Source: Candidatus Krumholzibacteriia bacterium
GTDB lineage: Bacteria; Krumholzibacteriota; Krumholzibacteriia; JAJRXK01
Length of the DNA: 51,412 bases
Assembly: GCA_029932915.1 (NCBI GenBank)
Contig: JAOZPE010000007.1
Location: 1-51,412, forward strand
Direction: 5' to 3'
Shown here: positions 1 to 51,412 of the stretch, piece by piece
How the letters are laid out: the number at the start of each line of letters is the position of its first letter
How positions within the stretch are numbered: position 1 is the stretch's first letter
Program-made: the position numbers and the translations under genes
The notes under the pieces: generated by a model
What the model was told of the DNA's origin: nothing
The model's input: only the letters and a program-made list of their open reading frames with translations
Databases searched by the model: none

Positions 1-1498
1 AAGGCCAGACGCCGGACATGTCCACCGCACCCATGGCGATCTGCACGGAGTCGGGATTCTGCAACAACATGTCCGTGACGTTCACGGTGAAGTTGCCCCA
101 CGCGGGCGACTCACTGTAGTACACGAAGTTGTTGTCGATCCAGCCCGTCCAACCGTAGGCCGCCGTGTAGCTGCGAACGTGCCACACCGCGAAGATCGCG
201 TTGTCCAGAGGCATGTGGCTCCAACGGGTGAAGCCGAGCACGGCACCACCGTTGGACACGTCGTCCTCGGTGCCGGGGAGATCCCAGGCAAACGCGGGCG
301 ACCAGACCTCGTTGGAGAGGTAGCCACCATTGAGGCCACCGTTGTACTCCACGACGTATCCACCAGGCACACCATAGCTCCACGTGGGAGAAGTGGCCGG
401 CGCGATGGTCTCGCCAGGAGCGTTGTTCGGGGGAGTTCCATCGTTGATGAACGTCCACAGCGGCGTGAAGTTGTCACGGCACACGTCGATGTCCTGGAAC
501 TGCCCGTACAGCTTCGCGAAGTCACCGAAGAAGGCAGCGGGGGTCGGCACCCAACCGGCCGTTCCCGTACCCGCACCGTTGTCGGTGCCGCTGACGTCGC
601 CCTCGGGGTTGTCATGGCCGTTGCCGTCGGTCGACTCGAAGTCGGCCACGCTGACCACGACACCGTTCACCGTGACCTCGATGTTGTCCACCACGGTGTG
701 GCCGAGGCCACCAGTGGGGAACAGACCGTCCTCATCCGACCAGCCACCATCGGAGGTGGTGATGATCTTCAGCTCGATCTCGTTGCCGTTGCCGACATAG
801 TCACCGGGGTTGTAGGTGATGGTCCCGCTGCTGAAAGTCACCGCAGTGTACACGCCAAGAGTGTCCACCGAACTTCCGTCGATCATGAACAGCTCCTGAT
901 CGGCGCCGCCCTGATTCCACACGAAGTGGGTGAAGTCGTAGCCGTTCTCCGAGTAGTGCTTGTACTCGCAGGTGTACTCGACGGTGGTCACATCCACGGT
1001 GGGATCGAAGGAGGGGTTGCCGGCGCTGACGTCATAGTCGAACACCAACCAGTCGTTCCACTGGTTCCCGTAACCCACGTATCCCGGACCCGGATGGTTC
1101 GAAGCGCAAGCGTGGTTCGTCCCCGCCGCGCCCGTGAACTGGTTCGGACCGGCAGCGGACAGCGCCTGGTTGTTCGTCGAACGCCAGTGCGGAGCCACCT
1201 CGGTCAGGTCGTGGCTGGTCCAACCCTGGGCTTGAGGAGTCCCCCCAGGATTCTGCTCGACCTGCTGGAACTTCCCTTCGGCCGTTCCCGGTCCACCATA
1301 GATGTAGAAGGTGTCGCCGGTTGCCTTGGACATCGCGGCGTCACCACTGCTGCTCAGGATCAGGTTCTGTCCCCCGATCGCAAGATTGTACCCACTGTAG
1401 TCCCTGGCTACAGCCTCATCACCACCGGCAGCAAGCGCAACGCTTGCTCCCAGGGCAACGAGAGACAGGCACAGAGCGAAAGAGAAAAATCTCTTCAT
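1..1498 (-). CDS. Exported protein of unknown function, C-terminus cut by the window edge
   Basis: An uninterrupted minus-strand frame runs from ATG at 1498 off the left edge, giving 499 codons with no stop. A GGAGGG Shine-Dalgarno at 1506-1511, 7 nt from the ATG, fixes the start. The protein opens with a typical Sec signal peptide: Lys-Arg, a hydrophobic stretch of about 17 residues, then a small-residue cleavage region near residue 23. The mature part is rich in Gly, Asn, Thr, Trp and Tyr and looks like extracellular beta-sandwich. I recognise no catalytic motif. Proteins with this composition in FCB bacteria often end in a FlgD-like sorting domain, which cannot be checked because the end lies outside the window. 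Codon third positions look less GC-rich than in the neighbouring enzymes. The gene is preceded by a roughly 330-nt leader with hairpins. Function unknown. Confidence 0.8.
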   Translation of the reverse strand, partial: MKRFFSFALCLSLVALGASVALAAGGDEAVARDYSGYNLAIGGQNLILSSSGDAAMSKATGDTFYIYGGPGTAEGKFQQVEQNPGGTPQAQGWTSHDLTEVAPHWRSTNNQALSAAGPNQFTGAAGTNHACASNHPGPGYVGYGNQWNDWLVFDYDVSAGNPSFDPTVDVTTVEYTCEYKHYSENGYDFTHFVWNQGGADQELFMIDGSSVDTLGVYTAVTFSSGTITYNPGDYVGNGNEIELKIITTSDGGWSDEDGLFPTGGLGHTVVDNIEVTVNGVVVSVADFESTDGNGHDNPEGDVSGTDNGAGTGTAGWVPTPAAFFGDFAKLYGQFQDIDVCRDNFTPLWTFINDGTPPNNAPGETIAPATSPTWSYGVPGGYVVEYNGGLNGGYLSNEVWSPAFAWDLPGTEDDVSNGGAVLGFTRWSHMPLDNAIFAVWHVRSYTAAYGWTGWIDNNFVYYSESPAWGNFTVNVTDMLLQNPDSVQIAMGAVDMSGVWP

Positions 1499-1830
1499 GC
1501 TTGGTCCCTCCAGCGTTGATGCAAATCAACGACGGTCTGGGTGTCAGACAAGATGACGAAGCCACGGTGCGAGCGCGGCTCGTCACGTGAAGAGTTGCGG
1601 TAAACAGACCCAAACTTCCGGTGAATCGGAAGGTCTTTCGGGACGGGGATGAAACCCACACCCTCGGAAATGAGGGGTTGAGCTCCAGTGTCGAGTATGG
1701 ATCCGGCCTGAAAGAGTGGTGGAATGGCGTTTCAGGGAAAAACGTCGGTCCCCCCGTTCCGTTCACCGCGAACGTCCCATCCGGCCCTCTCGGGCCGAAG
1801 TGGGACTCTTTGCTACTGAGTCGCAGGCGA
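1499..1830 (-). promoter_or_regulatory. Long structured 5' leader of the exported protein gene
   Basis: This stretch between the candidate promoter and the start codon holds no credible gene. On the transcribed strand it contains a 6-bp GC hairpin with a GAGA tetraloop (arms 1792-1797 and 1782-1787). A second perfect 6-bp hairpin with a 4-nt loop (arms 1525-1530 and 1515-1520) sits only 3 nt upstream of the Shine-Dalgarno at 1506-1511. A complementary GGTCTG/CAGACC pair could also close a larger stem. The sequence matches no riboswitch I can recognise. A hairpin abutting the ribosome site suggests RNA stability or translation control, which is an inference. Confidence 0.35.
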
Positions 1831-1860
1831 ATTGTACTCCAAATCACCATATTCCTTCAA
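1831..1860 (-). promoter_or_regulatory. Candidate sigma-70 promoter for the exported protein gene
   Basis: On the minus strand TTGAAG (1855-1860) and TACAAT (1831-1836) are separated by 18 nt, in a locally AT-rich patch that stands out from the GC-rich surroundings. Both hexamers are one or two bases from the consensus. Transcription would begin near 1824 and give a leader of about 325 nt. No experimental support. Confidence 0.4.
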
Positions 1861-2080
1861 GTTGGAATTCCGGACGCCTCCCTCCCGGCTCGATCCCCGC
1901 CGGTGCTCCCGGCGATCCCCATCCGGGGACGACAGGGCCACACATCGCAATAAGCCCTTTGCTTTCAAGGCATTGAACGAACATGCGGGAAAGACGGCCG
2001 CCGGACGCGACGGAGACGGGGAGCGGGATCGGCCGGAGCCGGGCATCGAGGGGGAATCGAGGAGAGGAGAGCCACCGGAC

Positions 2081-2108
2081 GGGGTGGAGACCAGGACGCC
2101 TCCACCCC
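2081..2108 (-). terminator. Candidate transcription terminator after the macroglobulin gene
   Basis: A perfect 9-bp inverted repeat, GGGGTGGAG (2081-2089) and CTCCACCCC (2100-2108), with a 10-nt loop, lies about 20 nt past the macroglobulin stop codon. No clear T-run follows on the minus strand, so it may only stabilise the 3' end. Confidence 0.4.
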
Positions 2109-2128
2109 ACCTCGTGTCTCCCCGCGGC

Positions 2129-5100
2129 TCAGCGTTCCACCTCCTCCGAGCGGAGGACCAGACGGAAGGCCCTAGAAGAGCCGTTCACGTCGGGCAGGTA
2201 CATCCCCTCCACCCGAGCCGGGGGAACCCGGAAGATGCCGGGACTCTCCGCCCGCAGCTCGTACTCGATCCGATGGGAACCCTCGCCCAGGTGGGCGATG
2301 AAGAAGGCGTCGCGATCGTCCCGGACCTCCCGCCGACCCGACCATCCCTTCCCGGAGACCCAGCCGCTGAGCGATTCGACCGCCTCGCAGCCGGCCGGCC
2401 GCGGATCCTCCACCACCACGTAGTCCAGGTCCCGGTGGGCCTTCACGAGCAGACGCACCCGGATGCGCTCGCCGCTGGTGACACGATCCCCGGCGGCCAG
2501 GGCCTCCTCCACCTCCACGATCTCCCCGCCGAGGGTCCGCACCGGCCGCAGGCGGAAGTAGCTGCGCTCGACGGACAGCCAATTCGCACTGGGAGCGGGC
2601 TCGGCGGCCGAGGTCCAGGTGTCCAGGACCAGCGAGGCGTAGGCCGTGCCGTGACCCTCCATCCGGATCTCGACCTTCCCTCCGGACGTCTCCAGGAGAG
2701 CGGGGTCAATGGGCCAGGACCCTCCGGCATCGAGCAGGTTCCGCCGGGACACCCGGATCCGCACCAACTCTTCCCCTGCCACCCAGGCACTCAGCGTGTA
2801 GTCCGGATCGCTCTCGCCCACCGCGCCCGCATAGTCACTCAGGGTCAGGATGGCATGGGCGGTGGCACGGGTGCTGTCCCAGCGGTTGCCCTCGCGATTG
2901 GCCACCAGCCAACGGGCCGCTCCCTCCACCTCCGGGCGATGGGGATCCAGATCGAGAAAGGCCTGCAGGGCGAAGGCCGTCGTCTCCACCGCTCCCTGAC
3001 CCCTCCACCAGTAGCCGTGGCGGCGGCCCCAGTGCACGGTTCCATACTGTCGATCCCGCTGCGCGCTCTCCTCCAGCCGGGCCAGCATCCGCCGACCGTC
3101 GTCGTCCCGTCCCACCCGGTGCAGATAGGAAGCGGTCAGCGCGCGGGCCCAGTCGCGCAGGCGATCGCGCCGGTCCAGGAGGGAAGTGGCCAGACGGGCC
3201 ATCGTCTCGTCCTCGGCCACACCGGTGAGGGCCAGGGCGTGGAGGGCCCAGGCCAGGTCGTCATCCTGACCCTCCAGACGGGGAAGCATGGCGCGCAGGC
3301 GCTCGCTGCCCCGTCGCAGGAGCCGCTCGTCCACCTCGATCCCGCTGAGCTGGGCCCGGCGCAGGCTCACCAGCGCATAGGCCGTCAGGTCGGGGCGGCT
3401 CTCGTCCTGCGCCCACCATCCCCAGCCGCCGTCGGGCCGCTGCATACGGGCGATGCGGCGCAGGCCCTCGGCCACCTTCTCGTCCAGACGCGGATCCAGA
3501 CGCCGGGTCTCGACTCCCATCCGCCGGGCCACGGAGCGGACCGCAACGGCCGGAACGAAACGCGAGAGGGTCTGCTCGGTGCAGCCGTAGGGGAAAGCGG
3601 CCAGATAGGGCAGCGCGTCGACGCAGACCGACAGGACACTCGGCGAGAGCTGCAGGGCCACGCGGCTGAGATCGTCGCGGCGGCGGGCCGGCATCTCCAG
3701 TTCCAGGCTGCCGCTTCCCCCGTCCCTCAGACGCGTGTTCGCCACCAGGCGCAGGGGCGTCCCCCAGGGATGGACCTCGACCGTGCGCAGCAGGGCATCG
3801 GAGGCGTGGGGAGCGAGGGCCTCGATCCTCACCTCCACGCGGCGCGGGATGACCTCGATCCGTCCGCTGTCCTCGTTCCGCCGTACCGTCTCGGCGGCTG
3901 CATCGGGTGGAACCGCCGCCGACCACTCGGCCGAAGCCTGCCCGCGGGCCGGCACCTCCACTTCCACCGACTCCCCGTCCACCTGCAGGCCCTCGGCCTC
4001 CAGGCGCAGCTTCACCCGCTGTGCGGTGGCACTCTCGTTGTGGACCGTGGCCACGAAGACGAAATGGTCGCCCTCGCGGAAGATGCGTGGCTCGTTGATC
4101 CGCACCATCAGGGACTTGTGGGTGCGCGCCTCGGCCTCGGCCGTGCCGGCCCGGTTCTGTGGTGACAGGGCGAGGGCCCAGGCCTTCCAGCGGGTCAGGC
4201 TCTCCGGCAGGGGACATTCGACCTCGGCGCTTCCATCGGCGGAGGTCATCACCGCCGTCCGCCACAGGGCGGTCGCCCGGAAGTCCCGGCGCAGCACCGC
4301 TTGCGGGGCCGCCGCCTCTGAGGAAGCCGCGTCCGGCCAGGACGAGGGCAAGGTCTCGTCCATCTGCGTCGGAGCCGCTGAAGCCAGGGACTCTCCACGC
4401 TCGCCAGCGGCCTTGTAGTGGACGTTCCCCGCCAGATCCAGGCCGGCGGCCGGCCCGACCGACCCGTCCTTGCCCGCCGCACCTCCTTCCTCCTGGGTGC
4501 GCGTGTCATGGAAACCCCTGGCCGTCTGGACACTGGTCATCTCGCGGGGCAGAGGCTGCACCGGGAAGCGCTGCAGCATGGCGGCCAGATCGGGCTGCAC
4601 CCGGGGCCGCAGTTGCAGCACGGCGTCGTCCACCACCGCGAGGGTCACCGGCGTCCTCAGTCCCTCTCCATCGGGACCCAGCGCCCGGATGCGCAGGTGG
4701 GCGGTCTCCCCCGGGCGATAGTCCTCCTCGTCGAAGTCGACGGACAGATGCATGAGACGGGAGGGCCAGGGTGTCGTCACCCGGACCATGGCCCCCCGGA
4801 AGGTCCAGTCCCAGGCCGCGGTCGCCCGCAGGGAGAAGGAGGGACGATGGAAACGGTCGAGGGGGATCCTCAACAGGCGGGCGTTGCCCACGAGCCGCAC
4901 CACCTCGCAGGTGCTGCGCTGGGCGAAGCTCCGGGTGAGATGCACGTCGATGTCCGGCCTCTCGCTCACCAGCAGGACCTCGGCGACATCGCCGGTGAAG
5001 GCGTCAGCGGCGGTGATCAACTGCAGACCCCGGGTTCCGGCGACCCGCAGGCGGCGCCGGGGATCGGCGCACCACACGATGGTCCCGGCCCGCACCGGAC

Positions 5101-7858
5101 GCCCCCGCCCATCGCGGGCGCTGAAGTCGACGCGGTAACGGCCTGGCTCGGCGACGGCGAAGACGATGGTGGCCGTGCCACTCGCGTCGGTCTCGACCCT
5201 TGCGCCCTGGAGCCGGCGCTCGTCGTCCTCCCCTCGCAGGCGAACGAGCGACCACGAGCCCTCGATGGCAGCCGGCCGCTGCATGAGATCCTCCACCTCG
5301 AGCCTCACCTGCACCGAATCGCCCGGATGCACCACCTGACGGTGAGCATGCAGCGAGGCGACCAGCTCCTCCGCTCCGACCCGCACCACCAGCCGCCCGC
5401 TCTCCTCCCGTCGCGAAGCGTCCTGCACCCGGGCTTCGATCGTGTACTCGAAGCGCGCGGTGGGATCGCCGGCAAGCCCATGGGTCGGAATGGACACGAG
5501 CGCCTCGCCCTTCTCATCCAACAGGAGCCGGACCCGGTCGATCTCCTGCGTGGCGAAGCCGGGGCGGGGCCACAGGAGTGGACGGGCCGAGACGTCCAGC
5601 AGGGGCTGCGGGCGCCAGCCGAAGCGGAAGGGGCGGCGATGGACCACGATCTCCACCTTCCCCTGCACCGCACCGCCGAAGAGATACGCGGCGGCGACCT
5701 TCACCTGGAGGGTGTCTCCCAGGACGTGGTTCCTCTGCTCGGGAAGACTCAGCCGTACGGTGAACTCGGGGCGGCGGTAGGCATCGACCTGGAAATTCCC
5801 GGAGGCCACGAGCTGGGGACCGTAGCGGATCTGCACCGCATAGGAACCGAGAGGGGGATGACGGGAGAGGGACAGTGAGCTCTCGATGGAACCGTTGGCG
5901 TCGAGGGTGCCCGATTCACGCAGCAGCTCGGCGCCGGATGGGTCGCGGACGAGGATCTCCACCTCGAGCCCCGAGGGCGTCTCGATGCTCCGCTCGTCGA
6001 GCCGGGCCCGCCGCACGAAGGCCTGCAGGTGCACGCGCTCCCCGGGCCGGTAGAGGGGGCGATCCGTGAGGACGAAGCCCCGCCACGAGACGGGCTCCTC
6101 CCGATGGGGCTGGCTGGCATACAGATCGGTCCACAGGAACACCGGAGCCCGGCCCTTGCTCCCGACCACCAGCACCTCCTGCCGCCGCGGCTCGAAGACG
6201 TTTCCCGGAACCTGGGCTCTCCCCTGGCGGTCCAGTTTCACCTGCTGGCGGGTGGTGGTCCACTCGCTCTGCTCAGGCGACTTCCACCGGCGCAGCAGGA
6301 GCAACTCGGCTCCGCCCACGGCGCGGCCATCGTCCATCCGGGTCAACCACAGCTCGAACGCATCGTCTCCCACCGGACTGAGGCTCAGACCGAGATGGGT
6401 CACCTGCAGGAGCCGGCGCGCCACCACCGTCGCCGCCGAAGCGGTCCCTCCGTCCGGGGCAGAAGCCGACCCTCCCTCGGCCGAGGGCCGCTGGGCGGCA
6501 TCGAAGACCTCACCCTCGACACGGAGCAGGTAGAGCCCCTCGGGCAGGGCATCGAGGATGAGGGTGCTGTCCCGGGGCACATGGGCTTCCCCAGCCCTTC
6601 CGGCGGCGGTGGAATCCCCGCGGGCGGCGGCCTCGCGAAGATCGACGAAGCTGCGCGTGAGCACGGGCCTTCCCGCATCGTCGCGGTAGAAACGGGCCGG
6701 AGTGTCGTCCCGATCGGATCGTTCCGGCATCTTCTCCCGCAGATCCGCGATGGGGTCGACGCGCCGCAGCTGGAGCCGCCAGCCACGCAGGTTGCGCCAG
6801 CGCAGGCTCACGGGATGGCCCGAGCCCGGACGGTACAGCAGCGGAGCCTCGCACTCGATGCGCGGTGCAGTGATCCGCTCCAGGAGCAGGCGGGCCAGGC
6901 GCGGGGCATCCCCCTCACCAGGCGGAAGCTCCATGGCGCGCCAGGCGGCCTCGACCGCTTGACGGTACAGTCCCCGCCACTCGGCGGTCTCGGCCAGGAC
7001 GAGATGGCAGAGCGCCGCCAGCGAGGCATCCGGATCGAGGGAGAGCGTGTCGCGGGCGATGCGCTCGCGAACCGCCCATGGCGGTGGAAGCTCCGCTCCC
7101 GGGGCCAGTGCTTGCGGCTCGAGTTGCGGCCGCGAGGCCCTCGACTCGATCGCGCCGGTCAGGAGCAGGGTCCGGGCGGCCGCGCGAAGGCGATGTGGCG
7201 AAGCCCCGGCCCGTCTCAGCTCCTCCCAGATCTGCAGAAGGGTAGTATCCGGCTCCTTCCAACGCCCCCAGCGCAGCAGAACCGCTTCCAGCAGATCCAT
7301 GTAGCCTTCGACCGACGCGGGGCTGACCACCTGGGCCCGCCAATGGGCGAGCGCCTGATCGAAGAACCACGTACCCTTCCCTTCCCTTCCCATGCCGGCG
7401 ACCACCGCCGTCGCCACCCGCGCGGCCGGCCGGTCGATGACCGACGACGGACGGATGGACGGCACCGGCATCCCGCTTCCCTTCCGCGCCGGGGAGGGAG
7501 CTCCCTCACCCCGCACGAAGATCTCGCTCTCCCGCAGCAGGGTTTCCCACCGGGAGGGGTCTGCCCGATCCTCCGCCGCGGCCCGCAGGGCCGAGGCCAG
7601 TCTCCACGACTCACACTCGCGCGGCCGCCAGTCGGGATGGCTTCGCCTCAGCTGCTCGAAGATCTTCTCCGCCGCCTGGTAGCGGTGCTCACGGAAGCGC
7701 TCGACACCCTCCCGGAAGGCCGCCGACCCCGAAGTCTCCGCGAGCGCGTCCGGCGGCGGATCGCCCGTTCCCCGGGCTGCCGTCGCGCCGAGACCGGTCA
7801 CGGACAGGGCGATCAGGATCAGGATCGCGCGGATGCGCGGCAAATCGCGAAGTGTCAT
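2129..7858 (-). CDS. Alpha-2-macroglobulin family protein, thioester type
   Basis: A 1909-residue exported protein of the bacterial alpha-2-macroglobulin family, which traps proteases after bait-region cleavage. A Sec signal peptide covers about the first 29 residues and has no lipobox cysteine, so the product is probably soluble periplasmic or secreted rather than a lipoprotein. Repeated MG-type beta-sandwich modules fill the N-terminal half. A disordered Gly/Ala/Ser-rich bait-like stretch lies near residues 1105-1190. The thioester signature PYGCTEQ lies in an alpha/alpha domain with Cys1426 and Gln1429 intact. The ATG at 7858 has an AGAGG site 7 nt upstream. Enterobacterial homologues (YfhM) are about 1650 residues and paired with pbpC, whereas no penicillin-binding protein gene is visible here. 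It is divergent from the hydrolase-like gene at 8035. Family assignment is firm; the protease target is unknown. Confidence 0.93.
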   Translation of the reverse strand: MTLRDLPRIRAILILIALSVTGLGATAARGTGDPPPDALAETSGSAAFREGVERFREHRYQAAEKIFEQLRRSHPDWRPRECESWRLASALRAAAEDRADPSRWETLLRESEIFVRGEGAPSPARKGSGMPVPSIRPSSVIDRPAARVATAVVAGMGREGKGTWFFDQALAHWRAQVVSPASVEGYMDLLEAVLLRWGRWKEPDTTLLQIWEELRRAGASPHRLRAAARTLLLTGAIESRASRPQLEPQALAPGAELPPPWAVRERIARDTLSLDPDASLAALCHLVLAETAEWRGLYRQAVEAAWRAMELPPGEGDAPRLARLLLERITAPRIECEAPLLYRPGSGHPVSLRWRNLRGWRLQLRRVDPIADLREKMPERSDRDDTPARFYRDDAGRPVLTRSFVDLREAAARGDSTAAGRAGEAHVPRDSTLILDALPEGLYLLRVEGEVFDAAQRPSAEGGSASAPDGGTASAATVVARRLLQVTHLGLSLSPVGDDAFELWLTRMDDGRAVGGAELLLLRRWKSPEQSEWTTTRQQVKLDRQGRAQVPGNVFEPRRQEVLVVGSKGRAPVFLWTDLYASQPHREEPVSWRGFVLTDRPLYRPGERVHLQAFVRRARLDERSIETPSGLEVEILVRDPSGAELLRESGTLDANGSIESSLSLSRHPPLGSYAVQIRYGPQLVASGNFQVDAYRRPEFTVRLSLPEQRNHVLGDTLQVKVAAAYLFGGAVQGKVEIVVHRRPFRFGWRPQPLLDVSARPLLWPRPGFATQEIDRVRLLLDEKGEALVSIPTHGLAGDPTARFEYTIEARVQDASRREESGRLVVRVGAEELVASLHAHRQVVHPGDSVQVRLEVEDLMQRPAAIEGSWSLVRLRGEDDERRLQGARVETDASGTATIVFAVAEPGRYRVDFSARDGRGRPVRAGTIVWCADPRRRLRVAGTRGLQLITAADAFTGDVAEVLLVSERPDIDVHLTRSFAQRSTCEVVRLVGNARLLRIPLDRFHRPSFSLRATAAWDWTFRGAMVRVTTPWPSRLMHLSVDFDEEDYRPGETAHLRIRALGPDGEGLRTPVTLAVVDDAVLQLRPRVQPDLAAMLQRFPVQPLPREMTSVQTARGFHDTRTQEEGGAAGKDGSVGPAAGLDLAGNVHYKAAGERGESLASAAPTQMDETLPSSWPDAASSEAAAPQAVLRRDFRATALWRTAVMTSADGSAEVECPLPESLTRWKAWALALSPQNRAGTAEAEARTHKSLMVRINEPRIFREGDHFVFVATVHNESATAQRVKLRLEAEGLQVDGESVEVEVPARGQASAEWSAAVPPDAAAETVRRNEDSGRIEVIPRRVEVRIEALAPHASDALLRTVEVHPWGTPLRLVANTRLRDGGSGSLELEMPARRRDDLSRVALQLSPSVLSVCVDALPYLAAFPYGCTEQTLSRFVPAVAVRSVARRMGVETRRLDPRLDEKVAEGLRRIARMQRPDGGWGWWAQDESRPDLTAYALVSLRRAQLSGIEVDERLLRRGSERLRAMLPRLEGQDDDLAWALHALALTGVAEDETMARLATSLLDRRDRLRDWARALTASYLHRVGRDDDGRRMLARLEESAQRDRQYGTVHWGRRHGYWWRGQGAVETTAFALQAFLDLDPHRPEVEGAARWLVANREGNRWDSTRATAHAILTLSDYAGAVGESDPDYTLSAWVAGEELVRIRVSRRNLLDAGGSWPIDPALLETSGGKVEIRMEGHGTAYASLVLDTWTSAAEPAPSANWLSVERSYFRLRPVRTLGGEIVEVEEALAAGDRVTSGERIRVRLLVKAHRDLDYVVVEDPRPAGCEAVESLSGWVSGKGWSGRREVRDDRDAFFIAHLGEGSHRIEYELRAESPGIFRVPPARVEGMYLPDVNGSSRAFRLVLRSEEVER

Positions 7859-8034
7859 GGTCGGTCCTCTCCCACCGCCGGCCGGCGGTTTCGCTTCGGG
7901 AATCGTCGTTCCACCCTCGAAGGCCGTCGACGAGCCTCAGGCAAAAGCTACCCCCTTTGCCTCTCGCCGCCGCTGCGGCTTGGGTTTAGACTGTCTCTTC
8001 GCCTCAGGCCATCCGTCCAGGAGGAAGCTTCTCC

Positions 8035-9099
8035 ATGGCTCGCATCCACATCCCCCGCCCTTCCCCCATCCGGGCGATCCGGCCTCTCGCAGGGCTGGCG
8101 GCCCTCGGCCTCCTCCTCGCGGCCGGTACGCATCCGGCCACGGCCCAGAACACGATCGGCCAGACCGTCCCCGGCAAGGCCTACACCTTCTACGACTTCG
8201 ATGCCGGCGGCGACGAACAGGCGCACGTGAAAGCCTACTTCTGGGGAGCCCAGGAAGAGAAACGCGTTCTGTGCGTGACGCCCCCGGGGCTGGCTTCCTC
8301 CATCTACTTCGAGCCGGCCAGCGGAGACTCGAGCTGGGCCGAGTGGTTCGCCGACCGCGGCTGGAGTTTCTTCGCCCTCGATCTGCCCGGTTGCGGCGAG
8401 TCCGTTCCTCCGAAGAACCCGGACATCGTGAACATGACCAACAAGGCGGTGGAGCTCACCTACCACTCGGTCATGGCCAGCTTTCCCCGGGTGATCTACG
8501 CCCAGGGAGTCGCCGCGGCCTTCGTCATCAAGCTGCGCAACACCACACCGGAGGCGGCATCCGGCGCGATCCTGCTCGACCCGGTCGGCCCGAAGGGGAT
8601 CCAGCCGGAGATCTCCGCGCGACCGGAGGACATCGCGCAGCGCCGGGCCCATCTGCGCGACCACCTGTGGCGGGAGTGGGGCATCGGACCGGAGCCGGGC
8701 AAGAGCTATCCCCACAGCGATCTGGGAGAAGAGGGCTTCGAGCGCCTCATGGAAGAATACGACCAGGATGCGCAGCCCTACTGGGCCGCGGCCCTCACCG
8801 GTCTGCAGACCTGGCTGCAGATCGCCACTCCCCGGAACATCCCCGGCTGGGCGGTCCTCGTGGTCCGGGGGCCCCACCCCACCGAGGAGATGGACCAGCG
8901 TCGCGAAGCGGTCGTGCAGTGGCTGCTCGACAACGGAGCCCAGGTGGAGGAAATGGATCTGGCGACGGAGGCTCCCCAGGGATTGAGCAATCTCCCCATG
9001 GCCGGAACGCTCGCCCCACAGGTGGCTTCGCTCCTGCTGGAATGGATCGAGAACGTCCCGCCCAACGAACGCTTCCCCTCCCGTTCCACCAAACCCTGA
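8035..9099 (+). CDS. Exported alpha/beta-hydrolase-like protein with a degenerate nucleophile elbow
   Basis: A 354-residue protein with a Sec signal peptide ending near residue 37 (hydrophobic run, then ATAQ). The middle looks like an alpha/beta-hydrolase: a DLPGCGES turn of the type found before helix A, and a predicted beta-strand VIY followed by AQGVAA, where active members carry G-x-S-x-G. The serine position is therefore Gly158, so normal ester hydrolysis is unlikely. Later text contains no obvious acid/histidine pair. It is the first gene of a plus-strand run and ends 15 nt before the exonuclease gene. A TAGACT element at 7987-7992 could be a -10 box, but no good -35 accompanies it. It may be a non-catalytic binding protein. 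Alignment by eye only. Confidence 0.7.
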   Translation: MARIHIPRPSPIRAIRPLAGLAALGLLLAAGTHPATAQNTIGQTVPGKAYTFYDFDAGGDEQAHVKAYFWGAQEEKRVLCVTPPGLASSIYFEPASGDSSWAEWFADRGWSFFALDLPGCGESVPPKNPDIVNMTNKAVELTYHSVMASFPRVIYAQGVAAAFVIKLRNTTPEAASGAILLDPVGPKGIQPEISARPEDIAQRRAHLRDHLWREWGIGPEPGKSYPHSDLGEEGFERLMEEYDQDAQPYWAAALTGLQTWLQIATPRNIPGWAVLVVRGPHPTEEMDQRREAVVQWLLDNGAQVEEMDLATEAPQGLSNLPMAGTLAPQVASLLLEWIENVPPNERFPSRSTKP

Positions 9100-9114
9100 G
9101 GCGAGGTGCTCTCC

Positions 9115-9825
9115 ATGAGGGTCGCCAACTGCGTGCTCGACATCGAAACCGCTCCGCTTCCCGAAGCGGAAGTGACCCCGGCGCTGGCCGCCAGTCTGAA
9201 GGATCGAAGCGAGGAGGACGAGGATTGGCGCGAGCAGCTCGGGCTTTACGCCCTGGGTGCCCGTGTCGTCACCATCGGCCTGTTCTCCCCGGAGACCCGG
9301 CGCGCGGCGATGCTCTACGACGACCGCCACGGCAAGGTGGAATCGATCACGTCCCCGGAGGGCGTCGAGCAGGTGTCGCTGGTGGGCGGGGACGAGAAGG
9401 CGATCCTCCACGAGTTCTGGGACATGATCACCCGTTTCCAGACGATCGTGACCTACAACGGCCGGGGTTTCGACATTCCCTTCCTTCTGCAGCGCTCCCT
9501 CCTGAACGAGGTCCAGGTCAGCCGCAATCTCATGCCGCCTCGATTCTCGGCCATCCGTGAACACATGGATCTCGCCGAGGTGCTCAGCCAGTTCCGGGCG
9601 ACCCGTCCCTATGGCCTGGAGGCCTGGTCCCAGGCCACCGGAGTGGCCAGTCCGAAGGAGGGCGAGGTCACCGGCGCTGGGGTCGGCAAGGCCTTCGAGG
9701 AAGGGCGCACGAAGGAGATCGTCGAGTACTGCCTGCGCGATGTCGTGGCCACCGCCCACATCGCGGCCAAGGTGAGCCAGAGCTGGGGAAGGGCGATGAA
9801 CCTTCCCTCGATCCGCTTCAAGTAG
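9115..9825 (+). CDS. Predicted 3'-5' exonuclease, PolB-like DEDDy family
   Basis: A 236-residue stand-alone exonuclease resembling the proofreading domain of family-B DNA polymerases. All three metal-binding motifs are visible: Exo I with Asp9 and Glu11 (LDIET), Exo II with Asp120 in YNGRGFD, and Exo III with Tyr205 and Asp209 spaced Y-x3-D, which makes it DEDDy. The ATG at 9115 is preferred over an in-frame GTG at 9106 because GAGG at 9103-9106 lies 8 nt before the ATG. No polymerase domain is attached. It lies 15 nt after the hydrolase-like gene and 55 nt before the prenyl synthase gene, probably in one transcript. The nucleic-acid substrate cannot be told from the sequence. Confidence 0.87.
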   Translation: MRVANCVLDIETAPLPEAEVTPALAASLKDRSEEDEDWREQLGLYALGARVVTIGLFSPETRRAAMLYDDRHGKVESITSPEGVEQVSLVGGDEKAILHEFWDMITRFQTIVTYNGRGFDIPFLLQRSLLNEVQVSRNLMPPRFSAIREHMDLAEVLSQFRATRPYGLEAWSQATGVASPKEGEVTGAGVGKAFEEGRTKEIVEYCLRDVVATAHIAAKVSQSWGRAMNLPSIRFK

Positions 9826-9880
9826 AACCCACTGCCACCTCGGCCGGTGAGAGCCGCCCGGACGGGAGAAGGTCTCGAAG

Positions 9881-10780
9881 ATGGTAGACGTGGAGGCAAG
9901 CGAAGCCCTCGCCCGCTGCCGGGAACTGACGACCCGCGGTGCCAACCATCTGCACGAGGCTGCACGGCAGTTGCCCGACGCCCATCGCTACACCTTCTTC
10001 CTGGCCGCCTACGCGGCCATGCGGGCGCTGGACGACCTCATCGACCGGGAGTTCCTCGACCAGGCGGCAGACGTGCGGGCCGCCCGGCGCGACCACGTCC
10101 TCGAGCGTCTCCAACGATGGGAAGAACAGGTCCGCCTGGCCGCGGCCGGTGCCTACCTCCCCGGCGAGGACGACTTCGAGGCCCTCGTCTTCACCGCCCT
10201 GAACCGTCATCTGGGACACAGCGATCTCGGCGCCGAACCCTTCCTCCGCTTGAGCCGGAGCCTGCGCCGGGACATCGAGGAACGCGGTCTGCGGGACTGG
10301 GACGAGTGGTACGACTACTGTGAGGGAGCGGCGGTGGCTCCCGGTGCGGTCTTTCTCTACCTGCTCACGGCCCGCGACGACGGCGGGCGGCTGGAGACAC
10401 CTTCTGGTCTGTCGGTGATGGACGAGGCGCGCGAGCTGGCCCGCTTCTGCTACCTCACCCACATCGTCCGCGACCTCTCCGAGGACGCGCGGGGCAATCC
10501 CCAGCTCCTGACCATTCCCGGGGAGATCCTCGAGCAGGCCGGTTTCGATCGGGAGCGTTTCCGGCGGGCGGCGAGCGACCCGCACGCGGACAGCGATCCG
10601 GCGGTCCAGCAGGTGGCCGCCCGACTGCTCCAGCGGGCGGCCGTGCACGCCCATCGGGCCGAGGCACGCATGCCGGCGCTGAGCGAATACCTGGGCGAAG
10701 CGAACCGGGCGGTGCTCGAGCGTCTGTTCCATCTTTACCGGGACGCCTTCGTGGCGGTGGAGAGACAATGGCAGAGCTGA
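9881..10780 (+). CDS. Squalene/phytoene synthase family protein
   Basis: A 299-residue all-helical trans-isoprenyl diphosphate synthase that would join two prenyl diphosphates head to head. The first aspartate motif is DDLID (Asp51, Asp52, Asp55) and the second is RDLSED (Asp198, Asp202) followed by ARGN, as in CrtB, HpnC and HpnD. The second motif is preceded by THIV where most relatives have TNIL. No desaturase, cyclase or other hopanoid or carotenoid gene is nearby, so product specificity (phytoene, presqualene or dehydrosqualene) cannot be assigned. Its last 13 nt overlap the next gene, implying translational coupling to an RNA methyltransferase. Confidence 0.85.
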   Translation: MVDVEASEALARCRELTTRGANHLHEAARQLPDAHRYTFFLAAYAAMRALDDLIDREFLDQAADVRAARRDHVLERLQRWEEQVRLAAAGAYLPGEDDFEALVFTALNRHLGHSDLGAEPFLRLSRSLRRDIEERGLRDWDEWYDYCEGAAVAPGAVFLYLLTARDDGGRLETPSGLSVMDEARELARFCYLTHIVRDLSEDARGNPQLLTIPGEILEQAGFDRERFRRAASDPHADSDPAVQQVAARLLQRAAVHAHRAEARMPALSEYLGEANRAVLERLFHLYRDAFVAVERQWQS

Positions 10781-11988
10781 AACCGGGTGAAGTGCAGGAA
10801 GTGCAGGTGGACGGCATGGCCCACGGAGGCGAGGCGGTGGGACGTCTCGCCGACGGACGCGCGGTCTTCGTCGCCGGCGCCATTCCCGGAGAACGGGTCC
10901 GCATCCGTCTGGTCGACCTGCGCAAGCGCTGGGCCCGGGCCGAGCTGGTGGAGCTTCTCCAGCCCAGTCCGGACCGGGTCACCCCACCGTGTCCCCACGC
11001 CGAGGTCTGCGGCGGTTGCCAGTGGCAGCACATCGCGCTCGACCGGCAACGGCAACTGAAGCGGGAGATCGTCCAGGGCCAGTTGCGTCACCTCGGGGGC
11101 GTCGACACCGATCTGGTGGAGGAGACCCGCTCGGTGGGCGCGTCCGACGGCTTCGGCTACCGCAACCACGCCACCTTCGCCGTCGACGAGAAGGGCCGCA
11201 CCGCCTACCACCGCAAGGGAGGCCACGAACTGGTGGCCATCGACTCGTGTCCGCTGCTGCACCCCATCCTCCGTGAGGTCCACGAGGCCCTCCCCCCTCT
11301 GCCGGGGCTGCGGAGCATCGAGATACGAGCGGGCATCCACACCGGACAACGGCTGGTGATGGCCACCGGAGAGGTGGACGCGGCACCGGTCGAGGAGGCC
11401 GCCGCGCGCGGCGTCCCCCTGAAGGGTCCCGGCGAGGGAGAGATCACCGAGATGGTCGGAAGCGAGCGTTTCCGCATCTCGTCCAAGTCGTTCTTCCAGG
11501 TCAACACCGAAGGGGCCGAACTGCTCAGCCGCCTCGTGATGGAGATGCTCGATCCCGGCTCCGACGACCGGGTCCTGGATGCCTTCGCCGGAGTGGGGCT
11601 GTTCACCGTCCCCCTGGCCCGCCGCGCCGCCCACGTCTGGGCCGTCGAGCGCAGCCGGGCCGCTCTGCGCGACCTGCGCACGCATACCCGGGGACTGCCC
11701 GTCCACGTGGTCGGAACCGAACTGGAGCGCGCCTTCTCCCAGTTGCCTCCCCGCATCGACCTGGTGGTCGCCGATCCTCCACGCGAGGGGCTCGGGGAGA
11801 AGAGCGTGGCGGCGCTGAGTGGACTGCAGCCGCGGCGTCTGGTCCTGGTGAGTTGCGACCCGGCCGCGCTGGCCCGCGATCTGCGCCTGCTCATCGCCGA
11901 GGGGGCCCGCCTGGAACGGGTCGTCCCCATCGATCTCTTTCCCCACACCTACCACGTCGAGACCCTCGCCCTGCTCGTGCGCGGCTGA
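10768..11988 (+). CDS. 23S rRNA/tRNA uracil-5-methyltransferase, RlmD/TrmA family
   Basis: A 406-residue SAM-dependent enzyme that would methylate C5 of a uridine in rRNA or tRNA. In order: an N-terminal TRAM RNA-binding domain (about 1-60), a [4Fe-4S] cysteine motif CPHAEVCGGCQWQH with a fourth cysteine in DSCPLL, a Rossmann SAM site DAFAGVGLFT, the ADPPREGL motif, catalytic Cys363 in LVSCDP, and a C-terminal HVET holding the general-base Glu. All expected catalytic residues are present. The cluster cysteines favour RlmD/RlmCD-type over plain TrmA. It starts inside the 3' end of the prenyl synthase gene. Substrate position not determinable. Confidence 0.9.
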   Translation: MAELKPGEVQEVQVDGMAHGGEAVGRLADGRAVFVAGAIPGERVRIRLVDLRKRWARAELVELLQPSPDRVTPPCPHAEVCGGCQWQHIALDRQRQLKREIVQGQLRHLGGVDTDLVEETRSVGASDGFGYRNHATFAVDEKGRTAYHRKGGHELVAIDSCPLLHPILREVHEALPPLPGLRSIEIRAGIHTGQRLVMATGEVDAAPVEEAAARGVPLKGPGEGEITEMVGSERFRISSKSFFQVNTEGAELLSRLVMEMLDPGSDDRVLDAFAGVGLFTVPLARRAAHVWAVERSRAALRDLRTHTRGLPVHVVGTELERAFSQLPPRIDLVVADPPREGLGEKSVAALSGLQPRRLVLVSCDPAALARDLRLLIAEGARLERVVPIDLFPHTYHVETLALLVRG

Positions 11989-12046
11989 ACCGCCCGGCAC
12001 GATTCTTCCCTCCTCCCACTGGGAACCCTTCTTCTCCCCGGCCGGG

Positions 12047-12066
12047 GGGACCGAAGCACCGGTCCC
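12047..12066 (+). terminator. Hairpin in the gap after the RNA methyltransferase gene
   Basis: GGGACCG (12047-12053) and CGGTCCC (12060-12066) form a perfect 7-bp stem with a 6-nt loop in the 110-nt gap before the next gene. There is no T-run downstream, so it may be a weak terminator or processing element. Confidence 0.25.
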
Positions 12067-12098
12067 GGTGGCGGGGAGGAGCGCAAGAGCGGTACGCC

Positions 12099-13244
12099 GT
12101 GGATTCACTCAACATCTTTGAAGACAAGCCCTTGGAAGCTCCGCCGCCGCCTCCGCGCCGACGGCGGCTCCGGCGTCCCCTGTGGCAGATCCTCGTGGCG
12201 GCCGGACTGGTGCCGGGCGCCGGACACCTGCTGTTGGGCAAAGTGCAAGAAGGGGTTGCGATTCTGCTCACCACCGTGGTCTCGCAGATCCTCGCGACCG
12301 TGGCCATGGCCATGGGCTGGACCGCCCTGAGCTGGGTGGCCCTCCGCGCCGGCAGTGCGGCCTATCTGTACGGGGTCGCCGACGCCGCCCTGCTGCTCTA
12401 CGAGATGGCCGACGGCCGCGCCGACCAGGGTCCCCCCCCACCGCGCCGCGCGGCCTTCTGGAACCTCATCGGCTACGGCGCGGGCTACGAGCTGCTGGAG
12501 GAGAGGACGCTGGCCCTCGCCCTGGGGACAACCGCGGCCCTCTTCCACCTCGGACTGTCCTTCGTGTGGGCTTGGGCGGTGGTGGTCGGAGAACTGCTCC
12601 TGCTCGCAACGGCGAGCCACGCCTGGTGGATGGCCACGTCGCAGAGGCGACCCCGTCCCGATCTGAAGGACACCACACCCGCCTGGCTGAGGCGATCCCT
12701 CGTCGTCTCCGCCGTGGCGACCCTGCTGCTGGCATTGGCCAGCCAATGGGTCGCCCTGGCCTGGCATGACGCGCTGCAGCCGGAGCGGGACGAGGCCGTC
12801 GCGATGGCGCCCTTCTACGACAATCCCCACTACGGCATCCACCTGGAGATGCCCTCGCCCGGCTGGGACTTCCTCTCCCCCTCCGGCGATGAGCTCTTCT
12901 GCGCGACCCACCTCACCGAGAACGCCGCCCTGATCCTGAAGGTGGCCCCGCGCACCCTCCTGGACTGGGATGACCAGAGCTGGATGGACGCCCTCCTGAA
13001 GGATGCGGCCAAGAAGGGCTGGCAACTGCAGGTCGAATCGAGCGGACCGGCACGACTGGGTTCGCTCGCGGGCTGGTCGGTCCGCGCGAAGGGAAGTTAC
13101 CGCGGAACACCGCGCACGCTCCACGTGGTCACTGCGACCCGAGGTCTGCAACACATCACGCTGTGGTACGAGTGGGCGCCCATGCCCGACTCCTTCGCCT
13201 CAACCGAGATGGATCAGATCCTCGCCAGCATCGAACTGCACTGA
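12099..13244 (+). CDS. Multi-spanning membrane protein with an extracytoplasmic C-terminal domain
   Basis: A 381-residue protein of unknown function. A short Pro/Arg-rich N-terminus leads into hydrophobic segments around residues 28-45, 50-75, 80-100, 145-165 and 195-215. A soluble domain of about 160 residues follows, beginning near DNPHYGIHLEMPSPGW and probably outside the membrane. That domain reads like the small alpha/beta domains that start with a G-x-x-x-x-P-x-x-W motif, but I cannot name it. GTG at 12099 is chosen because no ATG precedes the first membrane span. The GGAGGA at 12075-12080 is rather far away, so the start is uncertain. It lies 97 nt before top6B. Confidence 0.65.
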   Translation: MDSLNIFEDKPLEAPPPPPRRRRLRRPLWQILVAAGLVPGAGHLLLGKVQEGVAILLTTVVSQILATVAMAMGWTALSWVALRAGSAAYLYGVADAALLLYEMADGRADQGPPPPRRAAFWNLIGYGAGYELLEERTLALALGTTAALFHLGLSFVWAWAVVVGELLLLATASHAWWMATSQRRPRPDLKDTTPAWLRRSLVVSAVATLLLALASQWVALAWHDALQPERDEAVAMAPFYDNPHYGIHLEMPSPGWDFLSPSGDELFCATHLTENAALILKVAPRTLLDWDDQSWMDALLKDAAKKGWQLQVESSGPARLGSLAGWSVRAKGSYRGTPRTLHVVTATRGLQHITLWYEWAPMPDSFASTEMDQILASIELH

Positions 13245-13341
13245 ACCGGTCCGTCCCTGTCCCATCCACCGCAGGACTTTCCCCGCAGCGCGTCAAGCGG
13301 GCCTTGCGCCGTGGACTCTTTCGTGACATCAATGCCCTATC

Positions 13342-15000
13342 ATGACACCCACCAGGAAGAGTTCGAGCCGGCCGGCCGGCGCGAAACGCAAGACATCACC
13401 GCCGAAACGAAAGAGAAGCGTCGCCGCCGGATCGACGCCCCGCCGCCAGGCCACCGCCGAGAGCATGGCCACCGAACAGCGGGAGATCTCCGTCAGCGAG
13501 TTCTTCACCAAGAACCGCCATCTGCTGGGCTTCGACTCGCCGACCAAGGCCCTGCTGACCACCATCAAGGAAGCGGTGGACAACTCGCTGGACGCCTGCG
13601 AGGAGGCGGGCATCCTTCCCGAACTGCGGGTGGAGATCCACACCGTCGGTGAGAACCGCTACCGGGTGATGGTCGAGGACAACGGGCCGGGCATCGTCAA
13701 GGAACAGATCCCCCGCATCTTCGGGAAACTGCTCTACGGATCGAAGTTCCACCGTCTGCGACAGAGCCGCGGACAGCAGGGCATCGGCATCTCGGCCGCG
13801 GGCATGTACGGCCAGCTCACCACCGGCCGGCCGGTGGTGATCGAGAGCCGGGCCAACCGCCGGCGTCCCGCACACCACTACGAGCTGGTCATCGACACCG
13901 TGCGCAACGAACCGGTGATCAAGAAGGAACGCGAGGCTGAGTGGCCGGACAAGGCCCATGGGACGCGGGTGGAGATCGAACTGGAGGGGATCTACAAGAA
14001 GGGCCGGCATGGAGTCGAGTCGTATCTGCGGCAGACCGCCCTGGCCAACCCGCACGTGAGCCTGGAGTACCTCGCACCGGGCGAGACCGAGCCCATGGTC
14101 TTCCCGCGGGCGATCCAGGAACTGCCCGCCGAGGCGCTGGCGATCAAGCCGCATCCCTACGGGGTCGAGGTGGGCATGCTCATGCGCATGCTCAAGGACA
14201 CGAAGAGTCGCCAGCTCAAGGGCTTCTTCCAGAGCGAGTTCTCGCGGGTGGGACCCAAGGCCGCCCTGTCCATCATCGAGCCCAGCGGCCTGCAGCCGAC
14301 CACCTCGCCGCGGCGGGTCTCGCCGGAGAAGGCGGAGAAGCTCATCGAGGGCATCCGCCACACGAAGATCCCCTCGCCGCCGACCAACTGTCTCTCCCCC
14401 ATCGGAGAGGAACAGCTCGTCGCGGGTCTGCAGCAGCAGATCGAGGCCGATTTCTACGCCGCGGTCACCCGCCACCCCAGCGTCTACCGGGGCAATCCCT
14501 TCCAGGTGGAGGTGGGTCTGGCCTACGGCGGCAAACTCCCCGCCGACGAACTCATCACCCTCCTGCGCTACGCCAACCGCGTTCCCCTGCAGTACCAGGC
14601 CGGCGCCTGCGCCATCACCCGCAGCGTGGTCACGACGAAGTGGAAGTCGTACGGCCTGCAGCAGAGCCGCGGCGCGCTGCCCACCGGTCCCATGCTCCTG
14701 ATGGTGCACCTGGCCAGCGTATGGGTGCCCTTCACCAGCGAGAGCAAGGAAGCCATCGCCGGCTACGACGAGATCATCAAGGAACTGAGACTGGCCCTGC
14801 AGGAGATCGGCCGCAAACTGGCCCGCCACATCCGCCGTGGCCAGAGGGAACGCGACGCGGCGAAGAAACGCGCCTACATCGAGAGATACATCCCCCACAT
14901 CGGGGTGGCCCTTCAGGAGATCCTCGACCTGTCCGACCGGCAGGAGAAGAAACTGGTCGCCACCCTGACCGACACCATGTACCGGAGCCGCAAGGTCTAG
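13342..15000 (+). CDS. top6B: DNA topoisomerase VI subunit B
   Basis: A 552-residue GHKL ATPase subunit of the type IIB topoisomerase that relaxes and decatenates DNA with Top6A. The Bergerat fold is complete: N-box [10 protein letters not shown] with Glu77 and Asn81, G1 box EDNGPGI with Asp113, and G2 box [12 protein letters not shown] helix-two-turn-helix region, a transducer domain and a C-terminal helix follow as in archaeal Top6B. The first 41 residues are an extra Lys/Arg/Ser/Pro-rich tail not needed for the fold. A second ATG at 13465 would give a protein starting at the usual family position, and neither start has a strong ribosome site. Type VI is standard in archaea and plants and sporadic in bacteria. 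Top6A lies two genes downstream. Confidence 0.95.
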
Positions 15001-15043
15001 CCCACGGCTGGGCCAGGGGCCTCCACAACCCGGGAGGAAAACC

Positions 15044-15700
15044 ATGGCACGCGTCGGAGTCATGATCTCCGGATGCGGCTTCCTCGACGGAGCCGAGATC
15101 CACGAATCCGTCTTCACCCTGCTCGCCCTCTCCCGGCGCGGGCACGAGATCGTCCCCATCGCGCCGGACATGCCCCAGAGGAAGGTCGTCGACCACCGGA
15201 CCATGCTTCCGATGGAAGGGACGGTGCGGAACGTAGCGGTCGAAGCCGCCCGCATCTTCCGCGGCGCCCCCAGGAGTCCTTCGGAGGCCGGCGAACTGGA
15301 CGCGCTGGTCATGCCCGGCGGCTACGGGGCGGCCCTGAACCTCTGCGACTTCGCCGAGAAGGGCGCGGACTGCACCGTCCAACCCGAAGTGCAGTCCTTC
15401 ATCCGCTCGATGGTCGAAGCGGGCAAGCCCGTCGGCGCCTGGTGCATCGCACCGGCCCTGCTGGCCGCCGCCCTGCGCGGTGATCCCAAGGTGAAGCTGA
15501 CCGTGGGCAACGACCCCGACACCGCGGCGGCCCTGGAGGCGATGGGCGCTGAGCACGTCGAGTGCAAGGTCACCGACTGTGTCGTCGACGAGGAACACAA
15601 GGTGGTCAGCGCGCCGGCCTACATGCTCGAGGCCGCCATGCACGAGGTGCAGGCGGGCATCGAGGCCGGAGTCGAGGTCATCGACCGGTGGTTGAGATAG
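15044..15700 (+). CDS. elbB: ElbB/SCRP-27A family DJ-1/PfpI-like protein
   Basis: A 218-residue class-I glutamine amidotransferase-like protein of the ElbB (isoprenoid biosynthesis-associated, reported glyoxalase) family. Recognisable features are the N-terminal SGCGFLDGAEIHE segment, the MPGGYGAALNL turn and the nucleophile elbow GAWCIAP with Cys134. Length is normal for the family (about 217). It sits between the two topoisomerase VI genes, 43 nt after top6B and 123 nt before top6A, an arrangement I do not know from other genomes. Family assignment is firm; why it is co-transcribed with a topoisomerase is not evident. Confidence 0.92.
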   Translation: MARVGVMISGCGFLDGAEIHESVFTLLALSRRGHEIVPIAPDMPQRKVVDHRTMLPMEGTVRNVAVEAARIFRGAPRSPSEAGELDALVMPGGYGAALNLCDFAEKGADCTVQPEVQSFIRSMVEAGKPVGAWCIAPALLAAALRGDPKVKLTVGNDPDTAAALEAMGAEHVECKVTDCVVDEEHKVVSAPAYMLEAAMHEVQAGIEAGVEVIDRWLR

Positions 15701-15733
15701 GAGAAGGGAACACAGAGGACCCCGGGTCGCCGG

Positions 15734-15807
15734 GGGGGCCGCGGTGAAGAACCGCGGCCCCCGGCAACGGACCGGGAACGCAACGGTCCGGAGCCGAAGG
15801 GCTCCGG
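15734..15807 (+). promoter_or_regulatory. Three adjacent hairpins between elbB and top6A
   Basis: The 123-nt gap contains three perfect inverted repeats in a row. The first has a 12-bp stem (15734-15745 with 15751-15762, 5-nt loop). The second has a 7-bp stem (15768-15774 with 15784-15790, 9-nt loop). The third has an 8-bp stem with a GAAG tetraloop (15788-15795 with 15800-15807). The right arm of the second and the left arm of the third share 15788-15790, so the two are partly mutually exclusive. An AAGGA ribosome site follows at 15811-15815, 8 nt before the top6A ATG. No T-run follows the first stem. It could set subunit A against subunit B levels by attenuation or RNA processing, which is inference. 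Confidence 0.5.
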
Positions 15808-15823
15808 CGGAAGGAAACGATCG

Positions 15824-16912
15824 ATGGCGCAGAAGAAGGTCGTCCGTCTCATCACCCGCGAGGCGAAGGGGATCCACGACAAGATCCTCGCCCGCAAGAG
15901 TCCTTCGTTGAAGATGCCCGTCCGCAGCCTGGCCAACGTCAGCTACCGGCCGGCCAAGGGATACTTCCAACTGAAGGGGAAGAAGAAGGAACGCACCCTC
16001 TCGGTGGGAACGGTGAAGACCTTCGCCCAGAGCCTGCGCATGATGTCCCTGTGCAAGCAACTGGTGGAGACCGACGACATCGCCACCAAGCGAGAGGCCT
16101 ACTACGTCTCGAAGAACTGGGATGAGGCGCGCTTCAACGAGCAGTCCGAGAGCGACGCGGTGATGGACGACGTGGAGGCCCTCTTCGGCGTCAACCGCGA
16201 GCAGCTGGGATTCATCCCCGAGGAGAAGGGCGGCGAGGTGGCCGGCCAGCTCATCGTGATCGACCACGACCGGGAGACCGGCGAAGAGCTGCGGATCGAC
16301 TGCACCCGCTTCGGCAGCGGCGCCTACAGCATCCCCTCGAAGGTCGAGGACCTGGGCTTCGAGACCGATGCGAAGTTCATCCTGGCCATCGAGACCGCCG
16401 GTATGTTCCAGCGCCTGGTGAAGCACTCGTGGTGGCGCAAGACGAACAGCATCCTCATCAGCATGGGCGGCGTGCCCACCCGGGCCTGCCGGCGCTTCAT
16501 CCGCCGTCTGAGCGACGCCAAGAAGCTGCCGGTGTACGTCTTCGTCGACGGCGACCCCTACGGCTACGGCAACATCTACCGCACCCTGAAGGTGGGATCG
16601 GGCAACGCGGCCCATCTCAACGAGTTCTTCTGTGTGCCCCAGGCCCGTTTCCTGGGCGTCACCCCGCAGGATATCATCGACTACGATCTGCCGACGCATC
16701 CCCTCAAGGAGGTCGACATCAAGAGGGCGAAGGACTCGCTGAAGAACGATCCCTTCATCCAGCACCACAAGCCGTGGCAGAAGGCCATCCAGCAGCTCAT
16801 CAAGATGGGAGTGCGCGTGGAACAGCAGGCGCTGGCCAAGCACGGGCTGAACTACGTGATGGAGGAGTACCTGCCCAACAAGCTGGCCAACACCAAGGCC
16901 TTCCTGCCCTAG
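15824..16912 (+). CDS. top6A: DNA topoisomerase VI subunit A (Spo11-like)
   Basis: A 362-residue DNA-cleaving subunit. A winged-helix domain carries the TKREAYY motif, with the catalytic tyrosine most likely Tyr94 (Tyr93 adjacent). The TOPRIM domain has Glu190 (ETAGM) and the DGD motif at Asp242/Asp244 (FVDGDPYGYG), the expected magnesium ligands. Length matches archaeal Top6A, so the protein should be active with Top6B encoded at 13342. ATG at 15824 follows AAGGA with 8-nt spacing. The TAG stop lies in a CTAG palindrome that also supplies the stop codon of the convergent membrane-protein gene. Confidence 0.95.
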   Translation: MAQKKVVRLITREAKGIHDKILARKSPSLKMPVRSLANVSYRPAKGYFQLKGKKKERTLSVGTVKTFAQSLRMMSLCKQLVETDDIATKREAYYVSKNWDEARFNEQSESDAVMDDVEALFGVNREQLGFIPEEKGGEVAGQLIVIDHDRETGEELRIDCTRFGSGAYSIPSKVEDLGFETDAKFILAIETAGMFQRLVKHSWWRKTNSILISMGGVPTRACRRFIRRLSDAKKLPVYVFVDGDPYGYGNIYRTLKVGSGNAAHLNEFFCVPQARFLGVTPQDIIDYDLPTHPLKEVDIKRAKDSLKNDPFIQHHKPWQKAIQQLIKMGVRVEQQALAKHGLNYVMEEYLPNKLANTKAFLP

Positions 16913-17775
16913 TCCTGGTCCTTGTCCGGCTCGGGCTCCTCTGCGGGAGGCTCCGACTCGTCGCGGCGGGCGGACTCGAGCTCTTCCTCCCCGGAAGACG
17001 GCGTCGATCCACCCTCCGTGGCTCCGGTGTCGGGCAGTTCCTCCACCTCGGCCGGCTCGATCCCCGCGGCCTCCCCGTGCTCCACCGTCCCGCTGCCGGG
17101 CGCTTCGGCGGTCGACGGCTCCTCGACCTCCACCACTTCCTCCACTTCGACCGTCACGGTCGCGGCCGGCTCGGAATCGGGCGTTGGCTCGGCCGAGGAA
17201 GCGGTGCCGTCGTCGGGCGAGGAGGGCGCCGGCGGTACCCCACCGATCTCCCCCTCGAACTCCCTCTCATCACGGCGCTCGACCAGGAGCAGGACGCCCC
17301 AGGCCATCAGGCCCAGCGGCAGCAGGTAGCGCACGATGACGCGCAGCACGGAGATGATGACACGCAGGATCCAGGCGAGGATGCCCAGGGTGAAGAGATA
17401 GCAGATGACCGAGATGCTGATGAGGGTGATGGCCGGGGCCAGGGCATCCTTGTTCTGGCGGTCGGCCGCAGCGACGGAGAGGAAGGCCAGACCGGGTGCC
17501 AACAGGAAGAACGGCCACGAGCTGTTGAACTGGACCCAACCCCAGCGCAGGGCGAAGAAGTGCAGGCTCAGAAGCGTCACCAGGACACCGGCGCTCAGCA
17601 GGGCCGGATGACGGCGGCCCTGGCCGTAGAGAACCAGCATCACCACTCCGGCCGCCAGCAACACGAGCAGCCACAGGAAGCTGAAGGCGTGCCAGTGGAT
17701 GGACTGACCCACCAGGAGCAGGACACCCATCAGGATGAGGATGGGACCGGTCACGAGTTTGCTGTGGGTCTTCAT
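16909..17775 (-). CDS. Membrane protein with a long acidic C-terminal tail
   Basis: A 288-residue protein. ATG at 17775 is chosen for its GGAGG site 8 nt upstream; a longer frame upstream has no support. Residues about 8-165 hold five or six hydrophobic segments, including a paired WLLVLLAAGVVMLVLY hairpin reminiscent of DUF5668/LiaF-like N-terminal membrane domains. The last 120 residues are low-complexity and rich in Glu, Pro, Ser, Thr and Asp, and would be disordered. It converges on top6A with a 4-nt overlap and lies 164 nt downstream of the secreted protease gene, separated by a hairpin. Function unknown. Confidence 0.75.
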   Translation of the reverse strand: MKTHSKLVTGPILILMGVLLLVGQSIHWHAFSFLWLLVLLAAGVVMLVLYGQGRRHPALLSAGVLVTLLSLHFFALRWGWVQFNSSWPFFLLAPGLAFLSVAAADRQNKDALAPAITLISISVICYLFTLGILAWILRVIISVLRVIVRYLLPLGLMAWGVLLLVERRDEREFEGEIGGVPPAPSSPDDGTASSAEPTPDSEPAATVTVEVEEVVEVEEPSTAEAPGSGTVEHGEAAGIEPAEVEELPDTGATEGGSTPSSGEEELESARRDESEPPAEEPEPDKDQD

Positions 17776-17881
17776 GCTCGTCACCTCCAGGGACACGGAT
17801 CTTCCGGGACGCCGATCTCCGGCCGGGCGGGCGCCGCCTGTCGTCGTCGCCGGGAGGCGGGCGCCGCACGATCGGAGCGAA

Positions 17882-17922
17882 GAGCGGAGAACACGTGATC
17901 GCGGGTCGCGTCTTCTCCGCTC
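17882..17922 (-). terminator. Hairpin after the secreted protease gene
   Basis: A perfect 10-bp inverted repeat, GAGCGGAGAA (17882-17891) and TTCTCCGCTC (17913-17922), with a 21-nt loop, begins 18 nt past the protease stop on the minus strand. There is no strong T-run, so it is a candidate terminator or 3'-end stabiliser. Confidence 0.4.
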
Positions 17923-17939
17923 CACCTCAGCTTAGGACT

Positions 17940-20900
17940 CTAGCGTTCCAATCGCACGGGAATCTTGAGCTGGACACTCCCGTCGGCGGTGTCCAGCAGA
18001 CGCAGCTCTCCCTGGTTGCAGAAGCCATCGGGCGGCGTCGGCAGCGTCGAGACGGCTTGCACCTGCACCTTCAGCGGAGCCTGTGGAACGACGAGGAAGG
18101 AGCCCTCGCCATGGACCTCGGCGCTCAGATCCACCGGCTCCGCCCGCCGGAACACCTCCCGCAGATGGAAGCCCCAGTCGGCCTTGTCGCGGGCCAGGGC
18201 CAGACCGGCGTCCACCTTGAGGGTGTAGCTGCCCGGGGCCGCGTCGCGCAGAGCGATGTGCAGGAAGCGCTGGCCGAAGCCGTCGACGACCACCGCCTTG
18301 CCCGATGAGTCGTAGATGTTCACGGGAACGTCGGTCATGTAGTTGTACACCTGCGGGCTCATCTCCAGATAGAAGTCGACGCGGGGAACCTCGCTCGAGA
18401 GGGAGAAGTCATAGCTCCACTCGTCGCTGTCCTTCACCTCGACCTCCCGTTGCCGCTCGAAGCCGCCGATCGTGCCTTCGATCCGCCCGGTGAACACCTT
18501 CTCGAAGTTCGGAACGACGGTGATCTCGGTGTGGGGAGAGCCGGCCGGGGTGTCGAAGTCCATGCTCGTCACGACCGGCGGCGTCACCTCGAAGGAGGAG
18601 AAGGCCACCTTCATCTCGTAGGTGGACGGACGCGCCTCGGTACGGCTTCCCCGGGCCACGATCTCCCACACCCCGGGTGTGAGCTCGTCACCGGCGAAGT
18701 CGAAGTGGATCGATCGCTTCTCCCGGCTGTCCGCATAGCCCTTGTAGGAACCCTGGGCGTGGCCCTCCTGGTCGAAGAACACCGGACGCACCATGCCCTC
18801 CTTGCCCTCGGGGATCTCCAGATCCACCTGCATGGCCGTCGCTCCGGCGGGGATCCGCACGAAGTAGTGATCGACCGAACCGGGGGAGAGCGTGCGATCC
18901 TTCCAGACGCGGGTGCGGCCGGTGTCCTCCCCGAAGGTGTAGGGCTGGACGATGGTCACCATGATCTCGAAGTCGTAGGCCGCCGTTCCGCTCCGCCCTT
19001 CGCCCTTGGACTTGCCGAAGATGCGGCCCACGTGCAGTCCGGGCTGCTCGAGCTCCTTGCCCGAGTAGCTCGCCCGGATGGTCTGACTGCTGTTGCCGTT
19101 GATATAGGTCTGTCCCCGGTCGAGATGGATCCAGCCGACGTCGGTACTGAGATTCCAGGCCCGGTAGAACTTGTTGCGCGTGTCGTTGTCCACCCAGTCG
19201 GGGAAGCGGGGGGAGATGGTGAAGCTCTGCTCGTAGCCGTCGTGCGGATACCAGCCGCCGCGCCAGTAGGCCGCCGGCGCCTCGCCGTCGGGCTGGAAGG
19301 GCGCCTCGGTGCGGACCTTGATGACCGTCAGCTCGTCGCTCTCGCCGGCGTCGGAATAGGCCACGGCCGCCTTGAAGGCCGCCGGAAGGTCGAGCACGCC
19401 GCCGCCGACGTCGATGGCCGAATAGCCGGGCAGCTTGCGGCCGGTACGGCGCAGGGCGCGCTGGATGGTCCCGAAGTTCCACGATTTGCCCTCGGCGGCC
19501 AGGCCGCTGAGGATGCAGGCCACGCTTCCGGTGGTCATCGGCGAGGCCATGCTGGTGCCGTTGTAGCGGTCGTAGTCGCCCCACAGGGGGACGGTGCTGC
19601 TCGCCCCACCCGGTGCGGCCACGTCGGGCTTGGCCACCTCGCCGCCCCGGCTGCTGAACACGTAGAGCTGATCGCGGTCGAAGTGGACGCCGTAGAGCTC
19701 TTTGGCCATCGCCCGGGTGAACAGGGCCGCGGCCGCGATCACCCCGTCGGCGGCAGCGGGGAGCCCCACCGTGGAGATGCCCGGTCCGTCGTTGCCCGCG
19801 CTGTTGACGATGACCAGACGCGAATGCTCGTCCAGCAGATCGTCCAGGTAGACGCCCATCTTCGAATCGCCCTCGATCTCGCTGCCGATGCCGTAGCTCA
19901 TGTTGATGACGCAGGGCATGCCGTAGTCTTCCATCCACTGCGCGGCGTAGTCATAGGCCTTCTTCATCGATTCGGTGGTGGTGCTGCCACCGGCCAGCAG
20001 GTTGTTCCCGATCTTCAGGCTGTAGAGATAGGCGCCGGGCGCCACCCCGTTCAGGCCCTCCTGCCCGTGGACGCCGAAACCGGCCGCCATTCCCGACACG
20101 TGGCTGCCGTGACCGCCGTCGTCGTAGTGGAAGTTCAAGCAAGGCGTGTCGTCGCCCCGCAGGTCGATGGCGACGGTGAGCAGATCGCGGCTGTCCTCGG
20201 TGGACCGGTGGCGGAAATCGAAGGACTGCAGGTCGTCGGCATAGTCGCGGTGGAGGGTCTCGTCGGAGAGATCGCCGTCGCCGTCGACGTCGACCACGCA
20301 CAGCCAGACCTCATCGGAAGCGGAGGCCTTCTCGTCGGCCTTTCGGGCCTTCTCCCCCCACTTGCTGCGCAGTTCGACACCATTCCCCTCCCCCAGGGCG
20401 GCCACCACCTTCTCGCGGGAGGCGGCGTACACCACCAGCCCCCAGCGTCCATCGCTGCTGCCGTCGTCGTCGATGTCGGTGAGGTTCTCGTTGTTGCGGA
20501 ATCTCGATTCCTCGAAGACGCCGGTCCAGATCCGCTCGGGCTCGGCGGGAGGGACCGCCAGACGGTCGAAGCCCTCCAGCCACAGCCCGTCGGCCACATC
20601 CAGGACCCGGGGGTCCTTGCCCTCGACCCACTCGGCCTCCTTCAGCTCGATCTTCCCCTCTCCGGAGAAGTCCCGGGCCCCGATGACCTTCACCTCGCCC
20701 GTGCTCGTGGCGCTCAGGCCGGGAATACCCATGTCCACCCCGGTGTCCAACACGAAGATCACCACACCGCGGCCGTCGTAATCGGGATGCGCGGCGAGGA
20801 AGTCCGGCGCACCGACCTCCTGCACCGGCAGGAAGATCCAGTCGTCCTTGGGCGACTCGGCCGACACCGAACCGACGGGGAAGGAAGCGAGAGTAAGGAG

Positions 20901-20954
20901 AACGAGGAGCAAGAGCGCCCGCGCGGCGGGCCCCAGGGATACGGGAATGCGCAT
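17940..20954 (-). CDS. Secreted subtilisin-family protease of the tripeptidyl-peptidase II type
   Basis: A 1004-residue S8 serine protease. A Sec signal peptide ends near Ala32; ATG at 20954 has GGAGG 6 nt upstream and outranks earlier in-frame starts. The triad is intact: Asp70 (VLDTGVD), His285 (HGSHVSG) and Ser468 (NGTSMASP), with oxyanion Asn388 (SAGNDGP). The roughly 215-residue insert between Asp and His, together with DYDGRGV before the Asp, matches eukaryotic tripeptidyl-peptidase II rather than ordinary subtilisin. About 530 residues of beta-rich C-terminal domains follow, as in TPPII. Eukaryotic TPPII is cytosolic and forms giant spindles, whereas this one is exported. It may feed peptide catabolism together with the aminopeptidase at 25828. 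Confidence 0.92.
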   Translation of the reverse strand: MRIPVSLGPAARALLLLVLLTLASFPVGSVSAESPKDDWIFLPVQEVGAPDFLAAHPDYDGRGVVIFVLDTGVDMGIPGLSATSTGEVKVIGARDFSGEGKIELKEAEWVEGKDPRVLDVADGLWLEGFDRLAVPPAEPERIWTGVFEESRFRNNENLTDIDDDGSSDGRWGLVVYAASREKVVAALGEGNGVELRSKWGEKARKADEKASASDEVWLCVVDVDGDGDLSDETLHRDYADDLQSFDFRHRSTEDSRDLLTVAIDLRGDDTPCLNFHYDDGGHGSHVSGMAAGFGVHGQEGLNGVAPGAYLYSLKIGNNLLAGGSTTTESMKKAYDYAAQWMEDYGMPCVINMSYGIGSEIEGDSKMGVYLDDLLDEHSRLVIVNSAGNDGPGISTVGLPAAADGVIAAAALFTRAMAKELYGVHFDRDQLYVFSSRGGEVAKPDVAAPGGASSTVPLWGDYDRYNGTSMASPMTTGSVACILSGLAAEGKSWNFGTIQRALRRTGRKLPGYSAIDVGGGVLDLPAAFKAAVAYSDAGESDELTVIKVRTEAPFQPDGEAPAAYWRGGWYPHDGYEQSFTISPRFPDWVDNDTRNKFYRAWNLSTDVGWIHLDRGQTYINGNSSQTIRASYSGKELEQPGLHVGRIFGKSKGEGRSGTAAYDFEIMVTIVQPYTFGEDTGRTRVWKDRTLSPGSVDHYFVRIPAGATAMQVDLEIPEGKEGMVRPVFFDQEGHAQGSYKGYADSREKRSIHFDFAGDELTPGVWEIVARGSRTEARPSTYEMKVAFSSFEVTPPVVTSMDFDTPAGSPHTEITVVPNFEKVFTGRIEGTIGGFERQREVEVKDSDEWSYDFSLSSEVPRVDFYLEMSPQVYNYMTDVPVNIYDSSGKAVVVDGFGQRFLHIALRDAAPGSYTLKVDAGLALARDKADWGFHLREVFRRAEPVDLSAEVHGEGSFLVVPQAPLKVQVQAVSTLPTPPDGFCNQGELRLLDTADGSVQLKIPVRLER

Positions 20955-21142
20955 GACCAACCTCCGCAAGTGCATCATCCCGGCAGGGACGGGGAAAACA
21001 CCGGAGGCGGGAGTATACCCCTCGGCGGAGGAAAACGGCAGCCCTGGAATGGAGCATGGGGAGGAAGGAAGACAGCCCCCACCACAGAGGGCGGGGGCCA
21101 CAGGATCGGCTCTCCCGAGACGGGGCCGCCGAAGAGCGGAGC

Positions 21143-21403
21143 CTAACTTCCCTGCGGCGGGCGCAGGCGCAGGCGCAGTCGACCGCCCACGAACTGGCCG
21201 GCGAAGTAGGCGCCTACAAGGAAGGGAAGATTGGCGAGGTGCCAGCCCAGACCCGAGAGGATCCGCATGGCCGCCACCAGGGGGACCGGCCCGTGGACCG
21301 CGACGAACCAGGCGGGGGAGAACTTCCTCACCCCCGCCCGCCACCAACCGAAGGGCAGATTGACCACGAAGGCCCCCAGAGCCACCAGCGCGAGGGTGTT
21401 CAC
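21143..21403 (-). CDS. Small conserved-looking membrane protein
   Basis: An 86-residue protein with two to three hydrophobic segments and a distinctive NLPFGWWRAGVRKFSPAWF stretch, followed by HGPVPLV and LSGLGW. It resembles small uncharacterised membrane proteins seen in Deltaproteobacteria and others, recalled from memory. GTG at 21403 lies 11 nt after the stop of the DUF302-like gene with a G-rich site before it, so the two are probably co-transcribed. The region between this gene and the protease start (20955-21142) shows no gene. Function unknown. Confidence 0.65.
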   Translation of the reverse strand: MNTLALVALGAFVVNLPFGWWRAGVRKFSPAWFVAVHGPVPLVAAMRILSGLGWHLANLPFLVGAYFAGQFVGGRLRLRLRPPQGS

Positions 21404-21414
21404 GCCACCCCCAC

Positions 21415-22443
21415 TCAGTCCTTCAGGCTCTTCAGGCCGCTCTTGATCTGCTTATTCAGTTCCTTGTCGATGGAACCGGGCATCTTCATGTTGTTCATGA
21501 AAGCCCATTTCCCCGCATCATCGAAGTACATTTTCATGCGGAACATCGCCTCGACCATCGACACCTTCACCGTGTCGCCGTCGCGGTGGATGACCAGCTC
21601 GAAGGGATAGGCCCCGGCATCGGCCAGGCCGGGACAGGTATCGTCCGCTCTCGCCTCGTCCGCTCCGGCGCCGACGATCTCGAAGGACTTGGCTTCCATC
21701 GTTCCACCGCTCACGCCGAGGATGACCGTATCGAACTCGGGCAGATCGAGGCGGTAGATCGAGTGCAGCCCCCACTTCTTGCTCGGGGCGGCCAGGGCGG
21801 CGGCCACCGCATCGGCCACGGCCGCCGGATCGTGGCCCTTGAGCTTGGCCTTCTCCTTCACCAGGTCGGCGAACTTCCCGCCGGCCACCACCCCCATGGT
21901 CTTGCCGATGTAGCCCTTCGTCCGCAACTGCCCGTAGACGTGTTCACTCGGCTCCCCCTGCACCGTGGCGGCGATCAGGGCCCGCAGGGCGTCGCGGTGG
22001 TCCTGCGCCGTCGGGGCGAAGGACGCATCGTCCATGAGGACGGTGCGGGAGATCGAACGCGGATCGACGATGGCGACGTGGGTTCCCCGTTCGTCCCGGT
22101 AGACGGCCACCCGGTCGACGACGGCGTAGGCCGCGGTCCCGGCGTCGGCTCCGTAGAGCGCATCGGCCCACGCCTTCTCGTAGAGCACCACCACCTTGGC
22201 GGCGAAGGAGCAATCGCTGGGCGGCGTGACGTCGAAGATGGCCAACGAGGTCCAGCCGTTCTCCGAGGCAGAGGCGGAGATGGCCTGGGCGATGGAATCG
22301 AGATCGCCCTGGGCGGCGTCGATCACCGCCTCGTACACCCCGAAGGTCCCCGTGGAGGGCTCGTCCCCGCCGGCGGCGATGGACGCAGTGAAGAGGAGGA
22401 GCACGGCGGACAGGAGCAGGAGGAGGGTTCTGGGCATCGACAT
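21415..22443 (-). CDS. Exported DUF302-like protein
   Basis: A 342-residue periplasmic protein. ATG at 22443, with AAGGA 9 nt upstream, precedes a Sec signal peptide ending near residue 24. Residues about 30-140 look like a DUF302 domain: a segment with a conserved Cys (SDCSFAAKVVVLYEKAW), an AAYAVVDRVAVYRDERG strand pair and a VDPRS turn. The remaining 200 residues form a second, unrecognised domain with a possible phosphate/lipid-handling fold that I cannot name. It lies between a FadL-like porin gene and a small membrane protein gene on the same strand, suggesting a role in envelope uptake or lipid traffic (inference). Confidence 0.68.
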   Translation of the reverse strand: MSMPRTLLLLLSAVLLLFTASIAAGGDEPSTGTFGVYEAVIDAAQGDLDSIAQAISASASENGWTSLAIFDVTPPSDCSFAAKVVVLYEKAWADALYGADAGTAAYAVVDRVAVYRDERGTHVAIVDPRSISRTVLMDDASFAPTAQDHRDALRALIAATVQGEPSEHVYGQLRTKGYIGKTMGVVAGGKFADLVKEKAKLKGHDPAAVADAVAAALAAPSKKWGLHSIYRLDLPEFDTVILGVSGGTMEAKSFEIVGAGADEARADDTCPGLADAGAYPFELVIHRDGDTVKVSMVEAMFRMKMYFDDAGKWAFMNNMKMPGSIDKELNKQIKSGLKSLKD

Positions 22444-22578
22444 GGAATGGCATCCTTGGCTGAGAGGTGGATCGAGCCCGGAGGACGAAGCGGCTCCGGC
22501 GGCGGACTGCATCCGTGCCGCCGGAGCCGAGGTCCGGACCGAAGGGCGCCGACGAGGCGCGCAGACCACAAGCGGAAG

Positions 22579-23898
22579 CTAGAAGGCGAAGCCCAGACCG
22601 AACTCCCACTGGTCCATGGTGAGGGTGATCGTCTGCTGGCCGGGAACCTCCAGCGGGTTCGCCCCGCTCAGGTCGTTGGAGAAGGCGCGGGCCACGAAGA
22701 GGGTCAACGCCATGTCCTCGGCCACGTCCTTGGTCACCCCGAAGCTCAGATGCTGCTCGATCACGCCCGGGGCGAGGATGTTGAACAGGACCTCGCTCTC
22801 GCCGATCGGCTGCGAACCGTACGAGTAGCCCAGGCGGAACATCCAGCCCGAGTTGATCTGGTACCAGCCCCCCACCTTGAACACCGTCATGTCGTCCCAA
22901 CCGAAGCCGGCGCCCTCGTCATCGCCCAGGCGGGCCTCCTGCAGGTTCGGCAAGAGGGGATTGGAGATCGACTTGACGCCGCTGTAGAGGATCTGCTGCA
23001 CGTCGAAGGACAGGCCCATGGCCGCATACCCCAGGGCCAGGCCCACGCTCCAGGTGGCGGGCACGTCCATCGATCCCTGCTCGGCGAAGAGGCCGGCGTA
23101 GTCGTCCAGCTGGCCGTTGGCCATCTTCGACTGGTAGGACAAGCCCAGCGACAGGAAGTCGAGGAGCTGGCCCAGATAGCCGACGCGGAAGCCGAAGCCG
23201 GTGGCACTGTCGTGGCCGTTGTTGGTGAGCGCGTCCGGGGCCGAGGAGAAGCCCGAGAAGGCCTCCAGACCGTCCGCCGAGAAGCTCTGGTACGCGAAGA
23301 TCGGCGTCACGCCCAGGCCGTGCCGTTCGGCCAGCTGGTAGGACAGGGTGGGTGCGAGGAAGAGCTGGGCCAGATCGACCCCGGTGGGGCTGCTGCCCCC
23401 GAAGGTGTTGGTGGGATAGTCGGTGTTCATTCCCCCGTTGCCGTAGATCGCCACACCCAGGCGCAAGGTCTCGTCCTCGTTGAGGACCCAGTTGGCCGAG
23501 AGGCTCGGGACCACGAAGAGGGTGCTCTCGCTCTCGATGGTGCCCGGGGCCAGGCCGAAGGTGCCCGACACGCCGGAGGGCGCGCCCTCGATCGCGTACT
23601 TGCGGTTGGGATTGAAGAAGGAGAGGGAGATGTCGTAGCTGGCGTCGACGAAGGCCATCGCGCCCGGGTTGGTGGCCGCCGCCATCGGACCGAGGGCCAG
23701 GGCGGTACCGGCCCCGGCCAGGGCCTTGTACTCGGCGCCGTAGCCGTGGCTGAAGTAGCCATTGGTGGCAAAGGCGGGGGCAGCGGCGAGGGCGACGAGC
23801 AGAACGGCCCCGAGCAACAGAGCCAGACGGCGGGAAGCACGCGCCTCGCGCACGGTGGAAGCCGATCGCCGGCGTGGAGTGTTCATCAGGGTGGACAT
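22579..23898 (-). CDS. FadL/OMPP1-type outer-membrane transporter
   Basis: A 439-residue outer-membrane beta-barrel for hydrophobic substrates such as fatty acids or aromatics. A twin-basic N-terminus and hydrophobic core form the signal peptide (cleavage near residue 44, after PAFA). The mature protein begins with TNGYFSHGYG and continues with GAGTA and NPGAMAFVD, the typical start of the FadL family, and ends in Phe as outer-membrane barrels do. The rest alternates hydrophobic and polar residues with turns. ATG at 23898 has GGGAG about 7 nt upstream. Together with the downstream DUF302-like and small membrane genes it forms a minus-strand envelope group. Substrate unknown. Confidence 0.87.
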   Translation of the reverse strand: MSTLMNTPRRRSASTVREARASRRLALLLGAVLLVALAAAPAFATNGYFSHGYGAEYKALAGAGTALALGPMAAATNPGAMAFVDASYDISLSFFNPNRKYAIEGAPSGVSGTFGLAPGTIESESTLFVVPSLSANWVLNEDETLRLGVAIYGNGGMNTDYPTNTFGGSSPTGVDLAQLFLAPTLSYQLAERHGLGVTPIFAYQSFSADGLEAFSGFSSAPDALTNNGHDSATGFGFRVGYLGQLLDFLSLGLSYQSKMANGQLDDYAGLFAEQGSMDVPATWSVGLALGYAAMGLSFDVQQILYSGVKSISNPLLPNLQEARLGDDEGAGFGWDDMTVFKVGGWYQINSGWMFRLGYSYGSQPIGESEVLFNILAPGVIEQHLSFGVTKDVAEDMALTLFVARAFSNDLSGANPLEVPGQQTITLTMDQWEFGLGFAF

Positions 23899-24517
23899 GG
23901 TGAAGCTCCCTTTGGGAAGGGCCCGGCCGGAGTATCCAACGGGGCGTTGCGATGCTGGCACAACCGCGGCGGCGCAGGCGGGGGCTCTCCACCGGGGGAG
24001 ATCCCTCCAACCCACCTTCCAGGGGAAACGGGTTGTCGAATCCAGCCACGATCGGGAGCAAAGAAGGTGTGGAAGGACGGCACAGTCAAAAAATCTTTTA
24101 CGAACGAACGTCAGACCTTTTCCACTTGCACATATCTGGCCCCTGACGGTTGAAGGGCGGCACCGGCCCCGACGAGAGAGAGCCGGCGACACACGGCCAC
24201 CGGCTCCCGGGGAAATCGAACCAAGCATGTTCACAAGGGCTTCGTTTCCTCCCGGGCGGCGCCCCGTCCGGGGGAGGCGGGCCGTCACCGTGTCCGGTGG
24301 CGCCATGTCCCCTCCAGTTGACCCCACTGTCCCCCTTGCCGGACAGTGGGTTCGGGGGAACCCCGGGCCGGACCTGGGACAGCCCAGCCCGGAGTCATCC
24401 CCAACTTGTGTCATGCCAAATACTTTCGGAGCTTTGTCGAGATTGGAAGAAAGAGCATCCGTCGGCAGGGCATTCCACGTCCTCATCAGGACATCAACTC
24501 CCGTGCCAAGCGCGGGC
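23899..24517. other. Intergenic region of about 620 nt between the FadL-like gene and mqnC
   Basis: No convincing coding sequence on either strand. It holds an AT-rich patch around 24085-24140, unusual for this GC-rich segment, which may carry the porin gene promoter, although I could not find a well-spaced -35/-10 pair. It also contains the perfect inverted repeat listed at 24323-24350. On the minus strand a TTGGCAC-N5-TTGAT sequence near 24488-24510 resembles a sigma-54 element but lacks the required -12 GC. Confidence 0.5.
24323..24350 (-). terminator. Perfect 10-bp inverted repeat downstream of mqnC
   Basis: CCCACTGTCC (24323-24332) and GGACAGTGGG (24341-24350) flank an 8-nt loop, about 170 nt past the mqnC stop. 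No T-run follows in either direction. It could be a terminator, a protein-binding palindrome or a small-RNA stem. Confidence 0.35.
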
Positions 24518-25666
24518 CTACCCGTCCCCCTCGGCGCTCTCCTCGACCGAGAGCAGGTGGTAGTCATTGTCGCGGACGGCGGGCTCGAAACCGGCGTCGC
24601 GGATCATCGCGTCCATCTCCTTGCGGCTGAGGCGGAAACGCACACCGGCCTGGCTGACCACGTTCTCCTCCATCATGGTCGAGCCCAGGTCGTTCGCGCC
24701 GAAGAAGAGGGTCATCTGACCGATCTTCGGGCCCTGGGTCACCCATGAGGCCTGGATGTTGGCGATGGAGGGAAGGGCCAGGCGCGCCACCGCGAGCATC
24801 CGCAGGTAGTCCTGGCTCCCCTTGAACGAACTCACCGGCAGGCGGGCCAGCTCTTCACCCCCCTTCTCGGTCATCGGTGTCGATCCGGGTTGGAAGTTCC
24901 AGCAGATGAAGGCGGTGTAGCCGCCGGTGCGGGCCTGGCTCTCCCGGATCCGCAGCAGGTGCTCGACCCTCTCGGGCAGGGTCTCGATGTGGCCGAACAT
25001 CATGGTGGCCGTGGTCCGCATCCCCAGCGAATGGGCCTCCTCCATGATCTGGGTCCAGCGATCGGCGCTGACCTTCTTCGGGGCCAGGATCTGCCGCACC
25101 CGGTCGTTGAGGATCTCCGCGCCGCCTCCGGGAATCGAGTCGAGACCGGCCGCCTGCAGCTCGGCGATGACCTCGCGAGTGGACATCTTGAAGAGGCGGC
25201 CGAAGTGTTCGATCTCACTCGGGCTGAAGCCGTGGATGTGAACCTGGGGGAAGCTGCTCTTGATGTCGGCGAGCATCTCCTGGTACCAGCTCAGGGGGAG
25301 CTTCGGGTGGTGGCCTCCCTGCAGGAGGATCTGGTTGCCGCCGATGGCGATGAGCTCCTCGATCTTGCGGTGGAGCTCCTCGCGCGTCAGCACATAGGCG
25401 TCCTCGTCCTGCTTGTGCCGGTAGAAGGCGCAGAAGCTGCAGTCGACGTAGCACACGTTGGAGTAGTTGATGTTGCGGTCGATCACGTAGGTGACGTGCC
25501 GGGGATCGCAACGCCGCAGACGCCGGTCATGGGCGGCCCGCCCCAGGGCGGACAGCTCGGCGTCCTCCAGAAGGCAGAGGATCTCCCCTCCGGCCAGGGT
25601 CTCCCCCTCGACGGCGGCGCAGAGAAGATCGTCCACGCGGGGATCCATGCTGTATCGCTGGGCCAT
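24518..25666 (-). CDS. mqnC: Cyclic dehypoxanthinyl futalosine synthase (radical SAM)
   Basis: A 382-residue radical-SAM enzyme of the futalosine menaquinone route, which closes dehypoxanthinyl futalosine into the cyclic intermediate. The cluster motif is Cys72-x3-Cys76-x2-Cys79 in NVCYVDCSFCAFYR. Family landmarks include ILLQGGHHP, HGFSPSEI, SIPGGGAEIL and SWVTQGPKIGQ, which distinguish MqnC from MqnE. Starts at 25666 or 25648 are possible; neither has a strong ribosome site. The gene stands alone, 23 kb from mqnA and mqnP. Both belong to the same pathway, so the mqn genes are split across this window. Confidence 0.95.
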   Translation of the reverse strand: MAQRYSMDPRVDDLLCAAVEGETLAGGEILCLLEDAELSALGRAAHDRRLRRCDPRHVTYVIDRNINYSNVCYVDCSFCAFYRHKQDEDAYVLTREELHRKIEELIAIGGNQILLQGGHHPKLPLSWYQEMLADIKSSFPQVHIHGFSPSEIEHFGRLFKMSTREVIAELQAAGLDSIPGGGAEILNDRVRQILAPKKVSADRWTQIMEEAHSLGMRTTATMMFGHIETLPERVEHLLRIRESQARTGGYTAFICWNFQPGSTPMTEKGGEELARLPVSSFKGSQDYLRMLAVARLALPSIANIQASWVTQGPKIGQMTLFFGANDLGSTMMEENVVSQAGVRFRLSRKEMDAMIRDAGFEPAVRDNDYHLLSVEESAEGDG

Positions 25667-25827
25667 GACCGCAGAAAGATACAGGAGCAGGAGCGCCGCA
25701 CCAAAGGGAGTTCGCAAGCCGGCCGCTCGCGCAGCTTGACCTTCGTGCTAGACTCTCAGAAAGCTCCGGGGAAGGGCGTCGGCCGAGCGGACGGCCGCCC
25801 TCTCCAGGACAGAGCCATCGAGGTGTC

Positions 25828-28587
25828 ATGAAATCGAGCTCCCCGCGCCGGATGATCCCGGCTGTCCTGCTGGCCGCCTTCCTCCTCTCCTCCCTGGCCA
25901 TGGCACCCCGGCCGTGTCCGGCCGCCCCGCCGTCCTCGGCGGGGATCCTTCCCGCTGCGATCGACGACGATCCGGTGCCCCTGCACCGGCGTGAGGAGGC
26001 GGCCCGCAAGGCGGCCGCCCTGCACGAGTGGCGCGTCGCCGGGAAGGCCCCCTCGACGAACCAGTTGCGCTGGGACGTCCGTTACTACGATCTCGATCTG
26101 ACGATCGACCCCACGGCGAAGCTGGTCGGCGGAACGGTCGGCATCCGTCTGGACGTCGTCGACGGCCCCATCGAACAGATCGAACTCGACATGGACAGCG
26201 CGCTCGGCGCCTCCGCGGCGCGGGTGAACGGCGTGGCCACCACCTCCACCCACACGGCCGGCGTCCTCGTGGTCGATCTCGACCGCGCCTACGCCACCGG
26301 GGAGACGCTGACCGTCGCCGTCGACTACTCGGGAAGTCCCAACGAGAGCCTCGGGGCCTTCGGCTTCGACACCCACAACAACGATCCGCTCATCTGGTCG
26401 TTGAGCGAGCCCTACGGAGCCCGCTCCTGGTGGCCGTGCAAGGACACCCCCTCGGACAAGTCCGATTCGGCGCGGATCCGTCTGACCGTCCCCGAGGAGC
26501 TGGTCGCCGTCAGCAACGGCGTCCTGGAGAGCACCACCGTCGACGCGGCATGGAAGACCTACGACTGGCACGAGCACCATCCCATCGTCACCTATCTCAT
26601 CTCCCTGGCCATCCACCCCTACGTCGAGCAGTCGACGAGCTACACCCCCCTCGAGGGTGGCTCGATGCCGGTCACCGTGTGGAGCTATCCGGAGGAGGCC
26701 AGCGACGCCTGGTCGGGAGCGCTCACCGTCCGCGAGCAGATCGCCACCTTCGCCCCCCTCTTCGGGGAATACCCCTTCGTCGACGAGAAGTACGGGCAGG
26801 CGGAGTTCCCCTGGGGCGGCGGCATGGAACACCAGACCGCCACGAGCATCTGCTGCTGGACCGACTGGATCATGGGTCACGAGCTGGCCCACCAGTGGTA
26901 CGGCGACGCCATCACCTGCGAGAACTTCTCGCACATCTGGCTCAACGAGGGCTTCGCCACCTATTCGGAAGCGCTGTGGGACGAGCACAAGGGTGGCTTC
27001 GCCTCCTACCGCAACAACATCCTCAACAACCAGTACTTCGGTGCGGGCACGATCTACGTCCCGCCGGAGGAACTCGACGACGAGTCGCGCATCTTCGACG
27101 GCAACCTCAGCTACAACAAGGGCTCCTGGGTGCTGCACATGCTGCGCGGGATCGTGGGCGACGACACCTTCTTCGAGATCCTGCGCACCTGGACCGCGAC
27201 ACCGTCGGTGGCCTATGGAACCGCGGTCACCGAGGACTTCCAGGCCGTGGCCGAGAGCGTGAGCGGCCGCGACCTGTCCAACTTCTTCGCCAACTGGATC
27301 TACGGCGAGTACTTCCCCACCTACTCGTACTCGTGGGAAGCCACCGATCTGGGGGGAAGCTGGCAACTGCAGATCACCCTGGAGCAGTTGCAGTCGCACG
27401 CCCTGTATGAGATGCCCGTCCCCTTCAAGGTCACCACGACGGCGGGGGTGGAGAACTTCAAGCTGGAGAACGATGCCTTCAGCCAGACCTTCACCGTGAG
27501 CTGTCCGGCCGAGCCCACGAATGTGGAACTCGATCCGGACAACTGGATCCTGTGCACCATCGAGAACGCGGTGAGCGATCCCACCTTCCACCGCGGCGTG
27601 CTCGTGGTGAACGGGGTCGACTGGAGCGTCTACGGAAGCGAGATCACCTCGGCCTACGCCGACAGCTCGTGCAGCGGCTGGATGCCCTTCGAGTTCTGGG
27701 ACGCCTTCGATGAACCGACCGAGGGCTACATCCCCCAGCTCCCGGCCCCTCTGGGTCACGGGAACATCCCGCCGGAGATCCTCGGGCAGTTCTCCACCGT
27801 CATCTGGGTGGGCAACGACTACCAGGGCGACCTGGCGGTGTGGACCGACGCGGCCATCCTCAGCTACCTGCGCAAGGGCGGCAACGTCCTGCTGCTGGGA
27901 CGCCACGGGCAGAGCTTCCTGTCCCCGGTGCGCGCGAGCTACTTCGGGCTGCACTGGGCCGAGAACACCTACAACACCATCGCCTCGGCCCAGGCCGTCC
28001 ATCCCTCCCTCATCGGAATGGATCCCATCGGCGATCAGAACCAGATCTCGGTCTTCGAGACCGGCTACGATCAGCCCGAGGCGCAGACCCTGCTCGTCGA
28101 GCCCTCCTCGTTCGCGGTTCCCCGGGCGCTGGCGGTGTGGCGCCAGCCCCTCGGCGGGGGCTCGCTGCGGCACAGTGGCGCCCACTTCGCGCACATCGCC
28201 GGCCGTCCATACCGCTGGAACCACGCCCAGTTGCGCACGAACGTGCAGGCCATCCTCGACAGTCTCTTCGGCGAGAACGGCAACCCGACCACCACTCCAC
28301 CCCAGCCGATCGCTTTCGCCCTGATGCAGCCACACCCCAATCCCTTCAACCCCCACGTGGTCCTGCGCTTCACCCTGGCGACGGAGGCGAGGGCGCGGCT
28401 GGCGGTGTACGACCAGCGGGGCAGGCTGGTGCGGGTGCTCCTGGACGAGGTGCAGCCGGCCGGAGAGGGTCAGGTGATGTGGGATGGCAGTGACGGACAG
28501 GGCCGTCCCGCCGCCTCCGGCGTGTACTCGGTGGTGCTGGAGAGCAACGGCCAGCGCAGCAGCCGCAAGGCGACCCTGATCCGCTGA
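25828..28587 (+). CDS. Secreted M1 zinc aminopeptidase with C-terminal FlgD-like sorting domain
   Basis: A 919-residue exported protein. A Sec signal peptide (about 1-35) precedes an N-terminal beta domain and a gluzincin core with His351-Glu352-x2-His355 (HELAHQW) and the third ligand Glu374 (NEGFATY). GGGMEH is the equivalent of the family GAMEN loop. After the peptidase, residues about 590-830 look like a glutamine-amidotransferase-like/ThuA-type alpha/beta domain (LVVNGVDW, VIWVGNDY, GGNVLLLGRHG). The end is a FlgD-like Ig domain beginning PHPNPFNP and finishing SGVYSVVLESNG, typical of secreted proteins of FCB phyla. ATG follows GAGGTG. It stops 1 nt before the convergent hyuA stop codon. 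Likely an extracellular peptide scavenger. Confidence 0.92.
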   Translation: MKSSSPRRMIPAVLLAAFLLSSLAMAPRPCPAAPPSSAGILPAAIDDDPVPLHRREEAARKAAALHEWRVAGKAPSTNQLRWDVRYYDLDLTIDPTAKLVGGTVGIRLDVVDGPIEQIELDMDSALGASAARVNGVATTSTHTAGVLVVDLDRAYATGETLTVAVDYSGSPNESLGAFGFDTHNNDPLIWSLSEPYGARSWWPCKDTPSDKSDSARIRLTVPEELVAVSNGVLESTTVDAAWKTYDWHEHHPIVTYLISLAIHPYVEQSTSYTPLEGGSMPVTVWSYPEEASDAWSGALTVREQIATFAPLFGEYPFVDEKYGQAEFPWGGGMEHQTATSICCWTDWIMGHELAHQWYGDAITCENFSHIWLNEGFATYSEALWDEHKGGFASYRNNILNNQYFGAGTIYVPPEELDDESRIFDGNLSYNKGSWVLHMLRGIVGDDTFFEILRTWTATPSVAYGTAVTEDFQAVAESVSGRDLSNFFANWIYGEYFPTYSYSWEATDLGGSWQLQITLEQLQSHALYEMPVPFKVTTTAGVENFKLENDAFSQTFTVSCPAEPTNVELDPDNWILCTIENAVSDPTFHRGVLVVNGVDWSVYGSEITSAYADSSCSGWMPFEFWDAFDEPTEGYIPQLPAPLGHGNIPPEILGQFSTVIWVGNDYQGDLAVWTDAAILSYLRKGGNVLLLGRHGQSFLSPVRASYFGLHWAENTYNTIASAQAVHPSLIGMDPIGDQNQISVFETGYDQPEAQTLLVEPSSFAVPRALAVWRQPLGGGSLRHSGAHFAHIAGRPYRWNHAQLRTNVQAILDSLFGENGNPTTTPPQPIAFALMQPHPNPFNPHVVLRFTLATEARARLAVYDQRGRLVRVLLDEVQPAGEGQVMWDGSDGQGRPAASGVYSVVLESNGQRSSRKATLIR

Positions 28588-28588
28588 T

Positions 28589-30001
28589 TCAGCTTCTCTG
28601 GGGGCGGCGGCGCAGCTCGCGCCCCGCTCCCGCCTCCACCCGCAGCTCCCCTTCGGCGTAGACGAGCTTGCCCCCGGCGATGACGTGGGTGGGAGCACCC
28701 CTGACCCGGAAGCCCTCGTACAGGCTGCGGTCGCAGTGGTGCAGGTGGGTGCGGGCGGACAGGGTGCGCTCGGCGGCGGGATCCCACAGCACCAGATCGG
28801 CGTCACTGCCGACGGCCACCTCACCCTTGCGCGGATACAGGCCGAAGAGCCGGGCCGGCGCGGTCGACACCAGCTCGACGAAACGCTCGGGACCGATGCG
28901 TCCGGTCTCGACCCCGTGGGTCCACAGCAGGGACAGCCGGTCCTGGATCCCGGCTCCTCCGCCGGGGATCCGCCGGAAGTCGCCACGTCCGAGCTCCTTC
29001 TGTCCCTTCAGGTTGAAGGGACAGTGGTCGGTGGAGACCACCTCGAGGACGCCCTCCTGCAGGGCGTCCCACAGTGCGGCCTGGTCGGCACCGGAGCGCA
29101 GGGGCGGGGAGAGCACGTAGGTGGCCACCTCGAAGTCGTCCGAAGCGTAGACGCTGTCGTCCAGCACCAGGTAGTGGATGCAGGTCTCCCCGTGGACGAG
29201 AGGACCAGGGGAGGCCGCGCCGGTGCCGGCCGTCCCGGCCCTTGCGCGGCGCGCACGGGCCAGCTCGGCGACCGATCCCTGGCAACTGAGATGGACCAGA
29301 TAGACCTCGGCGGCGGTCTCGCGGGCGTGTCCGAGGACCCGGCGCACCGCGTCCACCTCGGCCGAGCAGGGGCGCGCGTCGGCATGGTGACGAGGAGCCG
29401 TCCTGCCCGCGGCGATCAAGGCCCGCTGCCGACGCTGGATCTCCTCGTCCTCCTCGCAGTGCACCATCAACAGGGCCCCAAGATGGTGGATCTGCTCCAT
29501 CACCGCGCACAGCTCGGCGTCGCCGATCCCCACCGTCTCCTGGTAGGCCGTGTAGGCCTTGAACGAGGTGACGCCCTCGTCCTGGACACAGCGGCGCATC
29601 ATCTCCGCCGTCTCCTCACCCCACCAGCTCACCGCCATGTGCAGGGCCCAGTCGCAGACCGCCGTGGACGCCTCCTCCCGCCGCTCGGAGAGGGCCTCCA
29701 GGTAGTCCTGACCCTCTCGGGGATGCACGAAGTCCAGGATCGTGGTGGTTCCCCCGGCGATGGCGGCGCGCGTTCCCGTGAGGAAGTCGTCGGCCGATCG
29801 GGTCTGGGCCACCTCCAACGCCAGGTGCACGTGGGGGTCGACGGCGCCGGGCAGCACCAGGCGCCCGCCCGCGTCGATCTCCTCCTCCCCGGGCTCGGCG
29901 GTGAGCCGATCCTCGATCTGCAGGATCACGCCCTCGCGGCAACGGATGTCCCCGTGGCGCCGCCCTCCGGCGTTGACGATCTCAGCGTCACGAATGAGCA
30001 T
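28589..30001 (-). CDS. hyuA: Dihydropyrimidinase/hydantoinase (HyuA-type)
   Basis: A 470-residue binuclear metal amidohydrolase that opens cyclic ureides such as hydantoins or dihydropyrimidines. Ligands are visible: His57 and His59 (DPHVHL), carboxylated Lys148 (TSFKAYTAY), a His in MVHCEEDE, a His in YLVHLSC and the Asp in STDHCPF. ATG at 30001 has GGAGG 6 nt upstream. A 12-15 residue Ala/Gly-rich insertion follows the second His motif, where relatives have a short turn. Divergent from xdhA across 255 nt. In E. coli hyuA lies in the ygeW-ygeX-ygeY-ssnA-xdhD purine locus, and the same partners are present here, so a role in ring opening of a purine-derived ureide is likely. Confidence 0.92.
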   Translation of the reverse strand: MLIRDAEIVNAGGRRHGDIRCREGVILQIEDRLTAEPGEEEIDAGGRLVLPGAVDPHVHLALEVAQTRSADDFLTGTRAAIAGGTTTILDFVHPREGQDYLEALSERREEASTAVCDWALHMAVSWWGEETAEMMRRCVQDEGVTSFKAYTAYQETVGIGDAELCAVMEQIHHLGALLMVHCEEDEEIQRRQRALIAAGRTAPRHHADARPCSAEVDAVRRVLGHARETAAEVYLVHLSCQGSVAELARARRARAGTAGTGAASPGPLVHGETCIHYLVLDDSVYASDDFEVATYVLSPPLRSGADQAALWDALQEGVLEVVSTDHCPFNLKGQKELGRGDFRRIPGGGAGIQDRLSLLWTHGVETGRIGPERFVELVSTAPARLFGLYPRKGEVAVGSDADLVLWDPAAERTLSARTHLHHCDRSLYEGFRVRGAPTHVIAGGKLVYAEGELRVEAGAGRELRRRPQRS

Positions 30002-30256
30002 CTCGATCCTCCGCTCGAAGACACCGGCTGCGCCGCGGTCGCCGCGGCCCGGTGGATGCGGCCCGGTCCGCTCCGATGAAGCCCGAAGCGGCAACCGCTG
30101 CGGTCGCCGACAGCATAGCCCCTTGTCCGGTGTGCGGGAAGCCCCGGCGGAAGACGGCGGCCGCCTCGACGCATCCCCCCTGCGGCGGAACGACGGCTTG
30201 GGGCTTGTCACGGAGCGGCTCGCACTCCATGCTCGCGGCGAGGAGGCGCCAGAACC

Positions 30257-32563
30257 ATGAAACATCCGCCGGGGATCCTCGGAAGCTCCCCCCTTCGTCG
30301 CGACGGCCTGGAGAAGGTGACGGGCGCCGCCCGCTACCTCGACGACCTGCCGGCCGAGGGCACGTGGGTCGGTGCAACGGTGCGCAGCCGGCATCCCCAC
30401 GCCCGCATCGTCTCCCTCCGCTTCGATCGGACAAAGGCCCCCGCCGACGCGGTCTTCGTCCACGCCGGGGACATCGACGGCGTCAACGGCCTGCAGATCC
30501 TCGACGACCGCTGGCCCATCCTGGCCTCCAAGGAAGTCCACTACGTGGGAGAGGCGGTGGCCCTGGTCGCCGCGCCCACTGCCGAGGACGCCCTGCGCGC
30601 GGCGGCGGCGGTCGAGGTGGAATACGAGCAACGGCCCGCCGTGCTGGATTGGGAAGAGGCCGCCCGCAACGAGCCGCTCTACGAACTCGCCCTGGACGAA
30701 GGCCGCTGCGAGGCGATCCTCGAGGCCGCCGCGAACGGAGACGACGGGCTCATCCTCGTCGAGGGCGAGTACTTCACCGGTGCCCAGGAGCACCTCTACC
30801 TGGAGACCCAGGCCATGCTCGCCGAGTGGGTGGACGGGCGCCTGGCGGTCACCGGCTCGATGCAATGTCCCTACTACGTGAAGAACGCCCTGCAGCACGT
30901 CTTCTCCCTGGGGGAGGACGCGGTCCAGGTGGTCGGACGTTACATGGGTGGCGCCTTCGGCGGCAAGGAGGACTACCCCAGTCTGCTCGCGGCGCACGCC
31001 GCCCTGCTCGCGCGCGCCGCGCGCCGGCCGGTCCGCATCGTCTACGACCGCCACGAGGACATCGTGGCCACCACCAAACGGCATCCCTCGCACACCCGCA
31101 TCCGCAGCGCGGTGAAGAAGGACGGCACCCTGGTGGCCGCCCGCGTCGACTTCGACCTGGACGGCGGCGCCTATCTGGGGCTCTCCCCGGTGGTGCTCTC
31201 GCGCGGGATCCTGCACGCCACCGGCCCCTACCGGGTGCCGAACGTGCGCATCCGCGGCCGGGTACTGCGCACCGACACCCCCCCGTCGGGGGCCTTCCGC
31301 GGCTTCGGTGCGCCCCAGTCGCAGTTCGCGTGGGAGCGCCACATGGACCGCATCGGACGCCGACTGGGCATCGACCCCCTGACCCTGCGCCGGCGCAACG
31401 TCCTGCACCCGGGCGACCGGCTGCCTACCGGACAGCTCATGGACGCATCGTGTGGAGCCGCGGCGGCCCTGGAGGAAGCCGCCCGCCGCGGTGACTTCCT
31501 GCGGCGCTGGAAGAAGGCCGAGGAAGACCGCCGCCGTGACGAACCCCTGGGCCGCGGCAACCGGCCCGTCGCCACCGGCGTGGGCTTGAGCCTCGCCTTC
31601 CACGGTGCGGGCTTCACCGGACTGGGCGAGCACAGGATGCGATCGCCGGTGACGGTGCGCCTGACCGCGGAGGGAAGGCTCGAGATCCTTTGCGCCGCCA
31701 CCGAGATGGGCCAGGGGGCGGTGACCGTTCTGCCCATGCTCGCCGCCGACGCGGCCGGCCTGCGCATCGACGACGTGCTGATCCACGAGCCCGATACCGA
31801 CGTCGTCCCCGACTCCGGACCGACCGTGGCCTCGCGCACCACCATGGTGGTCGGGGCCACCGCCGCCCGTGCCGCCCACGAGCTGGTCCAGCGGATCGTG
31901 CAGTGGAAAGAGGAGCAGATGGGAGAAGCCGCCCTGCGCGTGGAGGATTCCCGCCTCCTGGGTCCCGGCGGAGAGATCGGCGATTTCCGTGAGCTGGCCC
32001 GCGAGTACCTCGCCGCCGGCCAGCCCGATGCGGTGACCGTCCACAACGAGCCCCCCCCATGGCAGCGCTTCGACGAGGACAGCTACCACGGCTCGGCCTA
32101 TCCGACCTATTCGTACCAGGCCCAGGTGATCGAGGTGGAGGTGGACACCGACACCCTCCAGGTGCGTCCGACGCGAGCCGTCGCCGCCGCCGAGGTGGGC
32201 AAGGTGCTGCACGAGGTCCAGTGCCGCGGACAGGTCGAGGGCGGTCTCCTGCAGGCGGTGGGCTGGGCGCTGTGGGAGGAGATGAAGCGAAAGGACGGTC
32301 AACTGCTCAACGACCGCATGACCACCTACATCGTGCCCACTTTCCTCGATGCGCCCGAGATGGAGGTGCATCTGATCGAAGAGCCCTGGGAAGGTCCTCC
32401 CCACGGCGCCAAGGGAGTCGGTGAACTCCCGATGGACGGACCGGCGTCGGCGGTGTGCGCGGCGATCGAGAACGCGGTGGGCATCGCCCTGGACTCCATT
32501 CCCGCCACCCCCGAACGGCTCCTCGACCATCATATCGAGGCCGCGCAGGGAGGAAGACGATGA
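30257..32563 (+). CDS. xdhA: Xanthine dehydrogenase, molybdopterin-binding subunit
   Basis: A 768-residue catalytic subunit of a three-gene molybdenum hydroxylase. Landmarks are GGAFGGKED for the cofactor, FRGFGAPQSQF with Arg348, the equivalent of the substrate Arg of xanthine oxidase, ATEMGQGAVT, and the catalytic Glu723 in GAKGVGELP. Substrate hydroxylation at C2/C8 of hypoxanthine or xanthine is the usual role; a related purine substrate is possible. ATG follows AGGAGG at 30241-30246. Its stop overlaps the next start as ATGA, indicating translational coupling to the Fe-S subunit. The order Mo, Fe-S, FAD differs from E. coli xdhABC. Confidence 0.93.
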   Translation: MKHPPGILGSSPLRRDGLEKVTGAARYLDDLPAEGTWVGATVRSRHPHARIVSLRFDRTKAPADAVFVHAGDIDGVNGLQILDDRWPILASKEVHYVGEAVALVAAPTAEDALRAAAAVEVEYEQRPAVLDWEEAARNEPLYELALDEGRCEAILEAAANGDDGLILVEGEYFTGAQEHLYLETQAMLAEWVDGRLAVTGSMQCPYYVKNALQHVFSLGEDAVQVVGRYMGGAFGGKEDYPSLLAAHAALLARAARRPVRIVYDRHEDIVATTKRHPSHTRIRSAVKKDGTLVAARVDFDLDGGAYLGLSPVVLSRGILHATGPYRVPNVRIRGRVLRTDTPPSGAFRGFGAPQSQFAWERHMDRIGRRLGIDPLTLRRRNVLHPGDRLPTGQLMDASCGAAAALEEAARRGDFLRRWKKAEEDRRRDEPLGRGNRPVATGVGLSLAFHGAGFTGLGEHRMRSPVTVRLTAEGRLEILCAATEMGQGAVTVLPMLAADAAGLRIDDVLIHEPDTDVVPDSGPTVASRTTMVVGATAARAAHELVQRIVQWKEEQMGEAALRVEDSRLLGPGGEIGDFRELAREYLAAGQPDAVTVHNEPPPWQRFDEDSYHGSAYPTYSYQAQVIEVEVDTDTLQVRPTRAVAAAEVGKVLHEVQCRGQVEGGLLQAVGWALWEEMKRKDGQLLNDRMTTYIVPTFLDAPEMEVHLIEEPWEGPPHGAKGVGELPMDGPASAVCAAIENAVGIALDSIPATPERLLDHHIEAAQGGRR

Positions 32564-33069
32564 AGGTCCATTTCATCCTCAACGGCAAGGCGGTCGAGGC
32601 CGAGGGCCGTCCCACCGATCGCCTGCTGGACGTGCTACGGCATGTCTTCCACCTGACCGGAGCGAAGGAGGGCTGCGGCGAGGGGGAGTGCGGCGCCTGC
32701 ACCGTACTGCTCGATGGACGGACCGTCCTCAGTTGCCTGGTCCCGCTCATCCAGGTGGACGGGCGCAGTGTGATCACGGTGGAGGGCCTGGCCGCGACGG
32801 AGAAGGGCCACGCCTACCTCGAGCGCTTCGCGCTGAAGGGGGGAACCCAGTGCGGCGCCTGCACCCCGGGCATCGTGCTGTCCGGAGCCCATCTCCTGCA
32901 GGAGCATCCCCATCCCTCCCATCGGGAAGTGGCCCACGCGCTGGCGGGAAACATCTGCCGCTGCACCGGTTATCAGGCCATCCAGCGTGCCCTGAGCGAG
33001 GAGCCCGAGGCCGTCCTCGATTCCACGCTGCTGCCGGCGGCGGACGCCGAGCGGGAGGATGGGTCATGA
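32560..33069 (+). CDS. xdhC: Xanthine dehydrogenase, [2Fe-2S] subunit
   Basis: A 169-residue electron-transfer subunit. The plant-ferredoxin-type cluster is bound by CGEGECGAC and a later Cys (LSC). The second, helical cluster domain has CGACTPG and CRCTGY. It passes electrons from the molybdenum site encoded upstream to the FAD subunit encoded downstream. Start and stop codons overlap both neighbours by ATGA, so the three subunits should be made in step. Length is normal for the family. Confidence 0.95.
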   Translation: MKVHFILNGKAVEAEGRPTDRLLDVLRHVFHLTGAKEGCGEGECGACTVLLDGRTVLSCLVPLIQVDGRSVITVEGLAATEKGHAYLERFALKGGTQCGACTPGIVLSGAHLLQEHPHPSHREVAHALAGNICRCTGYQAIQRALSEEPEAVLDSTLLPAADAEREDGS

Positions 33070-33959
33070 ACCCGGCGAGCGGACTGCCCCGCACCGTCGA
33101 CGAGGCCCTCCTCCGGCTGCAGGAGCGGCCGGACACGGTGGCCCTGGCCGGCTGCACCGACTGGATGGTCCGCGACCGTCTGGCCCGGGCGGACGCCCCA
33201 CCGGTGATCGATCTGCTCGCGATCGAGGAGTTGCACGGCATCGAGGAGATCGCCACCCCACCGAGTGAAGCGAAGCGCCCGGCGGGTGCCGACGCAGACC
33301 CCACGACACCGCCTCCGCTCCTGCGCATCGGCGCCACCACCACCTTCGGGGAGATCCGCGTGGACCGGCGGGTGGTCGAGGGCTATCCCATTCTCGCCGA
33401 GGTCGCCTCGCAGATCGGAAGCCGGCAGATCCAGAACCGCGCCACCCTCGGGGGCAACCTCGTCAACGCCTCACCGGCCGGGGACAGCCTGCCCGTCCTG
33501 CTCGCCCTCGCCGCCGAGGTGGAGATCGCGAGCCCCGACGGCCGGCGGCGCATCCCGTACGACGCCTTCCACCTCGGCTACCGCGAGACCGCGCTCGGGC
33601 CGGGTGAACTGCTGACGGCGGTGCTGCTGCCTCCGCCACCCCCCCACCAGGCCTTCCGCAAGGTGGGAACCCGCGCCGCAGTGGCCATCTCCAAGGTGAT
33701 GGTGGCGATGGCCGCCCACTCCCGACAGGGGCGGTGGTCCTCGATGCGCATCGCCGCCGGCAGCGTCGCCCCCGTTCCGATGCGTCTGCGCGCGGCGGAG
33801 AAGGTCTGCGAGGGCGCACCCATCGACGTGGAGACCGCGACCGAGGCGGCCGAGGCGGCATGGGGCGAGGTCGAACCCATCGACGACGTGCGCTCGACGG
33901 CGCGCTACCGGCGGTGGGCACTGTCCCGGGTGGTGCGGCGTCTGCTCCTGGAGATGTGA
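33066..33959 (+). CDS. xdhB: Xanthine dehydrogenase, FAD-binding subunit
   Basis: A 297-residue FAD (vanillyl-alcohol-oxidase fold) subunit. ALAGCTDWM near the N-terminus and ASQIGSRQIQNRATLGGNL form the flavin-binding segments, with ASPAGDSLP following. FRKVGTRAAVAISKV is the usual end of the FAD domain, and a CO-dehydrogenase flavoprotein C-terminal domain follows. A Pro/Ala/Asp-rich insertion of about 20 residues (around residues 64-84) interrupts the normally short link before LLRIGATTT. ATGA overlap with xdhC. With this subunit the enzyme can reduce a soluble acceptor such as NAD. Confidence 0.93.
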   Translation: MNPASGLPRTVDEALLRLQERPDTVALAGCTDWMVRDRLARADAPPVIDLLAIEELHGIEEIATPPSEAKRPAGADADPTTPPPLLRIGATTTFGEIRVDRRVVEGYPILAEVASQIGSRQIQNRATLGGNLVNASPAGDSLPVLLALAAEVEIASPDGRRRIPYDAFHLGYRETALGPGELLTAVLLPPPPPHQAFRKVGTRAAVAISKVMVAMAAHSRQGRWSSMRIAAGSVAPVPMRLRAAEKVCEGAPIDVETATEAAEAAWGEVEPIDDVRSTARYRRWALSRVVRRLLLEM

Positions 33960-34052
33960 GAGCGCCGTGGACGAGGGCCCACCCCCCACGGGGGCCGAGG
34001 GAGGAACCTGCCCGCCGTTCTCGAGCCCGTGACACGACCGGACCGGCGGCGG

Positions 34053-35252
34053 CTACTGCATCAGGTTGTCGAGCAGGCGCCCGTAGGGCGTGTCCTCCGA
34101 GATGTAATACACCCGCTTGACGGGTCGGTCCTCGTCGTCGAGCTCCAGCAGACCGGCCTCGAGCAGGATCTGGTGCGCCCGGTCGGGCAGCACGTTCTGG
34201 TTGTGGACCAGCCAGTACAGGGTACTGGGAAGGCGCATGAGCATGTTGCGCCGGTTGGAGTGGGCGAGACTGGACGCCCAGGACGGGATCTCGCCCGGCG
34301 TCACCTTCAGGGGATGGTACGCGCCGAGTTCAGGATGGCGCTCGTGGATGCGGCTGACGCTGGCGTCGATGGCGGTCAGGCCCATGGTGATGCACGAACG
34401 CAGCAAGAGGTGGTAACTGGTGTCGCCTCCCATGATCTGGGCGATCGGATCGTCCGGGACGGAGGCGTCGTCGAGGATCTCGCGCAGCTTTTCCACCTGT
34501 TCGGAAGTGGGCTGCGGATAGTCGCGGGGATCGCCGTCGAAGTGCGGACTGAGGCTGTGCAGGTGCTGGTGCAGGGTGTGGCGGGCGAGGCTGTCGCCCA
34601 TGGTCAGACAGGTGTAGAGCAGCTCGTCGTGGGCCTCCTCCACCGGCGGCAGCTTCAGGGGATAACAGTGCCAGGACAGCCCCCGCAGCGAGTCCTCCAG
34701 GAAGCGCTGGGTCGCCGCGTAGCAGCGCATGGTCAGGGCATAGGCCGTCGGATCGAGGCCGGCCAGCGGATCGAAGTGGGCCGCCGGCGGCCGCCAGGCC
34801 TCGAAGCTGAACATGAGGTCGTCCAGATAGGGGTCGCTGGAGAAGGGCGTGCCATCCTCGTTGAGCACGATGGGCCGCCGCTTCGGGTCGAAGATCAGAC
34901 GCAGTTGTCCGTGTCCGCCCGGCGTGTCCTTCCTGAACACCCGCAGGAGAGTGGAGACCCACTCGGCCCGGACCACCCCTTTGCGGGGGATCTTCACCGT
35001 GACCAGCATGCCGTAGCCGCCGGCCGGGTTGCTCCCGAAGTTCACGTGCCGCACCAGGTAGTAGTCGTCGTCGCCGCCGTCCAGGCGCGAGCGCTCCCAG
35101 TCGACGATGGCCGGGACCATCGCCACCGACAGGCCGCCGGGCAGGGCGTCCGTCGCCGGATGGAAACGCAGCAGCGGATAGGGTTTCTCGGCGATCTGGA
35201 GGATTTGCTCCGGGGCGATGGTCCGGATCGGTGGCATGGGTGCTTTCCCCAT
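34053..35252 (-). CDS. Unrecognised 399-residue protein inside the purine cluster
   Basis: I do not recognise this protein. It is soluble, with no signal peptide or membrane segment, and has a mixed alpha/beta composition with many His, Tyr and Asp residues (for example RHTLHQHLHSL and DDDYYLVRHVNF). It lies on the opposite strand between the two xanthine dehydrogenase loci, converging on xdhB and diverging from the fused hydroxylase gene. Codon use matches its neighbours, so it is a real gene rather than a shadow. ATG at 35252 and 35237 are both possible; neither has a clear ribosome site. Its place suggests regulation or substrate handling, but nothing in the sequence shows this. Confidence 0.7.
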   Translation of the reverse strand: MGKAPMPPIRTIAPEQILQIAEKPYPLLRFHPATDALPGGLSVAMVPAIVDWERSRLDGGDDDYYLVRHVNFGSNPAGGYGMLVTVKIPRKGVVRAEWVSTLLRVFRKDTPGGHGQLRLIFDPKRRPIVLNEDGTPFSSDPYLDDLMFSFEAWRPPAAHFDPLAGLDPTAYALTMRCYAATQRFLEDSLRGLSWHCYPLKLPPVEEAHDELLYTCLTMGDSLARHTLHQHLHSLSPHFDGDPRDYPQPTSEQVEKLREILDDASVPDDPIAQIMGGDTSYHLLLRSCITMGLTAIDASVSRIHERHPELGAYHPLKVTPGEIPSWASSLAHSNRRNMLMRLPSTLYWLVHNQNVLPDRAHQILLEAGLLELDDEDRPVKRVYYISEDTPYGRLLDNLMQ

Positions 35253-35369
35253 CGGCTCGGGAAGGAAGAAGCTTCGCGGAGCAAGGAAGCTGACAGTAGA
35301 CCACCGGCCCCACGGGTGTAAAGCGGGAGGGGTACGAGCGAACCGCCGCGCCCGGCCGAAGCTGGAGTC

Positions 35370-35398
35370 TCGACGCCCTTCCACCGGCGGGCTAGAAT
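35370..35398 (+). promoter_or_regulatory. Candidate promoter of the fused hydroxylase operon
   Basis: TCGACG (35370-35375) and TAGAAT (35393-35398) are spaced by 17 nt, about 90 nt upstream of the GTG start. Similar TAGACT elements precede the genes at 8035 and 25828, hinting at a shared -10 preference, but without good -35 partners there. Confidence 0.35.
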
Positions 35399-35488
35399 GT
35401 CCGCACCCGGCGGCCGCCTCCACCGACCGCGAACCAGGCCGCCCCGTCCACGGTGCCATCGATCCCCCGACCCCAGGAGCCCGCCGAG

Positions 35489-38122
<2,634 letters not shown>

Positions 38123-38223
38123 TCGATCCTCCCCGAAGCGGCGGTCCTTCACGTCGGCGTCAGTCGAAGATGGATTTGCGCGGGGCCGCTGCAGCAAGCG
38201 AACGCGAGGCAGAACGAGGCACC

Positions 38224-39279
38224 ATGGATACCCCATCCTCTGTTGTGAAGAACACCGCACCCGCCGTGAACGCCCACACCCATCTGTACAGCGGTCTGGC
38301 TCCGCTGGGCATGCCCGCCGGCGAGCCCGCTCCACGGGATTTCCTGGAGATCCTGCAGAAGGTGTGGTGGCGGCTCGACCGCGCGCTCGATGAGAGGAGC
38401 CTGCGGGCAGCGGCCCGCTACTACCTGAACGAGGCCCTGCTGCAGGGAACCATCGGCCTGGTCGACCACCACGAATCCCCCCGCTTCATCGAGGGATCGC
38501 TGGAGGTGCTGGCCGATGCGTGTCAGGAGATGGGCGTGGCCGCGGTCCTCTGCTACGGAGCGAGTGAACGCAACGGGGGCCGCGAGGAGGCCGAGGCGGG
38601 CCTGGCCGAGTGCCGCCGCTTCCTCGCCGACAACGACCGCCCCCTGGTGCGCGGCGTGGTGGGCCTGCACGCCTCCTTCACCGTGGGCGACGACACCCTG
38701 CGCGAGGCGGCCGAGCTGTGCCGCGAGTTCGACACGGTGATGCACGTCCATCTGGCCGAGGACCGGGCCGACGTCGAGGACGCCCGCCGGCGCGGCTGGC
38801 CCGGACCGCTCGAGCGTCTCCTGCACTTCGACTGCCTTCCGCCGGGTTCCATCCTCGCCCACGGCGTCCATCTCACGGTCGATGAGGTGAAGGAATGCGA
38901 GCGGCGCGGGCTGTGGCTGGTGCAGAATCCCCGCTCGAACGAGAACAACGCGGTGGGCTATCCATCGGCCCTGCACGCGAGCGTGAAGGTCGCCCTGGGC
39001 ACGGACGGCTTCCCCAGCGACATGGCGGCCGAGGAGGCCGCCCTCATGCGGATCGGCCGCGAGCACGGCGAGGATCCGCGGATCCTGCGCCAGAGGAAGC
39101 CCGCTGGGCGCCGGCTCCTGGTCGAACGCTTCGGCGAGGATCCCCACGTCCTCGACCACAGCCGTTGGGAACGCGGGCGCGAGCAGGCCCTCGGCCGGCG
39201 CGAGGCGATCCTCGAGATGGCCGGCAGCGAGGCCCGGCGTCTGTGGGCGCGTATGGACGCCGAGGACGGGGCGGTGTAG
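38224..39279 (+). CDS. SsnA-like amidohydrolase reduced to the catalytic barrel
   Basis: A 351-residue amidohydrolase similar to SsnA of the selenium/purine loci (usually about 440 residues). Metal ligands are all present: His18 and His20 (NAHTHLY), a His in MHVHLAED, a His in LAHGVH and the Asp of GTDGFPSD. SsnA-specific text includes SGLAPLGMP and [16 protein letters not shown]. The chain starts only 17 residues before the HxH motif, so the N-terminal beta-sandwich strands normally found there are absent. The matching C-terminal strands are replaced by an Arg/Glu-rich helix. ATG at 38224 follows GAGG; a start at 38170 adds no strands. It lies between the fused hydroxylase and the first PLP enzyme. 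Probably hydrolyses a purine-derived amidine or amide (inference). Confidence 0.85.
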
Positions 39280-39316
39280 TCTCGGCCATTCCCCTGGAAG
39301 GAACGAAGGAGAGAGC

Positions 39317-40816
39317 ATGCCATCGCTGGGACTGGAAGAACACGTCGTCGACCGGCAGGTCTACGAGAACAGCGTCCAACGCTTCGCCGAACGGAACATC
39401 CTCCTTCCCACCTTCGCGCAGCTCGCCGAACCGGCCACGATCCCCCAGCGGGTGAAGGACCGGCTGGCCACGATCGACCCGGACGAACCCCATCCACTCA
39501 ATCTCTTCCGCGTGCACTGGTACATGGACCACGACCGCCGTCGCTTCTCCGAGCTGCCCGAGTACATGGTGCTTCCCCGCGAACTCACCGGCGTCGACGC
39601 AACCATCGTCCTGCTCATCGGAGCGAACTTCCCGATGATCGAGGCGCACAAGGTGCTGGCCGCCTACGGCTGTCTCGCCCCGCGCATCATCACCGGCCAG
39701 TTCGATCCGCTCCACCACCGCGCGGTGTGGCCCAGCACGGGCAACTACTGCCGCGGTGGCGTCGCCATCTCGCGCATCATGGCCTGCCGCGGCGTCGCCG
39801 TCCTTCCCGAGGGCATGAGCCAGGAGCGCTTCGACTGGCTGCGGGACTGGGTCGTCGCGCCCGAAGACGTCATCCCCACTCCGGGGACGGAGAGCAACGT
39901 CAAGGAGATCTACGACAAGTGCCACGAACTGGACCGCGATCCGGACAACATCATCTTCAACCAGTTCAGCGAGTTCGGGAACCACCTGGTGCACCGTCTG
40001 TGCACGGGCAAGGCGTCGGCGCACGTCTTCGAACACCTGCGCCGAAGCCGGCCCGAACTGAAGCTGAAGGCCTTCGTCTCGGCCACCGGTTCGGCGGGCA
40101 CGCTGGCCGCCGGCGACTATCTCAAGGACGCGTACGGCAGCCTCAACGTCGCGGTGGAGGCCCTCGAATGCCCGACCATGCTCTACAACGGCTACGGTGA
40201 GCACAACATCCAGGGTATCGGGGACAAGCACATCCCCCTCATCCACAATGTCATGTCCACGGACATGGTCGTCGCGGTCTCCGACCTCTCCACCGATGCG
40301 TTGAACGTGCTCTTCAACACCGAAGAGGGGCATCGCTACCTGCGCGAGCGCCGCGGCGTGCCCCAGGAGACCATCGACCGCCTCCATGAACTGGGACTCT
40401 CGTCGATCTGCAACATCCTCGCCTCGATCAAGACCGCCAAGTACCTGGAACTGGGTGAGGACGACGTCCTGCTCACCGTCGCCACCGATCCGGCCTCGCT
40501 GTACGACACCGAGCGGGAGAAGACATTGCAGAAGGCCTTCGCCGATCGCTTCGACGCCGTCGACGCGGCCGAGGTCTTCGGCGAACACCTGGCCGGCATG
40601 CGCACCGACCATCTGCTCGAGTGCACCCGGCGCGACCGCAAGCGGATCTTCGACCTGGGCTACTACACCTGGGTCGAACAACAGGGAGTCTCCATCGAGG
40701 AGTTCACCGCGCGCAGCCGGCCGGAGTTCTGGCAACGCCTGGTGCGACTGCTCGACGCCTGGGATGGGATGATCGAGGAGTTCAACGAGCGCACCGGCGT
40801 GGCCGAGCGGCTCTAG
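39317..40816 (+). CDS. PLP-dependent fold-type II enzyme (cysteine-synthase-like), first of two
   Basis: A 499-residue enzyme of the tryptophan synthase beta superfamily. The likely Schiff-base lysine is Lys112 in [24 protein letters not shown] is the asparagine loop of TSGNTG type, and [16 protein letters not shown] is the phosphate-binding glycine loop. Longer than cysteine synthase by about 180 residues, with an N-terminal extension (1-90) and a helical C-terminus. ATG has a GGAG site just upstream. It resembles the unassigned PLP enzymes that accompany selenium-type purine loci (recalled, not searched). It occupies the place of ygeX (2,3-diaminopropionate ammonia-lyase) but does not look like that enzyme. 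An ammonia-lyase or beta-elimination reaction on a 2,3-diamino or ureido acid is a reasonable guess. Confidence 0.82.
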
Positions 40817-40855
40817 CCGGCCGAGTCCCGGGAGTCCACGGAAGGGATGCAGGCC

Positions 40856-42412
<1,557 letters not shown>

Positions 42413-42522
42413 ACCGAACGGCGGCCGTCACCCCGGCGTCGCGCCGGCCGCGTCCATCCTCCTTGCCCGTGGGCGCCGGCGAAGTGGTCACAAGACCCGG
42501 CTCCGGGGAAGCGGCCCCAGGA

Positions 42523-44055
42523 CTAGGCGCCGGCGAGCTTCTCGCGGTAGAGGCTGCAGAAGCGCACGAGCGTGGCCACCACCACGTCGAACTCCCGCGC
42601 GTCGACGCACTCGCCGATCTTGTGGGTGTTCTGCTCGATACCCGGACCGATGCCCAGCATCGGCGGATGGACGAAGCGTCCTTCCCTCACCCACCGCTTC
42701 TCCTCGATGCCTTCGATGCCGCAGCTCTCGGCCTCGACCACCATGCCGACCCCATCGGTGGAGAAGATCCAGCGCGCGACGCGGGGCTCGCGGCGGCAGT
42801 GTCCTCCCTCGCCTTCCTCGATGAAGGGAGTGACCACGCGCCGGTAGCTCTCCACGGCCGCCTCGATGGCCGGATGCTCGGCCGGGGTGACCCAGCCGGG
42901 GTAGATCTGCGGATTGTCCGGCCGCGTTCCCTTCCAGGTGGGCGTCGTGTAGCGCGGCACGCGCACCTCCACGGTGAGTCCGGCCGAGCGGGCCTCGGCC
43001 ACCGCCTTCAGACCCTCGATCGCGGCCAGCGCCTGCTGGGGATCCTCGCCGGCGGTGAGGCGGCGGTCGAAGCGGAAGATGAAGCGGTCGGGAACGGCGC
43101 AGTCGCTCGGCGTGTCCAGTTGGGCCCAGCTCGCCGTCCGCGTGCCCGCGCCCAGGAAGGGGTCCTCGCCGAAGGTGTCGCCCCGGCGGGCCTGTTCGGT
43201 GGCCTCCACCAGGATGGCCGCGCCCCACTCCAGCGGATTCAGGCCCTCCTGGGGCATCGAGCCATGGCAACTGCGGCCGACGACCTCGACTTCGATCTGC
43301 ATGCGGCCGCGCTGCCCGCGGTAGATCCCCGCCGCGCCGAGGCGGCGGTCGCCGGTTCCCTCGGTCAGCAGGACCACGTCGGGCACGATCTCCGGTCCGG
43401 CACCCGGCAGTTCGTGGCGGAAGATGTGCATCGGACCGCCGCCGTCGTTGTCCTCCTCGGCCACGCTGCCGTAGCTGCGGACGATCACCCCCCGCAGGGC
43501 GCCCTCGTCCTTCAACTCCAGGAGGATGCGGGTGGCGATGATCTGGGCCACCACCCCGCCGAGCTGGTCGGCGCTGCCCCGCCCCCACACCAGGTGTTCC
43601 CATTCGCTGCGCGGAGGCAGCCAGCCCAGTTCGCGGCGCAGGAAGTCCTCGTCCACCCCATCGGGATCGACCAGGCCCTCGTAGCAGTCGACGCCGCCGA
43701 TGCCTTCCCGCCAGCGCTCGCGCAAGGCGGCCACCGTGTCGGTGTGGCCGTCCATCCACACCACGGTCTTCTCCGCACGGGGGATGCCGTCATCGGGGTC
43801 CTCGACCGTCCACACCAGGTTCCCGAACGCATCGAAGCCGACATCGTCGGGAGAGCTGACCGCTCCGACCTCGATGATGCGGCGGCGCAGGTACTCCAGG
43901 CGGGGTCCCTCGTGGTTGGACAGACCACAGAGGGGATCGCCGCCCTCCTCGACGGGAAGGTCGACCCAGTCGGCGGGGATGCGGACGGCTTCGCGCAGGA
44001 TCTCCATCGCCAGCGGGCGGTCGCGCACCGCCAGCTCGTGGATCTTCTCGTCCAT
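42523..44055 (-). CDS. ygeY: YgeY-like M20 family hydrolase
   Basis: A 510-residue metallohydrolase of the M20 peptidase/deacylase family, closest by motif to YgeY of selenium/purine loci. Ligands and catalysts are in place: His104 and Asp106 (MDGHTDTV), Asp163 (GSADQLGG), Glu200-Glu201 (AEEDND), an Asp/Glu in TEGTGD and a final His in NTHKIGE. ATG at 44055 has GAGGGAGA upstream, better than the ATG at 44076. It is about 100 residues longer than E. coli YgeY, mainly before the GSADQ motif. Stops 110 nt from the convergent PLP gene and starts 70 nt after ygeW, so the two are probably co-transcribed. Likely removes an acyl or carbamoyl-type group from a purine-derived amino acid. Confidence 0.87.
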   Translation of the reverse strand: MDEKIHELAVRDRPLAMEILREAVRIPADWVDLPVEEGGDPLCGLSNHEGPRLEYLRRRIIEVGAVSSPDDVGFDAFGNLVWTVEDPDDGIPRAEKTVVWMDGHTDTVAALRERWREGIGGVDCYEGLVDPDGVDEDFLRRELGWLPPRSEWEHLVWGRGSADQLGGVVAQIIATRILLELKDEGALRGVIVRSYGSVAEEDNDGGGPMHIFRHELPGAGPEIVPDVVLLTEGTGDRRLGAAGIYRGQRGRMQIEVEVVGRSCHGSMPQEGLNPLEWGAAILVEATEQARRGDTFGEDPFLGAGTRTASWAQLDTPSDCAVPDRFIFRFDRRLTAGEDPQQALAAIEGLKAVAEARSAGLTVEVRVPRYTTPTWKGTRPDNPQIYPGWVTPAEHPAIEAAVESYRRVVTPFIEEGEGGHCRREPRVARWIFSTDGVGMVVEAESCGIEGIEEKRWVREGRFVHPPMLGIGPGIEQNTHKIGECVDAREFDVVVATLVRFCSLYREKLAGA

Positions 44056-44125
44056 GCTTCTCTCCCTCGATTCCATGGGCTGAACGCGCCGGGCGGCGCC
44101 GGCGAAGCAGCGAAGTTCGAGCCGA

Positions 44126-45274
44126 TCAGGCGCCCAGCAGTTCGAGCAGGCGCGCGCGCAATCTGGTCTGTTTGGCCATCGCCAGCAAGGCCATGATCAC
44201 GTAGACCTTCTTGTTGGCCTCACGCGCCACGTCCATCCGCGCCCGCTCCATGACCGCCGGGCTCACCTCCGAGCCGATGTCGGCGGGCAGACAGTGCATG
44301 TACAGGGTGTCGGCGCCCCGGGCCAGGTCCATCCGCCGCTCGTCGCAGATCCAGTCGCTGAAGGCCCGGTTGCGCTCGAGGGCGCGCCGCTCGATGTCGG
44401 CCATCCGCTCGAGATCCTTGGCCCGATTGGCTTCGACCCGCTCGAGCATGAGGTCGTAGGGGCCCCAGCTCTTCGGATAGACGATGTCCGCTCCCTCGAA
44501 GGCCTCGTCCATCTCGTTGAAGACGGTGAAGCTGCCCCCGCTCTCCTGCGCGAAACGCCGCGCCGCCTCGGTGGTCTCGGGCATCAACTCGTAACCGGGA
44601 GGATGGGCCAGGCGCACGTGCATGCCCCAGCGGGACATGAGGGTGATCGCTCCCTGTGGAACGGACAGGGGCTTCGCGTAGGAAGGAGAGTAGGCCCAGC
44701 TCACGGTCAGGGTCTTGCCCTCCAGACCTTCGGGGAAGCGTTCGCGCAGCCAGGCCAGATCGGCCAGCGACTGGGTCGGATGGTCGACGTCGCACTGCAG
44801 GTTCACCACCGGAACCGCGCGCCGTTCGCCGATGGCGTCCAGGTAGTCGACGATGCCGCGGTGGGCGGCGCGCAGGAAGGTGTTGCCCTCACCGGGGATG
44901 AGGTCGTGCCGGATCCCCAGCGCGTGCACATTCATCCCGAGCATCGCTCCGGTCTCCTCGGCGGTCTCCCCGTGGGAGACCTGGGTGCTCGAACCGTCCA
45001 GGACGACCGGATGCGCGCCCAGGCGCGCCGCCGCTCCAGCCCAGGCCGAGCGGGTGCGGGTGGAGGCGTCGAAGAACAGGGCGAGGAAGAGTTCGTTGGG
45101 AAAGAGAGGGACCTGCACACGCGCGCGGTCGAACGCCTGGAAGAGCTCGGTGAGATCCAGGAGGGTCTGCAGCTCCGGCCGGGACCATTCGCGGGTGAGG
45201 AAGAGGCTTCGCCCCTCCAGGGCGGTGAGGATCGCTTCGTCCAGTCTCTCGATATGAGTGCGCAGTTCGTCCAT
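44126..45274 (-). CDS. ygeW: YgeW-like knotted carbamoyltransferase
   Basis: A 382-residue member of the aspartate/ornithine carbamoyltransferase family, YgeW branch. The carbamoyl-phosphate loop is Ser71-Thr-Arg-Thr-Arg75 (FDASTRTRS), with DHPTQSLAD and MHCLP further on. Length is close to E. coli YgeW (396). ATG at 45274 follows GGAGGA. In catabolic settings such enzymes run in reverse, splitting a carbamoyl (ureido) group to carbamoyl phosphate, which carbamate kinase can turn into ATP. No carbamate kinase gene is in the window. Divergent from lutA. Context with hyuA, xdh, ssnA-like and ygeY supports purine-ureide catabolism rather than arginine biosynthesis. Confidence 0.92.
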   Translation of the reverse strand: MDELRTHIERLDEAILTALEGRSLFLTREWSRPELQTLLDLTELFQAFDRARVQVPLFPNELFLALFFDASTRTRSAWAGAAARLGAHPVVLDGSSTQVSHGETAEETGAMLGMNVHALGIRHDLIPGEGNTFLRAAHRGIVDYLDAIGERRAVPVVNLQCDVDHPTQSLADLAWLRERFPEGLEGKTLTVSWAYSPSYAKPLSVPQGAITLMSRWGMHVRLAHPPGYELMPETTEAARRFAQESGGSFTVFNEMDEAFEGADIVYPKSWGPYDLMLERVEANRAKDLERMADIERRALERNRAFSDWICDERRMDLARGADTLYMHCLPADIGSEVSPAVMERARMDVAREANKKVYVIMALLAMAKQTRLRARLLELLGA

Positions 45275-45355
45275 GATTCCTCCGGCGACGTGGGCGGAAT
45301 CGTTCGGCCGGATCCGCGGGACGAGGGTCCGGTGTTCACAAATCCAGAGGATTGC

Positions 45356-45383
45356 TTGATCGAGCTTGCCGACAGCGTATGCT
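45356..45383 (+). promoter_or_regulatory. Candidate promoter of lutABC
   Basis: TTGATC (45356-45361) and TATGCT (45378-45383) with 16-nt spacing lie in the divergent region between ygeW and lutA, about 70 nt before the lutA GTG. Reasonable sigma-70 match; unproven. Confidence 0.4.
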
Positions 45384-45454
45384 CCCGCCTGGGATTGCAC
45401 AAGAGCCATCGGGAAGGAAAGATCGTCCCCGCCAGCATGGATCGAGGTGATCGC

Positions 45455-46189
45455 GTGCGCATCCATCTCTTCGTGCCCTGCTTCGTCGACCACTTCGCGC
45501 CGGGGGTGGCGTGGGCCAGTGCCCGCATCCTCCAGCGGCTGGGGCACGAGGTCGTCGTACCCGAGAGCCAGACCTGCTGCGGTCAGGCCGGTTACAACAG
45601 CGGCTTCCACGAAGAGAGCGTCGAGGTGGCCACCCAATGGGTCCGTTCATTCACCCAGGCCGACGCGGTGGTGGGGAGTTCGGGCTCGTGCGTGGCCTTC
45701 GTGCGCAACATGTACCCCCAGCTCTTCGAGAACACCCCCTACGCCGAGGAGGCACGGCGCCTGTCGGAGAGAACCTGGGAGCTCAGTTCCTTTCTCGTGG
45801 ACGTCCTGGGCGTGGATGAACTCGGCGCACGCTATCCCGTCCGGGCCACCTTCCACGACGGCTGTCATGGTCTGCGCCAGCTCGGACTGGGAAAGCAGGC
45901 GCGGCGTCTGCTGGCCAAGGTGGAGGGTCTCGAACTGGTGGAGATGGGGCGTCCCGATCTGTGCTGCGGCTTCGGCGGTTCGTTCTCGGTGAAACTGCCC
46001 GAGCTGTCGGTGAGCATGGCCGACGCCAAGCTCGAGGAGGTCCTGGCCACCGGGGCCGAAGTGGTGATCGCCACCGAACCCACCTGTCTGACCCAGATCG
46101 TCGGCCGCGCCCACAAGCGGGGATTGCCCTTGCGCGCGATGCACCTGGCGGAGGTGCTCGACCACACCGGGCAGGAGGCGGTGCGATGA
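45455..46189 (+). CDS. lutA: L-lactate utilisation protein LutA
   Basis: A 244-residue CCG-domain Fe-S protein of the LutABC lactate oxidation complex. Two cysteine-rich CCG modules are visible: CCGQAGYNSG and, in the second half, CHGLRQL with CCGFGGSF. GTG at 45455 is preferred to ATG at 45437: GAGG at 45444-45447 is 7 nt upstream, and the resulting MRIHLFVPCFVD start aligns with LutA proteins. It overlaps lutB by ATGA. LutABC oxidises L-lactate to pyruvate and passes electrons to the respiratory chain. Confidence 0.93.
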   Translation: MRIHLFVPCFVDHFAPGVAWASARILQRLGHEVVVPESQTCCGQAGYNSGFHEESVEVATQWVRSFTQADAVVGSSGSCVAFVRNMYPQLFENTPYAEEARRLSERTWELSSFLVDVLGVDELGARYPVRATFHDGCHGLRQLGLGKQARRLLAKVEGLELVEMGRPDLCCGFGGSFSVKLPELSVSMADAKLEEVLATGAEVVIATEPTCLTQIVGRAHKRGLPLRAMHLAEVLDHTGQEAVR

Positions 46190-47685
46190 GCCTGTCCCGC
46201 CTGAGAGAACAGTTCCGCCAGGCGCTGGCCGATCCGGATCTGGCCGCTCCCTACGAGCGGGCGACGGCGACCGCGCGGGCCAAACGCGCTGCGGCTGCGG
46301 CCGAGCTTCCCGACTACGAAGAGCAGCGGCAGAAGGCAGCCGACGCGCGGCGGGAGGCCATCGATCATCTCGACGCGCTGGTGGAACGATTCCGGGAGGC
46401 CTTCACCCGCGACGGGGGCACCGTCCACCACGCCGCCGACGCCGAGGAGGCCCGCTCGCTGGTGAAACGCATCCTCAGCGAGAGGGGCGCCCGTACGGTG
46501 GTCAAGGCCAAGTCGATGTTGAGCGAGGAGATCGCACTCAACGAGGACCTCATCGCTTCGGGCTGGGAGGTCCACGAGACCGACCTCGGCGAGTTCATCG
46601 TACAGATCGCCGGTCAACGCCCCAGCCACATCACCGCCCCCGCGCTGCACCTGGACCGCGTGGACATCGGCCGGATCTTCCACGAGAAGCTCGGCGTCGA
46701 CTACACCGAGGATCCGGTCGAGCTGGCCACCATCGCGCGCCGTCTCCTGCGTGAACGCTTCCTGCAGGCCGACGCGGGCATCTCCGGCGCGAACTTCCTG
46801 GTGGCCCGGACCGGACAGATCGTCCTGTTGGAGAACGAGGCCAACATCCGCATGTGCACGACCCTGCCCCCCTTGCACATCGCGGTGGTGGGAGTGGAGA
46901 AGGTCATCGCCGAGGTGGACGATCTGGGACCGCTGTTGAGCGTGATCGCCCGCAGCGCGACCGGACAGAAGCTGGGGGCCTACACCTCCATCCTCGGCGC
47001 GGCGGGTCCGCCCGAACGGCACGTGGTGCTGGTCGACAACGGCCGCCGGCAACTGGCCCAGCATCCTCGCAAGAGGGAGATCCTCACCTGCATCCGCTGC
47101 GGCGCGTGCCTGAACGCCTGCCCGGTCTACGAGCGCATCGGCGGACACGCCTACGAGTCGGCCTACAGCGGACCCATCGGCGCCCTGCTCGGACCGCACC
47201 ATCTGGGGACCGACCACGGAAGGGAGCTTCCCTTTGCCAGCAGCCTCTGCGGGGCCTGCAGCGAGGTGTGCCCGGTGAAGATCGACATCCCCGAACTGTT
47301 GCGGCTGGAGCGCGAACGCTACGTCGAGACCGGAGGCGCCGACGTCGGCGAACGCCTGGCCTGGTGGCTCTGGTCGAAGGTGATGACCCGGCCTCGCCTG
47401 TACCGCCTGCTGGCGAGGGTCGGACGCGGCATCCTGCAGGGTCCGGGCATCATCGCCGAGGGAAGCTCCGTCCTGCGCGACTGGACCGACGGACGGAAAC
47501 TCCCGATACCTTCGTCCACCTCGTTCATCGACCAGTGGAAACACCAGGGGGGCGCCACCACCCGCACGAATCCCATCTGGGACAGGACCCGGGCGCAGCG
47601 CGCGCTCGAAGCCACCCGAAAGGCCAAGCGGTCGTGGGCCGCATCGCGGGGACGCGCTGGAAGAGGGAAGGATCGGAAGCCATGA
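46186..47685 (+). CDS. lutB: L-lactate utilisation iron-sulfur protein LutB
   Basis: A 499-residue central subunit of LutABC. An N-terminal LUD domain (about 60-300) with VVKAKSMLSEEIALN and NFLVARTGQIVLLENE is followed by a ferredoxin-type domain with two [4Fe-4S] motifs, CIRCGACLNACPVY and CGACSEVCPVKIDIP, and a C-terminal helical tail. Slightly longer than Bacillus LutB (476). ATGA overlaps at both ends couple it to lutA and lutC. Cytoplasmic, expected to receive electrons from lactate oxidation. Confidence 0.95.
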   Translation: MSLSRLREQFRQALADPDLAAPYERATATARAKRAAAAAELPDYEEQRQKAADARREAIDHLDALVERFREAFTRDGGTVHHAADAEEARSLVKRILSERGARTVVKAKSMLSEEIALNEDLIASGWEVHETDLGEFIVQIAGQRPSHITAPALHLDRVDIGRIFHEKLGVDYTEDPVELATIARRLLRERFLQADAGISGANFLVARTGQIVLLENEANIRMCTTLPPLHIAVVGVEKVIAEVDDLGPLLSVIARSATGQKLGAYTSILGAAGPPERHVVLVDNGRRQLAQHPRKREILTCIRCGACLNACPVYERIGGHAYESAYSGPIGALLGPHHLGTDHGRELPFASSLCGACSEVCPVKIDIPELLRLERERYVETGGADVGERLAWWLWSKVMTRPRLYRLLARVGRGILQGPGIIAEGSSVLRDWTDGRKLPIPSSTSFIDQWKHQGGATTRTNPIWDRTRAQRALEATRKAKRSWAASRGRAGRGKDRKP

Positions 47686-48326
47686 ACCCGGTCGAACGTT
47701 TCGTCGCGGAGATGCAACCCCTCCTGCAGGGAGGTGATGGAGCGCACGGAGCGATCCACCGCTGCGCGACCGCCGAGGAAGCCGGCCGGGACATCCTCGC
47801 TCTCGCCGAAGAGCTCTCGATGAAGCGTCTCGTGGTGGCGGCCCGCCGTGAACTCGATGCGGTGGCCGCGATCCTCACCGAGGAAGGAAGCAAGCAGGGG
47901 CTGCGGATCGACCGCGATCGGATGCCGGCGACGAAGGGCACCGGACTGGACGACACCTTCCGGGATGCCGCCGACTACGCTGCTTTCGACGCCGGTGTCG
48001 GGGGCGCCGACGTCCTGGTGGCCGAGTCGGCCACCATCGGTCTGGTGGCCGGTGCGCACGAAGCCCGCGCGCTCTCCCTGCTTCCCCCCGTCCACATCGT
48101 GGTGGCACCCGTCTCCCGGATGGTCGAGCGCATCCACGACGCGCTGGCCCGGCTCATCCCATCCCCTCCCGGCGAGCACGATCCCGGTATCGAGAACGCC
48201 GGGGAAGGCTCTCCGACCATCACCTTCATCACCGGTCCGAGCCGTACCGCCGACATCGAGAAGATCCTGGTCTTGCCCGCACACGGGCCGTCGCATCTGT
48301 ATGTCTGGCTGGTCGACCGGCTCTGA
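47682..48326 (+). CDS. lutC: L-lactate utilisation protein LutC
   Basis: A 214-residue LUD-domain subunit. The diagnostic C-terminal ITGPSRTADIE and the LPAHGPSHLYVWLVD stretch identify LutC. ADVLVAESATIGLVA is the other conserved LUD segment. Last gene of the operon, starting inside the lutB stop codon and ending 30 nt from the convergent mqnA. Confidence 0.93.
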   Translation: MNPVERFVAEMQPLLQGGDGAHGAIHRCATAEEAGRDILALAEELSMKRLVVAARRELDAVAAILTEEGSKQGLRIDRDRMPATKGTGLDDTFRDAADYAAFDAGVGGADVLVAESATIGLVAGAHEARALSLLPPVHIVVAPVSRMVERIHDALARLIPSPPGEHDPGIENAGEGSPTITFITGPSRTADIEKILVLPAHGPSHLYVWLVDRL

Positions 48327-48356
48327 ATCGAGGCATCCGGACCGCCGCAGAAGCGC

Positions 48357-49175
48357 TCAGGCCACCGCCAGGCGCACCGCATCGCGGCACGAGCAGAGCT
48401 GATGCTTGTGGGCGAGTTCACCGAAGCGCCGCAGTCCCTCCAGTTCGGCCTCGGCCATCTCGTAGTGGATGGAATGGGTCCAATACGACTTGAGTTCCTC
48501 CGCGCTCCGCCCGGTGCGACGCGACTCCTCGTCCGCCAGCTCGTCCAGGTGCGCGAAGCCGGCCGCCTTGGCCTCGGTGAGAATGGAGATCAATTCCTCC
48601 CGCCGGGAGCGCATCGGATCGGACGAGTAGTTGCGGGACAGGACCCAGGCCGCGAACACGAAGGGAAGCCCGGTCAGCTCGTGCCACATCGTTCCCAGGT
48701 CGTAGACGTACAGATCCTTCTCGTCCACCTGCAGGGCCCGGTCGCCGATGATCAGGGCGGACGGGTACTGCAGGAAGGGATTCTCCGCGATGGGAGTCAC
48801 CGTCACCAGGTCGGGCTGGTTCCCGTAGATCTCGGCCACGAGGATGCGCAGTAGAGCCACGCTGCTGCGACTGCCCCGATCCACCGCGATGCTCTGGGCC
48901 TCCTCCAGGGGGACCTTGGAGAAGACCTTCACACTGTGCACGGCACCCTGCGCACCGATGCAGATCCCCGGGACCAGATCGCCACCCACGCCGCGCAGGT
49001 ACTCGATGGCGGGGATCATGCCCACGTCGATCTGCCCCTCGTGGAGGCGGTCGGCCAGACGCGAAGGCAGGTCGAAGAGAACCCGCAGCCCACTGCGCTG
49101 GTCCAGGCCGTAGGTGAGGGGAACGGTGTTGAGAAAGGAAACCGCGCCGATGCGATGGCGGAGGGATGCGGTCAT
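48357..49175 (-). CDS. mqnA: Chorismate dehydratase MqnA
   Basis: A 272-residue periplasmic-binding-protein-fold enzyme that dehydrates chorismate to 3-enolpyruvyl-benzoate, the first futalosine menaquinone step. Landmarks include GAVSFLNTVPLTYGL at the N-terminus, VGMIPAIEYLR, and the DRGSRSSVALLRI segment lining the active site. ATG at 49175 overlaps the stop of the upstream mqnE-like gene (ATGA). Third gene of the mqnP-mqnE-like-mqnA operon. The following step in the pathway is MqnE, making the degenerate neighbour especially notable. Confidence 0.94.
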   Translation of the reverse strand: MTASLRHRIGAVSFLNTVPLTYGLDQRSGLRVLFDLPSRLADRLHEGQIDVGMIPAIEYLRGVGGDLVPGICIGAQGAVHSVKVFSKVPLEEAQSIAVDRGSRSSVALLRILVAEIYGNQPDLVTVTPIAENPFLQYPSALIIGDRALQVDEKDLYVYDLGTMWHELTGLPFVFAAWVLSRNYSSDPMRSRREELISILTEAKAAGFAHLDELADEESRRTGRSAEELKSYWTHSIHYEMAEAELEGLRRFGELAHKHQLCSCRDAVRLAVA

Positions 49176-50254
49176 GCTTCGTCCAGCTCCTCGGGTTGCA
49201 GATCGAAGGCGCCGTTGCGCAGGACCGGAGTGTAGCCGACTTCCTCCAGCCACCGAATCATTTCTTCCCCGCTGAGGTCGAAGCTGTCGGCCACTTCGCG
49301 GGGACTTCTGTCTCCGGCGGAGAGGGGTCCTTCCAGATCGTCCACGCCGCAGCTCAGGGAGAGGTGGGCCATCTTCAGGTCGCTGCGCCCGTAGGACATC
49401 CTCACATGTTCGACGCCGGTGTCCCACAGACGGCAGGCGCTGAACACGCGCACATCGAATTGACCCTGGGTGAGCAGGGCGTCGCGCGCCCCCCCGAAAC
49501 CCTTCGGATCGTACACCATCGGCGACAGACTCAGGAAGACACCGCTCTCCTCCTGCACCGCGGCGATCGCGCGGAGCTGGTCGAGCAGCCGGTCGAGCGG
49601 CAGCTCCGGTCCGAAGAGGACGGCCGCGTTCCCGCGCAGGCCCGCCCGGCCCGCGTCCGTCCAGAAGGCGGCCCAGCGCCGGTGCGCCTCCTCTCCGAAG
49701 GCGGGATGCCACTGTGGACGCACCCCGTCGGAGATCACCCTCAAGCCCGCCGCCCGGGCGTCGGAGAGGACGGAGCGATCGGCGCCGGCCTGCATCCACG
49801 TGTCCGCGACGCCGAGCTGGAAGGTGGGTCCTCCGGGCTCGGACCCGCCACCTGCGGTGGACGAGGCCGGCCGGCCCGCTTGCTCCAGGATCGAATCGAT
49901 GGCTTCGGCCGCGGCCGCGGCGATCTCCAGCAGGGCGGCCGCACCGGTCCCCTCCGGTGGAAGGAGCTGATAATCGCCCGCGGCCGGATGGGCGCACGCC
50001 TGCACCCGGGCGACGAGGCGGGCCCGATCCCCCAGCGAGGCCGCTCCCTCGGGACCTTCCTCTCCCCCGGAGCACGCCCCCAGGGGGATGCCGTTGATGG
50101 GGTTGCAGGAGAGAGCACTTCCCAGATCGATGCTCTGCACCAGGGTGAAGCTCGTGACCGTCCCGTGCAGCTCACGGCGGAGCGCGTCGGCGCGGGCGGC
50201 CGCCTCCAGTGGATTCGGCCGCTGCAGGATCTCGATGAGGCTCGACGGGTCCAA
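49172..50254 (-). CDS. MqnE-like protein lacking the radical-SAM cysteine motif
   Basis: A 360-residue protein whose C-terminal half aligns by eye with aminofutalosine synthase MqnE: AGLRGNAAVLFG (family: GLRSNATMLYG), RLLDQLRAIAAVQEESGVF, and a final VADSFDLSGEEMIRWLEEVGYTP. The SAM-site GGGAE is replaced by SDGVR. Where MqnE has NxCxxxCxxC, this protein has only Cys50 and Cys61 eleven residues apart, so no [4Fe-4S] radical-SAM cluster can be bound in the normal way. The frame is intact, coded like its neighbours and coupled to mqnA, which argues against a decaying pseudogene. TTG at 50254 has AGAGGA upstream and gives the usual MqnE start; ATG at 50284 lacks a site. Could be a scaffold, a regulator or a new non-radical enzyme. 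Confidence 0.75.
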   Translation of the reverse strand: MDPSSLIEILQRPNPLEAAARADALRRELHGTVTSFTLVQSIDLGSALSCNPINGIPLGACSGGEEGPEGAASLGDRARLVARVQACAHPAAGDYQLLPPEGTGAAALLEIAAAAAEAIDSILEQAGRPASSTAGGGSEPGGPTFQLGVADTWMQAGADRSVLSDARAAGLRVISDGVRPQWHPAFGEEAHRRWAAFWTDAGRAGLRGNAAVLFGPELPLDRLLDQLRAIAAVQEESGVFLSLSPMVYDPKGFGGARDALLTQGQFDVRVFSACRLWDTGVEHVRMSYGRSDLKMAHLSLSCGVDDLEGPLSAGDRSPREVADSFDLSGEEMIRWLEEVGYTPVLRNGAFDLQPEELDEA

Positions 50255-50361
50255 GGGATTCCTCTTCGGCGGGCCGGCGGCCATCGCCGTCACGGCGTTC
50301 GATGTGATCGTCTGCCACAGTAGTGCATCGGCAACGGCCAGGCCAGGGCGGCCGAAGCCCT

Positions 50362-51216
50362 TCAGGGCCACAGGAGGGCCAGCACGGCGAAGGCCAGGAA
50401 GACCAGACCGACCCACGAGTTCACCTGGAAGAAGGCCTGGTCGATCCGGCGCAGATCGCCGCCGCGGACCAACCAGTGTTCGTAGGCCAGGAGCGCGGCC
50501 ACCGTGAGCACCCCCACCGTCCAGGGCCACCCCAGCTGCTGGGAGAATCCGGCCGCGGCGAAGAAGATCACCGTCGCCGCATGGCACAGGCGAGCCACCC
50601 CCAGCGCCGCCCGATCGCCCAGGGCCGCCGAGACGCTGTGGAGACCCGCGCGGCGATCGAACTCGGTGTCCTGGCAGCCATAGATGATGTCGAAGCCGGC
50701 CACCCAGAACAACACGCCCGCTCCCAGCCACAGGGGAAAGGCATCGAAGCCGCCCCGCACCGCCAGCCACGCACCGACCGGGGCGATGGCCAGGGCCAGA
50801 CCCAGGAAGAAGTGCGAGAGGACGGTGAAGCGCTTGGTGAGCGAATAGAACAGGACGACCGCCAGGGCCGCGGGCGACAGCTTCAGGCAAAGGGGATTGA
50901 GCTGCCAGGCGGCCACCACCAGCAACAGGGACATGGCCCCGGTGAAGATCCACACCGGAGCGCGGCGCAGTTCACCGCGGGGCAGCTCACGCGCGGCGGT
51001 GCGGGGATTCCGTTCGTCCAGGTGATGGTCGACCAGGCGGTTGAACGCCATTGCCGCGCTGCGCGCTCCGATCATCGCAACCACGATCCACAGGAAGATC
51101 CGCCAGGAGGGCCATCCGCCGGCGGCGACGAGCATGGAGATCAAGGCAAAGGGCAGCGCGAAGATCGTGTGTTCGATCTTGATCATGCGAAGGGTCTTGA
51201 CCAGCGCGCCCGACAT
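50362..51216 (-). CDS. mqnP: UbiA-family prenyltransferase of the futalosine pathway
   Basis: A 284-residue integral membrane enzyme with about eight helices that attaches the polyprenyl chain to the naphthoate head group. The two aspartate motifs are NRLVDHHLDERNP (N-x3-D-x3-D) and YGCQDTEFDRRAG (D-x3-D), with the basic and helical surroundings typical of UbiA. ATG at 51216 has GGAGG 6 nt upstream; an upstream in-frame ATG at 51270 has none. First gene of the minus-strand operon with the mqnE-like gene and mqnA, which supports the MqnP assignment over ubiquinone UbiA. The remaining sequence to the right edge holds no gene. Confidence 0.9.
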   Translation of the reverse strand: MSGALVKTLRMIKIEHTIFALPFALISMLVAAGGWPSWRIFLWIVVAMIGARSAAMAFNRLVDHHLDERNPRTAARELPRGELRRAPVWIFTGAMSLLLVVAAWQLNPLCLKLSPAALAVVLFYSLTKRFTVLSHFFLGLALAIAPVGAWLAVRGGFDAFPLWLGAGVLFWVAGFDIIYGCQDTEFDRRAGLHSVSAALGDRAALGVARLCHAATVIFFAAAGFSQQLGWPWTVGVLTVAALLAYEHWLVRGGDLRRIDQAFFQVNSWVGLVFLAFAVLALLWP

Positions 51217-51412
51217 CTCGGCCCTCCAGCTTCCCCAGTCCACGGCGAAAGAAGACGAAGCGAGGTGCACGGGAGGGTAGCATCGACAGCGACGGCGAGC
51301 CAGGGAACGGATGGGCCGGGAGAGGGCCCGATCCGGAGGCGCCCCCTGGTCCTCGATCGAGAAGAAGAGTATCCTCGATTATGTCCGCCCTGTATCCGGG
51401 CGACGGATCCCA

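Follow-up and report, generated by a model that had tools for sequence, protein, structure and literature searches.

The gene between mqnP and mqnA in the window (the whole stretch of 51,412 nucleotides of Candidatus Krumholzibacteriia DNA that was analysed) encodes a 360-residue MqnE-like protein without the CxxxCxxC motif, here called X. As far as sequence can tell, X is a real, lineage-specific and conserved radical-SAM pseudoenzyme, its catalytic loss being deduced from motif loss only. It is classed as such because its orthologs share the motif loss, its coding sequence is constrained and a canonical paralogue is present. MqnE uses a [4Fe-4S] cluster and SAM to make aminofutalosine, and the role of CxxxCxxC in radical-SAM chemistry is established. 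Radical chemistry by X is unlikely, since its cluster and SAM sites are gone and canonical MqnE and MqnC are present.

X lies on the minus strand at 49172..50254, on a contig of 79,904 bases from a 2.9 Mb draft genome that is 98% complete. The frame, described in the preliminary description as intact, is indeed open, with 360 codons and a stop. It is flanked upstream by mqnP (50362..51270, minus strand), which encodes a UbiA-type prenyltransferase, and on its other side by mqnA (48357..49175, minus strand; PF02621, 187 bits). The TGA of X overlaps the ATG of mqnA by 4 nt, as ATGA at 49175-49172, a stop/start overlap that fits the coupling of X to mqnA proposed earlier. At the other end of the frame, AGAGGA precedes the TTG start at 50254. 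This start is correct, since each of the three X orthologs from other genomes has a TTG at the corresponding position, preceded by a GGAG-like stretch. A frame that looks like a UbiX-type flavoprotein (PF02441; L067:11458-12174, minus strand) is located about 5 kb upstream of mqnP on the same strand.

Ten aligned MqnE proteins of the class share invariant C58, C62 and C65, G103 and G104, and GGGAE at 166-170. CxxxCxxC is absent in all four X orthologs, the window protein included, and three cysteines are never present at the cluster site. Both replacements reported earlier, Cys50 and Cys61 for CxxxCxxC and SDGVR for GGGAE, were seen. Cys50 (codon at 50105..50107, minus strand) and Cys61 are the sole cysteines of X near the expected cluster site. 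Each of the four has one cysteine close to where MqnE carries its second cluster cysteine (Cys50 in the window protein), and a CxxC (CGIC) is found at the old cluster site in the G001 ortholog only. The stretch of the VGG SAM motif is not conserved. At the GGGAE site of MqnE and MqnC, SDG is invariant in the four proteins, and X of the window reads SDGVR (49718..49732, minus strand; this position and that of the Cys50 codon were computed from the translation). Residues that X keeps are the Trp after the GGGAE site, a Gln in the helix that follows, the His ahead of the last strand, and G-x-D-D-x-x-G.

X could still hold a metal or an Fe-S cluster, bound by cysteines that are non-canonical and distant from one another, and serve as an electron source for MqnE. 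All four orthologs have the cysteine near the old site and another within ACRL, and three of them have a third (LSCGVD or LLCGVD), the fourth being the one with CGIC at the old site. In the X of the window the three are Cys50, Cys274 and Cys302. A precedent is provided by Dph1 and Dph2, which bind clusters via wide-apart cysteines and not CX3CX2C; these paralogues without the classical motif form a non-canonical radical-SAM heterodimer in which both subunits matter (PMC11048331). Dph1-Dph2 thus resembles X as a paralogous radical-SAM pair without CX3CX2C; the protein and the pathway are unrelated to X, however, and the analogy is one of working mode only. The position of the third cysteine differs among the X orthologs, the model is of low confidence in the part that bears the cysteines, and we consider a cluster of this kind highly doubtful.

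Against the curated family models, X scored 46 bits with MqnE (TIGR03700; cut-off 434.55 bits) and 53 bits with MqnC (TIGR03699; cut-off 428.1 bits), in both cases over the C-terminal half only, and it falls about 390 bits under the MqnE cut-off. Two X orthologs scored 59 bits each against TIGR03700, also below the cut-off. No Pfam match was obtained for X at E values up to 1, Radical_SAM (PF04055) included; PF04055 does match the genome's own MqnE and MqnC, and a sub-threshold match to CofH_C was seen in two X orthologs. A profile of the four orthologs aligned with the MqnE profile over 307 columns, nearly the full length (hhalign, E 1.9e-22), and more weakly with MqnC (E 1.9e-17). On these scores and the profile match, the resemblance noticed at first reading is no product of chance.

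The predicted structure of X was of moderate quality (pTM 0.59, mean pLDDT 53; about 77-89 for residues 191 to 260). In Foldseek searches with this model the four best solved structures were MqnE chains (6xig, 6xi9; E 2.9e-10 for 6xig). When the G001 ortholog was modelled in turn, its top four solved matches were again MqnE chains; the MqnC of the window sat in the alignments of both models, which may have pushed the fold towards the MqnE/MqnC group. X is homologous to MqnE over its whole length and, on these moderate models, would have the same fold. It shares with MqnE an N-terminal helix, an H-(I/V)-(N/D)-P stretch (most evident in the G001 ortholog) and the C-terminal G-x-D-D-x-x-G with the His that precedes it, but its middle part is shortened. 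MqnC (cyclic dehypoxanthinyl futalosine synthase) belongs to the same superfamily and its model gives a similar score with X, but X lacks the same motifs relative to it, matches its profile less well than that of MqnE and has no NINY(S/T)N stretch.

In phylogenetic trees X formed a single clade (100/100) on a long branch, and the best tree placed it on the MqnE side. Grouping with MqnC was not rejected by the AU test (p 0.25). An MqnE origin would be favoured by the H-(I/V)-(N/D)-P text near the N terminus, and we lean towards MqnE ancestry over MqnC, short of proof. The preliminary description had called X an MqnE paralogue without the cluster motif; the family and the missing motif stand, whereas descent from MqnE and not from MqnC is unproven.

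Orthologs of X, 35-41% identical to the window protein (BLAST), were found in all three other genomes of the same family of uncultured Krumholzibacteriota (f1) among the 80 genomes of the phylum that were searched. X was thus present in four of the 80, with scores of 500-568 bits. The remaining 76, which belong to the same class, yielded nothing comparable, the best score being 70 bits for an MqnE with its own cysteine motif. Genome-contig searches gave no match with the single X protein and two only with the X alignment, namely G001 and G002. The normal cysteines, looked for at X in the relatives, are absent in all orthologs, and four separate genome assemblies agree, which rules out a sequencing error or a local loss of the motif. 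X is not the only MqnE of its genome either: canonical MqnE above the cut-off is present in all four f1 genomes (471-491 bits), the window genome's copy being on contig C82 (471 bits). Canonical MqnC is likewise present in all four, in the window genome at 24557..25609 on the minus strand (481 bits, above the cut-off). The surmise that a true MqnE or MqnC would exist elsewhere in the genome therefore holds for both. Two PF02621 proteins, which fit the MqnA and MqnD types, and MqnP were also found in each of the four genomes. Since f1 genomes have separate proteins for the MqnE, MqnC, MqnA and MqnD steps, X is not needed for any of these.

Further observations were made on the canonical genes. 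In the window genome a frame with a ferredoxin domain in its C-terminal part (PF13370; L068:8901-9827, minus strand) adjoins canonical mqnE, G002 has a comparable frame upstream of its mqnE (L073), and the PF13370 frame is a possible electron donor. MqnE of family f4 (L080:305-1357, L078:4816-5868 and L085:5007-6101, all minus strand, and L010) has Cx5CxxC instead of CxxxCxxC, with sequences such as CVYAKSCQFC and CVNHGSCRFC, which amounts to a radical-SAM motif with altered spacing. Two of these proteins score above the MqnE cut-off (513 and 502 bits), and the L085 protein, scanned as a fragment, below it (362 bits). In G010 (L085) adjoining MqnE- and MqnC-like proteins are divergent, with GGGAK and SVEGVE at the GGGAE site and 39% and 35% identity to those of the window genome; MqnP was not found in G010.

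The order mqnP-X-mqnA is found in the window genome and in G003. In G001, mqnP-X is followed by a DUF5996 gene on the opposite strand, with mqnA-mqnC on another contig, and in G002 the order is X-mqnA-mqnC with mqnP 7 kb upstream. In each of the four genomes X has a mqn gene next to it, also in those with a split cluster, and so it stays with whichever mqn genes remain. The retention in operon order suggested earlier is therefore true of X beside a mqn gene, but the full order was kept in only two of four genomes. In families f2 and f4, mqnP and mqnA are direct neighbours with no X between them.

Another possibility is that an operon copy of mqnE was displaced and that X is its pseudogene, now in decay. 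X has lost its motifs and evolves faster than its neighbours, with 35-41% identity to its orthologs against about 70% for MqnC, and in families f6 and f8 the place upstream of mqnA is taken by a canonical mqnE. The frames are open, however, with conserved TTG starts in four deeply diverged genomes, and rearrangement has not parted X from mqn genes. Within the C-terminal half, differences are found at 24-36% of sites for codon position 2 and at 49-65% for position 3 (in one example 57 against 116 differences of 178, p 5e-10); the contrast is weak in the N-terminal half (p 0.002 to 0.12 across the pairs compared). Decay is already very improbable, and the earlier proposal that X is under selection is upheld by this C-terminal constraint and by the retention beside mqn genes.

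The main rival explanation makes X a new enzyme that uses the MqnE scaffold without radical chemistry and acts on a pathway intermediate, for example by removing the base from futalosine or aminofutalosine. No futalosine hydrolase (TIGR03664) above the cut-off was found in the 17 Krumholzibacteriota genomes searched, although most of them do have MqnA, MqnD-type and MqnE/MqnC proteins. The f1 PF01048 proteins examined (all four of a divergent kind and one of a second kind) score best as purine-nucleoside phosphorylases. X also has invariant residues of its own (SDG, H...Y.R.DLK.AH and G.DD..G). No catalytic motif was recognised. Searched families that have no X are without the canonical hydrolase as well; the gap can therefore be accounted for without X, and this explanation keeps the status of a rival only. 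The divergent phosphorylase-like paralogue of f1 is an equally good nucleosidase candidate. Enzymatic activity of this type is unlikely on balance.

The reading we tentatively prefer, at somewhat less than an even chance, is that X is a radical-SAM pseudoenzyme that acts as a non-catalytic partner or ligand-binding subunit for MqnE or MqnA. A duplicated MqnE-type protein would have lost the [4Fe-4S] cysteines, the SAM motif and GGGAE in the ancestor of f1 and retained its barrel-like core and C-terminal part. X may then attach to canonical MqnE and regulate or stabilise it as a subunit, or it may bind the MqnA product or aminofutalosine. Either way it could assist the passage from MqnA to MqnE, within the first half of the futalosine pathway. 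A role in this pathway is suggested because X is kept next to mqnA or mqnP and its C-terminal half is conserved. That a radical-SAM paralogue lacking the classical motif can be a necessary subunit is known from Dph1-Dph2 (PMC11048331). Radical-SAM proteins acting as carriers of a pathway product have been described in the haem chaperones HemW and CgdH2 (PMC10320005), with the difference that CgdH2 retains CX3CX2C and HemW its [4Fe-4S] cluster, whereas X is without the motif. X is absent from the related family f5, whose MqnE is close to that of the window genome (63-67% identity), so X is no requirement for MqnE chemistry. This, the weakly constrained N-terminal half and the presence of X in four genomes only count against a partner role. 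A stricter form, in which X and canonical MqnE would be an obligate hetero-oligomer in this lineage, a radical-SAM enzyme of the CofH/MqnE/MqnC group with X as a dedicated pseudoenzyme subunit, possibly with a cluster bound by non-canonical cysteines, is distinctly unlikely.

To our knowledge, conserved radical-SAM pseudoenzymes are rarely described, and a search of open-licence papers gave no match for an MqnE paralogue or a radical-SAM pseudoenzyme in the futalosine pathway. X is left unnamed by curated models at present. A radical enzyme and its motif-less paralogue occur in the same genomes, which makes the partner, carrier and new-enzyme models directly testable. X may also bear on the nucleosidase step, to which no protein is assigned in Krumholzibacteriota. 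The futalosine pathway is a route to vitamin K2 (menaquinone), and X is an extra, fast-evolving but retained copy within its mqn cluster that, judging from the protein's sequence, probably supports this pathway with no radical chemistry of its own.
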